Shown: in pieces, positions 1 to 64,000 of the stretch
How the letters are laid out: every line of letters begins with the position of its first letter
Numbering within the stretch: position 1 is the first letter of the stretch
Origin: Morchella semilibera
Taxonomy: Eukaryota > Ascomycota > Pezizomycetes > Pezizales > Morchellaceae
Assembly (NCBI GenBank): GCA_009192285.1
Contig: CM018608.1
Location: 1,506,201-1,570,200, forward strand
Direction of reading: 5' to 3'
Length of the DNA stretch: 64,000 bases
Notes under the pieces: generated by a model
What the model saw: the letters and a program-made list of their open reading frames with translations, nothing else
What the model was told of the DNA's origin: nothing
The model's database searches: none
Made by a program: the position numbers and the translations under genes

Positions 1-42
1 CTCAATAGTCTGACACACGGATAAAAAAACATATTCTAGAAG

Positions 43-2079
43 TTACTCCAGACTCTCAATTTCAATCTCACTTTGATGAAACCGTTGATGAGCCTCGAGC
101 GCAAAGCCTGGAAACCTCTCGCCGCAGATATGGCACGGGTTGTGGTGAGAGAAACCCCTGGATCCAATCCCGCCATACTCGACCGAGGAATCCGAAAGCC
201 CGTCGCCCCATTCGAGCTCATCTCCTCCGTCCTGTCCGTCTTCGACTTCCTCTATTGGTTCTTGTTCTTCCTTATCATCGCTCGGCGGTGCTTCCAGATA
301 TTCAGTTGCCTCCTCCTTACTTTCCCATGTTTCCTGCCTTGTTCTGGCCGTGCTGAACATATCCCTAATATCGGCCCCCCCATTTCCATCCGCCATATTA
401 ACCGCAGCCACATTAACCAGCTGCAATTCCCAGTTCCGTTCTGTGCACAACCCTCTAAACAATCCCACAACCACTTCTTTCACCAACCTCTCCACTATTG
501 CGTTTAATGGTGCTGATAATGAAAACACGTATCCCGGCATTCTTCCACTCCTACTCATCCTCGTAAAGTCCTTATTCCTCGTATGGAATCGGATAGAGAG
601 TCTAAAATTCTTCGGGTGCGCAAGCCATTTCTCACCTCCAGGGCCGATCAAGTCTGCATGCATACGTTGGAGGAGCTTTAATGTCAACTGCTGCAGCACG
701 GGGGTTAGTTGGTTAAGGCACATGATCTTTCCGGGGCGGAAAGTGTCTTCGATACTGATCTGAGTTGGGACTATTGGTGCTGCGATGACGCGGGAAGGGT
801 CAATCCCGTGGAGTAATCGCCATATTTTTTGCCCGTTACCACCTACGAGTGTCTCTAGTTGTGCTGGTGTTATTACAGATATTACGGTACCTACTGTAAC
901 ATCTTCGGATATCTCTGTGAACTCAACCTCCTCATCATCTTTAGGAGTTCTTCCTAGAACCTTATCCCTAATCTTCTGTGCGCTTTTGAAGCCCACTCCA
1001 GGGACCTTTCCGATCTCGTGTCCGGCTAAAAACTCTGCTTCGAAGCCGGGCAAAAGGAGAGTTTGTGCGTCGGGTTTGTTAACATTGCCTGCGAGTTTAG
1101 CTGTAAGCTTTGTGGTGGAAATACCTGCGGAGCAGGTGTGGTTGAAGTTTATGAGGATCTGGGTTCTTATGAAGGATGCAAGATGTGAGGCGAGGAAGAG
1201 GCGCTGGTGGAGTAGCGAGCGGGGTCCATCTGCAGTGGGCGGGTATGTGTAACCTGGTCGGGCGTCCCAGTCGAATGGGAAACCCGCGGAGGGGTCGTCG
1301 CGGGAAAGGCGGAAGAATGAGGGGTCCTTTGATTCACTGGGTCCGCGTTTTAATTGTGACATATTGAAATCAATCATTTCCGTCGCATCAACAAAAATCT
1401 TTTTTTTTTCCCTTAGTCCAAACCAAAACACAACCAGAAAAAAAAGTTCGTTTCTATAGGTTGAAAAAATACCTCGTCAAGACCTAGCCGTTCCGTAAGG
1501 TTGTTCCAGACAATCTCCCTCACGAAAAGCCATATATTTTTGGAAACTATACGAAACCTGTGTAAGACAAGTTGACGTTGTAACCATTAGTTATCGATAA
1601 CCAGGAGCGGCTTGCAGCGGCTAACCTCGTCAAATCCTCTCCATTGACTATTACTAGACCTTTGCATTGCTTTTTCGCGGCAGTAATGAGCTGTAGCTTC
1701 TTCACACCTTGAGCCCTGGCAACATAGTTACAGGTGGCCAGCTTTTTTTTCCTCTCATTCTTAGCTCAGTAATATTGTATTTTTGAAACCCTTCTGTCCG
1801 ATGCATAGATGGCATGACAGCAGGGATGATCTCTGAGGAAATGGAGCTGCCAACATACGATATTCTTTTGTTGAATTCCCAGAGGAACAGTTTTTAGAGA
1901 GGGGTTTTCATTCTCGACGACTGACGCGTAAAAACAATCGAAGTCCTAGGTAGTCGTACATGGGATGTCAGGTCTCAGGCCAGAGTAAAGTAAACAATAG
2001 TATGACATGAGGAGAGATGAAGGTATTATCTATGGATACTCACAAAATGTAGGATGATAGGTTCCTTGCTTTCCTCCAT
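43..2079 (-). CDS. DNA polymerase iota-like Y-family translesion polymerase
   Basis: Probable translesion DNA polymerase of the Rad30/Pol iota group, acting in the nucleus at damaged templates. Five exons on the minus strand: 2079-2044, 1945-1859, 1741-1626, 1557-1473 and 1398-43, giving 559 aa. All four introns are GT..AG, 68-117 nt. The catalytic DFDCFYA motif (residues 13-19) opens exon 2, followed by ENPSLKTVPLGIQQK, then NGEDLT. The second metal site is the LGLDE/IFVDATEMI junction (residues 104-116). This LDE/FVD pattern and NGEDLTRFR resemble Pol iota more than Pol eta. A helix-hairpin-helix-like VPGVGFKSA follows the palm. The tail is acidic and ends in a CxxC..HxxxH finger (C530, C533, H545, H549), like the UBZ of Pol eta. 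A run of 14 C lies just upstream of the start codon in the mRNA sense. Pol eta is the main alternative assignment. Confidence 0.88.
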
Positions 2080-3148
2080 CTATGTAGATGTGGGGGGGGG
2101 GGGGGATTGTCCACGGAACGAGGGAAATCAGTCCAAGGTACAAATACAACTACATGTAGCTGTTACGATTCACTATTGACAAAAAAGATGTTCCCACGCA
2201 GTTGATAAGTCGATGGCACGTGAGCAAAGGCGAAAAAGGAATTTATGTGGGACTGGTACCCGTCGCTCACCCAGGAAAAAACATGGGATGACCCGTGCAC
2301 GGACCAGGCGAATAAGGCAGAGCAAACCTCAGATGATGACAGCCCAGTTCAAATAGAATTTCACGGCCGGGTCCGCGGGCTCATCCTGCTGGTATTCTAT
2401 TGGTGACTCTAGAGAGATTTACCCCAAATTTTGCTTTTTGGTCCTGGGTTAGGTTTGTAGTACATACGGATTTCACATCGTATTATTCACACTTCTTTTG
2501 CAGGTGAGAATGTACCCCTCCATAAATGGGGTACTCTTCATACACATATAACCACTGAATCACAGTATAATCAAGGACTTTAATAGCCCGAAGGACCGAA
2601 TGGAAAAGGTCAACTGAAAGGTATAATTTTTATATGTATGAAATTACTCCGTTCTATACACTGTTCCTGTCCCTGAATCCTCCGTTCCTCCGTCGCACTA
2701 CTACGAGATTTTCCGAGGAAAGTTTCCGGTAAAACTCACGCTGCCCCTCGGCTGTGAGGCAATTCTCATGGTAGGGCAGGGGTGCAAAAAGGTGAGTGCC
2801 GACAAAGAACTGAGACGTGCGGGCTGTTCTCGGATCATCCGCACGTGCGCTTGCTACCCCACAACCTTCGCACACTAGCACTTACGCGAACTGGTTTCTC
2901 ACATGAACTCAGTCACTCGTTCCCATTCATCATTTAGATACTACTCAAGTCCCTCCTGCTTTCTACCTTTCTGCTTTCTTCCGTTGCAACAAACGACAGC
3001 CCCTCATTGCTCCCATCAATCACCTGCTTTCCATCTATCCTCCCCTCATAGCTATTAGAGCTCCATTATCAACTTCCACTTGCAGACCTTTGCAGCTCTT
3101 GAATATTTCCCCCAGTATTACCACCGCCGGCGGTGTGCAAGTGCCGCC
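2080..3148. other. intergenic region between two divergent genes
   Basis: Shared upstream region of the polymerase (left, minus) and the PDH kinase (right, plus). It contains a G14 run at 2092-2105 and a TACATGTA palindrome at 2151-2158. A 75-codon open frame on the minus strand (2654-2881) lacks an ATG and was not accepted. From about 2940 to 3080 the plus strand is pyrimidine-rich, as expected for the leader of the kinase gene. Confidence 0.6.
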
Positions 3149-4904
3149 ATGTGGAAACCAACGCAATCGTTGATGGAGACCATCACCCACTACAGCCAAT
3201 TTCCAGCAACCGGTGTGAGTTTACGGCAAATGGTACAGTTTGGGCGAAATCCTTCACCAGGTGGGTTACCCAGTCCCATACGCTATAAAAAAAAAAAAAA
3301 AAAAAAGTAGGAGTTATGCCAATGAATCTGCCGGTTGACAGGACACCGAGCAGGGACCTTATTTCGGGCTTCCCAGTTTCTCAGCGAAGAGCTGCCAATC
3401 CGATTGGCACATCGAGTAAAGGAGCTAAATCAACTGCCGGATGGTTTAAGTGATATGCCTTCCATCCGAAGAGTTGCGAATTGGTACATGCAGTCGTTTG
3501 AGGTTGGTGACTCATCTTGATTTGTTCGTTTGGTGGTGGTGGCTTGACTAACCACACCAAATATTAGGAAATCACTACCCTCCAAAAGCCAAGTTTATCA
3601 AAAGATATAAGGGATAAATTAATAAAAGGGTCGCGGGATAATGGCGTCCCACCGATTCCATTGGAGGTCATAGAAAACCCAGACATCGAGCCCGGAACAT
3701 ATAGAAGCTCGCCATGGCAGCCAACAAACGGGAATGGGAATGGTATCCGGAATGGGAGAAAACCAAGTCAAAGGTTGGTCCTGGAGTCAATGCATTGAAA
3801 TTTATCTAATATCACATTATGCAGGCGGTATTATGCAACTGTGGACGACGATGTGCGGTGGCCCCCAGAAATTGTGGACTACAATAGACGCTTTACAAAG
3901 ACGCTCCAAAACATTAAGCATCGTCATGACCCCGTTGTCACTACAATGGGTAGGGTTTCCCTCTCATTTTCATTGGGAACCTTGGGTGAAACTGACTGAT
4001 CGCGATGATCTTGCATAGCTATGGGGATTAACGAGTACAAGCGCAAGCGGCAAAGGATGCAAATCGATAACTCAATCCAATCCTTTTTAGACCGGTTTTA
4101 CATGTCCCGAATTGGTATCCGTATGCTCATTGGTCAGCACGTGGCCCTAAACTCGGCTCCTGAACAGGAAGACTACGTGGGAATCATCTGCACAAAAACA
4201 AACGTTCGTGATTTGGCTCAAGAGGCTATTGAGAATGCGAGATTCGTGTGCGAAGATTATTACGGCTTATTCGACGCCCCAAAAGTGCAGCTGGTATGCA
4301 AGCCTGATCTAAACTTTATGTATGTGCCAGGCCACTTGAGTCACATGCTTTTCGAAACTTTAAAGAACTCTCTACGAGCTGTGGTGGAAACACATGGAAG
4401 TGATTCCGAAGAGTTTCCGCCGGTAAAGTTAATTGTAGCAGAGGGTAAAGAGGTAAATACTCCTCGATTTTCAACCACCGCTCTGCCCTATTCAATTACC
4501 GTAGCTCAGACGATGTTTCATTCATGTTTATATTTCATCTTGTTGTTAACGTTGGTGTAGGATATCACTATAAAGATTTCTGATGAAGGTGGCGGGATCC
4601 CGCGGAGTGCTATTCCCTTGGTATGGACATACATGTATACCACCGTTGAATCAACGCCGCCAATCGACCCCGACTTCAATAAGAGTGACTTCAAGGCCCC
4701 TATGGCCGGATTTGGTTACGGATTACCTATATCACGGCTGTACGCTCGATACTTTGGAGGAGACCTAAAGTTGATAAGCATGGAAGGGTGAGTTATTTCT
4801 CTGGACTTTGTGGAGTTGATACTAACATTGCAATTTTCAGATATGGCACTGATGTTTATTTGCATCTAAACCGCTTGAGTAGTTCTTCGGAGCCCCTGCA
4901 ATAA
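3149..4904 (+). CDS. mitochondrial pyruvate dehydrogenase kinase family protein (PDK/BCKDK)
   Basis: Probable mitochondrial protein kinase that would phosphorylate and inactivate the E1 subunit of pyruvate (or branched-chain ketoacid) dehydrogenase. Seven exons: 3149-3260, 3354-3502, 3568-3773, 3825-3949, 4019-4452, 4561-4787 and 4841-4904, giving 438 aa, the usual size. The N-terminal helical domain has [15 protein letters not shown], then [15 protein letters not shown] and [15 protein letters not shown]. The GHKL ATP-binding fold shows the N box (E310 TLKN S), G1 box DEGGGIP (residue 350 on) and G2 box [10 protein letters not shown]. The chosen ATG has the context GCCGCCATG. An in-frame extension upstream without an ATG contains a basic stretch (HRRRC), so a spliced leader exon may be missed. 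Exon 3 adds a low-complexity GNGNGIRNG stretch. PDK versus BCKDK cannot be decided here. Confidence 0.92.
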
Positions 4905-5619
4905 CTGCCACATTTGGCTTGTAGTTTCTGATTTGTTATGGTTTTTATTTGCTGCATTTCTAGTGAGCCGGCGGTCTTGTATAGGTTACTAAGGTGGTCT
5001 TTTTATTTGTTTTTGCACGTGCTTTGTAACGTATTTACGACGCTTCTATTATTCGGGATTGGAGACCTATTGTGGGATCGGGGAGGAATGGCTTGGGTTT
5101 ATTAAGATCGATCAGAAGGGTACGATAGGAGTGGCAATTGAAGGCGGTTATCCGATGGAGACTTCCACTAAGAACAACTCGTTCTCACGCGCACAAAGAT
5201 CCGCAGTTACGCATCACCACATTACCGCAAGCACCAGGCTATATAAACACGCCGGTAGCACAACTTATATCACATTGAACTTTTTCTATACACAGTCCTC
5301 CCGAATTTCGTAAAAAAGTCGGGAGATTGCAAATTTATCCTGTACAATAGGGAACACAACTCCAAATCCCAGCTCAGATCAACTCTTATTGATAATGATA
5401 ATGGTTTCTACTTAAGTTCCACCCCAGCTTCGAATCTTGGCCAGAACAGAAAAAGCAAATCACAAGCCGCACCATTCAGAACATATCCCGCCTACCTGGC
5501 GCACCCCCCCCCCCCCCCACACTCGCATCGAAGCTCCCCAGAACTAGAAGTTGCCGTTATCCGTGAGACTCCCACCTTTCTTTCATTTTTTTTCATGTCT
5601 CTCTTTTATCGTCGTACAG
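4905..5619. other. intergenic region
   Basis: 3' flanks of two convergent genes. It holds a TATATAAA-like box near 5240 on the plus strand with no gene assigned to it, and a C run at about 5503-5518. Open frames here are short and unconvincing. Confidence 0.5.
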
Positions 5620-6060
5620 TCACTGTGGTGCACGGCGAGTAGTAGAGGACGACGATGGCGACGCCGGGGGAGTATCGGTTCCGGCCAAACCAGCGAGGGA
5701 CTTCAGCATGCGAAGACGGACACGAGGGATGCTCTATTAATTTAAAAAAACAATGAATTTTTTGCATTTCGTTTTGATCAGTTTTCGGTTTTTTTTTTAT
5801 ATCCTCAAAAACCTCTTGATGTTTGACACTCCAGCATATAACCATGCTGATTCCTACTCTTATTTTCCTCCCTTGTCTTGTTTCACAAGAACTGTAAGGA
5901 TAACAAAAAACGAGTGAACGAATTAACAAACCTCATCGTTAGCAATCGAGTGCATCGCCAGAAGCTCCCAGGACTCGAGATTCACGGCAATATTGTAGCG
6001 GCGCTCGACTGTCTCATAGTCGGCGGCCCTGCTGTCGGCGTCAGAGACAGTGCTTGACAT
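5620..6060 (-). CDS. small two-exon protein, function unknown
   Basis: Short protein of 80 aa that I do not recognise. Exon 1 is 6060-5932, starting with ATG and encoding 43 residues. Intron 5931-5734 (GT..AG, 198 nt) ends with ATTAATAG. Exon 2 is 5733-5620 and ends in TGA. The frame is kept across the junction (NDE|SIPRVRLRMLKSL). The first half is a helical, charged stretch (ETVERRYNIAVNLESWELL). The junction region WELLAMHS..DESIPRVR has a conserved look, and the last 15 residues are a Ser/Thr-rich tail. No signal peptide or membrane segment is visible. Support comes from the in-frame splice join and the amino acid composition only. Confidence 0.6.
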
Positions 6061-7368
6061 TGTAGCTTATTCAAGTGCGAATAAGAAGGGAGAAGCGGTG
6101 AATCTTTAAAAAAAAAAAAATTTGCGAGCTGTAGATAGAAGGGTGAGATAATGTGATGTGAGTGTTTCTGAGGAGTAGGATTGTTGTGGTTGTTGTTGTG
6201 AGTATGAACTGAACAGAGAGAAAGGGAGGAAGAGTCTGTCTACATATGTACACTGTCGCGCACCGCAAACAACTCTATCACTCTACTCTCACAGAACTGA
6301 AGGGATCGTGTAGTGTACGTGCTCGAGTTCACTTCCCCCACCCCCCCCCTGCCTAGTGTGGGGAGCCCTAGCAGGAGTGACGCCCCCGAATTCAGGGTCG
6401 GCCAACCAGAGAACAGACACTGTAAACAACCTAGTAGATTATCACGAACACTACGTAGCAACATATTTCTCTAACAATTCCCTCCTACATGCTACATCTA
6501 TCTGCATTTTCACTGTATACTGAAGTAAGGAAGGATCATCGCGAATTGTAAAGCAGGGGCCAATTGATCCGCCGGTGTGGTTTGATAAAATCTTTGCAAA
6601 AGAAGGGCTTACGGTAACTTCCAGTACCTGAGCGACACATCTAAAGACAAGAACTTCTGAACTTCGCAAGCCGCAGTACCTTACATGTAGAATTTTAACC
6701 ATTTCGGTAATTATAATTTGAATACTTATTAGTAGCGCCTAAACGAATCCTAATAACTATCAGGTGATCATGTTTCGAGGGTTTCGAGGGGCGATTTTCA
6801 GTAATATTTAAAATTGCTTGGAATATTACTTGCTATTGGATTGGAATATGTATGAGCTCCTTGGTTGTGGGTAAGGAATATATCTTGATGTCAAGTACGT
6901 CACATCACAGGGCTATGGATTGGGATCGAATCAAAGGTACCGCGACAAGCGGGGGGCCCTGAAGTCTTCTCTACCCTGCTTGCTGCAGCATCATTACTCT
7001 CCTCTCTACCTATCGGTACTTCTTTGCTTCGAATAATTTTCAAACGAACCTCTCTTCGCTCATACCTGACTGAATGAACCTTTAGTTTGATAGCTTTTAC
7101 TACAACTGCCCTCTCAAGTTTGATCCTAAGGATACGAACGCGTACTTGCCCTGCTCGTTCTTCTTACTGGTGCCGCGGAGTTTTAGAAAACTACAGTACG
7201 ATTGGCCAAGGGCCCTCTACTTGTATCTGACTAACCACTGCTCGCTGGCTTCCTATATCTGCCCTCCTGTATAGGTTTGCAATCTTGCTCCCACTTTTGC
7301 GACTAAAATTTTCTTTTTACACTTTTCACATCCCTTGTCGTTCATGGCGGTCGTCAGTGCATGACGAC
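6061..7368. other. intergenic region, divergent promoters
   Basis: Upstream region shared by the 80-aa gene (left) and the NuiA-like gene (right). It contains a short A run near 6108-6120, a C run at about 6343-6350 and a TACATGTA palindrome at 6682-6689. Two minus-strand open frames (6240-6464 and 6451-6702) show no coding character. Nothing else is supported. Confidence 0.5.
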
Positions 7369-8260
7369 ATGCTGTTCTGCAAAATAACCTTTACCCCGCC
7401 GAGCGTTCTCAAGTATCCACGTGGAATTTTGGGGACGATCAGAAAACCGCTTGCTGTTCCTTTTGTCCCAAGGGCTCCTCAACTAACTCCATGGACAAGA
7501 TCCGTGGGATACAGAAACATCGGAGCGCTTTCATCTTCTAGAATAACAATGTCGTCTGATGCGGATTACGCTGCATTTTTAAAGAAGTCTCAAAAGGATT
7601 ACTCGCAATCATTCGAGGGGGATTCTGCGGTCACCACTACGAAGTCGACAGCGCAGTCGGAGGTGCATCCGGCGGTTCGAGCGCTTGGGGAGAGATTCTT
7701 TACCTCTGAAGTGGACGAGCCTTTTGAGGGAGTTTCGTTTGCGTGGGGCAAGGGAACGCTTCCTACTGAAGGTCTGTGAACCACTTCTTTTTTTTTTTTT
7801 TTTTTTTTTTCCTTATCTGCGCATTTTGTAAAAAAATTTTATCTTTATTTTTAAACCGCTTTTGGTTTGTCTCTTATTTCATTTTTTTCCTGATTCTCCG
7901 ATGATTTATTTCTGGAGACTTCTCCGGACCACCCCGTACAATCTCTTTGGTTGCGTATGTCTTTGATCTTCATGTGCCTTGATCTTCACTGACACCTGTC
8001 TCCTCCGCTGCAAACTAGACGAATTCGGGGATTTGATCGGAGTCCAGAGCGGCCGAGAGATTAAACTGCTGGAACCGAATAAGTGGGATGCTCACAGAGA
8101 ATACCAGGATGTCATTGAAGCTGTCGCCGAGGCCTCTGGCGGGGCCCTAGTTAAGGTTTATCGTGTTGAAGGTGCTGGGAGCCGAGTCGAATATTTCGTT
8201 GTTGGCGTGGACAGCGAAGGGAAAATAGTTGGCGTTAAGGTGCTTTCCATCGAATCTTGA
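7369..8260 (+). CDS. NuiA-like (nuclease A inhibitor-like) protein with possible mitochondrial leader
   Basis: Two exons, 7369-7771 and 8019-8260, separated by a GT..AG intron holding a T run. From the upstream ATG the protein is 214 aa. From the second in-frame ATG at 7549 (MSSDADYAAF) it is 154 aa. The C-terminal domain resembles the cyanobacterial nuclease inhibitor NuiA: FFTSEVDEPFEGVSFAW near its start, and VKVYRVEG..VEYFVVGVDSEGKIVGVK..SIES at its end, matching NuiA positions around SESEYPFE and VYRLGE..VYVIGE. NuiA binds sugar-nonspecific beta-beta-alpha-metal nucleases. The first 60 residues have no Asp or Glu and nine Lys/Arg, as in mitochondrial presequences. Two start codons could give a mitochondrial and a cytosolic/nuclear form. 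Family assignment is from remembered motif similarity. Many fungal NuiA-like proteins have no tested function. Confidence 0.72.
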
Positions 8261-10291
8261 TAGTTTGAGGGGGGGGTTGAAACTCCAGACCGGGGAAGAA
8301 AAAAAAACCTGGGATTCTGTAAACTATACTACAACAATACCAGTGTGCAACCTAAGCACGTTTCGAGGGCGGGAAGTACTTAAGTGCATTGTTTGACGTT
8401 TCAACTCACATACAACACAACAGATCGCGATTTCCAACTTTCCCATTGCTTTCAGCTTCTGGGACGGATGCTCTAAGCGCATACATGTAGTAGAGTAGTA
8501 AATAGGTAACGGACGCAAAAAAAAGTTCAGCCTAGCTAGCTGTCCTTCAAAAGATTTCAGCTGTTGTGTTGATAGAAAAACCTAGCCAGCCCAGTCGGGC
8601 CAAGCAACAAGAACCATCCAAGGTGGTTGGAAGAGTGAATGCTGTAGGGCGGCGCGGCAGGTACCGCCGCACCTATCAATAATAATAGCTCTGCTTATGA
8701 TAGGGGGAAATACCATTTGCTTTATCTTGAGGCTCTCTTGTCTCCATCTTCGGTAAAAGCAGATAGGATCGCGAATCTGTTACTGCTTTTGTGAAGATGC
8801 TTACGCGGAGCATGGAGGGAATGTCTCTTTTTACCACCCGAGATGGCCTAGCGAGGTGAAAGTAATAGACATCATAACATTTAACCTGAGACTTCAACCT
8901 GCTCAATCTAGCAGTAATCTACCCCCCAGGTCCAAAGAAATGATTTTTTCCCCCAGGCTCTCCAGACCCCAGGATGCTCATGGATGAATGGATGGATGGA
9001 TGTTGCGAAGGAGAGAGGCATTTTTCACGGACCCTTTAGAGAATATCTATGCTTGTCTCTGTGCATAAGTTAAGTCTGGAGCTACTTTAGGAGTTTTTAG
9101 TTGCTTTACTCTAAGAAGAAAGAAAAAAAAAACCCAAAGTGAAGCTTACTCCTGGTTCCTGGCTCTCCTGCACGGTGCTTTAAAAAAAATCTAGGGGGAA
9201 TTTCCGAAGCTGCTTGTGAGAGATCTCGAAGCTTGTGAATATGTTTAGGGGAGCCCCTGTTGTGATTGGACGCACCTACAAGCGGGCTTTGTTCCGCTGC
9301 CTGATAGGCTCGCCGGGATTTTTCACTCGCCTGCCTTAATGCCGCCGCCTTGATGGCGTTGTGATCCCGCTAATCATATCGCGGCAGGCTTGATGGTTAC
9401 TATGTTGCCCCTGGTTGCCCCTTGCGTGAAGGGGCAACTTTCAACTCAACTTTTGCGATTCTTCACTTCAGGGACGTTCTCTTCCTCCTAAACACTCTTT
9501 CCTACGCGATGATAGATGTTTGAATTACTGTTCTCCATCTCTTGAAGTCAATCGCTTGAATTGCCGAATCTAGCCTTTCGTCATTCTTTTTACTGCCCCT
9601 ACCTGTCTTTCACGTTGTTAAACGCCCATCCCATAGGTACATTGCACACAATCTTTCTTCCTCCTCCTACTTTGTCTCTCTCTGTGTGCGTGTGCCGTGC
9701 GCTTCAGTAGTACCTATTCTCCTCCCCCCCTCCAAGTCGCTCAAAAAGAGAGACAGTAGCCACATTTTTTTTTTTTTCCGCTGCTGTTCAAATTTGGATC
9801 CGCTCTGAGATCGGCATCCCGCTGTCCTTCATTCATTCCTTCTCGGGGACAATTGAGATCCACTCGTTCCTTGACATATTCGTCCTGCTTTGACCAGGAT
9901 AGGTAGAGATTCTTGAAATCCTCCCTGCTACTTCCCGTCTGGATCACAACAGTGGCATCGAGTTTTCCGCTCTGACGAAATACATCCTCCCCTTCTCACG
10001 AACGTGTTCCCCTTTATTCTCTCGTTATCCTTCGCAACCTGCTCGGCTTTTTTATCTTGTATAGATAGAATATCCTGTGGCTCCTTAACAGACAGGAGTA
10101 AGGAGGACGGCCAGAAGGGATCACTAGACACACGGCACCTGTCAACAACAACACACCTCAACTTGGCTTCTAATTACGCACTAATTTCCCCCTAACCTAA
10201 TTCTTATCCCGAATAAGCTCCTGTCTACTAGAAAGCAAGCAAAGCACAACTTGAAAGTCAAGAACAGGTTACCGACAACAATCCGACAATA
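8261..10291. other. long intergenic region and leader of the KRE6-like gene
   Basis: About 2 kb without a convincing gene. A TACATGTA palindrome lies at 8482-8489 and a GGAT repeat (gaatggatggatggatg) near 8985-9002. The stretch from about 9480 to 9770 is pyrimidine-rich on the plus strand, likely promoter or 5' leader of the following gene. Minus-strand open frames at 8676-8906 and 9741-10161 look like chance. Confidence 0.5.
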
Positions 10292-12582
10292 ATGTCGGCG
10301 CGTCCGTCCCCACCACCTACGTTAACGCTGAATTCCGGTTCACAGGACTTACTAAGTCCTGCGCGACGTGCCAGTGTTGTCAGTCGAAATCTGACACCCC
10401 AAGTGCCCTCACCTACACTATCACGAAGTCAGAGTCCGTTCTACCAGGGTGACACTCCAATAGAATCCTCAGAACTATTAATTCCACCGCAAAGAAGGCC
10501 TGGTCAGTTTACCCCATACCAGGACAGTCCAACATCATCGCGGAGATCGAGTTGGAGTACAGATCACAGAGATTCTCGATATGGCCCATTTGTGTCGCCG
10601 TTCGATGATAATTCGGGAACCGCGTCTCCCGACATTGGTGATGCGCTCAACTCGCAGACTATCAGTGAGAAATACAACATAACACCATCAGCTGGTCTGC
10701 TGCTGTTCCCGGTAGATAAGGAGGATGACGATGCTCTGCATGACCCCGCAGAATTGGACGATTTGAGAGAATGCGATATTTTCACAAGGCGTGGGTTGGT
10801 GAATGTTGGAGGTCTGGGATTGATAGTGTTGGGAATTCTCGTGCTGTTCATTGGATACCCTGTCCTGTATGTGCCAATTGATCCTCACAATCAGTTGCCG
10901 GTTGCTAAGTGGTGGGTTTCATTTGTAGGACTTTTGTTAGCGATGCTGTCAGGGTTACAAAGAGTGCTTGCGAAGGGCCCCTTTGTATCGATGTTGGCCC
11001 GGTCGCGCTTCTGAAGAATGTTAGGCACAGTTTGGTCGATCCCGATACGCCAGAACACGCATTAACAAAGACGTCGGCGGATGGAAAGACATTTAAACTG
11101 GTGGTTAGTAAATTCCGATAGCTAATAAGCTATTGAGGTCCAGTTCGTGGTTGCTGAAATAAATCGTGAAATACAGTTTTCAGATGAATTCAATCAGGAT
11201 GGAAGGGCGTTTTATCCCAATGATGACCCATACTGGTGAGTGCATTTAATACACCTGTGCTTACTTTTTCGATGCTAATTGTTACACAGGGAAGGGGTTG
11301 ACATCCACTAGTAAGCAATCGAATACGAGTTTTATTTTGGTACCTTATCTCGGCTAACGGCTTTTGTTCTTTACAGTGCAGCAACCCAAGATTCGGAATG
11401 GTATGATCCTGATGCGTTGACGACAAAAGATGGTGTTCTTGAAATCGAGTTTGCTGCTTTCAGAAACCATGATTTGGACTTCAGATCAGGAATGCTCCAA
11501 AGTTGGAATAAACTATGCTTCAAGGGCGGGATTATTGAGGGTGAGATCGACCCCACATCTAATCACGGGGGTCAATGCTCTGACATTTAACCAGCAAGTA
11601 TCTCGTTGCCTGGTGCTGGAAACGTTTCTGGGTTATGGCCGGGTTTTTGGACTATGGGTAATTTGGGTCGCCCGGGGTATCTTTCAACCACCGAAGGGAT
11701 GTGGCCTTATTCATACCATGATGGATGCGATGCCGGAATTACAGCAAATCAGTCCAGTTCCGATGGTCTCAGTTTTCTCCCCGGAATGAAGCTTCCTGGC
11801 TGTACATGCAGCGGGGAGGACCACCCGAACGCAGGCAAAGCTCGGTCATCGCCTGAACTCGATATTCTTGAGGCTACAGTTTCAGTAATCGACACCGATG
11901 GAAATATCGTTGGAGCAGTATCCCAATCTGCACAAGTTGCACCTTTTGATGTTTGGTATCAGCCAGATTACGATCTGGTGGAGGTTTACAATCCTGAAAT
12001 CACGGTCATGAACTCATACCGTGGAGGATACTATCAGGAGGCTATCTCTGGATACTCAACTTTAAACAACGATTGGTACGATGGAAAACAGTACCAGACC
12101 TACGGATTTGAGTATGAACCTGGTGATGACGGAATGATTGTGTGGAATATCGGTGATGCCAAGACATGGAAGATGTTAGGCGGGGCTACAGGTCCCAACG
12201 GAAACATTGGACAAAGACCTATCCCACAGGAACCTATGACGATTATTGTAAACGTCGGTATGAGTAGCACATTTGCGTATATCAACTGGGTAGAATTGGC
12301 AAAATTACTGCCAGCAAAGATGAGGATTGATTGGTTAGTTCAGAAACATCTCAGAGCAATAAGTTTTTTTTTATTGGCAATACTAAGTGCAGAAATAGGA
12401 TTCGTGTTTGGCAAGACGAAGACTGCCAGGACTGCTCCGTTACATGCGACCCTCCAGATTATCCCACCACCAAGTACATCGAAGACCATCTTGATGCCTA
12501 TATGAACCCCAACTTGACAAACTGGGCTGCTACTGGTTATGATTGGCCCCAGAACACGTTGGTTGACGGATGCAGCGCTTGA
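10292..12582 (+). CDS. KRE6/SKN1-type beta-1,6-glucan synthesis protein (GH16 family)
   Basis: Type II membrane protein needed for cell wall beta-1,6-glucan in yeasts. Seven exons: 10292-10866, 10929-11103, 11177-11235, 11290-11310, 11377-11540, 11595-12333 and 12399-12582, giving 638 aa. Exon 4 is only 21 nt. The N-terminal 165 residues are Ser/Pro-rich and cytosolic. One membrane segment follows ([20 protein letters not shown]). The lumenal GH16-like domain begins with LVDPDTP and [14 protein letters not shown]. It carries [29 protein letters not shown], the ELDILEA motif (ExDxxE catalytic pattern), [11 protein letters not shown] and a C-terminal IDWIRVWQD..TCDPP segment. All match the family in order, and the length is within its range. 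Intron 1 (GTATGT..GCTAAG..TTGTAG) restores the frame at GYPVL|TFV. Confidence 0.95.
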
Positions 12583-15096
12583 TACTATTTTGCGCCTTTT
12601 CGCAGTAATAATTTCCTTTGTCATTTTGGGGAACCGATAGACAACTAAAAAAAGGTATAATTCGATTCTTTCGTCTTTTTTTTTCGCTTTATTTGGTGGG
12701 ATTACTTTATGGGTTCATTTCTGTGTATAGCCTATTAAGGGGAGGGAAGTTGTGCAGAGAGGCCTGCTGTTTTTCGTATCTTTTGTCTTGTGTATTGTGA
12801 GCGTGCACTTTTGTACTGTCTTCATTACAGTGGAGTTGGCTTGGGACATCTGCCTTTTTACCTTTCCATTCTCTTTTCTTTCTCTTCTACGTCCACCTTT
12901 TTGCTTATGGCACTTTTTTCTACGATGGTTTAACCTCACTTACTTCTCGGGGGCAGCTTTGGTTAGGGTTTTGTCGGGGTGTCTATGGTGGGATGCAAAA
13001 AACAACACCTTATATCGGAGTGGGAGCTGTAGGAGTAAGTAGTGTACGTTAGCTAATTCTGTAAACGGCTTTTTTATGTTCTTTTTTGTTTTTCTTTAGT
13101 ACGAGTGGTGATCATTGCATTGATACCCACAACCGGAATGCATCCGCTCTCGTATTGGTATGTCTTGGATGATTTCTTTGTATGATGGTCCTTAGAATGT
13201 TTATTCTTTTGTTACGCACTTATAGCTTTTAGTCATGACAGTGGCGGTAATTGTGCGATGGGATCCCAAACCTCCTCAGGTCCGCGGCCGGAAGCTAGGA
13301 CAGTTGGGGGTTACGCTCTAGGAGTGTTTAATCTGAAGTTTTTTTTTTTTTATGCGCTTGTGGAACTAGCTTTTCTGTATATGATTTGGTCGATTCCTGC
13401 GTCTTTTGTCAGAGGGATGCTACGTAGGTGTGGGCGTGTAATACCTAAAGCCTATGCAATAATTTTAGTTGTTATTGGCTACAGTCTACAGAGCCATCAG
13501 CGAGTGATTGCTTGTGATGATATCCTTGGCATATTTCCTCACTGAGTGATGTAACCATCTTAATGCGCCTACTAATTTCTAAGAAGCGTTAGTCACAACG
13601 ATACCTGCCCGACCCAGGCATGGCCTCCATCAAAATAGTGGACTAAGCTGGCCTTCTAGTAAAATCTTTCGACTTTCCGCACTTGAAAAAAAACAAATGT
13701 TTTTGCGGCTTCCTTTCACCATGCATGGCCAAAGAATGATCGCCACAATTCCTGGTGCGGTGAGTGTGAGGATTGTTTTGTTTTTCGATGATCTGCAGCG
13801 GATAATTTCCCGAGGAGATGAGAAACGAAGAGGTAAATGCTCAAGTACCTGTATGCTGTTTCGAATAGCTGGTCGGGCCACGCGCGGGGGGTCTTTGGTG
13901 GGTATTGTTACCACTCAAAGACTTCCCCTTTAAATGTTTGCGTATGTAGACTCTGGGCGCGATTTTCCTTGCAGGGTTGAAGTTCTTTCTCTAACATGAA
14001 GAGTGCATATCAGATCAGGAATCATGAGTCTCTGATTGGCCAATACCTGTATCGGTTGAGAGCGCTGAGCTCTTTTTAGAATTTGTAGGCCTTGTTCCAA
14101 ACTGCGAACAATAAAAAAAAGATTTCAGCGTGATTATAAACACTCTTCGAGTGGTACTCGCCTTGATGTACGCTGAAGCGCTTTGCTGGGATGATCAAGT
14201 CAGCGTGCTCTGGGATATGTTGACTGCTTGAATGACCGAAAGAAGCAAGTACTTGTTGGGTTAATATCGTCGAGATGAACCTATACACTGGGTACGAGGT
14301 TGTAGAGTACTTCGTATGAGCAGCATAGCACTAGAGCACTAGAACCCGTAAAGTACGGAGAAAACCCTGCTGGATACGATTCGATTTGTGCGTTTCTATT
14401 TACGCGCCTCTTTTCAGGGGGTTAAGCGGGGATGCAGTGGGGGCCGGAAATATGCGGAGCAAACTTAGGGAGCTCTTGGAGCTCACCACAAACACCACCC
14501 AACGCAGTATTTTTATTTTGACTTAGCCCAGGCGTGTTTATTGTGTCAAAGCAACTAGACCGGACTGGGCTCTACTGAGAATACATGTAGCTAGCGAGGT
14601 ACACAGGTATCTGGATAGCGTGTAGAGAGAGAGAGAGTATCTTTGCGCGAGGTCGGCATAGAAGTCCGAATATCCCTTATTTGTATCTATTTCCATAAAG
14701 TGCAATAACGCAGGTGAAGGTTGAGAAGATACAACGGTGCGGGATGACGTTCATGGGCTAGAGGTTTTCAACTGTGTCTACTCTTGGTATTAATACTGTG
14801 TGGAAGGTAACGTACGACAACCTACTGACCCTTTTTTGTACTGTTGCTGTACCCATTCGCCCCAAAAGTCTCACACACCCACCCAGAAGATATCCTTTCT
14901 CACTTTCGTGCATCATCTGAAGGATTGCGGTCACGAGCAGATTCCCTTTGGTGTCACTTTTTCCTGCCTTTCCATTTTTCGCAGCTAGGACCCTCGCCCC
15001 CAGATTTGGTCTCTTTCCCGTAACCCCTCCTCAAGGTTCCATCGACGATAGATAACGATCCATCAAAAAGAAGTGCCTTTCCTCACTTCTGATAAA
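12583..15096. other. intergenic region
   Basis: 2.5 kb with no supported gene. The first part after the stop is T-rich, as in a 3' flank. A TACATGTA palindrome is at 14582-14589 and an (AG)n run near 14623-14638. The last 250 bases are C/T-rich and probably the promoter and leader of the HECT gene. Confidence 0.5.
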
Positions 15097-18000
15097 ATGC
15101 CCTCCTGGCCGTCTCGTCTACTCCCTCCTCCATCTAACGCGGACCAGCTTTCGGTTCCCGAGCAACCTCCGTCTCGACCATCCACCTCGAGATCTCACGG
15201 GAGGTCACAGTCACATTACATACCCTCCGGCAACCCTAACTCGTCTGGCGCACATCTAGAGCCTGGAAGAAGCCATATAAACAGTAGGGCAAACGAAGGA
15301 GATATGTTGGGACCTCTAGAAAGAGAAGGGGGGCATGGTGCGCATAGTGGGAGTAACAGGAGACACTCGACAGTCCCTACAGATATGATTTCTGGAGTGG
15401 CGGTAAATGGAGGAGGCATGCAGACAAACTTTGTATGTGTTTACCCTGGCGACCTTTTGGCGGCTCTTACTACATACGCAGTCTTGGATGTGCACTTGGT
15501 GCTGACAAGGATGCTCGGTGCATTTTAGGCAACGGGTCGGTGTTCATGTTGCGATTCCTGTGTTCGGTGGCCAACCCACTTGTCGGTTTTTCGATGCACA
15601 GCATGCACGACTATCAACGACCTCACTCCGGCTGAGCACTGTAATAAGGGTGTGATATATTGTAGGCAAACGAGTCTTTGAACTTTTGAAGCTGATAATA
15701 CTACTGCAGGTATCCCGCCAATCTCCTCCGAGAGAACGAAATCAATCATAAATTTCTGTATAAAAGGGTTTCTGGAGCAAAGAGAATGGCTATGCAATAT
15801 GCCCGAGCACCCGCCGCCTCCCCCACCGATTCCGATTCCGGCGAGGTATGGCGAAGAATCGGGTGGACTGGGGGGTCCAGTACGGACACCCCCGGCTTTT
15901 CATAAGTTCTCACCAAACACTGCGGCCGCAATGATGGCATTCCCGGCGCATAGAGATCTTGAAGATGCAGCACCGTCACGGAGGCCCTCACTGCCTATAT
16001 TAAGTCTTTCTGAAAGTTTCTCTTCTTCTGCAACCACAACTCCACCTAGGGATCGCCGGTCAATGTATGTACCCTCAGGGAAAGGTTCGCTGTCGCCAGG
16101 GTCAAATGGCGGTGAGAGATCTGAAACTGGGGGCCAACAAAATGCGGAAAGAACTCCCCACGAAGAACTTATGAGAAAATCCTTTAGACCTTTGGAGAAT
16201 TACTTGACCACGACTTTCGGAAGCTGCGACTGTCTAAACGCGAGCTTTTTGAAAAGGCGTGGTGATGGCTTGGAGCCAATAACTCCAGAAATAAGATCTA
16301 CCTCACCTAGAAGGTCTAAATCCCCGGCAAAGTTACCAAAAGAGATTGATATACCTGTTACAAGTAAAATTGGCGAGAAGGAGACAATTTTATTAACACG
16401 AGGTAGATTCCTGGGTAAAGAGTTAAGCTCCAGTAAAAAGGAAAAGGAAAAGATAAAAAGTGCGCCTGAAATCAAGACCACTGTGAGAAGTCCTGGGATT
16501 GACTGGGAAAGTGTGGATGAGTTCTACGATATGGTAATAAATGTTGGTGCGGAGTACAGGGACGAAAATACAGATTCTAGGAACTGGGACAACGAGCTTA
16601 GAGCACATATGGAGGATGCTAGGGCTCACATTAGTAGAGCTCTATTGAAGGCTACAGAAAGTCTTTTGAAACGCCCTGGAAGACCACTAAAAAAACCTGA
16701 AGATGTTAGGTTTCTACTTATTATCCTGGCGAACCCTCTTTTATATCCGGAATCCTCTCGTCCGGTCTCCAAGGTCCATGGTATGTCTTCTTCCTCCAAT
16801 CTCTGGCCCTCCCTAAATATTATGGAGGAATCTATCCTTTCGCCGGCCAAGCTAAAAAGCCAAGCTTCCACTTCGTCCAACCGGAGTGGCAATTCAGGTG
16901 GTCCCGGTCATCACTCCGGAATTATTAAACGTATCATGGGATTGATCGGAAATCTTGATAATACAATACACCACTATCTTGTCTCGTGGTTTACCCGAAT
17001 GCCGGAGGTTCAATTTCGGCGATTAGTGGAGCTGGTAGGAAGCTTCATCACTTACCGACTTACGAGACAGCCCGCGAGGAAAAAACCTCAACAGGCAACC
17101 GGGATGTTGGGTCAAAGGGTTAAGCAGCTGCCATATAATGATGACTGGCAGATAAAGGCAGCGGCAAAGGTTATGGCATTGTTTTTCTCAGCAAATAATA
17201 ATACCGCTGGTCGTCGTGGCATGGTCCAGAACATCAAAGATGATGGAGAAAATACGAATTCTGCAGTCATGGCAAGGCGAGAAGCGCGGAGGAGAGGCCA
17301 AATTATCCTCACTAGCGAGTTTTACAACATGCTTCTTGACTACCATGACCTAATTGCTGATTTCGATGTCTGGGAATCACGTTCTTCAAAATTCTGCTTT
17401 TGTCAGTACTCGTTTTTGTTATCTATGGGGTCAAAGATACAGATCCTTGAACACGACGCCAAACGACAAATGGAGGTTCAAGCTCGGCAGGCATTTTTTA
17501 ATAGCATATCCACCAGAAGAGCGGTAAATCAATATCTCGTACTGAAGGTTCGGCGAGAATGCTTAGTTGAAGATAGTTTGAGAGGAATAAGTGAGGGTGC
17601 GGGTGGGATAGACGACATCAAGAAAGGGTTAAGGATTGAATTTATTGGAGAGGATGGTGTAGATGCAGGTGGATTAAAGAAAGAATGGTTCTTGATGGTT
17701 GCCCGAGACGTTTTCGATCCTAATTATGGTAAGTCAATGCTATCCTTTAATATTCTCCCAACCCGAGAAACTCAAAGTCACCAGGTATGTTTATCTACGA
17801 CGAGGATTCTAAGTATTGCTATTTCAACCCAAACTCTTTGGAATCCTCAGAGGAGTATTACCTCGTTGGTATGCTGCTAGGACTTGCAATCTATAATTCC
17901 ACGATATTAGACGTTGCTTTACCGCCGTACGTTTTTAAGAAGCTTTTGCACTTGACAAATAAGCACCAACTAGCAACTTCCTCTGTTCGACCCCCTTTAG

Positions 18001-18704
18001 TTCAGACTTTAGAAGACCTTGCAGTTTTCCGACCGGCTTTAGCAAACGGGCTAGGTAAGCTGCTAGAGTTCGAAGGTGATGTTGAGACAACATTCTGCCG
18101 AGATTTTGTTGCAGAATCTGAGAGATATGGCGAGGTGGTCGTTACACCTCTTTGCCCTGGCGGCGAGAACAGACCTGTTACCAATGCAAACCGGAAAGAG
18201 TTTGTCGATCTCTACCTCAAATGGATCTTAGATACCTCTGTAGTGAGGCAATTCGAACCTTTCAAGCGTGGATTCTACACAGTTTGCGGGGGCAATGCTT
18301 TGTCTCTTTTCCGCCCAGAGGAAATCGAGCTCCTTATCCGAGGTTCCGATGAGGCGCTTGATGTCTCTGCGATGAAAGCTGTTGCTGTATATGAAGGTTG
18401 GGGAAACGCGGCGCCAGCAGATAATGACCCTGTGGTTAAGTGGTTCTGGAATTTCTTTGAGAGAATTTCGCCAAAGGAACAGAGGATGTTACTACACTTC
18501 ATCACTGGCAGTGACAGGATACCCGCAATGGGTGCGACGAGTCTGATTATCAAAATCGGCTGTTTGGGACAGGATTGTAACAGATTTCCAGTGGCCAGGA
18601 CTTGTTTCAACCAGATTTGCCTCTGGAGATATAAACGGAGAGAGAAGCTTGAGAGCATGGTTTGGCGTGCCGTCACAGAAAGCGAAGGCTTTGGACTGAA
18701 ATGA
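15097..18704 (+). CDS. HECT-type E3 ubiquitin ligase, Hul4-like
   Basis: Accepts ubiquitin from an E2 on a catalytic cysteine and passes it to substrate. Four exons: 15097-15432, 15529-15649, 15710-17728 and 17785-18704, giving 1131 aa. The N-terminal 110 residues are disordered and Pro/Ser-rich. Exon 2 encodes a small Cys-rich finger (CSCCDSC, then FRCTACTTINDL), typical of fungal Hul4-like ligases. A Pro run and Ser-rich linker follow. Then come a helical region (KSFRPLENYLTTTFGSCDCLN on, and LVELVGSFITYRL) and the HECT domain from about residue 760 (RIEFIGEDGVDAGGLKKEWF) to the end. The catalytic Cys is C1099 in ARTCFNQICL, 33 residues from the C-terminus as usual, followed by YKRREKLE and the terminal ESEGFGLK. 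All junctions keep frame. Confidence 0.93.
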
Positions 18705-21360
18705 TTATTTGCTTGGGGTTGCGGAGTGATGGGTATTGGTGTTTTCCTTCCTTTTCATTGTTCTACTGCAATGTCACGCGGAGTTGGAGATCGTGTTTGA
18801 TGGTAGATAAGAGGGTGTTGAAATGTGTGCGTGTGTGGGCTCGAACTTTTATGAACTGGACCCAAGGGTCAAACAGCTAGTGCAACAACAACCGGGTTCG
18901 GATTTCGGATGTGGGTATGAAGGTGATTGGGGATCATCATCATACCACTAACCAAATTATGCAAAGCGGGGGCTGGACACATGCGTGCAATCAGTTTATG
19001 CACCTCTGGTTACAGTTAATATTGATAGATGGACTAGCTAAGGGTGAGATGCAGGGGCACTGGTAGGGGTGGTGGACTCTGGCGTAGGAATAGCTAGAGG
19101 TAATTCTTGTCCGAATTTCAATAATGATGACAGGAGTTACCCTTGATAGCACTAGAAGTGACAGCGGGGATTTCGTTCGGTCTTAGGGTTTCTTTTATCT
19201 CTTTTATTAGTCTTTTCTATATCATGTATATTATGAATATTTGGCAATTGCAGGTAGTAGGGTTAATTATCATTGTGGTTGGTGGATTTTATTTGTTGCC
19301 TGGCAGCGGGAGATACGCCGCTTGGCACCTGGGGAGGGCGGGGATCAGGAAGGCGAGGGAGAGCTTTCTTTAACTTATAATAGCTTGTGTTTCCTTTTTT
19401 TTTCTGCTTACTTTATAAAAGGCCTGAAGTTCGCTGGCGAGTGATTTGTTGATATCCGATCTACGGAGAGGGGGGTGTTCCCGGCCCTTAAGCTTGGTTC
19501 TATGTAAGTCTTGGATGCAGGGGGTCCAGTTCCCAGGTTATAGACTGGTAGACATCACGGGATAGGCCTCTTCTTCATGTAGGTACCACCTTGATAATTT
19601 GTGTGTACATATATATACGGAAAGATTTGAAATCTGGTATGATTTCTCCCCGTTATACCGCTATAATAGAGTGTAGGTTATTATAGGAACCTTTTCTATT
19701 CATGTAAACACAATAATGGGGTTATATAAAAGGACAAGGTCGGTCCTAGATACTACGCCTTAAACCAGCTGCATGGTATACCGTGTTTATATATCGTGCT
19801 GCCGCCCCCGTTAAGATGGTGCTGTTAAGATATTGGTAACAATAAGTACATAGTCCAATCACGTGAGATAGTGAATTATACAAATCCTTAGTAACATCGG
19901 CCACAGTACTGGGTTGAATTGAGGGTATCCCGTTACCCAGCGACGCACCGGGTTACAGTCCTTTTGCACCGGAGGGAATTCCGGTTTCTGATTCACGTAT
20001 GTTTCTATTCGCTGGTACTGAATACCCATTCCCCAGATAATTCGCTATATCTGCTTTTGTCATGGGGGGATGCTAAGGCCTACACGCATTCGTTGTGTGC
20101 ATCACCTAGGTATGTTAATGGTTTACCCCACCTCACCTCACTCATCACTCAAGTGCAGCTGCCAACGGCATGTATGTACTCTACATGTATGCAATGCAGG
20201 CTACCTATAGTACTCTAGTGCAGAGCATGCAGCACTTTAACCCCGCGAAATGGTACAAGGCTGGCGGGGCCTTTTGGGTACATGGCGTTTCAATTGGGGA
20301 TAGATATTGAAAGCAACTATTGATTGAATTGTTTTTGGGAGCAATATATTTTTCGAGTAGACGTATACCTCATCTGAAGTTTTGAAAGCCGCCAGTAATG
20401 CCGCTGCCACCATTTATCTATCCAAGGGCCATTGATAGTTGATCCACAAGCAAGTTGCTCTTTGGTTAAAATGGCCAAGAGCACTAGTAGGTGTCACTTG
20501 AAATACCCCGTGCATACATGGGTGAAATGTTTAAGTAAACCAACCCACATTTCTAAAGAGACGCCAAGAGTGCAGGTATATGTAGGCCAACCAAATATCA
20601 TATAACATCTCAGTTTTCGTAACGAAACATACTCGTTCCCCCCTCTTGTTATACGTAGATTGCTCTATTTGAAATAGCTATGCCTAGCATTTTGCAGCTC
20701 AAAGGGCGGCAATGACTTAAGTTTTATACACATTACCGCATGATTGAGGGATATTCCTAAAGCTCAAATCCATGGAAGTTGGTTATTAGAGGCCATACAA
20801 GAACGCCTACCTAGTTCCCGGCAGGGAAATGTGCCGACAGTTGCGGGAATTCGAGATGGCAAACACAACCAGCCGGGTTGATAGATTTTCCGAGCTCCCG
20901 CCGCCGGTTCTTGGTTTTGTGTGCTGTTTATTTAGTTGGGGATATGATGCACCTACCTACGTATGAGTTTCCTTGTATAATTGAATTAACTAAGGATTTT
21001 TGGGAGAGGCGCAGTATGGCAAATACTAGAAGTTCGCAGAATTTATCTTGCTAGGTAAAAAACGGATGAACAGGGGTGGTGGGTGCGGCGCGGCGAGAGG
21101 TAAGGGTCGTACGAAAGAGGGGTTAGTCGATCGCTTGGTGGGGTTTAGTGGGGTCAACTTGAACGGCTGGCCTGCCTCATACCCCCGCGGGCAAGAAGGG
21201 CGAGGAAAGATACGAGCAAGCAAAAGGTTATCGAGGCTACAACGCATTGACAGCGTCCGAATTGAACGCGTTAAACTAGGGGAGAGTGACCGGGGGGCGG
21301 GCGACTTAGAGATTGTGGATGGGGGTGCCCTGAGGAAGTAGAGTAACCACACCAGATCTA

Positions 21361-21382
21361 ATGATGATGATGATGATGATGA
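21361..21382. repeat. (ATG)n microsatellite
   Basis: Seven perfect copies of a trinucleotide lie directly upstream of the dehydrogenase promoter. Confidence 0.95.
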
Positions 21383-21468
21383 AGCTGTGCCCTTGTTTGG
21401 TCTTCAATCGTTAGTAAGGGATGTAAGGATTGGTGGGTGTAAAGGGTCTTGACTGATGTCTCTCATAA

Positions 21469-21477
21469 TATATAAAG
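21469..21477 (+). promoter_or_regulatory. TATA box of the zinc dehydrogenase gene
   Basis: TATATAAAG lies 136 nt before the start codon and is followed by a C/T-rich leader ending in CAAA before the ATG. This is the usual layout of a strongly expressed fungal gene. Confidence 0.6.
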
Positions 21478-21604
21478 TCCCGCCCTCCCCACGGTCAACG
21501 AACCTTTCTTTCAATTCCTCATTCCTCGTTCCCAATCTTCCCAAATCAAAATACTCTACCCATCCTCTTCCCTTTAGCAAAACCAGCACCAACCCCAATT
21601 CAAA

Positions 21605-23104
21605 ATGTCCGGACTTCCTCAGACCATGAAGGCTCTTCGGTAAGTCTTTATCGTTGGCAGATAATACCTCCCACTGGTATGAGTATAGTAGCTGATACAA
21701 TGATTTATGAAGCTACGACAAACCTTTGTCGTATGCCGTTGTCGAAGTCCCTCTCCCGACTGTCCGTGATAACGATGTCTTGGTAAGCCCCTAGCACACT
21801 TGAATTAGATTAAGGACTCAAGTTAATATGAGAATAGATTAAAGTCAAGGCTTGTGGTGTTTGCGGAACTGTGAGTGGTTATGATAAGTATAGGATTGGA
21901 AGAAGCATAAACTGATTTATTGTAGGACTTGCACATTCACGAGGGAGAATTCATTGCAAAGGTAACTATTATACCCATCCTATGTCGGTCATCTGGGAGA
22001 ACCCCAATTATATACGTTGGCAGAATTGGTGGACACCTTTCTGGATAGCCAACCCCCCTGTAGACACCTCTGTGGTTATTTGATCAGTCGCTGACGTGCT
22101 TTCCCCACAGTTCCCACTCATTCCTGGTAAGCCGAACCAACAACACAACAATTTCTCTAATCAATTGATCTTTGATTTCTAACATTATTTCTCAAGGCCA
22201 CGAGACTGTTGGTGTCGTTGCTGCTATTGGAAAGGATGTCAAGGGGTTCCAGGTTGGCGAACGCGTCTGCGCAGACAACTCCGAGCTTTGCAATGAGTGC
22301 TTCTACTGCCGTCGTGGACAGCTATTGCTTTGCGAGAAGTTTGAGGCTCACGGTGTGACTAGTAAGTAGCACATTCAATAAGTTTAATTCTGTCCTCATA
22401 CTAACCTGAACATAGTGGACGGTGGTTTCGCTGAGTACTGTGCATACCCTGCCGGAAAGGTCTTCAAGATCCACAACCTTTCTGACGTTGATGCTACCCT
22501 CCTTGAGCCGGCCTCATGTGCTGCCCACGGTCTTGAAAAGATTGCACCTAAGTTCGGTTCCTCAGTCCTTATGTTCGGTGCTGGTCCTACTGGTCTCTGC
22601 CTTGCACAGCTCCTCCGCCACAACGGTGCTTCCCATGTCGTCGTTGCTGCCCCTGAGGGTCTGAAGATGGACTTGGCCAAGAAGTTGGACGCTGCCGATG
22701 TCTACGTCGAGCTTTCACGATCAAACCCAGAGGCTCAGTTTGAGCAGATCAAGAAGGACAACCCATACGGATTCGACATCGTCGTTGAGGCCACCGGTTC
22801 CCCCAAGATTCTCGAGGATGCCATCCACTATGTCCGCCGTGGTGGAAAGCTCGTTGTCTACGGTGTCTACAGTGACTCTGCCCGTGTCTCATGGCCCCCG
22901 AGCAAGATTTTCGGTGACGAAATCACCATCATTGGATCCTTCTCTGAAACCTACATGTTCCCCGCCACAATTGGATACCTTGACACTGGAAAGGTCAAGG
23001 TTGAAGGCATTGTAAACAAGACCTACAGGCTCGAGCAATGGGGCGAGTGCTTGGAGGCGATGAAAAACAAGAGCGCAATCAAGGCGGCCATTGTTTTCGA
23101 TTAA
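21605..23104 (+). CDS. zinc-dependent medium-chain dehydrogenase (polyol/alcohol type)
   Basis: NAD(P)-dependent oxidoreductase of the MDR family, probably acting on a sugar alcohol or secondary alcohol. Seven exons: 21605-21639, 21713-21782, 21838-21870, 21926-21961, 22111-22126, 22197-22361 and 22416-23104, giving 347 aa. Exon 5 is just 16 nt. Catalytic zinc ligands are in CGVCGTDLH (C44) and GHETVG (H65, E66). The structural zinc is held by CNECFYCRRGQLLLC. The nucleotide fold is GAGPTGLCLAQLL. Later motifs are VEATGSPKILEDA and the C-terminal LEQWGECLEAMKN. The intron-packed 5' half and strongly biased codons in exon 7 suggest high expression. D-arabinitol/sorbitol dehydrogenases are the closest group I can name; the substrate cannot be fixed from the sequence. 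Confidence 0.9.
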
Positions 23105-25980
23105 GGTAAAGGACAAAACGGGAGTTTCTTTTTATTGGGTTTCTGATATAAATATTTGTGTGCGATATCTTTTGGGTTTTGGAATTTTTTTTTGGTAGTC
23201 TGCATACCCAAAGTTTGTTTGGAGAATGCAAATAAATATTACTTGACGGTCCGTTGACCAAATCAATCCATGCGCGAGTAAACTATTCGCTGTAATGTGC
23301 CTTTAAGTGGGGTGCACTGTTGGCGGGGTAGCCATATCTTCTCTCCTGCGCTCTTATCAGCATCTAGGTAGTATTGCCGGGTTACAAAAATAACTACGCA
23401 CCCCGATATGTACGGAAAAACAACTTCATTTGAGGGTATATTGTCCAGATATACCACCATAAAGCCCATAACATCAATAAAATATCTTCAGGTTGCTAGG
23501 AACACAACAATATACTTATCACAACTACAATCTCATGGTTGTGGAGTAGTGAGTTTTCAAAGTGAGCCTTTTTTGTTCGTAACCCACATAGCAACCATAC
23601 AAAGCTTAACAACTTTATAATTTTCGAGTTTGAGAGTTGTTGTAGTTTGAAATTTAGGGTGGAACTTGTAGAGAGGATACTCTCAAAAAACGTTGTTTTT
23701 CTATTTTTGTAACCCGACAACACAATCAGTTCTGTGCCGTATTTCAATCCCAATCAATTGGGCTCTTCTATGGCCGATCCCTAGGAAGTGATTGACTAGA
23801 ATAAAGCAGCATTCAGTGAAGTCTATGGCATTTCACAAGTACTTTCAAGACTGATAATGCAGCAAATAGCTTACCCGGCGATCATAGCAAAAAAGTTGGA
23901 TTCGCAAATGTCTCACACGCCCAGGACACAACCTGTATATGAACCAGTTACGGAGCACGCTCGGTATTGAGTTAAAGTGTTTCTTTTACTTTAGTTGGTT
24001 TCATTCTCCCTCGTCCGCCCGGAACCCAACAAAGGTGGGAACCCCTCACTAGATCCCCGTGTACCGATAAGGAAATTCGTTGTCGGACCCTACGCCAAGT
24101 GTCGGGAAGATCTATCTTCCTCGTAGATGCCAATCCAGGTTTGGCTTCCCTCCCCAAACTTGACAGTGACAATCCGGTTGAATCCGATGCTCTCTGAGAC
24201 GCTGTTGCTTCCTTAGATGCGATGAAGTCATTCTTCGTGTCCTTGAACATGAACGTCATACATAGACAAGGTTTACTTTAGCTCTGGAGTTGTTAATTAA
24301 TTAATTTGGTGTTTACTTCATCCTTGGTGCTCTTAACTACGTCAGCTTTGTCAGGGATTATTACCTGAGTACATGGCGACTGGAATGACGTCGTGAGGTC
24401 TTGGCAGAGAGAGAATTGGATATATAAACTTTGAATTTCTCACCTTTCGAGACTTTCTGTAGTCTGCAGTTTAGCCACACAAAGTCTCTGTGAATTGAAA
24501 GAGAAGGGGATAACTACATTTAGTTGTGGAGACCTTTTTACTGATGCTGGGTTTAAGGCACTTGAAAATTGTTTTGCTATAACACCTATCGTTAATGACT
24601 CGACTGGCGCGCGTCAGAGACGAAGCCTTGACATCAGATTGATTAAATTTACTGTTTTGATTTCACCAAGTAACCCACCCCTTTCTTTACCCTATCACCC
24701 ACTTAGTTATGTAACTAACACTGGCAAGCCATCGGCTATCCCATCTGAGCGGCGAGCTCCACCACCCACTGATCTACTCACGTTTACGAAACTCCCATCA
24801 GCGCCTTTCACGACCACCCACGAAGGAATACTAGAATTGAGCCAGCTTGATCACGACCGAATCGCAGCATTTTTATTTCACCCCCTGATCGCTTTCGTCC
24901 GTGTTTTGTCTGACGCGAATCTCTTTCCTCTGGCCGGGTAAGATTGTATTTGCGCGCTACATGCGACTGAAGCTCGACCATCGAGCGTTAGATGTAAAAA
25001 TCTCTTTGGTTGGCCGATCGAGCGCCTGTTTGTTGTTGTTTATTTGAGGGAGTGTTTTGATTGTTGTCCGCTGGAGGCGAGGGTCTGGACGAAGAGGGTT
25101 GGGGGCGGAACGGGGTATTGCATGCACTATTGGGAATTGTTATGGGAGGGGGGATTTGGCAGTTTTTTTTCTCTTTGCAGATGATGGTGAGTTTGAGCCC
25201 CTTTTGCTTTGAATCTGGTTATTTAGTAGGAGGCTGTGGGAGAGACTTTGTGTGTGTTGCTTGTATTATTAGAATACCAAAACACGAATAAATATACGAA
25301 TATTATTATTTCCCCCACCTTCTGTGCAGATGAAAATTCAAAGTGCATGCCCGGAGTGATACCCAACCCCCCGCTCAGCTATCCACCTCGGGACGGTCAT
25401 CGTAGACCCTCCTAACGCGCCAGATTAGCAAATGAATTGGTTGAAGGAACCTGTGAATACGTAGTAAACGCCTTTGAGCTAGCAACCAAATATAGATCTA
25501 GTAAGAGTGTCCGAGCCTCTCTAGAGCAGTCATAGAGCAGAGGACTATACGCACCAAATCATACCGCAGATTTAAGACGTCCGGCCATTGTTATAGGGAA
25601 GAAGAGGAGGGCTGGGCTCAGATGAGAGGGAGTGCCTTAGTATGTAGCGTAATTAATGCCGTTCTAGCCCATGTAAACTTATCTCATTCGTGAACAACGC
25701 CCAATATATCATACTAAGACATTATCTAACTTAATTCCAAGAGGCTGTACCTACACGTTAATGTCTAAAGCTAGACATAGCTGAAAATCTGGAATTTATT
25801 TTCTAAAGTGGCATCACAAGGTCTCACTCATCCTCCTGATTGGACTAGTCCATTTCGAGTTCGAAAACGTACATAGTACTAGTACTCCCAGAATCCCAGT
25901 CCCTCATCAAGTATTTAATTGTGAGCATGAGGGCTTATAGTTATATTAGTTCCAAGTAACAAAACAACACTTACAGTCAC

Positions 25981-26182
25981 TTGCGAAAACCTGTGGATTA
26001 AGGCAGGGCTGGTTGGGGTAGTGTGTAAAAATGGCCTATTGCAACGGACTATCGATAGGGTACAGGACTATCGCATGGAAAGATCAAATTGTCAAATTCG
26101 CGACCAGCCAGGCGGTAGTCCTGTACCCTACCGATAGTTCGTTGCAACAGACTACCCTGGCTTATTCCACAGCTTTTCGAAA
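25981..26182. repeat. 202-bp MITE-like inverted-repeat element
   Basis: Inner arms 26041-26074 and 26112-26145 are 34-nt reverse complements with four mismatches. Outer arms starting at 25981 (TTGCGAAAACCTGTGGAT) and ending at 26182 (the complement starts TTTCGAAAAGCTGTGGAA) also pair, interrupted by an insertion in the left arm. The transcript would fold into a long hairpin. No coding frame is present. Confidence 0.8.
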
Positions 26183-27137
26183 CCGACTATAGAATTACGC
26201 GATAGAACTAATTCGTGGGTGTGTTTACATCGTAACAACCTGGGTCCCACCACGTAACCACCACCTAAGACCCATTTGGCTGTTTAGAAGTGGCTCCATT
26301 ACGCAGGCTCGAAAAGAATTCCACCCCCCTCACCAAAGCAACAACCATCTAGTGGTGAAACAGACAAGTTAATCGATAAGGTGATCTAAGCACCCGCATC
26401 CCCACCTCAAAATACTAGCAATTGTAACTACATGTATCTACATGTAGTTTATTACCCCGCATTATCAAGAGACTGCTTTTGTTATCTACATCATCAAAAG
26501 CTACAAGTTTGGCCGGCCGCAATAATCGCCAGCTAGAATGAGTTGAAAACCTGACTAGTCACGAATGGACTCCACGGTGGAGGTCGCTGGCGGCTGTTAA
26601 TATCAGCAGTTGACACTTCGCCACTTTCTAAGCAGCTATAATTGCACTGATGTCAATTTTGCCTCCCGCAACTGCTCAGAGTATTAATTATAAAAACTGA
26701 CGATAGATATACCGAAAAGTAGACCCACATAGGATTCGTAGTACTGGCGTTTCAGTAAAGTACATGTATATATACCACTCCAGGCTCGGTGACCATAAAA
26801 ATACGCACGTGTAGTAAAAGAACGAGGTTTGTACTTAAGAACGAACGTAACCAACCAAAGAACGAAAGACCAGTGGTACAGGATGACACGCTTACATCAA
26901 CACCGTTATGTATCAAACCATATAGTACGGTGCATACATTATTGTACTTCGGGGGTGGGGTGAGAAGATACTCTCGCGCAATCTTGGTAGTGTGATGTCT
27001 TCCAACTTACGGAAGTGCAAGTACACCTAAAGAGAAGAGGTTTATAGAAAAGATTTATCCGTACACTGAATTTAGGCACGCAAGGTCTCGACCCACGCTA
27101 CGTCATCGGAAAAAGGGTACCAACCAAAGAATCCAGA

Positions 27138-27226
27138 GTACTACGGTGTTAAGGGTAAGTGAGTAGGACGTAGCAATGTAAACCGCACCGCCGCGTTCTA
27201 CTCACTTACCCTTAACACCGGAGTAC
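27138..27226. repeat. palindromic element, family A, copy 1
   Basis: Two 33-nt arms (27138-27170 and 27194-27226) are reverse complements with two mismatches, around a 23-nt loop. The ends are GTACTACGGTGTTAAG. A second copy sharing arms and loop (ACCGCACCG) is at 33228-33313. Confidence 0.88.
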
Positions 27227-28160
27227 ATGCAGTCATTGTTGCCCGCCCTCGCAATTGGGTTACGGAGGTCTCACGTCTCATGACCATCACTATTCGCCTC
27301 TTTGCCACTAGACGGTTCATATGAGTGGCCATCAATGAAGCGAAAGGGTCTGGACCCAACGACAATTTTGACAGCTCCGCTGAACAGTAGGTACTAGCTG
27401 CTTTACAACTCATAACCCAAGAGAGTGTGCTGAAGGTAGTTGTATTGTGCTTGCTGTGTTGATCCAAACCCACTTTTTAAATTTCAAGTCCTCCCAGGTG
27501 TGCAGGGAATAAGTTCGATATTAAAGATCCTATAGGTTTATAGTTATTAGTGCAAATTCCCGGTAACGAGTAAAATCTTTTGTTCGTACCGCATGCAAGT
27601 TCGGATCTCCATTGGAAACCTGGAAATCGGATATGTACCTGATTCATGTAAATTTAGATACTACATATGTCGAGCACAGACTAAAAAAACAGGGCAATAT
27701 AGAAGAGGAGCAAGGCATATTCATGTGACAAGTACATGAGAGTATATCTAGGGGTACGACTAGCTACTTAACTCCATAGAGTCGAGAACCATGCTTCAAG
27801 ACAATTATCAATGAGTTGATAAAAAAATTCTCATATTCAAAGAAAGAATATTTGTGTTCCTAGGAATTTTTATTCTTCATTGAATTTAGGTTTAGCTATA
27901 CCCTCAAGAGTTCGTCTACATGTTGTATCTATAGATGCTATAGGCTTAGTAAGGTGTTTAGAGGTTGTACAAGGGACGTGATACGCATCATACTAAATCA
28001 CTCGCATGTGCTCGTTCTGTGTGATGTAATGAATGTAATTTCACATAATAAAAGAAAAGTGAAAACCATTGGAATTTACAAAGAAAAGGATGAAAAAGGA
28101 GTTCGCTTAATTAAAATCCCCCAGTCATGATATCATCAGAAAAACAAACTGACACTTAAT

Positions 28161-30245
28161 CTAAACCTTTTCAGTAGCCTCCTTGTAATCCCTACCGTGG
28201 CTGTCCGCATGGTGAGGCGTATCAGAAAGATCTAGTAAGATCGGTGCCGGAACATCCTGACGGAGAACGTAACGCTTGAAAAAGTAGGGGACCTGTAAAA
28301 GACCCCACTTTGCGTGAACGTGTGTGGGAACCTCGAACACGCGATCCAGCTCCTCCAATGTTCGGCCTTTTGTTTCAGGTAGGAAAAATAGAACCAAAAG
28401 AAAACCGACCATGTTCCAGCCTGCATAATATCCAAATGCGCCCTGGGGTTTGAAGGCTCGGACAAGCGGTAACCATGTCATGGAAAGGACCCAGTTAAAT
28501 CCCCAGGTTGTCGCAGTTGCAAAAGACATGCCGAGATCTCTGATGTAAAGTGGGTAGGCTTCGGCGGAGTAAGTGAATGGAACTGGGCCTTCTCCGGGAG
28601 AGTATACTATTCCAAAAAGGTAGATCCCGAGTGCGACACAGCCGATCCTCGCCGTCTGATCCTCGATCCAGAATGAAAACCCTGTGAATAGGAGGAATAT
28701 GGCCATGAATGGAAACGTTGTAAGTAGGAGGTTGCGACGACCGAATGTATCAATAGTGTATACTGCTGGAATAGCAAATAAGAAGTTGATGATTCCAAAG
28801 CCCATTGATGCAAGGAGGGCAGAGATGTGAGAGAAGCCGGATTCAACGAAAATAACCGAAGAGTAATAGGCGATGACATTAACTCCGCAGAATTGTTGCA
28901 TGAACATGACGATTTCGGAGCCGATCATAGCTCTCCTGTTGCGACCGATGGTGAACATTTCAACAATTTTATTCTTCTTGGTATGTTCCAATTCCTTCTC
29001 GATTTCCAAGAGTGTGTGCATGTAGAATAAATCGCGAGCAGCTTGAACCTTAGTCCAACGTAGACGGGCGAGCGAGTTGAATGCCCTTTGGTGGTTTCCT
29101 TTCATCATTTCATAACGGGGAGACTCGGGCTTATAAGGGTTAGAGAATATGTTATAGATTTACACCTAAGGAGCTGACTTACACAAAAGTAAACTTGCGC
29201 GCAAACAAGCAGCGGGGGAACACACGCTGAAGCCAACATAAGGCGCCAGTTCAAACCCGTGATCTATGATAACCGGAGTATTAGTTTTGGTTTCACGACC
29301 CCCCAAGACGAATGACTTACATGAGGTGGGTCAGGGACTTTGTAAAAGGCAACATCAGCGATGTAGCCAACCATGATACCGAAGGCAGTCCACCTATAAG
29401 TGATTCCGTTAATGCATGACCAAAATGAAGGGTAATGAATGTCTCACATTTGCCACATCATGACCAAAGCACCACGAATACCAGGAGGTGAGCATTCAGC
29501 AGCATAAACTGGAACAGTTGAACTCTTCGGGCCGATACCGAACCCCAAAAAGAAACGAGCCACGAAGAGATGTTGCCACGAGTTTGTAAAGCCTTGCCAG
29601 AGACAAGTCAAGAAGGATATGAGACAGGTGATGAAAATTGTGTGCCGACGGCCAAAAGTTTTATTCAGTGGGTGCGTCAACCAACAACCTATGGTGAAGC
29701 AACATAGGTAGGGTGCCGAATTGACAAGACCTGCAATCCATTCACGGTTCTCGATTCCAAATTGTGGTAAGAAAAAAAGATTCGCCCCGTTGATGACGGT
29801 CTCATCTATCCAGTTAGTGGTATATTAGTATTGCTACAAAGCCAACAAGACTGTTCGGTGACGAAAACATACCCATTCCCTGCGTAGCAGCAGCAAGAGA
29901 ACACATGACAACCATATGGTAGAGCTGTTTCGGATGACTCCATTTGTGTGTGATTTCACGCCTCAGCATATTTTTGTCTTCATCCGTCAAGAGTGGAAGT
30001 GTCTCAAATGCTCCGGGGTCTTGAGCTAGCATGGCTCCTTTACTGAACTCCTCCTGGTATTCTTCCATTCCATGGTTACGAGCATATGTTGCTCCCATCT
30101 CAATCAAGCGTTCATGGGAGTACCCATCGAGAGGATGCGCTAGTCGCGAGTTGACTTTGTGTATTGCCTGCGTGTAATCAAGGGTTTCGTGCTCATTCTC
30201 GTGGACTGAGGCAGGCTTCTCGTCGTCTGGTACAGTGGTAGCCAT
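28161..30245 (-). CDS. MFS sugar/polyol transporter
   Basis: Plasma-membrane sugar porter of the major facilitator superfamily. Five exons on the minus strand: 30245-29873, 29805-29448, 29393-29321, 29263-29183 and 29129-28161, giving 617 aa. Introns are 53-67 nt; the last has the branch TCTAAC. A long cytosolic N-terminus of about 110 residues precedes twelve predicted membrane helices. Family motifs seen: DETVINGANLFF in helix 1, FGRRHTIF after helix 2, RFFLGFGIGP in helix 4, CPESPRYEM before the central loop, QQFCGVNVIAYYSS in helix 7, DTFGRRNLL and the C-terminal PETKGRTLEELD. The substrate is unknown. The dehydrogenase gene is 5 kb away and on the other strand, so a functional link is speculative. 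A 3' flank of about 80 nt is A-rich. Confidence 0.92.
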
Positions 30246-31971
30246 TCTGGAGGAATGATCAAAAACTGGGGTAAATAAAAGTGGACTGAAGGTCAGAATG
30301 ATGATAAGATATCTCCCAGTAAAACGCGGGGACAGCAGGGACTAAATACTCCTTCGTGGGGCTCACGCCTTCTTTTCTATGTAGACCAGATCCTCTGAAC
30401 ACCCCGCATTATTAAAATAACGTCGGCTACTCCACAGAACTGTACAGGGTACACAATATTACCTCCAGCCTACAGATGTAGGTTACATGTACCTACTTGC
30501 TACGACCATTGAGTTACACTAGAGTTTCCTTTTCTGGATTACAATCTGATGAGCCCTGCACCTATTAACAGGTATTCATCTCCCAGTCCTCGATTTCTTG
30601 CAAAGAACGACAATATCCGCGATCCGTTCTCCCATCCCCCAACTTCTACCTATTCTTCCGGCATCCCGTCATTAAATATGACTTCCTATTGTAGTAAATA
30701 CTCTTCATCTAGCATCTGCAAGCGTTTCTAATACGTCAGTTGGACACAAGTTCAGGAGATACCAAAAAAATAATGGTGGTTTGGTTTAGCCTTGCTCGCT
30801 CCAATCCCAAAGCCAAGCCTTAGGTGTAACTACAAATTACTTCTCGATGTGATTGTGGATGCAAGCCTCGGGAAGGATCTGCACTGCAAACGCCTCCCGA
30901 AGACGGCGCCATTCCTTGTTTTTTTTTCTTTTTCTTCTTGGCCTTCTCCCTTGCAGCCAGCAACCCTAACAAAGCCTCGTCTCCAAAAATCAAAGACATT
31001 AAAGAGAGCCGATACGGGTAATATATCTCTATCTCCTTTCTCTGATTACAGCGACCCCGCTAGTTAACTAGTTAACAGGCATGTAGCTCGTCACATTCCT
31101 GCCAGGCAAGTTGCGTCCCCACAACCAAACTGTTACATATGGGTCGATGACAAACAAGACTTTGAGGACCCGCAGGCTTACATGTAGTGCTGAGCCGTGG
31201 CAAATGCTTGTCAAGGTTGGTTGCTTTTACTAACCCGGAGACAACTTGACAAGGTAGAATTTTTAATTCACGTATCGGCATTTAATGAATGACGTATATG
31301 ATTCGGTGATACGATAGTGAGCAGCATCGCTTCGTATCAAGATCAAGTGAGACTGCTCAAGGCAGAGAGGTGAGTTCTGCGCGAAATAACTGCTACCTTA
31401 TCGTGCCATGTGTTTTCGAACCTCTCAACCTCCAAATCTTACAATAAAGCCTGCATTTTCAAAGGGTCCCCGGCCGTTTCAAATTTGCATCTAGGGCAGA
31501 CTGCACCGGAGACATCACCGTATCCGTAATGGGTTTAGGTGTGCTCCCCGCGTTGCTTAGGCCAACAACTGGTGTTGGAATAACCTGTGGAGAAACCTCG
31601 ACCCTGTCTCCCCGGAGTTTCTCCGCACAATTGGGAATGCTCGCTAGGTACCCTGCTAGTAGCAGTAATATTGATTACTCTACCTAGTAATTTGTGAATA
31701 ACATAGGAGGAGTACCTTACACCTGCCAACCAAGCTCAATCTGCGGGGTATCGGGGCACTCAACGTATGTTTCCCCCCCCCCCCGTTCTCCATTTCGTAG
31801 CACTACTTAAGTTACTCCACTACTACCGGTAGGGAATTGCGAAAATAAATTATATTATAATGCTTAATGGAATAATAATTATGATAGACACAAGACAAGG
31901 GACAAGCAGATCGGCATGGTATGAGAAAACCACCTCTGTGATATCTATGGCGGGATATATTACTCATATCT

Positions 31972-32052
31972 GTACTACGGGTGTAGGGTAAGTCTGTAGA
32001 CAGTGGTTGTGGTTGCAACAGCAGTAGGTGTCTACAGACCTACCCGTAGTAC
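31972..32052. repeat. palindromic element related to family A ends
   Basis: Left arm 31972-32002 and right arm 32029-32052 pair over GTACTACGGGT and TCTGTAGACA, with an extra 7 nt in the left arm. The outermost bases GTACTACGG are the same as in family A, but the interior differs. Confidence 0.75.
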
Positions 32053-32190
32053 TTGGAACAAGTAAGAAGGTGTGAATCGATATCACGAGACCCATATACT
32101 CCTCAAAACCAGCCGTACATAGCAGCTATCGAAGCCGGAGATTTAGTTATGATACTAACCATTAGACTATAGCTTCATCGGTTTAGAATA

Positions 32191-32306
32191 GGCCATTTGC
32201 GCAAAAGACTCCAGAGTCGTTCTCCGGTAACTTGATTGGTGCCTATCCTCCCATCAACCAATCACACAGGTAGAAAAAGTCTTTGGAGTCTTTTGCGCAA
32301 AGGGCC
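32191..32306. repeat. 116-bp inverted-repeat element
   Basis: 26-nt arms 32191-32216 and 32281-32306 pair with two mismatches over GGCC..TTTGCGCAAAAGACTCC. The loop is 64 nt with no coding frame. Confidence 0.85.
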
Positions 32307-33227
32307 TAGTATATACTGCTAGGTATGTGGAGTATTGATGCTGAGATAGTGATAGTGAAGCTTTTACTTACCGGCGTAACTACATAGCTAGGCCAGAAAT
32401 GTCAAACCTGAAGGCGCGATACTTAAAGTCGTAACAGGACTTCGCGTCTAGTAGGATAATCAGGCTATTTACCACCGTCTTTGTCGCCGCCTCGCCGACA
32501 ACGCCGCCATCTTGAGTGAGAGAAACGGCACCATTCACTCCCTCAACCAGGCAGTTAATCTTTATTGGTTGAGAATTGTATGGAAGCCGGTGAGTGGGGT
32601 GATGCCGTCTACATACAGGTAGATGGTCTCAAGAGGGTCTCAATAAACTTCAGACTAAGGGGATTGCCGCGAAACGTCCAACAGGTTAAAATCATACAAG
32701 TTAAGAGTTATTTGTATGTACTCTAATTCACCCGGCGGATAGATTGGGTACTCTACAAAGAAGATCACCCCGTACATAAAATAAAGCCTTGCACATGCAT
32801 AGTACCTACATATTTCCACGAGATCAATTAAGTTTATCCGTTCTTCAACCTTTGGTGTTCCTGGTTTTAAATGCCCTATATCTTAGACCATTGGGAAAAG
32901 GCCTAGGCCCTTGGCCTATTGGATACTGATGTTCTTTGAGGCACACAAGCATCAAGGTGTTGGTGGCCTTGATTGCTTGATTGAGTTAGCTAGCATACCT
33001 AGGCTTTGCTAGGTGTGGTACCAGGCTCTCGAATTCAAAAAGTGGCAGATGCAAAATCCCTCGCTGAAATGTAGAGTACCTTACTTTTGCTTTTCTCAAA
33101 TACGGGTTTCCTCTCAATTTGACTCGGTAGCTTTTATGCCTGCTTATCTCTAGGCGTATGTCTTCGTCTGTCCCCGGTTTTCACAACTTTTTGGCGAAGT
33201 AGTATACACCATCACTCTTTTGTACTA

Positions 33228-33313
33228 CTACTACAGTGTCAAGGGTAAGTGAGAACGTAGCAACGTAAATCGCACCGTCGCGTTCTACTCACTTACCCTT
33301 AACACCGTAGTAC
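33228..33313. repeat. palindromic element, family A, copy 2
   Basis: The right arm 33281-33313 is 33 nt and pairs with 33228-33257. The left arm has lost 3 nt relative to copy 1 at 27138-27226. Loop bases (GTAGCAACGTAAATCGCACCG) correspond closely to copy 1, so this is one dispersed family. Confidence 0.85.
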
Positions 33314-33775
33314 AATTTTGCGTGACAAGTGGGTCTCTCTTGCACCGCCGACAGCCCCTCTTATAATTAGCTAGACTCATTTTTGTATGGCGAGCCACAG
33401 ATTGCCACAAGTTCTGAATAGAGAGTATTTACCAAGTGTCAAACCCGACGATTTATACTTCGCCACATTAAAAGGTGGTTGCCGAAACCGTCAATTTTAA
33501 CCAATTTTCTGAAGTGGGGATGTATGATACGCCCAGAGATGTTTACTATACTGTGTGCAGTTCATATCCTGCTAGGGTATTTCACAGTAAGCGTGAAGAA
33601 CTGTTTACCTGCGGAGTTTCTCCTATCATACTTTCTATGTGTAGTTAATTAGGTGACTGAGAGGAACAGTCAACTTTGCCTCCCGCAACCATCACTTTCA
33701 AAGTGTCAATTATTGGATTTGACACTTAATAGATACTCTCCAATACAGACGAAGACATATGTATCACAGTATATA

Positions 33776-33934
33776 TCCCTTAGTTTAGTTTGTCAATGCT
33801 GACCCCCCCCCCCCATAATAGAGGGATTAAATTTGTATGGAAGATCTATTATTTGATAAGGGGATCTGCTAGTAAAGCTATATAAAATTTGCTTCTTCTG
33901 GGGGGTCAGCATTTTACTGACAGACTAAGGGATA
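33776..33934. repeat. C-run inverted-repeat element, family C, copy 1
   Basis: The ends pair: ATCCCTTAGT..TGCTGACCCCCC on the left and its complement on the right (33901-33934). The left end carries a C12 run and the right a G6 run. Interior and ends recur in inverted orientation at 42818-42993. Confidence 0.82.
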
Positions 33935-34399
33935 CGTAATAACTCTAAAATTGATAATCTTATACTCTGTGTCAGAGCCTCGATATGGATCTGCGGTCGC
34001 CTCGTAAGCCGTATAAGGTACGAGGCGTTCTGCCTCCGGATATCAGATCTATGGATATGATGAAACTCATTTTTTCTACGCCTATCATAGGATGTTTTAA
34101 TCACTGGGTATTGATGGACACTACCGGGCTTTTTGGCCAATAAGGGTAAGCTGGACTTGATTGTTTCTTCCGCGCGCGACAGTAGGCCACTGTGAACTGG
34201 GGTTGATGTGACCTTCACGTGGCCACAGCCTCACGCCCCCTTCCCACGGTTAGCAATACCAGCTAACTACATATGGCCTATATCTAATAATCTACAACTG
34301 TACCTACATACAAAGATGTTGGTACAGGTGCATAAGCTATAAAGCTTCTAATATCGTACCAATTCATATATATTACATATAGGTATTGGGACTTATAAT

Positions 34400-34493
34400 C
34401 ATACATGTACCTACTTGCTGAATTTTAAAGTTTAGGACCCAAATTTTGGTTATATCTCGTCCTAAACTTAAAAATTTTGCAAGTACATGTATG
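34400..34493. repeat. inverted-repeat element with TACATGTA ends
   Basis: Arms 34400-34438 and 34459-34493 pair (CATACATGTAC..AAGTTTAGGAC) with small indels around a 20-nt loop. Both ends contain the TACATGTA palindrome. Confidence 0.78.
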
Positions 34494-35111
34494 TATTAAC
34501 CCTCATGCTCAAGTACTGAGTTATATGCTTAGATTAACCGTCCATCTATGTATATTATATGTAGTTCGATGTTCCTTACCCTCGATAAAAAGTATTGAGC
34601 AGAGTGATATAATTGTGTAATCTCCCTAGCGTATAATAGGGGGTGCTGGAGGTTTTGACGAGCACGGGGTTTTATCGAATTGGGGTTGGGCCAACAAAAA
34701 TCATTATTCTTAGACAAGCTCGCTAGTTTAGGCGTTGCTACAGAGATTCGCCAAAACCCGTGACACGTTCAATCTCGCTTCATGAGTCAGGCGTCCAATG
34801 TGACACAATTTTCACTCAAAAGAGGATTTTCCCTCCCGATTTCTGGTGGGTTGCCTGATCGTGGATGCCTGAAGTCGATTATCAAAAATGGGATCTAGAA
34901 GAGTGGCATTATTTGAATGGAAGCTTTTCTAGGCTTCTGTGTCGCATTAGGAATGTGTTACCCCGCACGTGGACATTGCTAGCTAGGGATAAAAAGAACG
35001 ACTCCTCCGTAGCCTTCATTGATATTATCATCAACAAGCGGCGTGTCCCCCCGGTATATATCGAAGGTCGAAACAACCCCAGTTAAACTTTACACAAACA
35101 CCGAGTTTTAC

Positions 35112-38100
35112 ATGGCAGGCGAGAATGGCGGCTCCGGCGCTTCCAGGGGTGGGAATGCCGATGAGGTCGGACGAGGAGCCGATTTGGTGAGTAGTCTAGA
35201 GCAGACTAGAGGCTACCAGATGGAAATGTTTCATGAGAGCTTGAGAAGGAATATCATTGTGGCGGTATGGCGAAAAGAAAATCTTCTTTTTATCTTGGGT
35301 TCTAACATGGTGTAGATGGATACCGGATCTGGAAAAACGCATATGTAACTAACAGAATTGTTTCCTTTCAACATTCCCGCAATACTATGGAACCTTTGAC
35401 CTCTATACGCAAATTGGATACAAGAACTATTTTTGACTTAATTGCTTTCTTATAGCGCTGTGCTTCGAATTAAGGCGGAGTTGGAGAAAGGGAATGGCAA
35501 GGTATGTCAACATAGCCCTATCAAGCCTGAAATGGTTATTGATATAATTAGCTGTGCTGGTTTTTGGTACCAAACGTCGCGCTTGGAACACAGCAATATG
35601 ATGTTCTGAAAAGTTCATTACCACCTGTAAAAATAGAATTTTTGAGTGGAAACGACAAAGTAGAAAAATGGAGCGATAAAGATATTTGGGATGGCGTGCT
35701 AGGGGTAAATACTGGCCAAAGTTCAGTGATAGTCAGTACTCATCAGGTACGTACCATCAAGATATCCTTGACAAAGAAAAAGAATGTTACCTTTACTAGA
35801 TAAGAAGTAATAGGGGTCCGGGTACTGATAGTTAACGGGTAGGTACTGCTGGATGCCCTGAGCCATGGTTTCGTGAACCTCGAAAATATCGGGTTGCTAA
35901 TTTTTGACGAAGGTTTGTGGCTCAAATATCGTTAAATCGGCTTCAAAAGAAGATTCACTTCTAGAAGGAATTTTATAAAATATGGGAGTATGATATCTAG
36001 TTCCTTAGAGTTAGCTAATAGATATCCCTTTTCATAGCACATCATTGCGTTGGCTCTCATCCAGCAAACCGGATTATGGTAGATCACTACCATCCTAAGC
36101 GTGGTAAATCATCAAATATCCCCGCTATCCTTGGACTTACGGCAAGCCCTGTAGTGAGAGCAAAGCCTGATCAGCTTCGGTATATTTCATTAAGCTAGGT
36201 TATATTAAATTCTTTAAATGCTGAATTATCTTCACAGGTTGATTGAAACAAACCTGAACGCTATTGCTCGGACGCCTATAATGAATCGGATCGAACTTCT
36301 CAAACATGTTTACCCGCCATTACTCAAAAGAGTTATATACAGCTCTTCACACTGTGAATCCTCTACACCAGCTAGAGAGGATATTTCACCGCCCAGCATA
36401 GAAAAGATCCTGGATATTGATTCGGACTTCTCTAATGGGAGCGCAAATGATGCTTTGAATATAAAAGATCTAGAAAAGGCCATAATTAACATAGAGGAAG
36501 GTTCTGATCATGACAGCTGTAGTGGAGGAAGCGTTTACTACTCTGATGAGGATACACACGGGACCGACGACTCATCAGACAGAGCTGAGGCCGAAATACC
36601 AGAGGGTGAATTTGAGAGCATAGATCCAAGGACAGGCGAGCCTTTTGTGAAGGGGCAGGAACAGGAGCAGGAGCAGGAGTTTGAGATCATAGATCCAAGG
36701 ACAGGGGAAGTCCTTGTACCGGGAAGGCCACCATCACCAGACGCCGTTTCTGTTAAATCAGATAGCTACGAGGTGATTGACCCTAGGACCGGGGAGACTT
36801 ACAGGCCCTCTTCTCGGCGCGAGTCACGTTCACGTTCAAGGTCGTCAACGCCACTTATCATACCAAGAAGCCCGCGCCGGCCGCCAGTGTCATTCTCAAA
36901 TTCTATACCGACAATGAGTTTTCAGGGAACTTTGGCGTTCGAGTCTCTCAAAAGTGCTTATATGAAGATGGATATTGAGGTGGATCCGTATATTGTTTCT
37001 CTGCGTCAATCCCCTAACCCCGATGAGCGCAGGATCCAAAGATTGATATCAGGCAGGGGGACATATTGCCAAACCCAAATGAAGGGGCTAGTTACCAAAT
37101 CATGTCATATCCGGAAAGAGTACGGGGTATGGGCCTCCGAATGGTACATCAAGGAAGCATTATCAAGGATGCTTAGAGGTGCCGACGACGCAGAAGGGGA
37201 GGGGGCATTGATGGATTGGGATGGCGATCGCGACGAAAAGACATACCTAAAATCAATTCTAAGAAATGTCACAGTGCCCACGGACGTGGGACCTGTCGAG
37301 GGAAGGCTCACTAATAAAATGGAGAAATTGATCCAGGTCCTATTGGAGGAGTATCACAACGAGGAAGACGGGGAGGCATTTGCAGGACTTGTATTTGTTG
37401 AGCAACGAGTTGAAGTAAGACTTATGCAGCAGATTCTCGAGACGCACAATAGCACAAAAGACCTCTTCCGGTGCGGTACAATAGTTGGTGGGGCGCAGCA
37501 TTCGGCAAGAGCAGGAAGGGGGGTTTATGAACTAGTTTCTCCAAAGGATCAGGTTGGAGTTATTGAGTCGTTTAGGGCAGGAAAAGTGAATTTATTAATA
37601 TCTACCAGTGTAGTGGAGGAAGGACTCGATATTCCAGCTTGCCATCTCGTTGTATGCTTCTCGCTGCCGCAGAACCTCAAGAGCTTTATACAACGCCGAG
37701 GACGTGCTCGAAGGGCTAAGAGTACCTATGTTTTGATGTTCGAAGAGGGGGATAAGGATGGGAGCGTGGAGTATTTCGAGAAGCGAGAAAGAGAGATGAT
37801 AGAAGAGTATTTGGACGAGACCAGACAGTTGACTCGGGCGGCAGTACGTGAGGAGGATCCCGAGGAAGACGATAATAAAGGCATCTGGGGTTTGGGCGCA
37901 AAGCGAAAGTTTATAATTGAGCGTACTGGGTATTTTTCTTTCTTTCCTCCTTCCTTTCCTTCTACATTTCTTTCCGAGGGACACGCAATCCCGTTAGCTA
38001 TCACCTCCCCCTGCCCCCGTCTCTTAGTATCAGCACGCAACAAAAATAATTATCTATCATTGCCCCCCCATACTAATCATTACAATTAATTGTTTTAAGC

Positions 38101-40681
38101 CCAGGTACTAATAATAGTCATTAGGGCATCTTTAAACTTGGAATCGGCAGTTCAACATTTATATCATTTCTGTGACTGTTTACCACAAGGGCAATACATG
38201 AACATTAATCCAGTATTTACTTGCGAAATAGATCCCGACCCCCGCAGTGAGGATGGAACCAGAACCTCAACTCAACTCTTTAGGGCCAAGGTCCTACTCC
38301 CAAATTGCATCCCTCCTAAGGCACGACATGCAAAGAGCAAGCTATCATGGCCTACCGAAAAAATGGCAAAGCGGGATGCTGCGCTCGAAGCATACATTGG
38401 CCTGTATCGTCTCAAGCTTGTTGACGATCATCTGATGCCCTTATTACGAACGGATGCAGACATTGATGCCATGAAGGATGTCGAAAAGAGGCCTTCCAAG
38501 GTTCCTGTTGAGAGTACCATGAACCCATGGGCTGATATGAAGTGGGATGATGATACCGTTGTTTACTCGACGAAAATCAGTTTGCGCATGCCGAAGTCAG
38601 ATAGAGATGTAGAAATCAATATGCTGACGCCCGTCGAGTGCCCTCCTGTGGCTGACATTCAGGTCTTCTGGACTAATGATGAGATCGGAAAGGTAACGGT
38701 TGGGAACACGATCTGTTTGGGGGTAAACCCGGAAATTGTGGAGTGGGGTAGACAACAGACTTTTGAGCTGCTCTTCAATATCTTTGGAAGTAGGATGAAG
38801 ATGGGAGTCATGGAGTTCCCATATTTGTTTGTCCCTCTCCAGCCAGGTGAATGGGACTGCTCCAACCTTGGACGCATTACGAATGCATTGGACGCCTACA
38901 ATGAGCTTGGACCATCCTGCGATATTGTGATCAACGACGCCATGCAGAGTAGTTTACGCCTTGTCGTCAAAAAATGGCGAACAGACTTATCGCCCCTAGA
39001 TGTACCTGCACTCGTTGAAAGATATGGCAGAAAGCACATTATAAAGGATCAACCGGTCATTGAAGCTGTCAGAATCACACGCCGCCGAGACTTTCTCCAT
39101 GAAGAGGCAAACCAATCCAACTCTGAATCTACGATACTCCTACTTCCGCAGTATTGCACCCTTGAGAGAATTCCATGGCGGTTTTTTCAGTTGGGGCTAT
39201 TTATTCCCGGCATCATCCGCCGGGTTGAGGTGCATCTTATCGCAGCGGACCTACAGGCGACACTCCTAGCCCCAGTTGGCATCAATGATCTATCTCTCAT
39301 TGTCACCTCAATATGCGCATCTGCTGCTCGAGAGGCGGTAGACTACCAAAGATTTGAGTTCCTTGGCGATTCTGTTCTTAAATTCCTCACTAGTGTCAAC
39401 CTTGTCGATGAGCACCCGCTATGGCATGAAGGCTACCTCGCCCGGAAAAAGGACCAGCTAGTTTCAAACGCCCGACTAGCCAAAGCAGCACAAGACAAGC
39501 GACTATCGAGATGGATCATCACTTCTATCTTCACGGGAATAAAATGGGCACCACACTATATGCAGGGTCACGAACCACCCAAAGACGCCGACGAGGTTGA
39601 ACCCCCGAGCGGGAAGAACGAGTTATCAACCAAGATCCTCGCTGACGTCGTCGAGTCCCTCATTGGTGCATCTTACCTCGAAGGGGGTTATGGAAAGGCG
39701 CTGAAGTGCATAAACCTCTTTGTGCCTGAAAACGAACTTAAACCCCTTCCTCTGCGCATCAACTCGATGGTCTCTCGCGCTGCCATGCTCCAACCCAGCA
39801 CCTCGAAACTCGGGGATCTTGAAAAGCTCCTAGGCTACACTTTCCGCCACAAAGCACTCCTCGTTGAGGCCATCACACACCCCTCCTTCACCTCCGATAT
39901 GAGCTCCATCTCCTACCAACGACTCGAGTTCCTTGGTGATGCCCTTCTCGACATGCTTGTGGTACCATGGCTTTTTCATCACGAGAAGACGCTCTCTCAC
40001 ATTAATATGCATCTGTTTAAGGCCTCTGTCGTTAATGCCGACTTCCTTGCCTTCCTCTCCCTTGGCTACTCTGCCAATGTCGGTGACGCAACTGTCGAGT
40101 CTAGCCGCCGTGGCCGCCGCCCAGAAACCTTCAAGCTTGTGCCAAAAGACCGCAAAATCCAGCTATGGAAGTTTGTCCGTCACCAGCATCCCGAAATGGC
40201 GTCCGCACAAACTAGGGTCTGGCACCAATATGACGCAGAGGGGTTCCGAGATATCATCCAGAAAGCCCTCAATAAGAGCGACAACTATCCATGGACGGCG
40301 CTGTGCGGGCTTGATGCGGATAAGTTCTTCTCTGATATTGTTGAGGCACTTCTTGGCGCAATCTTCGTAGACTCGGGCGGGGATTTTGGGCCAGTGACAG
40401 AGTTCGCAGAACGGCTAGGAATATTGAGGACTCTGCGCAGGCTAGTGCGGGATAATGTCGATGTTACTCATCCGATCAAGAAGCTTGGTGAGCTTGTGGC
40501 GGCAGATGGGCAGGGGACAGTCACGTATCTACCCGGCCTGGTGAGAGGGAAGCATACGTGCACGGTCCAGATTAATCAAAAGGTGTTGGTGAAGATTGAT
40601 GACGGGAGTAGTAGGGCGGTGGCGAGGGTGAGGGCAGCAGAGGCAGGATACCATACTTTATTGTGGGTGTTTTCTTTCTAG
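35112..40681 (+). CDS. Dicer-like protein (DCL2-type) with an unusual helicase insertion
   Basis: Cuts double-stranded RNA into small RNAs for RNA silencing. Eight exons: 35112-35264, 35316-35344, 35456-35501, 35552-35746, 35843-35912, 36038-36179, 36238-37929 and 38125-40681, giving 1627 aa. Helicase: Walker A DTGSGKT (53-59), DEAHH (163-167), GLTASPV, then a Ser/acidic insertion holding three IDPRTGE repeats (residues 340, 363, 392). The helicase C half has STSVVEEGLDIP and QRRGRARR (about 697). The Dicer dimerisation domain follows (SAVQHLYHFC). RNase III-a is at YQRFEFLGDSVLKF (about 1183) with ADVVESLIGA; RNase III-b is at YQRLEFLGDALLD (about 1373) with DIVEALLGA. A dsRBD-like end closes it (VQINQKVLVKIDDGSS). 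Acidic catalytic residues of both RNase III domains are present, so it looks active. Intron 7 is long (195 nt). No PAZ signature is evident. Confidence 0.94.
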
Positions 40682-41055
40682 TTTTTTAGGCGCGGGAAAC
40701 TAACTGTTTGCAGGGAGAGGAAATCGAAATCCACAGTGATCCTTCCTAAGTGACCCACGATCTGATAATATATTTTGCAAAGTTTTACCTTTTTTATTTT
40801 TTTTATTTTTGGAGGCTCGGACCGGACTTTTTTTGGTTATATTTGCTCGATTTTCTTTTGTTTTATTTATATCGGTGCATAATTTGGCAGTGCAGGATGC
40901 ATAGGTTTTGTTTTTAGTTGGCATTGTTGGCTAGGTTACTGTTGAATTGTTGAGAGAAGGGGGGGGGGGAGGGGGGAGGGGGTTGCAGATATTCACTGGA
41001 TTTCCTCAAAGCCACTTCTCAGGAAAATTGATAGAAGCTGTAAAGCTGTCAGCTG

Positions 41056-41644
41056 ATGGGGTCAACTAGTGTTTCCGAAATGGCGCACGAAAGCCCAGTT
41101 CCGCTACGTCGGGACACTGCTTATCCGGACCCGGTAGTACTCGCACCCATCTGGAGGAGTTACATCGGGGGCAAGTGCCGGATGAGCATTGAACTTCCGC
41201 CAGGAATAAGTCCACAGAAATGTAGGTTTGGCGGGATAGCTTACGTCCAGCTTAGGGTCCCGGTACGTAAGGGCCTTCGGGAGTTTGTAGGGATCTACGA
41301 GGGCCATTATGACAATTTTGGGTCTGCAAACCAAAACTGCCAGGTTAGGCTTCTAGATGGGTTATGGGCTATAGGGCACAGGAGGTGTCTAGCTAGCTAA
41401 AGATACGACTAACACAAGGATCTATCTGGACAGCTGGGGTATGCGAAAGCATGATATTAAAGCCTTTATCAAAACAATGGGTTTGCGGAGCTTCGTCTAC
41501 AGGGGCTATTTATCATGGGCGGGTTTGATTTATCTCGCGCCTGGGCTGTTACGCAACAGAGAAGGAATTTTGTTAGATACTTTCATAACTATTGAGCTCG
41601 ATGAGAATGGTAGAACTACATGTAGTGATATCCAAATAGTATAG
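41056..41644 (+). CDS. two-exon protein, function unknown
   Basis: Not recognised. Exon 1 is 41056-41384 (ATG start) and exon 2 is 41434-41644. The 49-nt intron has GT..AG ends, a perfect GACTAAC branch site and CTGGACAG at its 3' end, and the frame is kept. The protein is 179 aa. It has a Pro-rich start, then a mixed alpha/beta-looking core with several Cys residues and aromatic positions (YVQLRVPVRK, EFVGIYEGHY). There is no signal peptide and no convincing membrane segment. It follows the Dicer-like gene by 370 bp on the same strand, across a G-rich tract (about 40960-40982). It could also be a degenerate remnant. The clean intron is the main evidence. Confidence 0.5.
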
Positions 41645-43662
41645 TTTTCAACAAATGTACCTGCCTACCCCCACACGAGATATCAAGCTTTTAATTTCCC
41701 AGCCCGCATCTACATCATTTGTTTTATAATAAAGTACGGTGATGGTGAGAGAGGAGTCACTATGCAACCCGATAATGTTATATCACTAGTATAAATATAT
41801 ATTAATATATATATATATTATCATTACGTTTCTAACCCACCAGGAGAGAAGGAAAGACTATAGTAGCAGATATCTAGATCTCAGACTTATTCCTGGCATT
41901 TCAGTTAGCCATATTCCTCACTAAGATAAGTCTAGTAAATGCCCAATTTCAACCCCCATCTCTATCGTAGCCTCGTGTCCACCGATAGATATCTCCATCC
42001 AAATAGCCAATAAACAAATGCCTCTCCCATCAAAAATCTCTTCTATAAGTTTGTTCAGTAATCTAAGCTCTAAATGCAAGGCTACCAAGGACAGGCCTGC
42101 ATGGAATTCCTCGGTGACCAGTGAAATCGATGATACTCCCCTTGTTTAAGGCCCCGAAAGACACATGAGGATCTAATCATTTACATATAGGAATCGGAAC
42201 TGAAGAGTCCTAAGTCGAACCAATTGCTTTCATAAGGGTATCGAATACCATAAGTCTGGAAAATATCCTAGAGGGCACAGGAAACTAGCCAGACCGCAGT
42301 TACCAACTGACGGCCGACTTTCATAGCTTTCTCCTATACTTAATATCTCTTTACACCTACTCAAAGTTAACCAAAGGCGAGAAAGATCACCAAGCACGGA
42401 AGCCCCTCTTCCGCGCATAAACACAAGTTTCCTCAGCCTCGAATATCCCTTGAGCCCCGAGTCAACAATTGTCGTGTATGAGGCTCCTTGATTTAGGGCT
42501 CACTTCACCAGTCCCCGCAGCCTAGGCCTGTTGATACTGAAATCTGTGAGCCTACCCCACGCTTAAGTGGCTAATAGCTAATTGATGAGCCTCCCATTAA
42601 CTGCGAGGCGGTGTAAAGAACTGGGATCTCACGATGGGCGGTTTCGAAAGGAATGATTACTTCACCCTTTAGCTCTAATCACTTGACATCTTGCTCGGCG
42701 AAAGAAAGAAGTTGGAGCTAGGCAAACAGATTGCGATCCCTAGCCGGATTGTAGATATATCTATAAGAGACCACACGGACCAAAAAGACGAAACGGCGAA
42801 GTTCGGACTCTCTAGCTACCCTTAGTCTGTCAGTAAAATGCTGACCCCCCCCCCCCCCCAGAAAAGCAAATTTTGTGTGACTTTACTAACAGATCCTGTA
42901 CTTATCTCCCCTTATCAAATAATAGGTCTTCCATATAAATCTAATTCCGGATCTATTATACCCCCGTCAGTATATATTGACAAGTTAATGGATCCATTAC
43001 TCATTCCCGGATCCTCTTTGGATTTCTACTATCTACGGATAAGACCAAAGCGCATAATCCAATCATATAGAATAAAGGTGCAGGAATCATTTCCTTCCCA
43101 GCCTTACATAGGCCTAGGTACTCGCCGCGTGTCGACCACCTGAAAACAGCTGACCAATGATCTTTCTTACAGCAAAGGGCTCTGGCAATTGGCCAATCAA
43201 GATCGCCCCGATGATCCGATCAAGAGGCAGCTGAGAAAAGCTGAGTTTAGAGGTCAGTAATCTCCGAGACATCACCCCCGCCATATCCTCAAACTTTGTC
43301 CCTAGGCTTTTCGTATTGAAAATTAGACTGTTGCGTAATATTCTGAATAGCCTTCAATGCCCTCTATTGTTTTCCATGTGTAAGCTCTAGAGTGCATCTT
43401 AGTTTCAAGCTTTACCCCCCCCCTCCCTAGGTGTACATTGGATAGATTTATTACACCAGTGCCGGGTTTGCCGGTGCAGGGTGGACAGAACCTGTTGGTT
43501 GTTTTTTCAGATAAATTTACTCTGTCCCCCCGCCCCCACCCACCCACAGCAATACTTAGTTTTCCATGTTAATGTGAAACTACAACCTTTTACTCTCGGA
43601 ATCATGTCAGTATCTATTCCCTTTCAGTCACTCTACGCATCTATTCCATATAACTATGACCA
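41645..43662. other. intergenic region
   Basis: 2 kb without a gene. It contains a TA-rich run at about 41795-41820, the second family C element and two C-rich tracts near 43416 and 43525. TACATGTA at 41617-41624 falls inside the preceding gene. Confidence 0.5.
42818..42993. repeat. C-run inverted-repeat element, family C, copy 2
   Basis: Inverted relative to 33776-33934. The end CCTTAGTCTGTCAGTAAAAT, a C17 run, the interior CTTATCAAATAATAG and the far end TCTATTATACCCCCGTCAGT all correspond to the complement of copy 1. The right end is more diverged. Confidence 0.8.
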
Positions 43663-45111
43663 TTACGCCTCCTCTCCGGGCTCAACACAGACAACCCTCG
43701 CTTTTACTACGCATCTGGCTTCATTTCCCTCCCCCATCTCATCGCCATACTTTTCCACTCCAGGCCATGCTACACAACCGACTACACTCCCTTCCTCTTC
43801 TTCTCCCGTTAGGTCTTCCATAGCCTCAGCATCCCACCTAACACCAACCGGTGTGTCCCGTATCTGAAAGCGGGCACGCTGACATTGCATCAGTGTTGCA
43901 ATGCGGATTGTAGCATCCACGATTGCTGTGAGCGATTTTTCGCGTGATGCGTTTGGCGGTGTGGGAAGAAGCGGCGTAGTGTGGGCTAGCAGAGCGGCAG
44001 TGACGCGGGTGATAAGATCAGTGAGGAGAGGGGGTGTGGCGAGGAGGTGTGTGCGGAGAAGGGAGAGCGTTGAAGAGCGCCAGGAGGTTAAGGAAGCTGG
44101 TGGAGCTGCACATATCAAAGTTAGCCCAGCTACACATCTGAGAACGTTAAGTTAAGCACCTGTATCGGCAAACATTCCCTCCAATCCTTTTAAAACTTCA
44201 TCCTGCCCCTCATCCAGGCTCAAAAACCAGCCCTTGAATACCTCCTTCACTAATACCTCTGCCATTACTGCCTGTACTACATGCACCCTCCTCCCGTCAC
44301 CTATTAATCCCTCGTGGCCGGGTACCGCCTTCTCTAGCGCTGCCCTCACCTCTTCATCCAAAGACCCTACATCCACCCGTCCCCCTTTCACCGCACCGTT
44401 AGTCAAACACCAATTAACAATATCATACCCGATCCTCCCCCACGTGTCTCTAAATACCTCATCCCCGACTGCCTCATCTACTCGTGTGCTAGTACTAATA
44501 CACATTTTCAGCCCACTCACTATCTCCTCCAACCGTGCAATCTCGGCATCGCGTGTAGCAATCACGGCATTAGCGGCAGTCTTGTGCACACGCAGTTCCT
44601 CTACGATACGAGCATTCGCAAGGCGAAGACTATCGAGCTCAAGCGATGGTGTAGCTGTATTCTGCTGAAGCTCTAGGATCTGGGCATCGCGGCGCGAGAT
44701 GTCCTTCTTGAAACCAACGATATCGCGCTTGTATAGGTCGATATCTGTGAGCATGTCACGGCGCTCTTTGTGTAGCACTGCGAGGGCGGCTTCGAGGTCC
44801 TTTATGCGTGTGCGGGTACGACTAGGTTTCTTAGCTGTCTATTAGGGGTATTAGCTCGGAAGCTGCAAGGCCGGTGGATCGGAGCGAATACTTCATCTTC
44901 GTCATTTCCGCCGGAGTTACTTGGTGTCGACTCTTTCGTTGTTTCCAGCTCTTCAGCTTCATCTGTCTTGGGCTCCTCGGCCCCCTCGTAGGTTTTATCT
45001 GGACTACTCAGCCTCCTGGATTGTAACCTGGTCTCCTCCAGGAGGTACCTTGATTGATAAACTCTTACCTTCAGCTCCCTTGAGCTCCAGAGGAAGCGGC
45101 GAGGTTGACAT
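43663..45111 (-). CDS. coiled-coil protein, function unknown
   Basis: Four exons on the minus strand: 45111-45069, 44998-44892, 44838-44160 and 44105-43663, giving 423 aa. Introns are 70, 53 and 54 nt; intron 2 has the branch GAGCTAAT and intron 3 GGGCTAAC. Layout: a short N-terminus; an acidic linker (GAEEPKTDEAEELETTK) then a basic patch (TAKKPSRTRTR); a coiled coil of about 95 residues (RIKDLEAALAVLHKERR onward); and a helical C-terminal half (DIVNWCLTNGAVKGG, VVQAVMAEVLVKEVFKGWF, LLRTHLLATPPLLTDL). The end is acidic (LTGEEEEGS). No transmembrane helix or signal peptide is visible. I do not recognise the family. Many ascomycetes carry lineage-specific proteins of this architecture. Confidence 0.7.
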
Positions 45112-45635
45112 GATGGAGTCTGTGTATTTAGTTGTGGAGATGAGGCATCGATCACGGGAGTGGAGATGGAAATCTTGCCTGCATATGCAGCCCTTGAGGT
45201 CTTTGTGTAACGTTTCACACAGCTGTGGAGAACGAGTGACGAGTCATGAGTATCACGGTGTATCACTCGATAAATTGCTTTATCAATGCTTATTTTTTTA
45301 TTTATTTATACTTACTCCATACATATCAATGATGTATTCATTTATTTACTTATACTTCATGCATGCATCCAACCCGAGGGTTATGGCAAAGTCTCACCTC
45401 CCCATACCAGAGGCAAGGCAAACCTTCCTCCCCAACTAAAACAAAAACAAAAGACAACCAACAAACCAACGCGTACCCAAAAAAAATCCCAACCCTGGTT
45501 CTAATGCTCCCTTCAGTTCAAGTTCTTCCGCTGCACCCTTTCCTAGCAGCCCGCGCCAGCCCTTGCTATCGTTTTCTTCTAGGGAAAATTTTAGATTAAG
45601 TTAATATAAGTAGTACCACTCTACGACGATGGAAG

Positions 45636-45810
45636 TATCCCCCGGGCTCTTGAGACTCGCAGAACCCAGGACCTCCTATCCGAGGTGCGGCATAGTCGCT
45701 GAGCCTGTTGCTTTTACGGTTTTCGCCACGGTTTGTCAAGAGCTTGTTAGCAATTGTATTACTGAAACAGGAAGCCCTGCATTTTGCAAGCCTCAACCGC
45801 CCAGGGGATA
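45636..45810. repeat. MITE-like element, family D, copy 1
   Basis: 175 bp with 42-nt imperfect terminal inverted repeats (45636-45677 and 45769-45810; 10 mismatches, mostly transitions), starting TATCCCCCGGG. A diverged copy is at 46901-47065. The ends TA..TA would suit TA-target insertion. Confidence 0.8.
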
Positions 45811-46197
45811 GCCAGGAAACAAGGAGTGCGGCCCATCTATACAAAAATCCGCGGAGATTACCAATGAGCAAGCAATTAAACTAAGAGAAATAACAGGTAT
45901 TGATATTCATGGAAAGTCATTGCTGCTATCCTGTGTACACCTTAAGACTATGCAAGGATAGCTTCCTGGTATCCCTGTGGTACACGAGTCGAAAAGATAA
46001 CTTATTGTCTATAGAGGATGAAAATCCCGGGTCCTTTTCCCATACTATTGTATCCTAAAACCAAGGATGCTTTATACCTCCAGTTGCGTAACTCGTGCAC
46101 TTTCACGAGTTTTCGGGATATGTATATCTCTACTCCCCGATAGGATATCATCGCTGTATGGTAAGCTATCATATAGGGTGGTATAAGATATCATGCA

Positions 46198-46318
46198 GGC
46201 GGCAGGGGCGCTGGATGGCGGCAGGGCAGGGCGGCGGGGACGGCAGGACGGCAGGACGGCAGGGCGGCAGGGCGGCAGAGCGGCAGAGCGGCAGGGCGGC
46301 AGAACGGCAGGGCAGCAA
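46198..46318. repeat. GC-rich minisatellite
   Basis: About a dozen tandem copies of a 9-10 nt unit, GGCAGGGC / GGCAGGAC / GGCAGAGC. Frames through it give only repetitive Arg/Gly/Gln peptides. Confidence 0.9.
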
Positions 46319-46322
46319 GCTA

Positions 46323-46412
46323 AACCATCATCATCATCACCTCCATCGTTACCATCATCATCATCATCGCCATCACTATCACCATCAGCTTCTCATCTTC
46401 ACCATCATGAAT
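46323..46412. repeat. imperfect (CAT)n repeat
   Basis: Runs of CAT/CAC trinucleotides directly follow the minisatellite. Confidence 0.9.
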
Positions 46413-46640
46413 GCCAAGTATCAAGATCATTAGAACAGTAGTAGATAAACCCCAACCTGTTTTGCTCAGATTCATGTGCAAATACTTCTTGTAGTTATTG
46501 TGTTCCCCAACTCTGGCAAGCCCAATGGTGGAAGAGATGATCTGAAGGTACTATTGATGTGGGCGGTGATGCATATAGTAGTTTCGTGATGATCGGGTGA
46601 TGAAGCTGAAAAAGTTCATGATGGCTCGGCATAACCCGCC

Positions 46641-46775
46641 TATATATCGTCCTATCAGGATATATATCGACCTATCAGGATATATATCATCCTATCAGGA
46701 TATATATATATCGTCCTTTCAGGATATATATTTATCACCCTTTCAGGATATATATATCGCCCAGTCAGGATATCC
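46641..46775. repeat. 20-24 nt tandem repeat, six units
   Basis: Units start at 46641, 46661, 46681, 46701, 46725 and 46749. The consensus is TATATATCGTCCTATCAGGA; later units have extra TA steps and C/T changes. There are no spacers. Confidence 0.9.
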
Positions 46776-46900
46776 ATGTCTATATCCAGTACGAAAGATA
46801 ACTTCACTTTTTGAGCCCAAAACATGCAGAATTATCATTTCTTATCCCCGTACCCAGGATAGATTACCGTGTCACCATACAAATCGATGTACCCTAGGGG

Positions 46901-47065
46901 TATCCCTTGGACTGTTGAGAATCGCAGAATTCAGGACTTCCTATTCAAGGTGTGGCATAGTCACTGAGCCCGTTGCTTTTACGATTCTTACCACGATTTG
47001 TCTAGGAATTTTATTACTGAAATAGGCAGTCCTGGATTCTGCGAGTCCCAACAGCCTAGAGGATA
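46901..47065. repeat. MITE-like element, family D, copy 2
   Basis: 165 bp, direct repeat of 45636-45810 (for example GGCATAGTC.CTGAGCC.GTTGCTTTTACG). Differences are mostly C/T and G/A transitions, and there is a short internal deletion. Confidence 0.82.
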
Positions 47066-48810
47066 GTGATTACAGCCAAATGTTCACTCCACTAGAGCTA
47101 CAGAATCTAAATAGCGTCGGTTTGAATGGCTTGTGCCAATATAGGTTTGCTTTATACCAACAACCAATTATAAGGGCCAATGTTGGTTAACTAGCTAGGG
47201 AGGTAGCTACAGACTAAAAGGCCTAGGTTTAACTATGGTCCGACCGACTCGCGGCCAATCCTATCTCTGTGTGCTCCATATACTCATTAAGCAATAGCTC
47301 TTTCACTGGGCGGGTCTAAGCCTACATATTTGCACGTTAACAGAGACTAGAGGGCTAGAACCTCAAACGGCCGCAGTTCTGCCCTTCTCCATTACCTAGG
47401 TGGCTCGGAATACATTATTGGATATATATAAATATCATTTCTGATTTTGGCGATTAGTTATCAACATTAGACAAATGAATGCCTGGGTTCTTGGCTATTT
47501 ATTTAACTTCGATCGAAAACCGTTATATATAATTATGTACTTATGTATCTCCATTGTATATAAGAAGAGATGGTATGGTTCCATGTTTAATTCTCTACGT
47601 CCCAAAAGTAAACGATAATGCGGAAATGTCATTTAAATTGAGGGCTCAATTCAAATCTCGGTCGTTTGAAGACCCATCCAACCAATCAAGGGAATACTTA
47701 TATAGACAGGGAGAATCTCTATGGTGTTACCATTAAAACTTTTGGTTGTATGTAGTCAAAATATATTAAACTAAAACCAGAACTCGTCAACCACGCCTAC
47801 CCTACGACCTGCTGGATTATCTCCATGTATAAAGAAGCTGACGAATCAGCTATCTCTTTATCTCTTTATCTGATCTTCCTTTGTACGGATATTTTCTTTA
47901 TACAGATAATTCTCTTTATTTGATTACTATAAAAAGCAAGACTATATCCTCTTTGGATATTAGATAGTATCAATCAATCAATTCAGCGCAGTCCTGATAT
48001 CAAATCACGACCCACACCACCAATTCCTAGGAAGGGTCTTAAAGATATAATCCTAAATTTCCCCTTCCTAGCAACATAATACCTGTAAAGATCCGCTCTC
48101 TATAAGTTCTTGTGCCATTTAAGTTAAATAAATACAATTTCTTATCCCGAGGAGTATTATCCTAGCAAGCGCAGCAGTCTTACATGTTCGGTGTTGGGGA
48201 TACACATGTCTAGCGCCCCGAGTAGCTGTGAAGCGATACCTAACTCTACGAGAATGTAGACATAACTACAAGTAGGTATGTAGCATCGCAAGAGCAGCCG
48301 AGAAACCTGCTTAACAGGGCATTAATGGGAATACGAGTAGCATCACTCGCCTAGTATTTAAACATTCTTATAGGCGCCCGCTAATCTTTTGGTCTTTTTG
48401 TGCGCTCTAATACTTACTTGTCCTGCCTGACCACTTGGTGTGCAACGTCTACTCTATAGCATTGTTTATAAGGTGCGCTTTAGTTAATCTTCCTGCTACG
48501 TTCCTTCATATCGCACAACTGCTCCCCCTCCCCCTCCCCCTCCTTTCCTCTACAAAGCGCCCCGACTAGCACAACTTACTCCTTCAGATAGAGGATAGCT
48601 ATCCATCAGGTTTCCAATGTTGTGTGGAAGGCCTATTAGCTGATAAGTCTGCAAAACCATACCTTTGGAATGGGGCATAAGAGAGAGCGATGTGGTTCGA
48701 GCACATAAATAGTAACAGTTCTCGTTACTTGACATCAGCACAGCCCTCCTAACATATGTAACTAATATCAGAGTCTCGCTAGATAGAAATTTTCCTCAAC
48801 CACATATATA

Positions 48811-48913
48811 CCATAAGAACCTGAAGATGCAAGTGACAAAGACAGGGATAATTTGTATGGAGAATCGCCTTGGCCATACAAATATTGGCACCTGCACTTT
48901 CAGGTTCTTATGG
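48811..48913. repeat. 103-bp inverted-repeat element
   Basis: 29-nt arms 48811-48839 and 48885-48913 pair with three mismatches (CCATAAGAACCTGAA..GTG). An inner arm, ATTTGTATGG with CCATACAAAT, extends the hairpin. Confidence 0.85.
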
Positions 48914-48988
48914 TGGACAGCGAGAATACCGTCAAGCGATGTAGCAGTAAAACGTGGGACAGCCAATCAGACGCCTCACACGGCTACA

Positions 48989-48996
48989 TATAAATA
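48989..48996 (+). promoter_or_regulatory. TATA-like box before a short ORF
   Basis: TATAAATA lies 50 nt upstream of the ATG at 49046. Confidence 0.3.
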
Positions 48997-49045
48997 CACC
49001 TAGTTTCAATGCCTCGGGTTAATATTAATTCTGTACGGTAAAATT

Positions 49046-49213
49046 ATGACACCCTCAGCGAGCCAGCCGCATAAGGCATGCGACAACCGAGCCTTCACTT
49101 CGGACTGCAACAATTGCACTTCCGGATGGGCCCTGTTCCTGGGAAGCCTGAAACAACAACGCCGTTGCGCCGCTCGCGCGATCAACCATCATAACCACAT
49201 GCACAACCTCTAG
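49046..49213 (+). CDS. possible short protein, function unknown
   Basis: 55-codon ATG-to-stop frame with four cysteines (KACDN, DCNNC, RRC) and a basic, His-rich end. It is much more GC-rich than its surroundings and has a TATA-like box 50 nt upstream. No signal peptide. It may be a first exon or a chance frame. Confidence 0.25.
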   Translation: MTPSASQPHKACDNRAFTSDCNNCTSGWALFLGSLKQQRRCAARAINHHNHMHNL

Positions 49214-50089
49214 GCTTTCAGTAACGTATCGATCTTTCGCAAGGACTTTAAATATTCGAATGACATCTGGTATTACGAGAAGATATGCACACTTACGCCA
49301 GTGTTGTTCTAAACATGGTTGTCCTTATGCCGATCACATTAACAGCCTCATTCACAATTCAGGCCTATATCAGAAGACCCTCTAGTGTAGGTACAAGAAC
49401 CCTACCCCATATATATCAATCATCGATCCATACCAACACTAATTGGCCTCATGATTAGAGAGTACCCTGGCTCTGAGTCAGGAACGTAAAGCTAATGGCT
49501 GGCAAATTCAGCCCCTTTATGTGCCTTGAGGCTCTTTGGGGGACTTGTGTATGAGTTCATTGGTCGATCTGCGGTTAAGCTTAAACTAACTTGGCCCCTG
49601 GTTTGTTCTTTTGGGTAATATTAGTCGAGGATTCTTGCCAGGTGCAGGGAAAAATACGGAGTGGGCCTGGCTTGCCAAGAATCCCAGAGGGACTCGAACG
49701 TTAGGCCCTGCAGAGAGTACTCTACTATATTTCTCAGTCAAAGAAACCCTTTATGTGATGGATCCCAAGTGTGAGTGAGTTATGTACTCTACCTACTTGT
49801 TCCAACTTACATGGGTACCTCTTATTAACTAAACTGTTTGTGAGTGGATCCTTGGATGAATACACATGCACAGTTAAATAATACATACATGCAATCGGTG
49901 TCACCGAAGCCACACCCCTTGGTTACATGTATGTACTACAGTATACATAGCCAAGAACAAGTTTGATGTTGCACAAAGATGGATCAAATTAACAGAATAC
50001 GAGTGTAACACTTGGCAATTAACCGGATTTTTGAGCTGGTAATACTTCTTTCTTTTCTTTTAGACTGTTCGGAGTGGGGTGGATATCAA

Positions 50090-50097
50090 TATAAATA
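50090..50097 (+). promoter_or_regulatory. TATA-like box of the surface protein gene
   Basis: TATAAATA lies 103 nt before the chosen ATG and is followed by a CCA repeat and a C/T-rich leader. Confidence 0.45.
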
Positions 50098-50199
50098 TAT
50101 ATACCACCACCACCACCACCACTCCAACCCACCCCCTCCCTCCACTCTCCATCTCAAAGACCATTGTACAGTCGTCTTCTAGTCCTTATACGAGAAATT

Positions 50200-51177
50200 A
50201 TGAAATATCACGTCCCCCTGCTCTCACTCTTCTCCCTCGCAACAACAGTATGCGCTGAACTCGCATACCCCCCTTTCCCCAAGCTCGGTGCCATGCCGTC
50301 CCCTGAAGACACCAGCAAATTCACCCCCTTTGGCACGCGTGCCCCAGTCACCGGTCTAAGTAAACGACAGGAATGCGCAATAGCGAATAGCTACAAGTGC
50401 GCTAACGACAACTCGTGTTGCCCCAACGGATACACCTGCGAGACGGACGGCGTGCAGAACTGGTGCTGCCCCGCTGGCCAGGTCTGCACAGGCGAGATAC
50501 TGGCCTGCTCCGCCGGGAACACGGACTGTAGGTTTGTCAATGGCGGAGATGGATGCTGCCCGGCAGCAACAACATACTGCTACCAGACGAGTTCCGGCGT
50601 GTTTGGATGTATGGAGATTGGTAGCGGTAGCGGTAGCGGCAGCAGTGGTGGCAGTGGGGCACCGACGTGTAAACAGAGCGGTTACTATGTGTGCGCAGAT
50701 CTTTCTGGGTGTTGCAAGGAAGGGACTACGTGTGTATCGGGCCAGGACTACTGCCAACGGCCGTGTGACTCTGGGTACACTCAATGTGTTGGTGGCTGCT
50801 GCCCGCCGGGGTACCAATGCGACGCCGCACGAGAGGAGTGCAGGAAGACAACCGGTGGTGGAAGCAGGCTCGATGAAGCAACCACAACGGCGACTTCAAG
50901 TAGGGTGCGAAAAACTTCGTCGACAACGCCATCGACAACGCGATCGACGGAATATGCGACACCGACGGCGGAGTTGACGATTGCGGAGGAAACGCCTTCA
51001 TCGACTGAGGAGCCGTCGTCGTCGTCGTCGTCGTCGTCAACGCAACTTGTGCGCTCGACGAGCACGCAAAGTCAACCTTTGGTGACAGCGGTAGGATTGG
51101 GTGGGGGTGTTGGTGTGAAGGCACCGGGGTTATTAGGAGTGATGGCTGTGGGGATGGTTATGGGTGTGGGATTGTAG
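50200..51177 (+). CDS. cysteine-rich secreted, probably GPI-anchored protein
   Basis: Single-exon 325-aa surface or wall protein. The ATG at 50200 starts a clear signal peptide (MKYHVPLLSLFSLATTVCA, then ELAYPP). A KR pair in GLSKRQEC (near residue 60) looks like a Kex2 site. Two Cys-rich blocks follow, with CC pairs and CCPNGYTC / CCPAGQVC / CCPPGYQC spacing as in granulin-like and fungal chitin-binding-like repeats. They are split by a Gly/Ser linker. A Ser/Thr-rich, O-glycosylation-type stalk follows, with a run of nine Ser in EEPSSSS... The C-terminus is hydrophobic (GLLGVMAVGMVMGVGL), fitting a GPI signal. In-frame codons upstream to 50164 lack an ATG. The exact function is unknown. Homologues are common in filamentous ascomycetes. 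Confidence 0.85.
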   Translation: MKYHVPLLSLFSLATTVCAELAYPPFPKLGAMPSPEDTSKFTPFGTRAPVTGLSKRQECAIANSYKCANDNSCCPNGYTCETDGVQNWCCPAGQVCTGEILACSAGNTDCRFVNGGDGCCPAATTYCYQTSSGVFGCMEIGSGSGSGSSGGSGAPTCKQSGYYVCADLSGCCKEGTTCVSGQDYCQRPCDSGYTQCVGGCCPPGYQCDAAREECRKTTGGGSRLDEATTTATSSRVRKTSSTTPSTTRSTEYATPTAELTIAEETPSSTEEPSSSSSSSSTQLVRSTSTQSQPLVTAVGLGGGVGVKAPGLLGVMAVGMVMGVGL

Positions 51178-51877
51178 AGATCTGCTGGGGACCATGTTGA
51201 TATTGTGGTCGTGACGTTCCTATCCGAATCTAATGTTTAGGGTTAATTGGTGTATGTATTATGTGTGTATGTAGGCGTCATGATGGTGCCCTAGCGGGCT
51301 GTAGGTACTGTTTGTTGTAATGAATCTTTCATATTTGAGCTTATGGCGTTCTGGAAAAGCACCTATAGTTTACATGTAGTTGTTTTATAATCACTCCGTT
51401 GGCTCCTTATGTGTGGTCTTTTTTTTTTACTTCTACTCCCTAATAGCTGGTATAGTTAAAAGGATCCTAGGTTGATGAATTACAAGTAAAGCGTTTAGAT
51501 TCTTGATACACAATTAATGGCGCAACTATCATTGACCAATTGCAGCTTGTAGTAGTGACAGGGTTCCCGCGTCAAGCTTTCTACAATACTAGCGTCTCAC
51601 GTGACACGTCCCCCACCCTTGCAATTCAGGCCCGCCATCCTCACAACTCACCACTACACACATACCCCCCACTACAGCTCCCTCTCTCACCTCCCCTCCT
51701 CCCTTACCCATAAGCATCATTTTTATCACTTTCATCATCTTCACCATCTTCACCATTTTCATCATAATTACCATCACTGTATTTTCCCTACACCATTATC
51801 TGTTTTCAATTTCATCAATTGAGTCTAAACTTAGATTTCTTCTAGCTCCCACTCTCTCAAGGAATAGAATTGTAAAC
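51178..51877. other. intergenic region
   Basis: 700 bp between two plus-strand genes. TACATGTA is at 51371-51378. A TTCATCAT/TTCACCAT-type imperfect trinucleotide repeat runs from 51715 to 51775, within the likely promoter or leader of the Stc1-domain gene. Confidence 0.5.
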
Positions 51878-53061
51878 ATGAGCAGCAGAGGCGGGGTACC
51901 ACTCCCATCAGGGGGCACGAAGTGGAACACTTACAATAAGAAGCCTGGCTCAGCTGCTGGCGCGAATAGGTTTGTATCTCTTCTCCCCTCTCTTCTCCTC
52001 TCCCCCTCCAATTTCGCTGCGTTTTGGGATTCGGGATATGAATACAATAGACAGCTACTAACCTATATCTCAATCTCATTGATAGTGGCGGTGGTGCCCC
52101 CTCTTCCATGAGGTGCGCGGTCTGCAAGAAGGTCAAGAACAAAGAAGATTTCTCCAACCGTCAGCTTCTCAGGTTCAGCTCCTATAAACAGGGCGGCCGG
52201 ACCTGTAAGTACACCATAGATTACCTTCAGCTACTTCGGAAGGGTTTGTTTTGATGATGCTGATACCTGGAGGGCAGACAACAAGGACCCAAGTACGGTT
52301 CATGTCACCTGCACTTTGTGCACCGCTGGCCAGACCGTCGAGCTTAGGTGCTGCGTGTGCGATAAAGTCAAGGGCCTTGACGATTTCGCCAAGAGCCAGA
52401 GGAAGGATCCTGACAACGCGAGGTGTAAGAAGTGCGTCGACGCTGATGTTAAGGTGGAACCTGATCTGCCACCGGAGAGCGGATCGGAGGCGGGCAGTAC
52501 TGATGATGAAGAAGATGCTCACAGTGTATGTTTGATTGCTTTATTTCCTCTTCTTTTGTCTTATTTGGTCTTCCGTTTGCTGACAATGTTTTTTGTTGTG
52601 GGAGCTAGTGGGATGGCAACGTGATGAATTCGACCACAAATAAGATAAAGCCTTATAGGCCCGAGAACAAGGCTGCCTGGCCGCTCCCCCTTAAAGGCGA
52701 CGACGACTACGATGATTATGGCGAGTACGAGGACGACGGGTTCGAGGACGTCCACGCCCCTTCCTCCCAGGGCCACAATGGTGCGGCCCGTTCCGGCCGT
52801 GCCCAGGCTGCATTCAATCCGCCTGCGAACCAGCCGTCTAACAAATACACTGGCCGCGCCGCTCCCGCCGCCGACGATGATGATGATGAGTGGGAAACCT
52901 TGAATAGCTCCAAGAAGCCGGCGGGGGGCTCTAATGGAACTGCGGCGTCTTCGACGTACTCGTCGCGGCCGGTGTTGCGGAAGAATGGGTGGGTGAAGGA
53001 TAAGAAGGTGAAGGTGGATGATGAGAACCCGTGGGCAAATTATGGGAAGAAGCCAAAGTAG
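51878..53061 (+). CDS. Stc1-domain protein
   Basis: Four exons: 51878-51969, 52086-52204, 52278-52525 and 52609-53061, giving 303 aa. Introns are 116, 73 and 83 nt. The zinc-binding Stc1-type domain starts at residue 40 with CAVCKKVKNKEDFSNRQLL, then FSSYKQGGRT and VTCTLCTAGQTVELRC. It ends with CDKVKGLDDFAKSQR and CKKCVD. This matches the paired CxxC and 'DFS..QL' / 'FAKSQRK' pattern of the family. In Schizosaccharomyces pombe, Stc1 bridges the RNAi complex RITS/Argonaute to the CLRC histone methyltransferase. The C-terminal half is acidic and Asp/Tyr-rich (GDDDYDDYGEYEDDG), then disordered, ending NPWANYGKKPK. A role in silencing is inference from the domain; fungal Stc1-domain proteins outside fission yeast are little studied. 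Confidence 0.85.
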
Positions 53062-56000
53062 GGTGTTTTGCCTTTTTTTTTTTTTTTTCATTTTCTTTTT
53101 TTCTGGGTTCTGGGATGATGAGGAGTTTGTACCAGTCTTCTTATTGAGACAATTTCTGATAGCAGGCTTGTTGTATCACTTCTCTCCCCCTTGTTACCCA
53201 GTGACGCATCCCCCTCCTTTCCCCTCTTACTCCCTCTTTCTTCGATCCCCTCACCACTATATACAAGTCCTCTGGTCCCCCCTTAGGCCAAATACACCAA
53301 AAACATATAAAACCATCACTCCCTTTTTTCTTTCTTTTTTTTTCTCTTTCGCGTCTTCTACAGGATAACAAATGTACGAGCTAGACTAGAAGTTTGGGTC
53401 CTTTTGTACCGTAGAACCTGCAATGTACGGAGTTATCACTCATAGTTCCCAATCCTCCCTATTCGTATTTGTGTCTCGTAGGGAGATATCCCGGCTCAGT
53501 ATATTTACTCTATGCTGTTTTCAAGTCATTTGTGTCATGGGATATCACTCGGTCGGTAAATCAGTTGTGTGTGCAGAATATTGACTATAGCGGAATAAAT
53601 TCTTGTCATGTCTTGTTATATTAGAAGAGGGAGCCTAGTATAGTAGTCCCCCCCAATAACAGCCGCCCCGGCAATGGTCCAGGCCCCACCACAGTTACTA
53701 TAACCAGGGATACACGATTCCCTAGACTCGCACCTATATGCCACTCCAATTAACATCCCGGACGGGGAAATGGAAATTGAGATGGAAAGTTAGTGTATAT
53801 GAGGAGAGGGTGTGCTTGTTAAGTGCCTTGGAGGGGGATGGAACTGTCGACGTTCTTCTACAAGGCAGGGGAGGTTAGGTGGGGGTATATGAAAGTGTAT
53901 TTGAGTAGTATGTACACCCTTCTACCACCACCACCATGTTTCTTTCCAATATGTGTGTGGCCTCTGTGAGTACATACTCTATCCTCCACCCCGCCGCACC
54001 ACTCCCCGTGTCCGGCAGGTCTTGAATCTTGTTGAATATACAGATCACCCGGTTAATAGACCAAGACCGTATCCAGGTTCTACTACTCGTCAGATTAACA
54101 CCCCACCACACACACACACACATGACCGCGCCGTATTCGACTCCAGCCAGACCGGTGCATTAGATCTCACGTTTTAGACCGGGTACCTAGAAGAGTGCCA
54201 GCCCCACACTACTAAAGCCATCTCCACCAGATTTCTAATAAATGGATTCCAACTTCAAAACACAAGCATTTAGTTGGTTTCCAGGTTCATTATCGTCTTC
54301 GTTTTTCAGAGTCTTTGGTGCCGTTTCCATACGACACGCTTCTAGGTCTGACACAGTACTGCGTCGAGAACGTTACGGGTTGCGGGACTGCTTGGGCGTG
54401 GGTTCGGGGGCTAGATGGGGGTGCTTCTTGTCGGCCTCTGAGCATTATGGTATACTCGGGTGTAGCATTTAGAACCGAAAAGTGCATTTGTATGGGAAAG
54501 CGGGCGCCACTCCACACAAATAATCCCTGTTTTGTCACTCGGTTCTTACTACGGTACCCGAGTATACACACAGCCGAGAGAATATCTAGTCTACATAGTC
54601 ATAGTAGATAGTCGGTGGTAGGCTTAGGTGCGTACACTCCGTCTCAATCTGTCCACGGCGGGATACTCATCCTTTAAGTTACTAAATTGCTCAAGTTAAA
54701 ACCCAGCCCCGACGCCCTGTAGCTTCAAGTCGTCTCACTAAGCTTCTAGATAACCAGCCCTTCTCCCTCTTCTTCCTCTTCTTCCTCTAGTACGCTAGCC
54801 TAGCTAACTACGCACATGATATGAGTCTACCTACGCCGATTGCATGTGGTTAATTGACCCGGTAACCCTAGCCCTGCAGTGAAGCACTAGCACAGCCTTA
54901 GAGGCGAGATCTCAGTGTGGCTGTGGCTGTGGTCATAGAACAAGTTATCTAAAGTACACAGGCCCTAGTATACTTCTTATATATCCAGCAGAACAAGTAT
55001 GTATATCGAGGTGGGGTGGGGTGGAGATCAGTGGGTTACCTGCGTCAATGATAGTATCGATGTCGATATATCCATCGACATCCGGCCCCTACATGAACGT
55101 CGATATATGCAGGCTGGAATATAAAAACATAGGTATAATTATTCCACTCCAGTTTATCCGAAGATCGCGATTTACATGCATACATTCCCACCGGATCGCC
55201 CCAAAGAAAATTAAAGAAACCTCTAGCTCTGCGCACGCATATAATACATAAATATAGTATGCACGCCCATCAAATCCCTCTAGCTGCCAGACCCGCGGGG
55301 AAGGCCGGGGGGTAAATAAAACGTTATCAAACATTCCCCACCTCCGCAATACTCCACCTACCACGCGATAAGCTCGCGATCGCAGCACCTGCGCGCGCGC
55401 ATCAAGACCGCCCGCCGGACACACGCAGATCATCATCCCTATCCTTGGGTAGTACCCCTAACCCACCCACCCACCCACATCACTTTCGGCCCTCCGCCCT
55501 TCTGCAGCATGTGCTGGCTGCAGCATGAGCAAGCGCTTAGAGTTACAGACCATTTATGATCTCCAGCACGAAAAGAAAAGCACAGCGCTAGCATAAAATA
55601 AAATATAAAAAAAAAGCAACCACTCATCACCACCACAACCAGGCGCCGGCGGGTATCTTGCACTTTCACTTTCCTTTCCTTATCCGTCTACTCTTAGACT
55701 CTACTCACAACAGGCACATGCAGTCCGATTTCGAGTCATTCGGGGACTTGCATGAGACAAGATAATCAACACGCCTGGCCGCCTTGAGTATCATGTATGT
55801 AGAGAGGTGGCTGGGGGGAAGCAATGCCCGAGTCCCAGAGTGTTGAGTGTGCTGTGTAGAGTACCTACTCTGTTTGGGGCTGCATAATGTGGTTGTGGTT
55901 GTGTTCATGCACGTCACAGAAAAGGTAGTAGTGGGGTCGGGATTAGGATTGGGATTGGGATTGTGACGGTGGGATTTGGAATTGGAGTGCGAGTGATGGG

Positions 56001-56146
56001 ATGTGAAGTAGGTTGAAAAAATTAAGATGACATTTCGAACTTTATGGTTTTTAAAATCAAGAAACACAAGTACAGTAGATGGCTGTTTCAATACGAAACC
56101 TCTGGCTATGGTCTCCAGAGTCCCGTCTTTTGGGGTAAATAATACA
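53062..56146. other. intergenic region
   Basis: 3.1 kb with no supported gene. It contains a T-rich 3' flank after the Stc1-domain gene, a (CA)n run at about 54107-54122, and short open frames on both strands that lack coding features. Confidence 0.5.
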
Positions 56147-56229
56147 GCTCGATTAGTGTAGAGGTTATCACTCCGGATTTTGATGAAAAGAAATTTCCGG
56201 CAACTCCGGTTCGAATCCGGGATTGAGCT
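56147..56229 (+). tRNA. tRNA-Gln (anticodon TTG) with an 11-nt intron
   Basis: The acceptor stem GCTCGAT pairs with ATTGAGC (one G-T pair). The D arm is TAGTGTAGAGGTTATCAC. The anticodon stem CCGGA/TCCGG encloses the loop TTTTGAT with anticodon TTG at 56180-56182. The T arm TCCGG-TTCGAAT-CCGGG has a standard T loop, and the discriminator is T at 56229. The intron TGAAAAGAAAT (56184-56194) lies one base 3' of the anticodon, the normal eukaryotic position. Confidence 0.92.
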
Positions 56230-56299
56230 ATCCGTTGACTTTTTATACTTTTTTACTTAGGTGGGCTTGGTCAGATGCCCACCCACATAGTATGGTGTG

Positions 56300-56673
56300 T
56301 GCCCCTGACCCCCCCCCCCCCAAAGGCCATGATGATGGTATAGGCGTGCAACTAATGCTGGGTGCTATCAATACTTATCATCGAAATGTACGTGTGTGCC
56401 TAGATACCAATACTGATATCCCAATAGAACAATACGGGACCATCGCCTGCGGGCCCATATATACAGCAAGATTCCCGAGACGGCCTTGCACGACATGTAC
56501 GTCTCGAAAGCTCACAAACCTTCTCTCGTCACTCCTTACGAGAAACTCGTCATTCAGAAACTCTGAAACAATAGTCTATAGAGAGTCCCTTCGACGGGTG
56601 CTACTCCCAATGTATACCGGACCCGTGCTGGCAAAGAAGCTCCATGGGGTTTTCGACCCATATGCGTACCCAT
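56300..56673 (+). other. open frame ending at a good splice donor, coding status unclear
   Basis: About 125 codons stay open from the C run near 56309 to 56673, where GTAAGT follows (Y-A-Y-P-Y|GTAAGT). A possible acceptor (CCCCCCAG) lies about 55 nt further on, but the next frame closes within nine codons. There is no start codon in good context and I recognise no family. It may be a remnant of a gene. Confidence 0.2.
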
Positions 56674-57705
56674 ATGTAAGTAAAATGTGTATCTATTATA
56701 TTATATTAACCAGATCCCCCCCCCAGACCCCCGCGGGTTCTTGCAGCCAGTGACAGTACGGGGAGTAGAGAGGCGGTGAAACCCAACCCTCCCGGATCCC
56801 CCGCTCCACGTGGGGTGAAAGTTAGACCTTCGTTCTACCAAAGATATCAACCATAGCTTGATGAGCCGGAGGGAGGCTGACGGGTTGGTCCTGCAGCCGG
56901 GCACCTAGGTCTCATGTTGACGCCCAAACCTAAAAGAAAGAAGTCTGCGCGGTGATTCTTGCCCAAAGGCAACCAAGCCCCGCACTCACAGAGACAACTC
57001 ATCTTCGATGTACCGTCGGGCCGCAACGATCACATACTATCACTCGCGCCCGACCTCCCATGGGGGGGCGTGCAGACCGATCCTATGAAGCAAAGATACA
57101 TACACATATGCAATGCTACATCATATGCAACCTAGGCATAGCCACAGCTCCTCTAGTCTAGAAACCTCCGATCTCCGTCTCGATTTACCTGCCACCAGCC
57201 AAGTATAGCAATCCATTGATTGGTCCGTGCAGGCACATCGCTCAAACCACAAACCCCCCGATAAACAGCCCCCCCAGGGATCAACTTGGTTTGCATACGG
57301 GCCGAAGTCTTCTATCCTATCAGCCTTGATCAAAGGTCGGATGGACTCTACCGTGTAGTTTTATTGGACCAGCAAACAACTCATCTGTAGAGTATATTGG
57401 GTGGTTACGTATCGGCCGCCGGGCGCATTCATCGGCAACCTTAATGATTGTTTGGCTTCGTTTGTAATACAGATCTACCCGTCTACAGACTTGTAGAGTA
57501 AGTTAATGCAGTCCCGCACGGGAAGCTGGGCTTACAAGTTCAAAGAATGGGCCGGCCAATAGGGCCTATGTGTTTTCCCATCCCATGGCGGGCAGGGGAG
57601 GAAATCATGTAAATACCAGCGGCACTGTACCTACATAAATTGATGGAAGTGTCAAATCCCAAAATGCTTTGTACCGTGGGGGTGGGAATAGCCAGGACAT
57701 TCTTT

Positions 57706-58553
57706 CTAAGTCTGACCGCAATTGATCTTGGTTATTCTAGAATAAAGTAATATTAGGTTGGGGCATTTCGCCACCAGGGCACGTTTTGTGAAATGAACTT
57801 GCACAGCCTCATCCTTGATTTCAATTCCTATCGTGAAACACCAATCAAAGTTTTCGTATGTTTTACCAATCACCAGTGTCCAGAAGCTAGTGTTGGGGTC
57901 TATTCGCATTGGGACTGCCCGGCGATCTCCTTATTAGAGGTAAACTCATTACCCAACCAACAGGGTGGGCATTTCAAAGCGTCCGGAGAGCGTTTTGTCC
58001 CCAACGTTCAGCGACACGAGCCTCTAAACATGGAGTGTCCAAGTGCTCTCCTTCTGTCCGCTCTGTCTGCGCACAGATTATCTCTGCCAACCCCGGCAGG
58101 AAAACGAGACCCAATTGATTTTCATTTCATTCCCGCACAGCTGGTACATATCGATAAAATTCATGCGTTATATGTGGCATGGCAGGATGGCAGGCAGCGA
58201 ACTTTGTGTGCTTCTCCATAGATGCTGTCTACCGAAATTCTCCGACGTCATATGTTCCGTCGTTCCGCAACCGAGGTCATGGGCACCATTCTGGGAGCCA
58301 AATGAAGAACTTAAATGAATTCTGTGAACCCAAGAGGAAGGTAGTTGCCCGTGAGTTTTTCGTGTCATCGTCTTCGCGAGGCATTAGTTCTTTAGTGGGA
58401 CCCATGGGTAGGTGGAGATAGATATTATATATGGGTTCCTGGAAGGCAACATAGAGATTGTGTCCCAGGCCGGGCACAATACAGAAACTTAGCTTTACAA
58501 GAAGGTTGGCTCCACCAGGTATGAAATGATGCTCGTCCTCAAGCTCCTCTTCC
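57706..58553 (-). pseudogene. possible broken or unmodelled gene
   Basis: Three consecutive minus-strand blocks read like protein but in different frames. These are 58553-58277 (contains HHFIPGGANLLVKLSF and NLYVAFQEPIYNIYLH), about 58110-57975 (GLVFLPGLAEIICAQTE), and 57920-57706 (NTSFWTLVIGKTYENFDW, then CFTIGIEIKDEAVQVHF). No clean intron joins them, so decay by frameshift, or splicing that I misread, are both possible. A 142-codon plus-strand frame overlaps (57793-58221) and may be the shadow, or the real gene. Confidence 0.25.
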
Positions 58554-61500
58554 CTTTACCTCTGACGTCCTGAAAAGATTTCCATGAAACGATCCGGGTA
58601 ATTATTAATTACCGGGAACCAGGTGTGGTTTATGAGGAGAGATGCCATGATGGGGCTAGCTCGTAAAAAAAGCAGCAGAGCATCATGCATGCATTTCTCT
58701 TCCCTTTCTCTTCCCGGGAGATTCTGAAACGCTGGATCCCTATGTGCCTGTGCGACGCGTTATGTCCCTTTCTTTTTTATTCCATCCCATCTAGGCGTGT
58801 TGTGGCTCATCTCGTCCGACGACATCTAGGATTGCATTGATGTAGCATGTAGGGAAACCAAACCAGAACTTGTTGTGATATAAAAAGACAAAAAGCTGTA
58901 GAGCATATGTGTCAGAGTGGATGTAGATATGTTTCAGCTACCGATACTTTGGAACCAGAACGCTACTCTTCTCACATACATGTGCGTATGCAGAAAGTAC
59001 TAGCTTACATATATCACTTTGTGAGGATCACCCCGACAGAGGCAATTGCATACCTGTATGTAATGATGCTTTTTCGAAATCCTCGTAGGGCGGCCCATGG
59101 ACCTTTTGGTTGCTGGCCCCTATTAAACGTTCATCTCGAGGTTTTAGGTTGGGTTGGGTTGGATAAACGAAGGGCATCTCAAGTCCCAGGGTTCAAGGAA
59201 AGACCCGTTCTCGCCGACCTGAAAATGAGATGAAGAGCAAGCATATTGGAGATCTTTCTCTACCCGAGATCCCGGTTGGTTATGAGGTTGTACCATTGAG
59301 GGTGAGAAAACAGTAAGGTCTCAAATGTGGCGTCTAGAGGGGGGAGCCGTTTACGGAATGATGTTGGAAGGATATCACCGTTCGGTTAGAGAGAGAGAGC
59401 AGTCAGAAGCTTGGTTGTTTGGCTGAATGTGTCGGCAAATAATTACATGTAACATCTCGTGTGATCATATCGGTTTTTTTTTTTACACACTTCCCCTTTC
59501 AGAGAAACACCGTGTCGAGACGAAACTGTGTAAAAAAGAATCCAATCGGTTGTCAGCGGGTTGTGTACGATAAAAGATCGTTTTCTTTTCTTTTCTTTTC
59601 TTTTCTTTCTTCCTTCTCTCTCTAGATGAGGAATTCTAATCCTTTCTACTACATACAACAAACTGACTGTTGTGATCACCATGCAAGTTGATATTATAAA
59701 ATTTATTTTTCACACTTGCGAGACAAGGGATTTCCTTCACGTTGTCGCCATCTTACCTACGCTGCCAAGATCCGATAAATATCATGCAGGGAGTAACAAC
59801 CCTAAACCCTGGCCTATCACCGTTCTCTAAAACCGCCGAGACAGCACCACTTTTCTAAACACGGCAAAGTTGCGAATGCAGCCAAAAACATGACCTGTCA
59901 CCTCGTTCGTTCCACAACTTCTCAGCGCCGCAGGAGCCTAATTTTTTTCATAGCGGTTGGATGCCTGCAACGGAGGTTCAAGCTTAAGCTGGAGGGGGTC
60001 CCTGCACTGCAAGAGAACAGGAATGGTTCGCACTCAGTGGATCGATGCTAAGAACTTTTTTTTGTCCTCCACGTGAGTGTTTACTATGGATCTCGTTAAT
60101 CAAGATGGGAGGCGTGTTAGAGAAGAGACAAAGCGGACAACCTCGCACAAGGAAATATTTCAGCGCATGCAGTCGTCCGAAAGTAACTCATATATTAGAG
60201 AGAAATACTTCTCTTCGTAGCTGTGGACACCACCGGCGGCGGCGCTCGCGGTGGTCTACTCTACTCTACTCAAAAGTTTTAAATTCTTGTTGATTACATG
60301 TAGGTACATACGTAGAACTGTTCCCCACCTCTCCCATATGCCCAATATCGGCGGAGATTGCAGGCGTATTTTTCTTCCCTGTTCGCCATTAGACCCATTA
60401 CAGTAAAGTTCTTATAAAAAGAAACGAAGGAAACCATCTGGAAGGGATTGGCCGTCTAAGACTTCAGGGATCATATCCGACGACAAGCCAACCCGTTTCG
60501 GCAGACACGGCCACTCCCCCTGGTGCGGTTCGGACATGGAAAAGGCTTTGACAGCCCAACAGCTGCATGTCCACAGCCCTGGCCCCTGCAAGAATCCAGC
60601 CAACACAACAAACCGCAAATCACCACACCCAATCCCCTCCCCTCCCCTCCCCCCAAAGAGCTTGGTTTGGCTACTCTGCCCTGCTGGGCTGCCTTCTGCA
60701 TTACTGATGGTGTTGTTGCTCATAACTGGACGGTGCTTTGTAAGTGGAGAAGAAGATGGTGGTGGTGATGAAAACAGGATAGAGAGAGAACTTATGACTT
60801 TCTGAGTGTTCAGGGAAGCCGCTGTCTCAAAATAGTCTCCTGTACCACAAAGCCTGCAAAAAATCGAGCAGGACCCCCCCCCCCATCCATCAACGGTCCC
60901 CCCCCACCGCATAGATACATCATATGTACCATGCACCTAGGCACGAATCTATATCATCAAGAGAAAGCAAATATTCAAGCAGGTAGGAGGGGCATAATTA
61001 TCATCATCATCATCTGTAAGAGTGGGAATAGGAAACGTAACAGCCCCTCTGTTCCAACAATTATCTCCCCTCCATGTCATTTGATAGACTCATCTCTAGA
61101 CCCCCCCTCCATATCCCATCTTACCTTACCGTGTAAGTCTTGCTGTGTAGAACAATATCTACCTATCCTTTCTCAACGCCCTAAAGTAGAGTACCTACAC
61201 TTTCTCGACATTCAGCCCCCCGAGAGACATACCCAGTGATACCCACCCACCGCCACAACCGCAAAATCCTCCGGTCGACGGTAGATCTCGCCATCTGGTT
61301 TGCAGTCGAATCATCCCAATAATCATTGATGCATTGATTACTCCCTTTCCTTTACGATCAATCATCCGGAGAACCATCTCATCACCCTTTTTCGGAACAA
61401 TTTCCACGCGCGACCCACACAGCCATACAGGAAACGCGTAAATATTGGTTGAGATTTGGCCAAGGTGCAGAAGGTTCTGTGCGCACCTACATTCAGGGAA

Positions 61501-62992
61501 AAGCTCATCTCGTACACTTTACCACCCTATTCAGAGAGAAAGAGATATTCTCGCCATCCCGTTATTTTGTCCACCCAATTCAAGCTTGATATTAGGCATT
61601 GCTACTGTCATCAGTCTCTACTCCCGCTCATTCGCCTATCGCGAAAGGTAGCGCGGCTGCAGCCATACCATCCATACACACACATAAAACTAGGTACCCT
61701 GGACCGTACTCGCACACATTCGTTCTAGAGTGCACTACCGATTCGTGCCTCGCAGGAGGACGCAAGCAAGAGTTATTGCCACAAGGTCTTACCTACTTTG
61801 GAGCTACTACTGCTGCGAGTACTACTTCCGCTGATCATACCTGACTTCTAAGTATAATTCGCCCTTCAAAAATAGTCAGAGAGAGATAGGAATTGGAGTC
61901 GTGAGAGTCTGACTGAAATCAAAGGACTTCTCCCCTCCTTGGTATCTTTTTCTTGCTAAAGAAAAAATAAAAATAATTATAATTATACTGTAAACACACT
62001 TCATAAAATTCAAAAGGCAAGTAGGAAGTTGCAAGAGAAAACGGGACGCAGGGGTTCATAGCGGATCGTCCTTCTTGGGTCTTGACCTGACCAGTTCTCA
62101 GGCCTTTCGACCCGCCGTTCTGCAACACTGCAACACCATAAGCACAATCCCACGAGACAGGCGCAACCACCACTACCAACGCACCTACCGTTCGCTGCAC
62201 ACGCTCACTCGCATTCACTCCCTTCTCGCAGCAAAAAAATATCTCCCCACCCACTCACTTCCTTTCTCCACCCCACGCTCTCTTTCAGTCTGTTGCCTGT
62301 TTCCTGTTCTCTCTTTCTTCCCTTCGAGTCCTATCCAGCTGTTCGGTTCCACCCAATCCCAGTCGAAAACACCCCTATTGGTCCTACTGGTTTTCATTGG
62401 TTCCATCGCACTTTCTCTTCTTCCCCTTCTGCTTTTGTGTTCCTATTCCTGCTCCCCCTCCCCGCTCCCCCCTTCACATCCTTCTCTACCCTCTTGGTCT
62501 CCAGTCTGCAACGTCGTCAAAGCTGGCCCCTGCAACCTATTTCCAGCTCTGCACCTCTGCTGCTTCTACCGTCTATCGACTAAAGAAAGCATCACCAAGT
62601 ACTTGGGTGCCGAGTCTGAGTCGCTGTCAACAGAAAACACATCATCCATCTACTAGGACCTACAGCATTCGTTTCAACATTCACACAACATAACAGACAT
62701 ATACCGAACTCCGAGGAGAGATCATACGTTGAAATCAAATCCAAAGCTGAAACCTTAATTTTTAGTTAGCATCTTTTTTCTTTTCTGTACCGGCGCGAGC
62801 TTTTGTTATTTATTTTTATATTTTTTCGTAGCTTAGTGGGTACATTTGTTGAATCTTATACTTGTGGTACCTAATTAGCGGAGTTGCTTGCCTCCTATTT
62901 TCTTTAGGTATATATGTTTCCCACACCCCCCCGGCGCAATTCTATTTGTGCCAAATGCTAACCACCTCAGACAAAATACCTAATCAACCACA

Positions 62993-64000
62993 ATGGTCAG
63001 CGGAACCTCATCATCTACCATGGCACTGACGGACCGATTTGAGATCATTAAGGATATTGGCGATGGAAGTTTTGGTAGTGTCGTACTTGCTAAGGTGCGG
63101 TCGGCTGGTGCTGGTGTAGCAAGGCGAGGGAGTGTGGTGCGTATTATGGTTACCTGTGTTACTCTTTGGATATGACTTTCTAATCTCTACACAGGTTGCT
63201 ATCAAAACCATGAAGAAAACTTTCGACTCGTTCGCGCCTTGTCTCGAACTCCGAGAGGTCATCTTCCTACGGCAACTACCAGCGCACCAGCACCTGGTAC
63301 CTGCCTTGGATATCTTCTTGGATCCCCACACAAAGCGGCTACATATCTGCATGGAGTACATGGACGGAAATCTCTACCAGCTGATGAAGGCCCGAGAGGG
63401 TAAGCTACTCGAGGGGAGTGTAGTGAAGAGTGTACTGTATGTTTACCGAGTGAGAGCACCATTTGGTTTGTGGTTTGTGGTATTGACCAACCGGACAGAT
63501 TCCAAATATTGTCTGGATTAGAGCATATTCATGCGCACGGATTCTTCCATCGAGACATCAAACCTGAGAATATCCTCGTTTCCACATCCGCCCAGAATCC
63601 TCACGATTCTTCGGGCTCCTTCCGCCGATACTCTAACCTCGTGACACCACCAGCGACACCTCCCACTTACACTGTCAAAATTGCAGATTTTGGACTTGCG
63701 CGTGAGACCTCGTCGAAACTTCCGTACACAACATATGTATCAACAAGATGGTACCGAGCACCTGAAGTACTATTGCGGGCTGGCGAGTACAGCGCGCCAG
63801 TAGACATATGGGCGGTTGGTGCAATGGCTGTAGAAGTTGCAACATTGAAACCTTTGTTCCCAGGTGGCAATGAGGTCGATCAAGTTTGGAGGGTATGCGA
63901 GGTTATGGGGTCTCCAGGGCAGTGGATAGGACGAAATGGAAAGAAGATGGGAGGTGGTGAATGGAAAGAAGGGTCAAGGCTAGCAGGAAGATTGGGTTTT
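62993..64000 (+). CDS. Ime2-type serine/threonine protein kinase, partial (5' part)
   Basis: CDK/MAPK-like kinase of the Ime2/MAK group, known to control meiosis in yeast and light response or development in filamentous fungi. Exons 62993-63136, 63195-63436 and 63499 to the window edge; the 3' end is missing. Visible features: glycine loop [13 protein letters not shown]; a Gly/Ala insertion before the lysine motif VAIKTMKK, which is formed across intron 1; [27 protein letters not shown] in the hinge; the catalytic loop [15 protein letters not shown]; and an activation loop with [17 protein letters not shown] Ser/Pro insertion (VTPPATPPT) lies between the catalytic loop and DFG. Frame is kept at both junctions (introns 58 and 62 nt). 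The gene has a long C/T-rich upstream region, suggesting a long leader. Confidence 0.9.

Follow-up and report, generated by a model that had tools for sequence, protein, structure and literature searches.

The gene at positions 7369 to 8260 of the window (the whole 64,000-nucleotide stretch of DNA analyzed here) encodes a protein of the NuiA nuclease-inhibitor family in which two key contact residues are kept, and one EndoG was found in the same genome. Its standing as a NuiA relative is well supported by sequence comparison, and that it inhibits Nuc1, the EndoG-type nuclease of the same fungus, is reasonably supported; a further proposal, that two start codons yield one mitochondrial and one non-mitochondrial form, is a fair hypothesis, in which the extension is the doubtful part and the whole scheme more doubtful still. 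The available passages of the literature cited here say nothing on how fungi protect their own DNA from EndoG/Nuc1; a NuiA-type candidate that retains the metal-contact glutamate would link this mitochondrial cell-death nuclease with a nuclease/inhibitor pair of bacteria.

The source genome comprises 56.8 Mb in 23 contigs, and the window, inhibitor gene included, sits on contig C6 (features in Table 1). An earlier sequence-only reading of this DNA had described an in-frame ATG 60 codons upstream of the conserved start, with no stop, no Asp or Glu, and nine Lys or Arg residues in between, all of which is confirmed from the sequence. The second ATG, at residue 61, had been taken as the conserved start, and this is borne out indirectly, as the Pfam NuiA_2 match begins at residue 62. 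The frame from the first ATG is stop-free as far as 7779 and stays open upstream to 7231, with no further ATG; the base at -3 is G for this start, and A for the second. Another ATG, out of frame and with T at -3, lies within the extension at 7491. Removal of the intron, which has a branch-like CTGAC at 7989, gives a product of 214 amino acids. Four open splices are possible at the gene; the product of this one, which is the one covered by the Pfam scan, aligns with NuiA_2 over the full profile (1-154), and the other three drop residues from the NuiA_2 region.

Table 1. Features of the candidate inhibitor gene and its leader (window coordinates).
Feature	Position	Strand	Remarks
Upstream short reading frame, 6 codons	7344..7364	+	T at -3
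Upstream short reading frame, 8 codons, overlapping the 7369 start out of frame	7361..7387	+	T at -3
Acid-free N-terminal extension, residues 1-60	7369..7548	+	Candidate mitochondrial targeting sequence or untranslated leader
Possible leader intron end: branch-site-like CTAAC (7483), acceptor-like TTTCATCTTCTAG (to 7541)	7483..7541	+	Donor-like GTCAGT at 7353; rival to a translated extension
Second in-frame ATG and first part of NuiA_2, residue 61 onward	7549..7771	+	A at -3
Intron, 247 bases, with a poly-T run	7772..8018	+	GTCTGT...CTAG ends
Exon 2: remainder of the NuiA_2 domain and stop TGA	8019..8260	+	Coding 8019-8257, TGA 8258-8260

Residues 62-212 match Pfam NuiA_2 (PF23151) over positions 1-154 of 154, at 139.5 bits against a cut-off of 27, whereas Pfam NuiA (PF07924) gives 17 bits, below its cut-off of 22.1, and covers only residues 178-213. 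The NuiA_2 result carries no recorded function. Genome-wide family searches found one NuiA_2 gene in the source genome, with PF23151 picking up both exons, and no match to PF07924. Close relatives were found neither by pattern scan of viral contigs and bacterial and archaeal genomes nor by tblastn of plasmids. PDB sequence matches of the protein and of its last 38 residues were judged to be chance, as was an NCBIfam RnfG match (E 0.043, far below cut-off).

The homology of NuiA_2 and classical NuiA is taken here as settled on profile evidence, because the alignment score between them exceeds that of every control and because NuiA genes match both models. PF07924 is present in 6 of 8 hand-chosen cyanobacterial genomes and in 24 of 292 genomes drawn from Cyanobacteria; PF23151 matches 4 of these 292, one above its cut-off. 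Three of the four PF23151 places (in G076, G098, and G236) overlap PF07924 NuiA genes, and the fourth contains five stop codons. Two of these cyanobacterial proteins, scoring 161.1 and 177.1 bits with the Pfam NuiA model, give 24.1 and 24.9 bits with NuiA_2 (cut-off 27) and align with it over most of the profile. For direct comparison, a set of 22 NuiA ORFs of at most 165 residues was taken from 24 of the 43 loci L106-L148 (L106-L112 and L122-L138), leaving out L135 and L136 as long frames and including L137, which is cut short, and L138, which is diverged. With hhalign, these 22 relatives align with the fungal core at a score of 39.2 (probability 85.7), against at most 20.5 for 200 shuffles, 7.7 for the reversed protein, and at most 17.1 for 54 pieces of ORFs from the window; a smaller profile of 8 NuiA sequences is weak (hhalign probability 12.8 local and 7.9 global; HMMER 5.5 bits). 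Identity of the fungal protein to five NuiA relatives is 20-24%.

The cyanobacterial loci show some variety of their own. L114 (1461-2352) and L118 (1470-2358) are single frames of about 295 residues in which NuiA is matched twice, and are read as tandem two-domain NuiA-like proteins. The diverged NuiA-like protein of L138 (reverse frame, 162 amino acids) has an N-terminus resembling, by eye, a signal peptide or lipoprotein start, suggesting an exported inhibitor; in L136, the NuiA-like match lies in a 678-residue frame whose start resembles pentapeptide repeats by eye.

At least 90% of the 22 NuiA sequences agree at each of 19 columns; at 9 of these the fungal protein is identical (S113, E114, P118, F119, W126, W157, V181, G197, G206) and at 10 it differs, the column of NuiA T135 being one of the ten. 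In the numbering of PDB 2o3b_B, the columns kept include NuiA S23, E24, P28, F29, and W76, with E114 corresponding to E24 and W157 to W76; this numbering can be used for E24, W76, and T135 because the NuiA of L124 is nearly identical to that of 2o3b_B. The C-terminal S214 occupies the position of T135, so that the two chains end at the same place, with Ser for Thr. The placements of E114, W157, and S214 agree between MAFFT by two routes and alignment A1. Within the complex, NuiA meets NucA through W76 and T135, and its E24 extends to the magnesium of the nuclease; the title of the NucA/NuiA structure paper reportedly speaks of a “novel metal ion bridge.” The fungal protein lacks about ten of the NuiA residues that precede W76 and six of those that follow it, so the interface is not copied whole. 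NuiA is described as a competitive inhibitor whose site overlaps that of DNA (PMC5758888). A hydrogen bond is given in PMC5374557 as joining D121 of NuiA to E24 of NucA; we believe that the protein labels are swapped there, since the NuiA sequence has Glu at 24 and a residue other than Asp at 121.

Beyond these positions, the fungal protein shares with Anabaena NuiA (PF07924; PDB 2o3b_B, 1j57, 1ktu) a homologous domain and two glycines near the C-terminus; unlike it, it begins its core with some 30 additional residues, possibly has a basic extension, scores below the PF07924 cut-off, and comes from a gene with an intron and without a linked nuclease gene. From its sequence it is almost certainly a NuiA homologue, and the earlier description of it as NuiA-like gains strength from conservation at E24 and W76 and from a chain that ends where NuiA does. 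The likeness to Pfam NuiA_2 is a full-length one, with the 60-residue extension outside the model.

A matching nuclease had been expected in the same genome, and one was found: a six-frame family search, a method that can miss an intron-split nuclease, gave a single PF01223 (Endonuclease_NS) gene, EndoG-like, and no match to PF13930. In a spliced reading whose splice sites are one choice among several, this Nuc1 has 325 residues, includes DRGH, and matches PF01223 at 232.6 bits. Its best PDB match (2.9e-66) is 3ism_A, molecule CG8862, which we take to be Drosophila EndoG from the EndoG/EndoGI complex; the next chains are named endonuclease G, and it also matches 2o3b_A, the nuclease chain of the NucA/NuiA complex (7.5e-14). 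We read its N-terminus as hydrophobic, as expected of a membrane-held mitochondrial form. It is a candidate target for an inhibitor of beta-beta-alpha-metal nucleases, the class that includes NucA. The nuclease gene lies on contig C14 and is thus unlinked to the inhibitor gene. In the cyanobacteria, 15 of 24 NuiA loci examined have a D[KR]GH reading frame with a loose second motif within 1.5 kb flanks, a plain motif count made with neither a chance control nor a family scan. Since the NuiA of Anabaena acts selectively on NucA, homology alone does not imply that Nuc1 is the target.

The preferred reading is that the gene encodes a eukaryotic NuiA-type inhibitor targeting the fungus's own EndoG-type Nuc1, a proposal for which the balance of probability seems about level; the narrower proposition, that the NuiA_2 protein inhibits Nuc1, is slightly favored. 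The inhibitor would cover the Nuc1 active site and so hold the enzyme inactive, with E114 reaching the catalytic magnesium and W157 and the C-terminal S214 in support. A short form made from the ATG at 7549 would be present in the cytosol and nucleus, acting against Nuc1 outside or not yet inside mitochondria. Less certainly, some ribosomes would begin at 7369, and the basic, acid-free extension would take a minor share of the protein to mitochondria. The two forms would then restrain the single EndoG/Nuc1 on both sides of the mitochondrial membranes, with Nuc1 cutting only once the inhibitor is removed; as a complete scheme this is distinctly unlikely. If true, the arrangement would be the eukaryotic parallel to the nuclease/inhibitor pair of bacteria, with its two genes at separate loci, and would act as a safety catch on mtDNA turnover and cell death in fungi.

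The extension, from M1 to T60, has no Asp or Glu, 6 Arg, 3 Lys, and eight Pro. In 264 kb of the source genome, 158 of 4351 ATGs outside ORFs of at least 110 codons are open for 60 codons; 9 of these open frames lack Asp and Glu, and 3 also have at least nine Lys or Arg. Among 40000 dinucleotide shuffles of the stretch, 3597 were open and 26 of these lacked acidic residues; a first set of 5000 gave 437 open and none acid-free. The source genome is therefore a milder judge than the shuffles (9/158 vs. 26/3597 of open frames). GAN codons number 0, 7, and 4 in the three forward frames of the extension, the frame with none being that of the ATG at 7369. Local composition may explain part of the acid-free effect: in this frame, the 46 codons that precede 7369, which are presumably not translated, include only 2 for Asp or Glu. 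The open, acid-free stretch is unusual, yet it was picked by scanning the whole window for oddities.

The codon score of the extension, -0.107, stands at percentile 1.7 among 236 coding windows and is typical of 1357 open noncoding windows; in-frame scores are 0.235 for core exon 1 and 0.148 for exon 2. When synonymous codons are scored, frame 0 ranks first among the six; when all codons are scored, a reverse frame comes out slightly ahead. Both scores fall in the noncoding range. The eight prolines allow only short proline-free runs before residue 42, and the best helical moment is matched by 20-32% of composition shuffles, so that amphipathicity is ordinary. A start-context model, rough and noisy (it derives from 39 presumed starts, in which A, C, and G are equally common at -3), scores 7369 at 1.34 and 7549 at 0.65.

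Precedents for the arrangement come from other fungi. A common design for dual localization is described in Cryptococcus in which a leaky upstream AUG comes first, followed by a mitochondrial targeting sequence and then by a strong AUG in the same frame, and this design is predicted in Neurospora crassa (PMC7049704); Bol3 of Aspergillus fumigatus has two starts and two locations (PMC11285713). The gene described here shares the layout, with an upstream in-frame AUG at 7369, a proposed targeting stretch, and an AUG at the conserved start (7549, with NuiA_2 from residue 62); it is known from its sequence, whereas the Bol3 and Cryptococcus cases are reported with proteomic, imaging, or ribosome-profiling support. 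PMC5915074 gives the location of EndoG as the intermembrane space or, in bound form, the inner membrane, which makes an inhibitor in the matrix harder to understand; relocation of EndoG to the matrix after fertilization is cited in PMC7016115, which also found that deleting NUC1 in Cryptococcus did not significantly affect the inheritance of mtDNA. For human EndoG, PMC13086865 argues that control may be unneeded inside mitochondria, which speaks against the need for a mitochondrial form. The earlier suggestion of two starts with a mitochondrial product may hold, and fungi are known to have genes of this kind; against it, the extension is proline-rich and not coding-like in codon use. That the extension is translated and serves in targeting seems possible but doubtful.

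Several other explanations need to be weighed, and since they overlap with one another and with the preferred reading, their probabilities do not sum to one. The inhibitor may be made in the short form only, cytosolic and nuclear, with transcription starting past 7369 or with that ATG skipped, and with 7369-7548 a leader open by chance. The noncoding-like codon score set against those of the core exons, the start of the NuiA_2 match just past residue 61, and the acid-poor frame upstream of 7369 all point this way, as do the upstream frames at 7344 and 7361, the latter overlapping the 7369 start, which would capture some scanning ribosomes. Frames both open and acid-free are nevertheless rare by chance (26/40000 shuffles, 9/4351 noncoding ATGs), and targeting sequences, naturally without acidic codons, would score lower in codon use even if translated; this explanation falls a little short of an even chance. 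A related one is that the leader has an intron with its end at 7541, seven bases short of the ATG at 7549, which is spliced from some or all transcripts, giving the long form when retained and the short form when removed. The acceptor-like and CTAAC sequences listed in Table 1 would mark its end, and the donor-like GTCAGT, which shares the form GTCNGT with the gene's own donor GTCTGT, would define a 189-base intron removing the ATGs at both 7361 and 7369; further candidate donors are GTACGT at 6895 and a weaker GTATCC at 7413. The CTAAC stands, however, about 54 bases short of the acceptor, a far longer distance than the roughly 25 bases seen in the gene's own intron, and the best consensus donor, GTACGT, implies an intron of about 650 bases, so that this arrangement is given a small probability.

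At the other extreme, the protein may be mitochondrial only, made from 7369 and guarding mtDNA in the matrix. The ATG at 7369 is the first in frame, has G at -3, and outscores 7549 in the rough start model, but that model is a poor one, and an inhibitor in the matrix might miss EndoG of the intermembrane space or inner membrane (PMC5915074), though relocation to the matrix after fertilization has been described (PMC7016115); we consider this very unlikely. A different kind of alternative is that the protein retains the NuiA fold to serve another partner, Nuc1 not being the target. The low identity to the five NuiA relatives, the gaps near W76, and the unlinked inhibitor and nuclease genes speak for a changed partner, which is unlikely but a serious contender: conservation at the E24 and W76 positions is not expected of another role, and Nuc1 is the sole Endonuclease_NS gene found in the source genome.

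As to the novelty of inhibition of Nuc1 by a NuiA-type protein, no fungal NuiA-type inhibitor, and no fungal inhibitor of EndoG/Nuc1, was found in the literature searched, which includes few subscription papers. Drosophila has a protein inhibitor of EndoG, EndoGI (CG4930), domain 1 of which is reported to resemble the C-terminal domain of Ku80 most closely in structure (PMC13086865). The parallel with the proposed fungal pair is that of a protein inhibitor acting on an EndoG, with the best PDB match of the fungal Nuc1 being 3ism_A; the difference is that the Ku80-like domain 1 is not presented as NuiA-like in the available passages of PMC13086865. The remark in the sequence-only reading that such a pairing had not been seen described thus holds for fungi within the literature searched and must be qualified by the Drosophila case. 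The inhibitor/Nuc1 pairing would be new but its logic would not, because fungi have a described class of dual-localized proteins with two AUGs and Drosophila has a known inhibitor of EndoG.

A few other features of the window may be recorded, all on the + strand. A tRNA call by ARAGORN at 56146-56230, with an undefined two-base anticodon, was made with bacterial settings and may be spurious. The neighbors of the inhibitor gene are a piece at 4009-4560 that matches PF10436, mitochondrial branched-chain ketoacid dehydrogenase kinase, and, at 11591-12505, a glucan protein of KRE6/SKN1 type (PF03935); genes such as the latter point to a fungal source. Long frames at 36218-40681 appear helicase- and RNase III-like by eye, and are a candidate Dicer-like gene.
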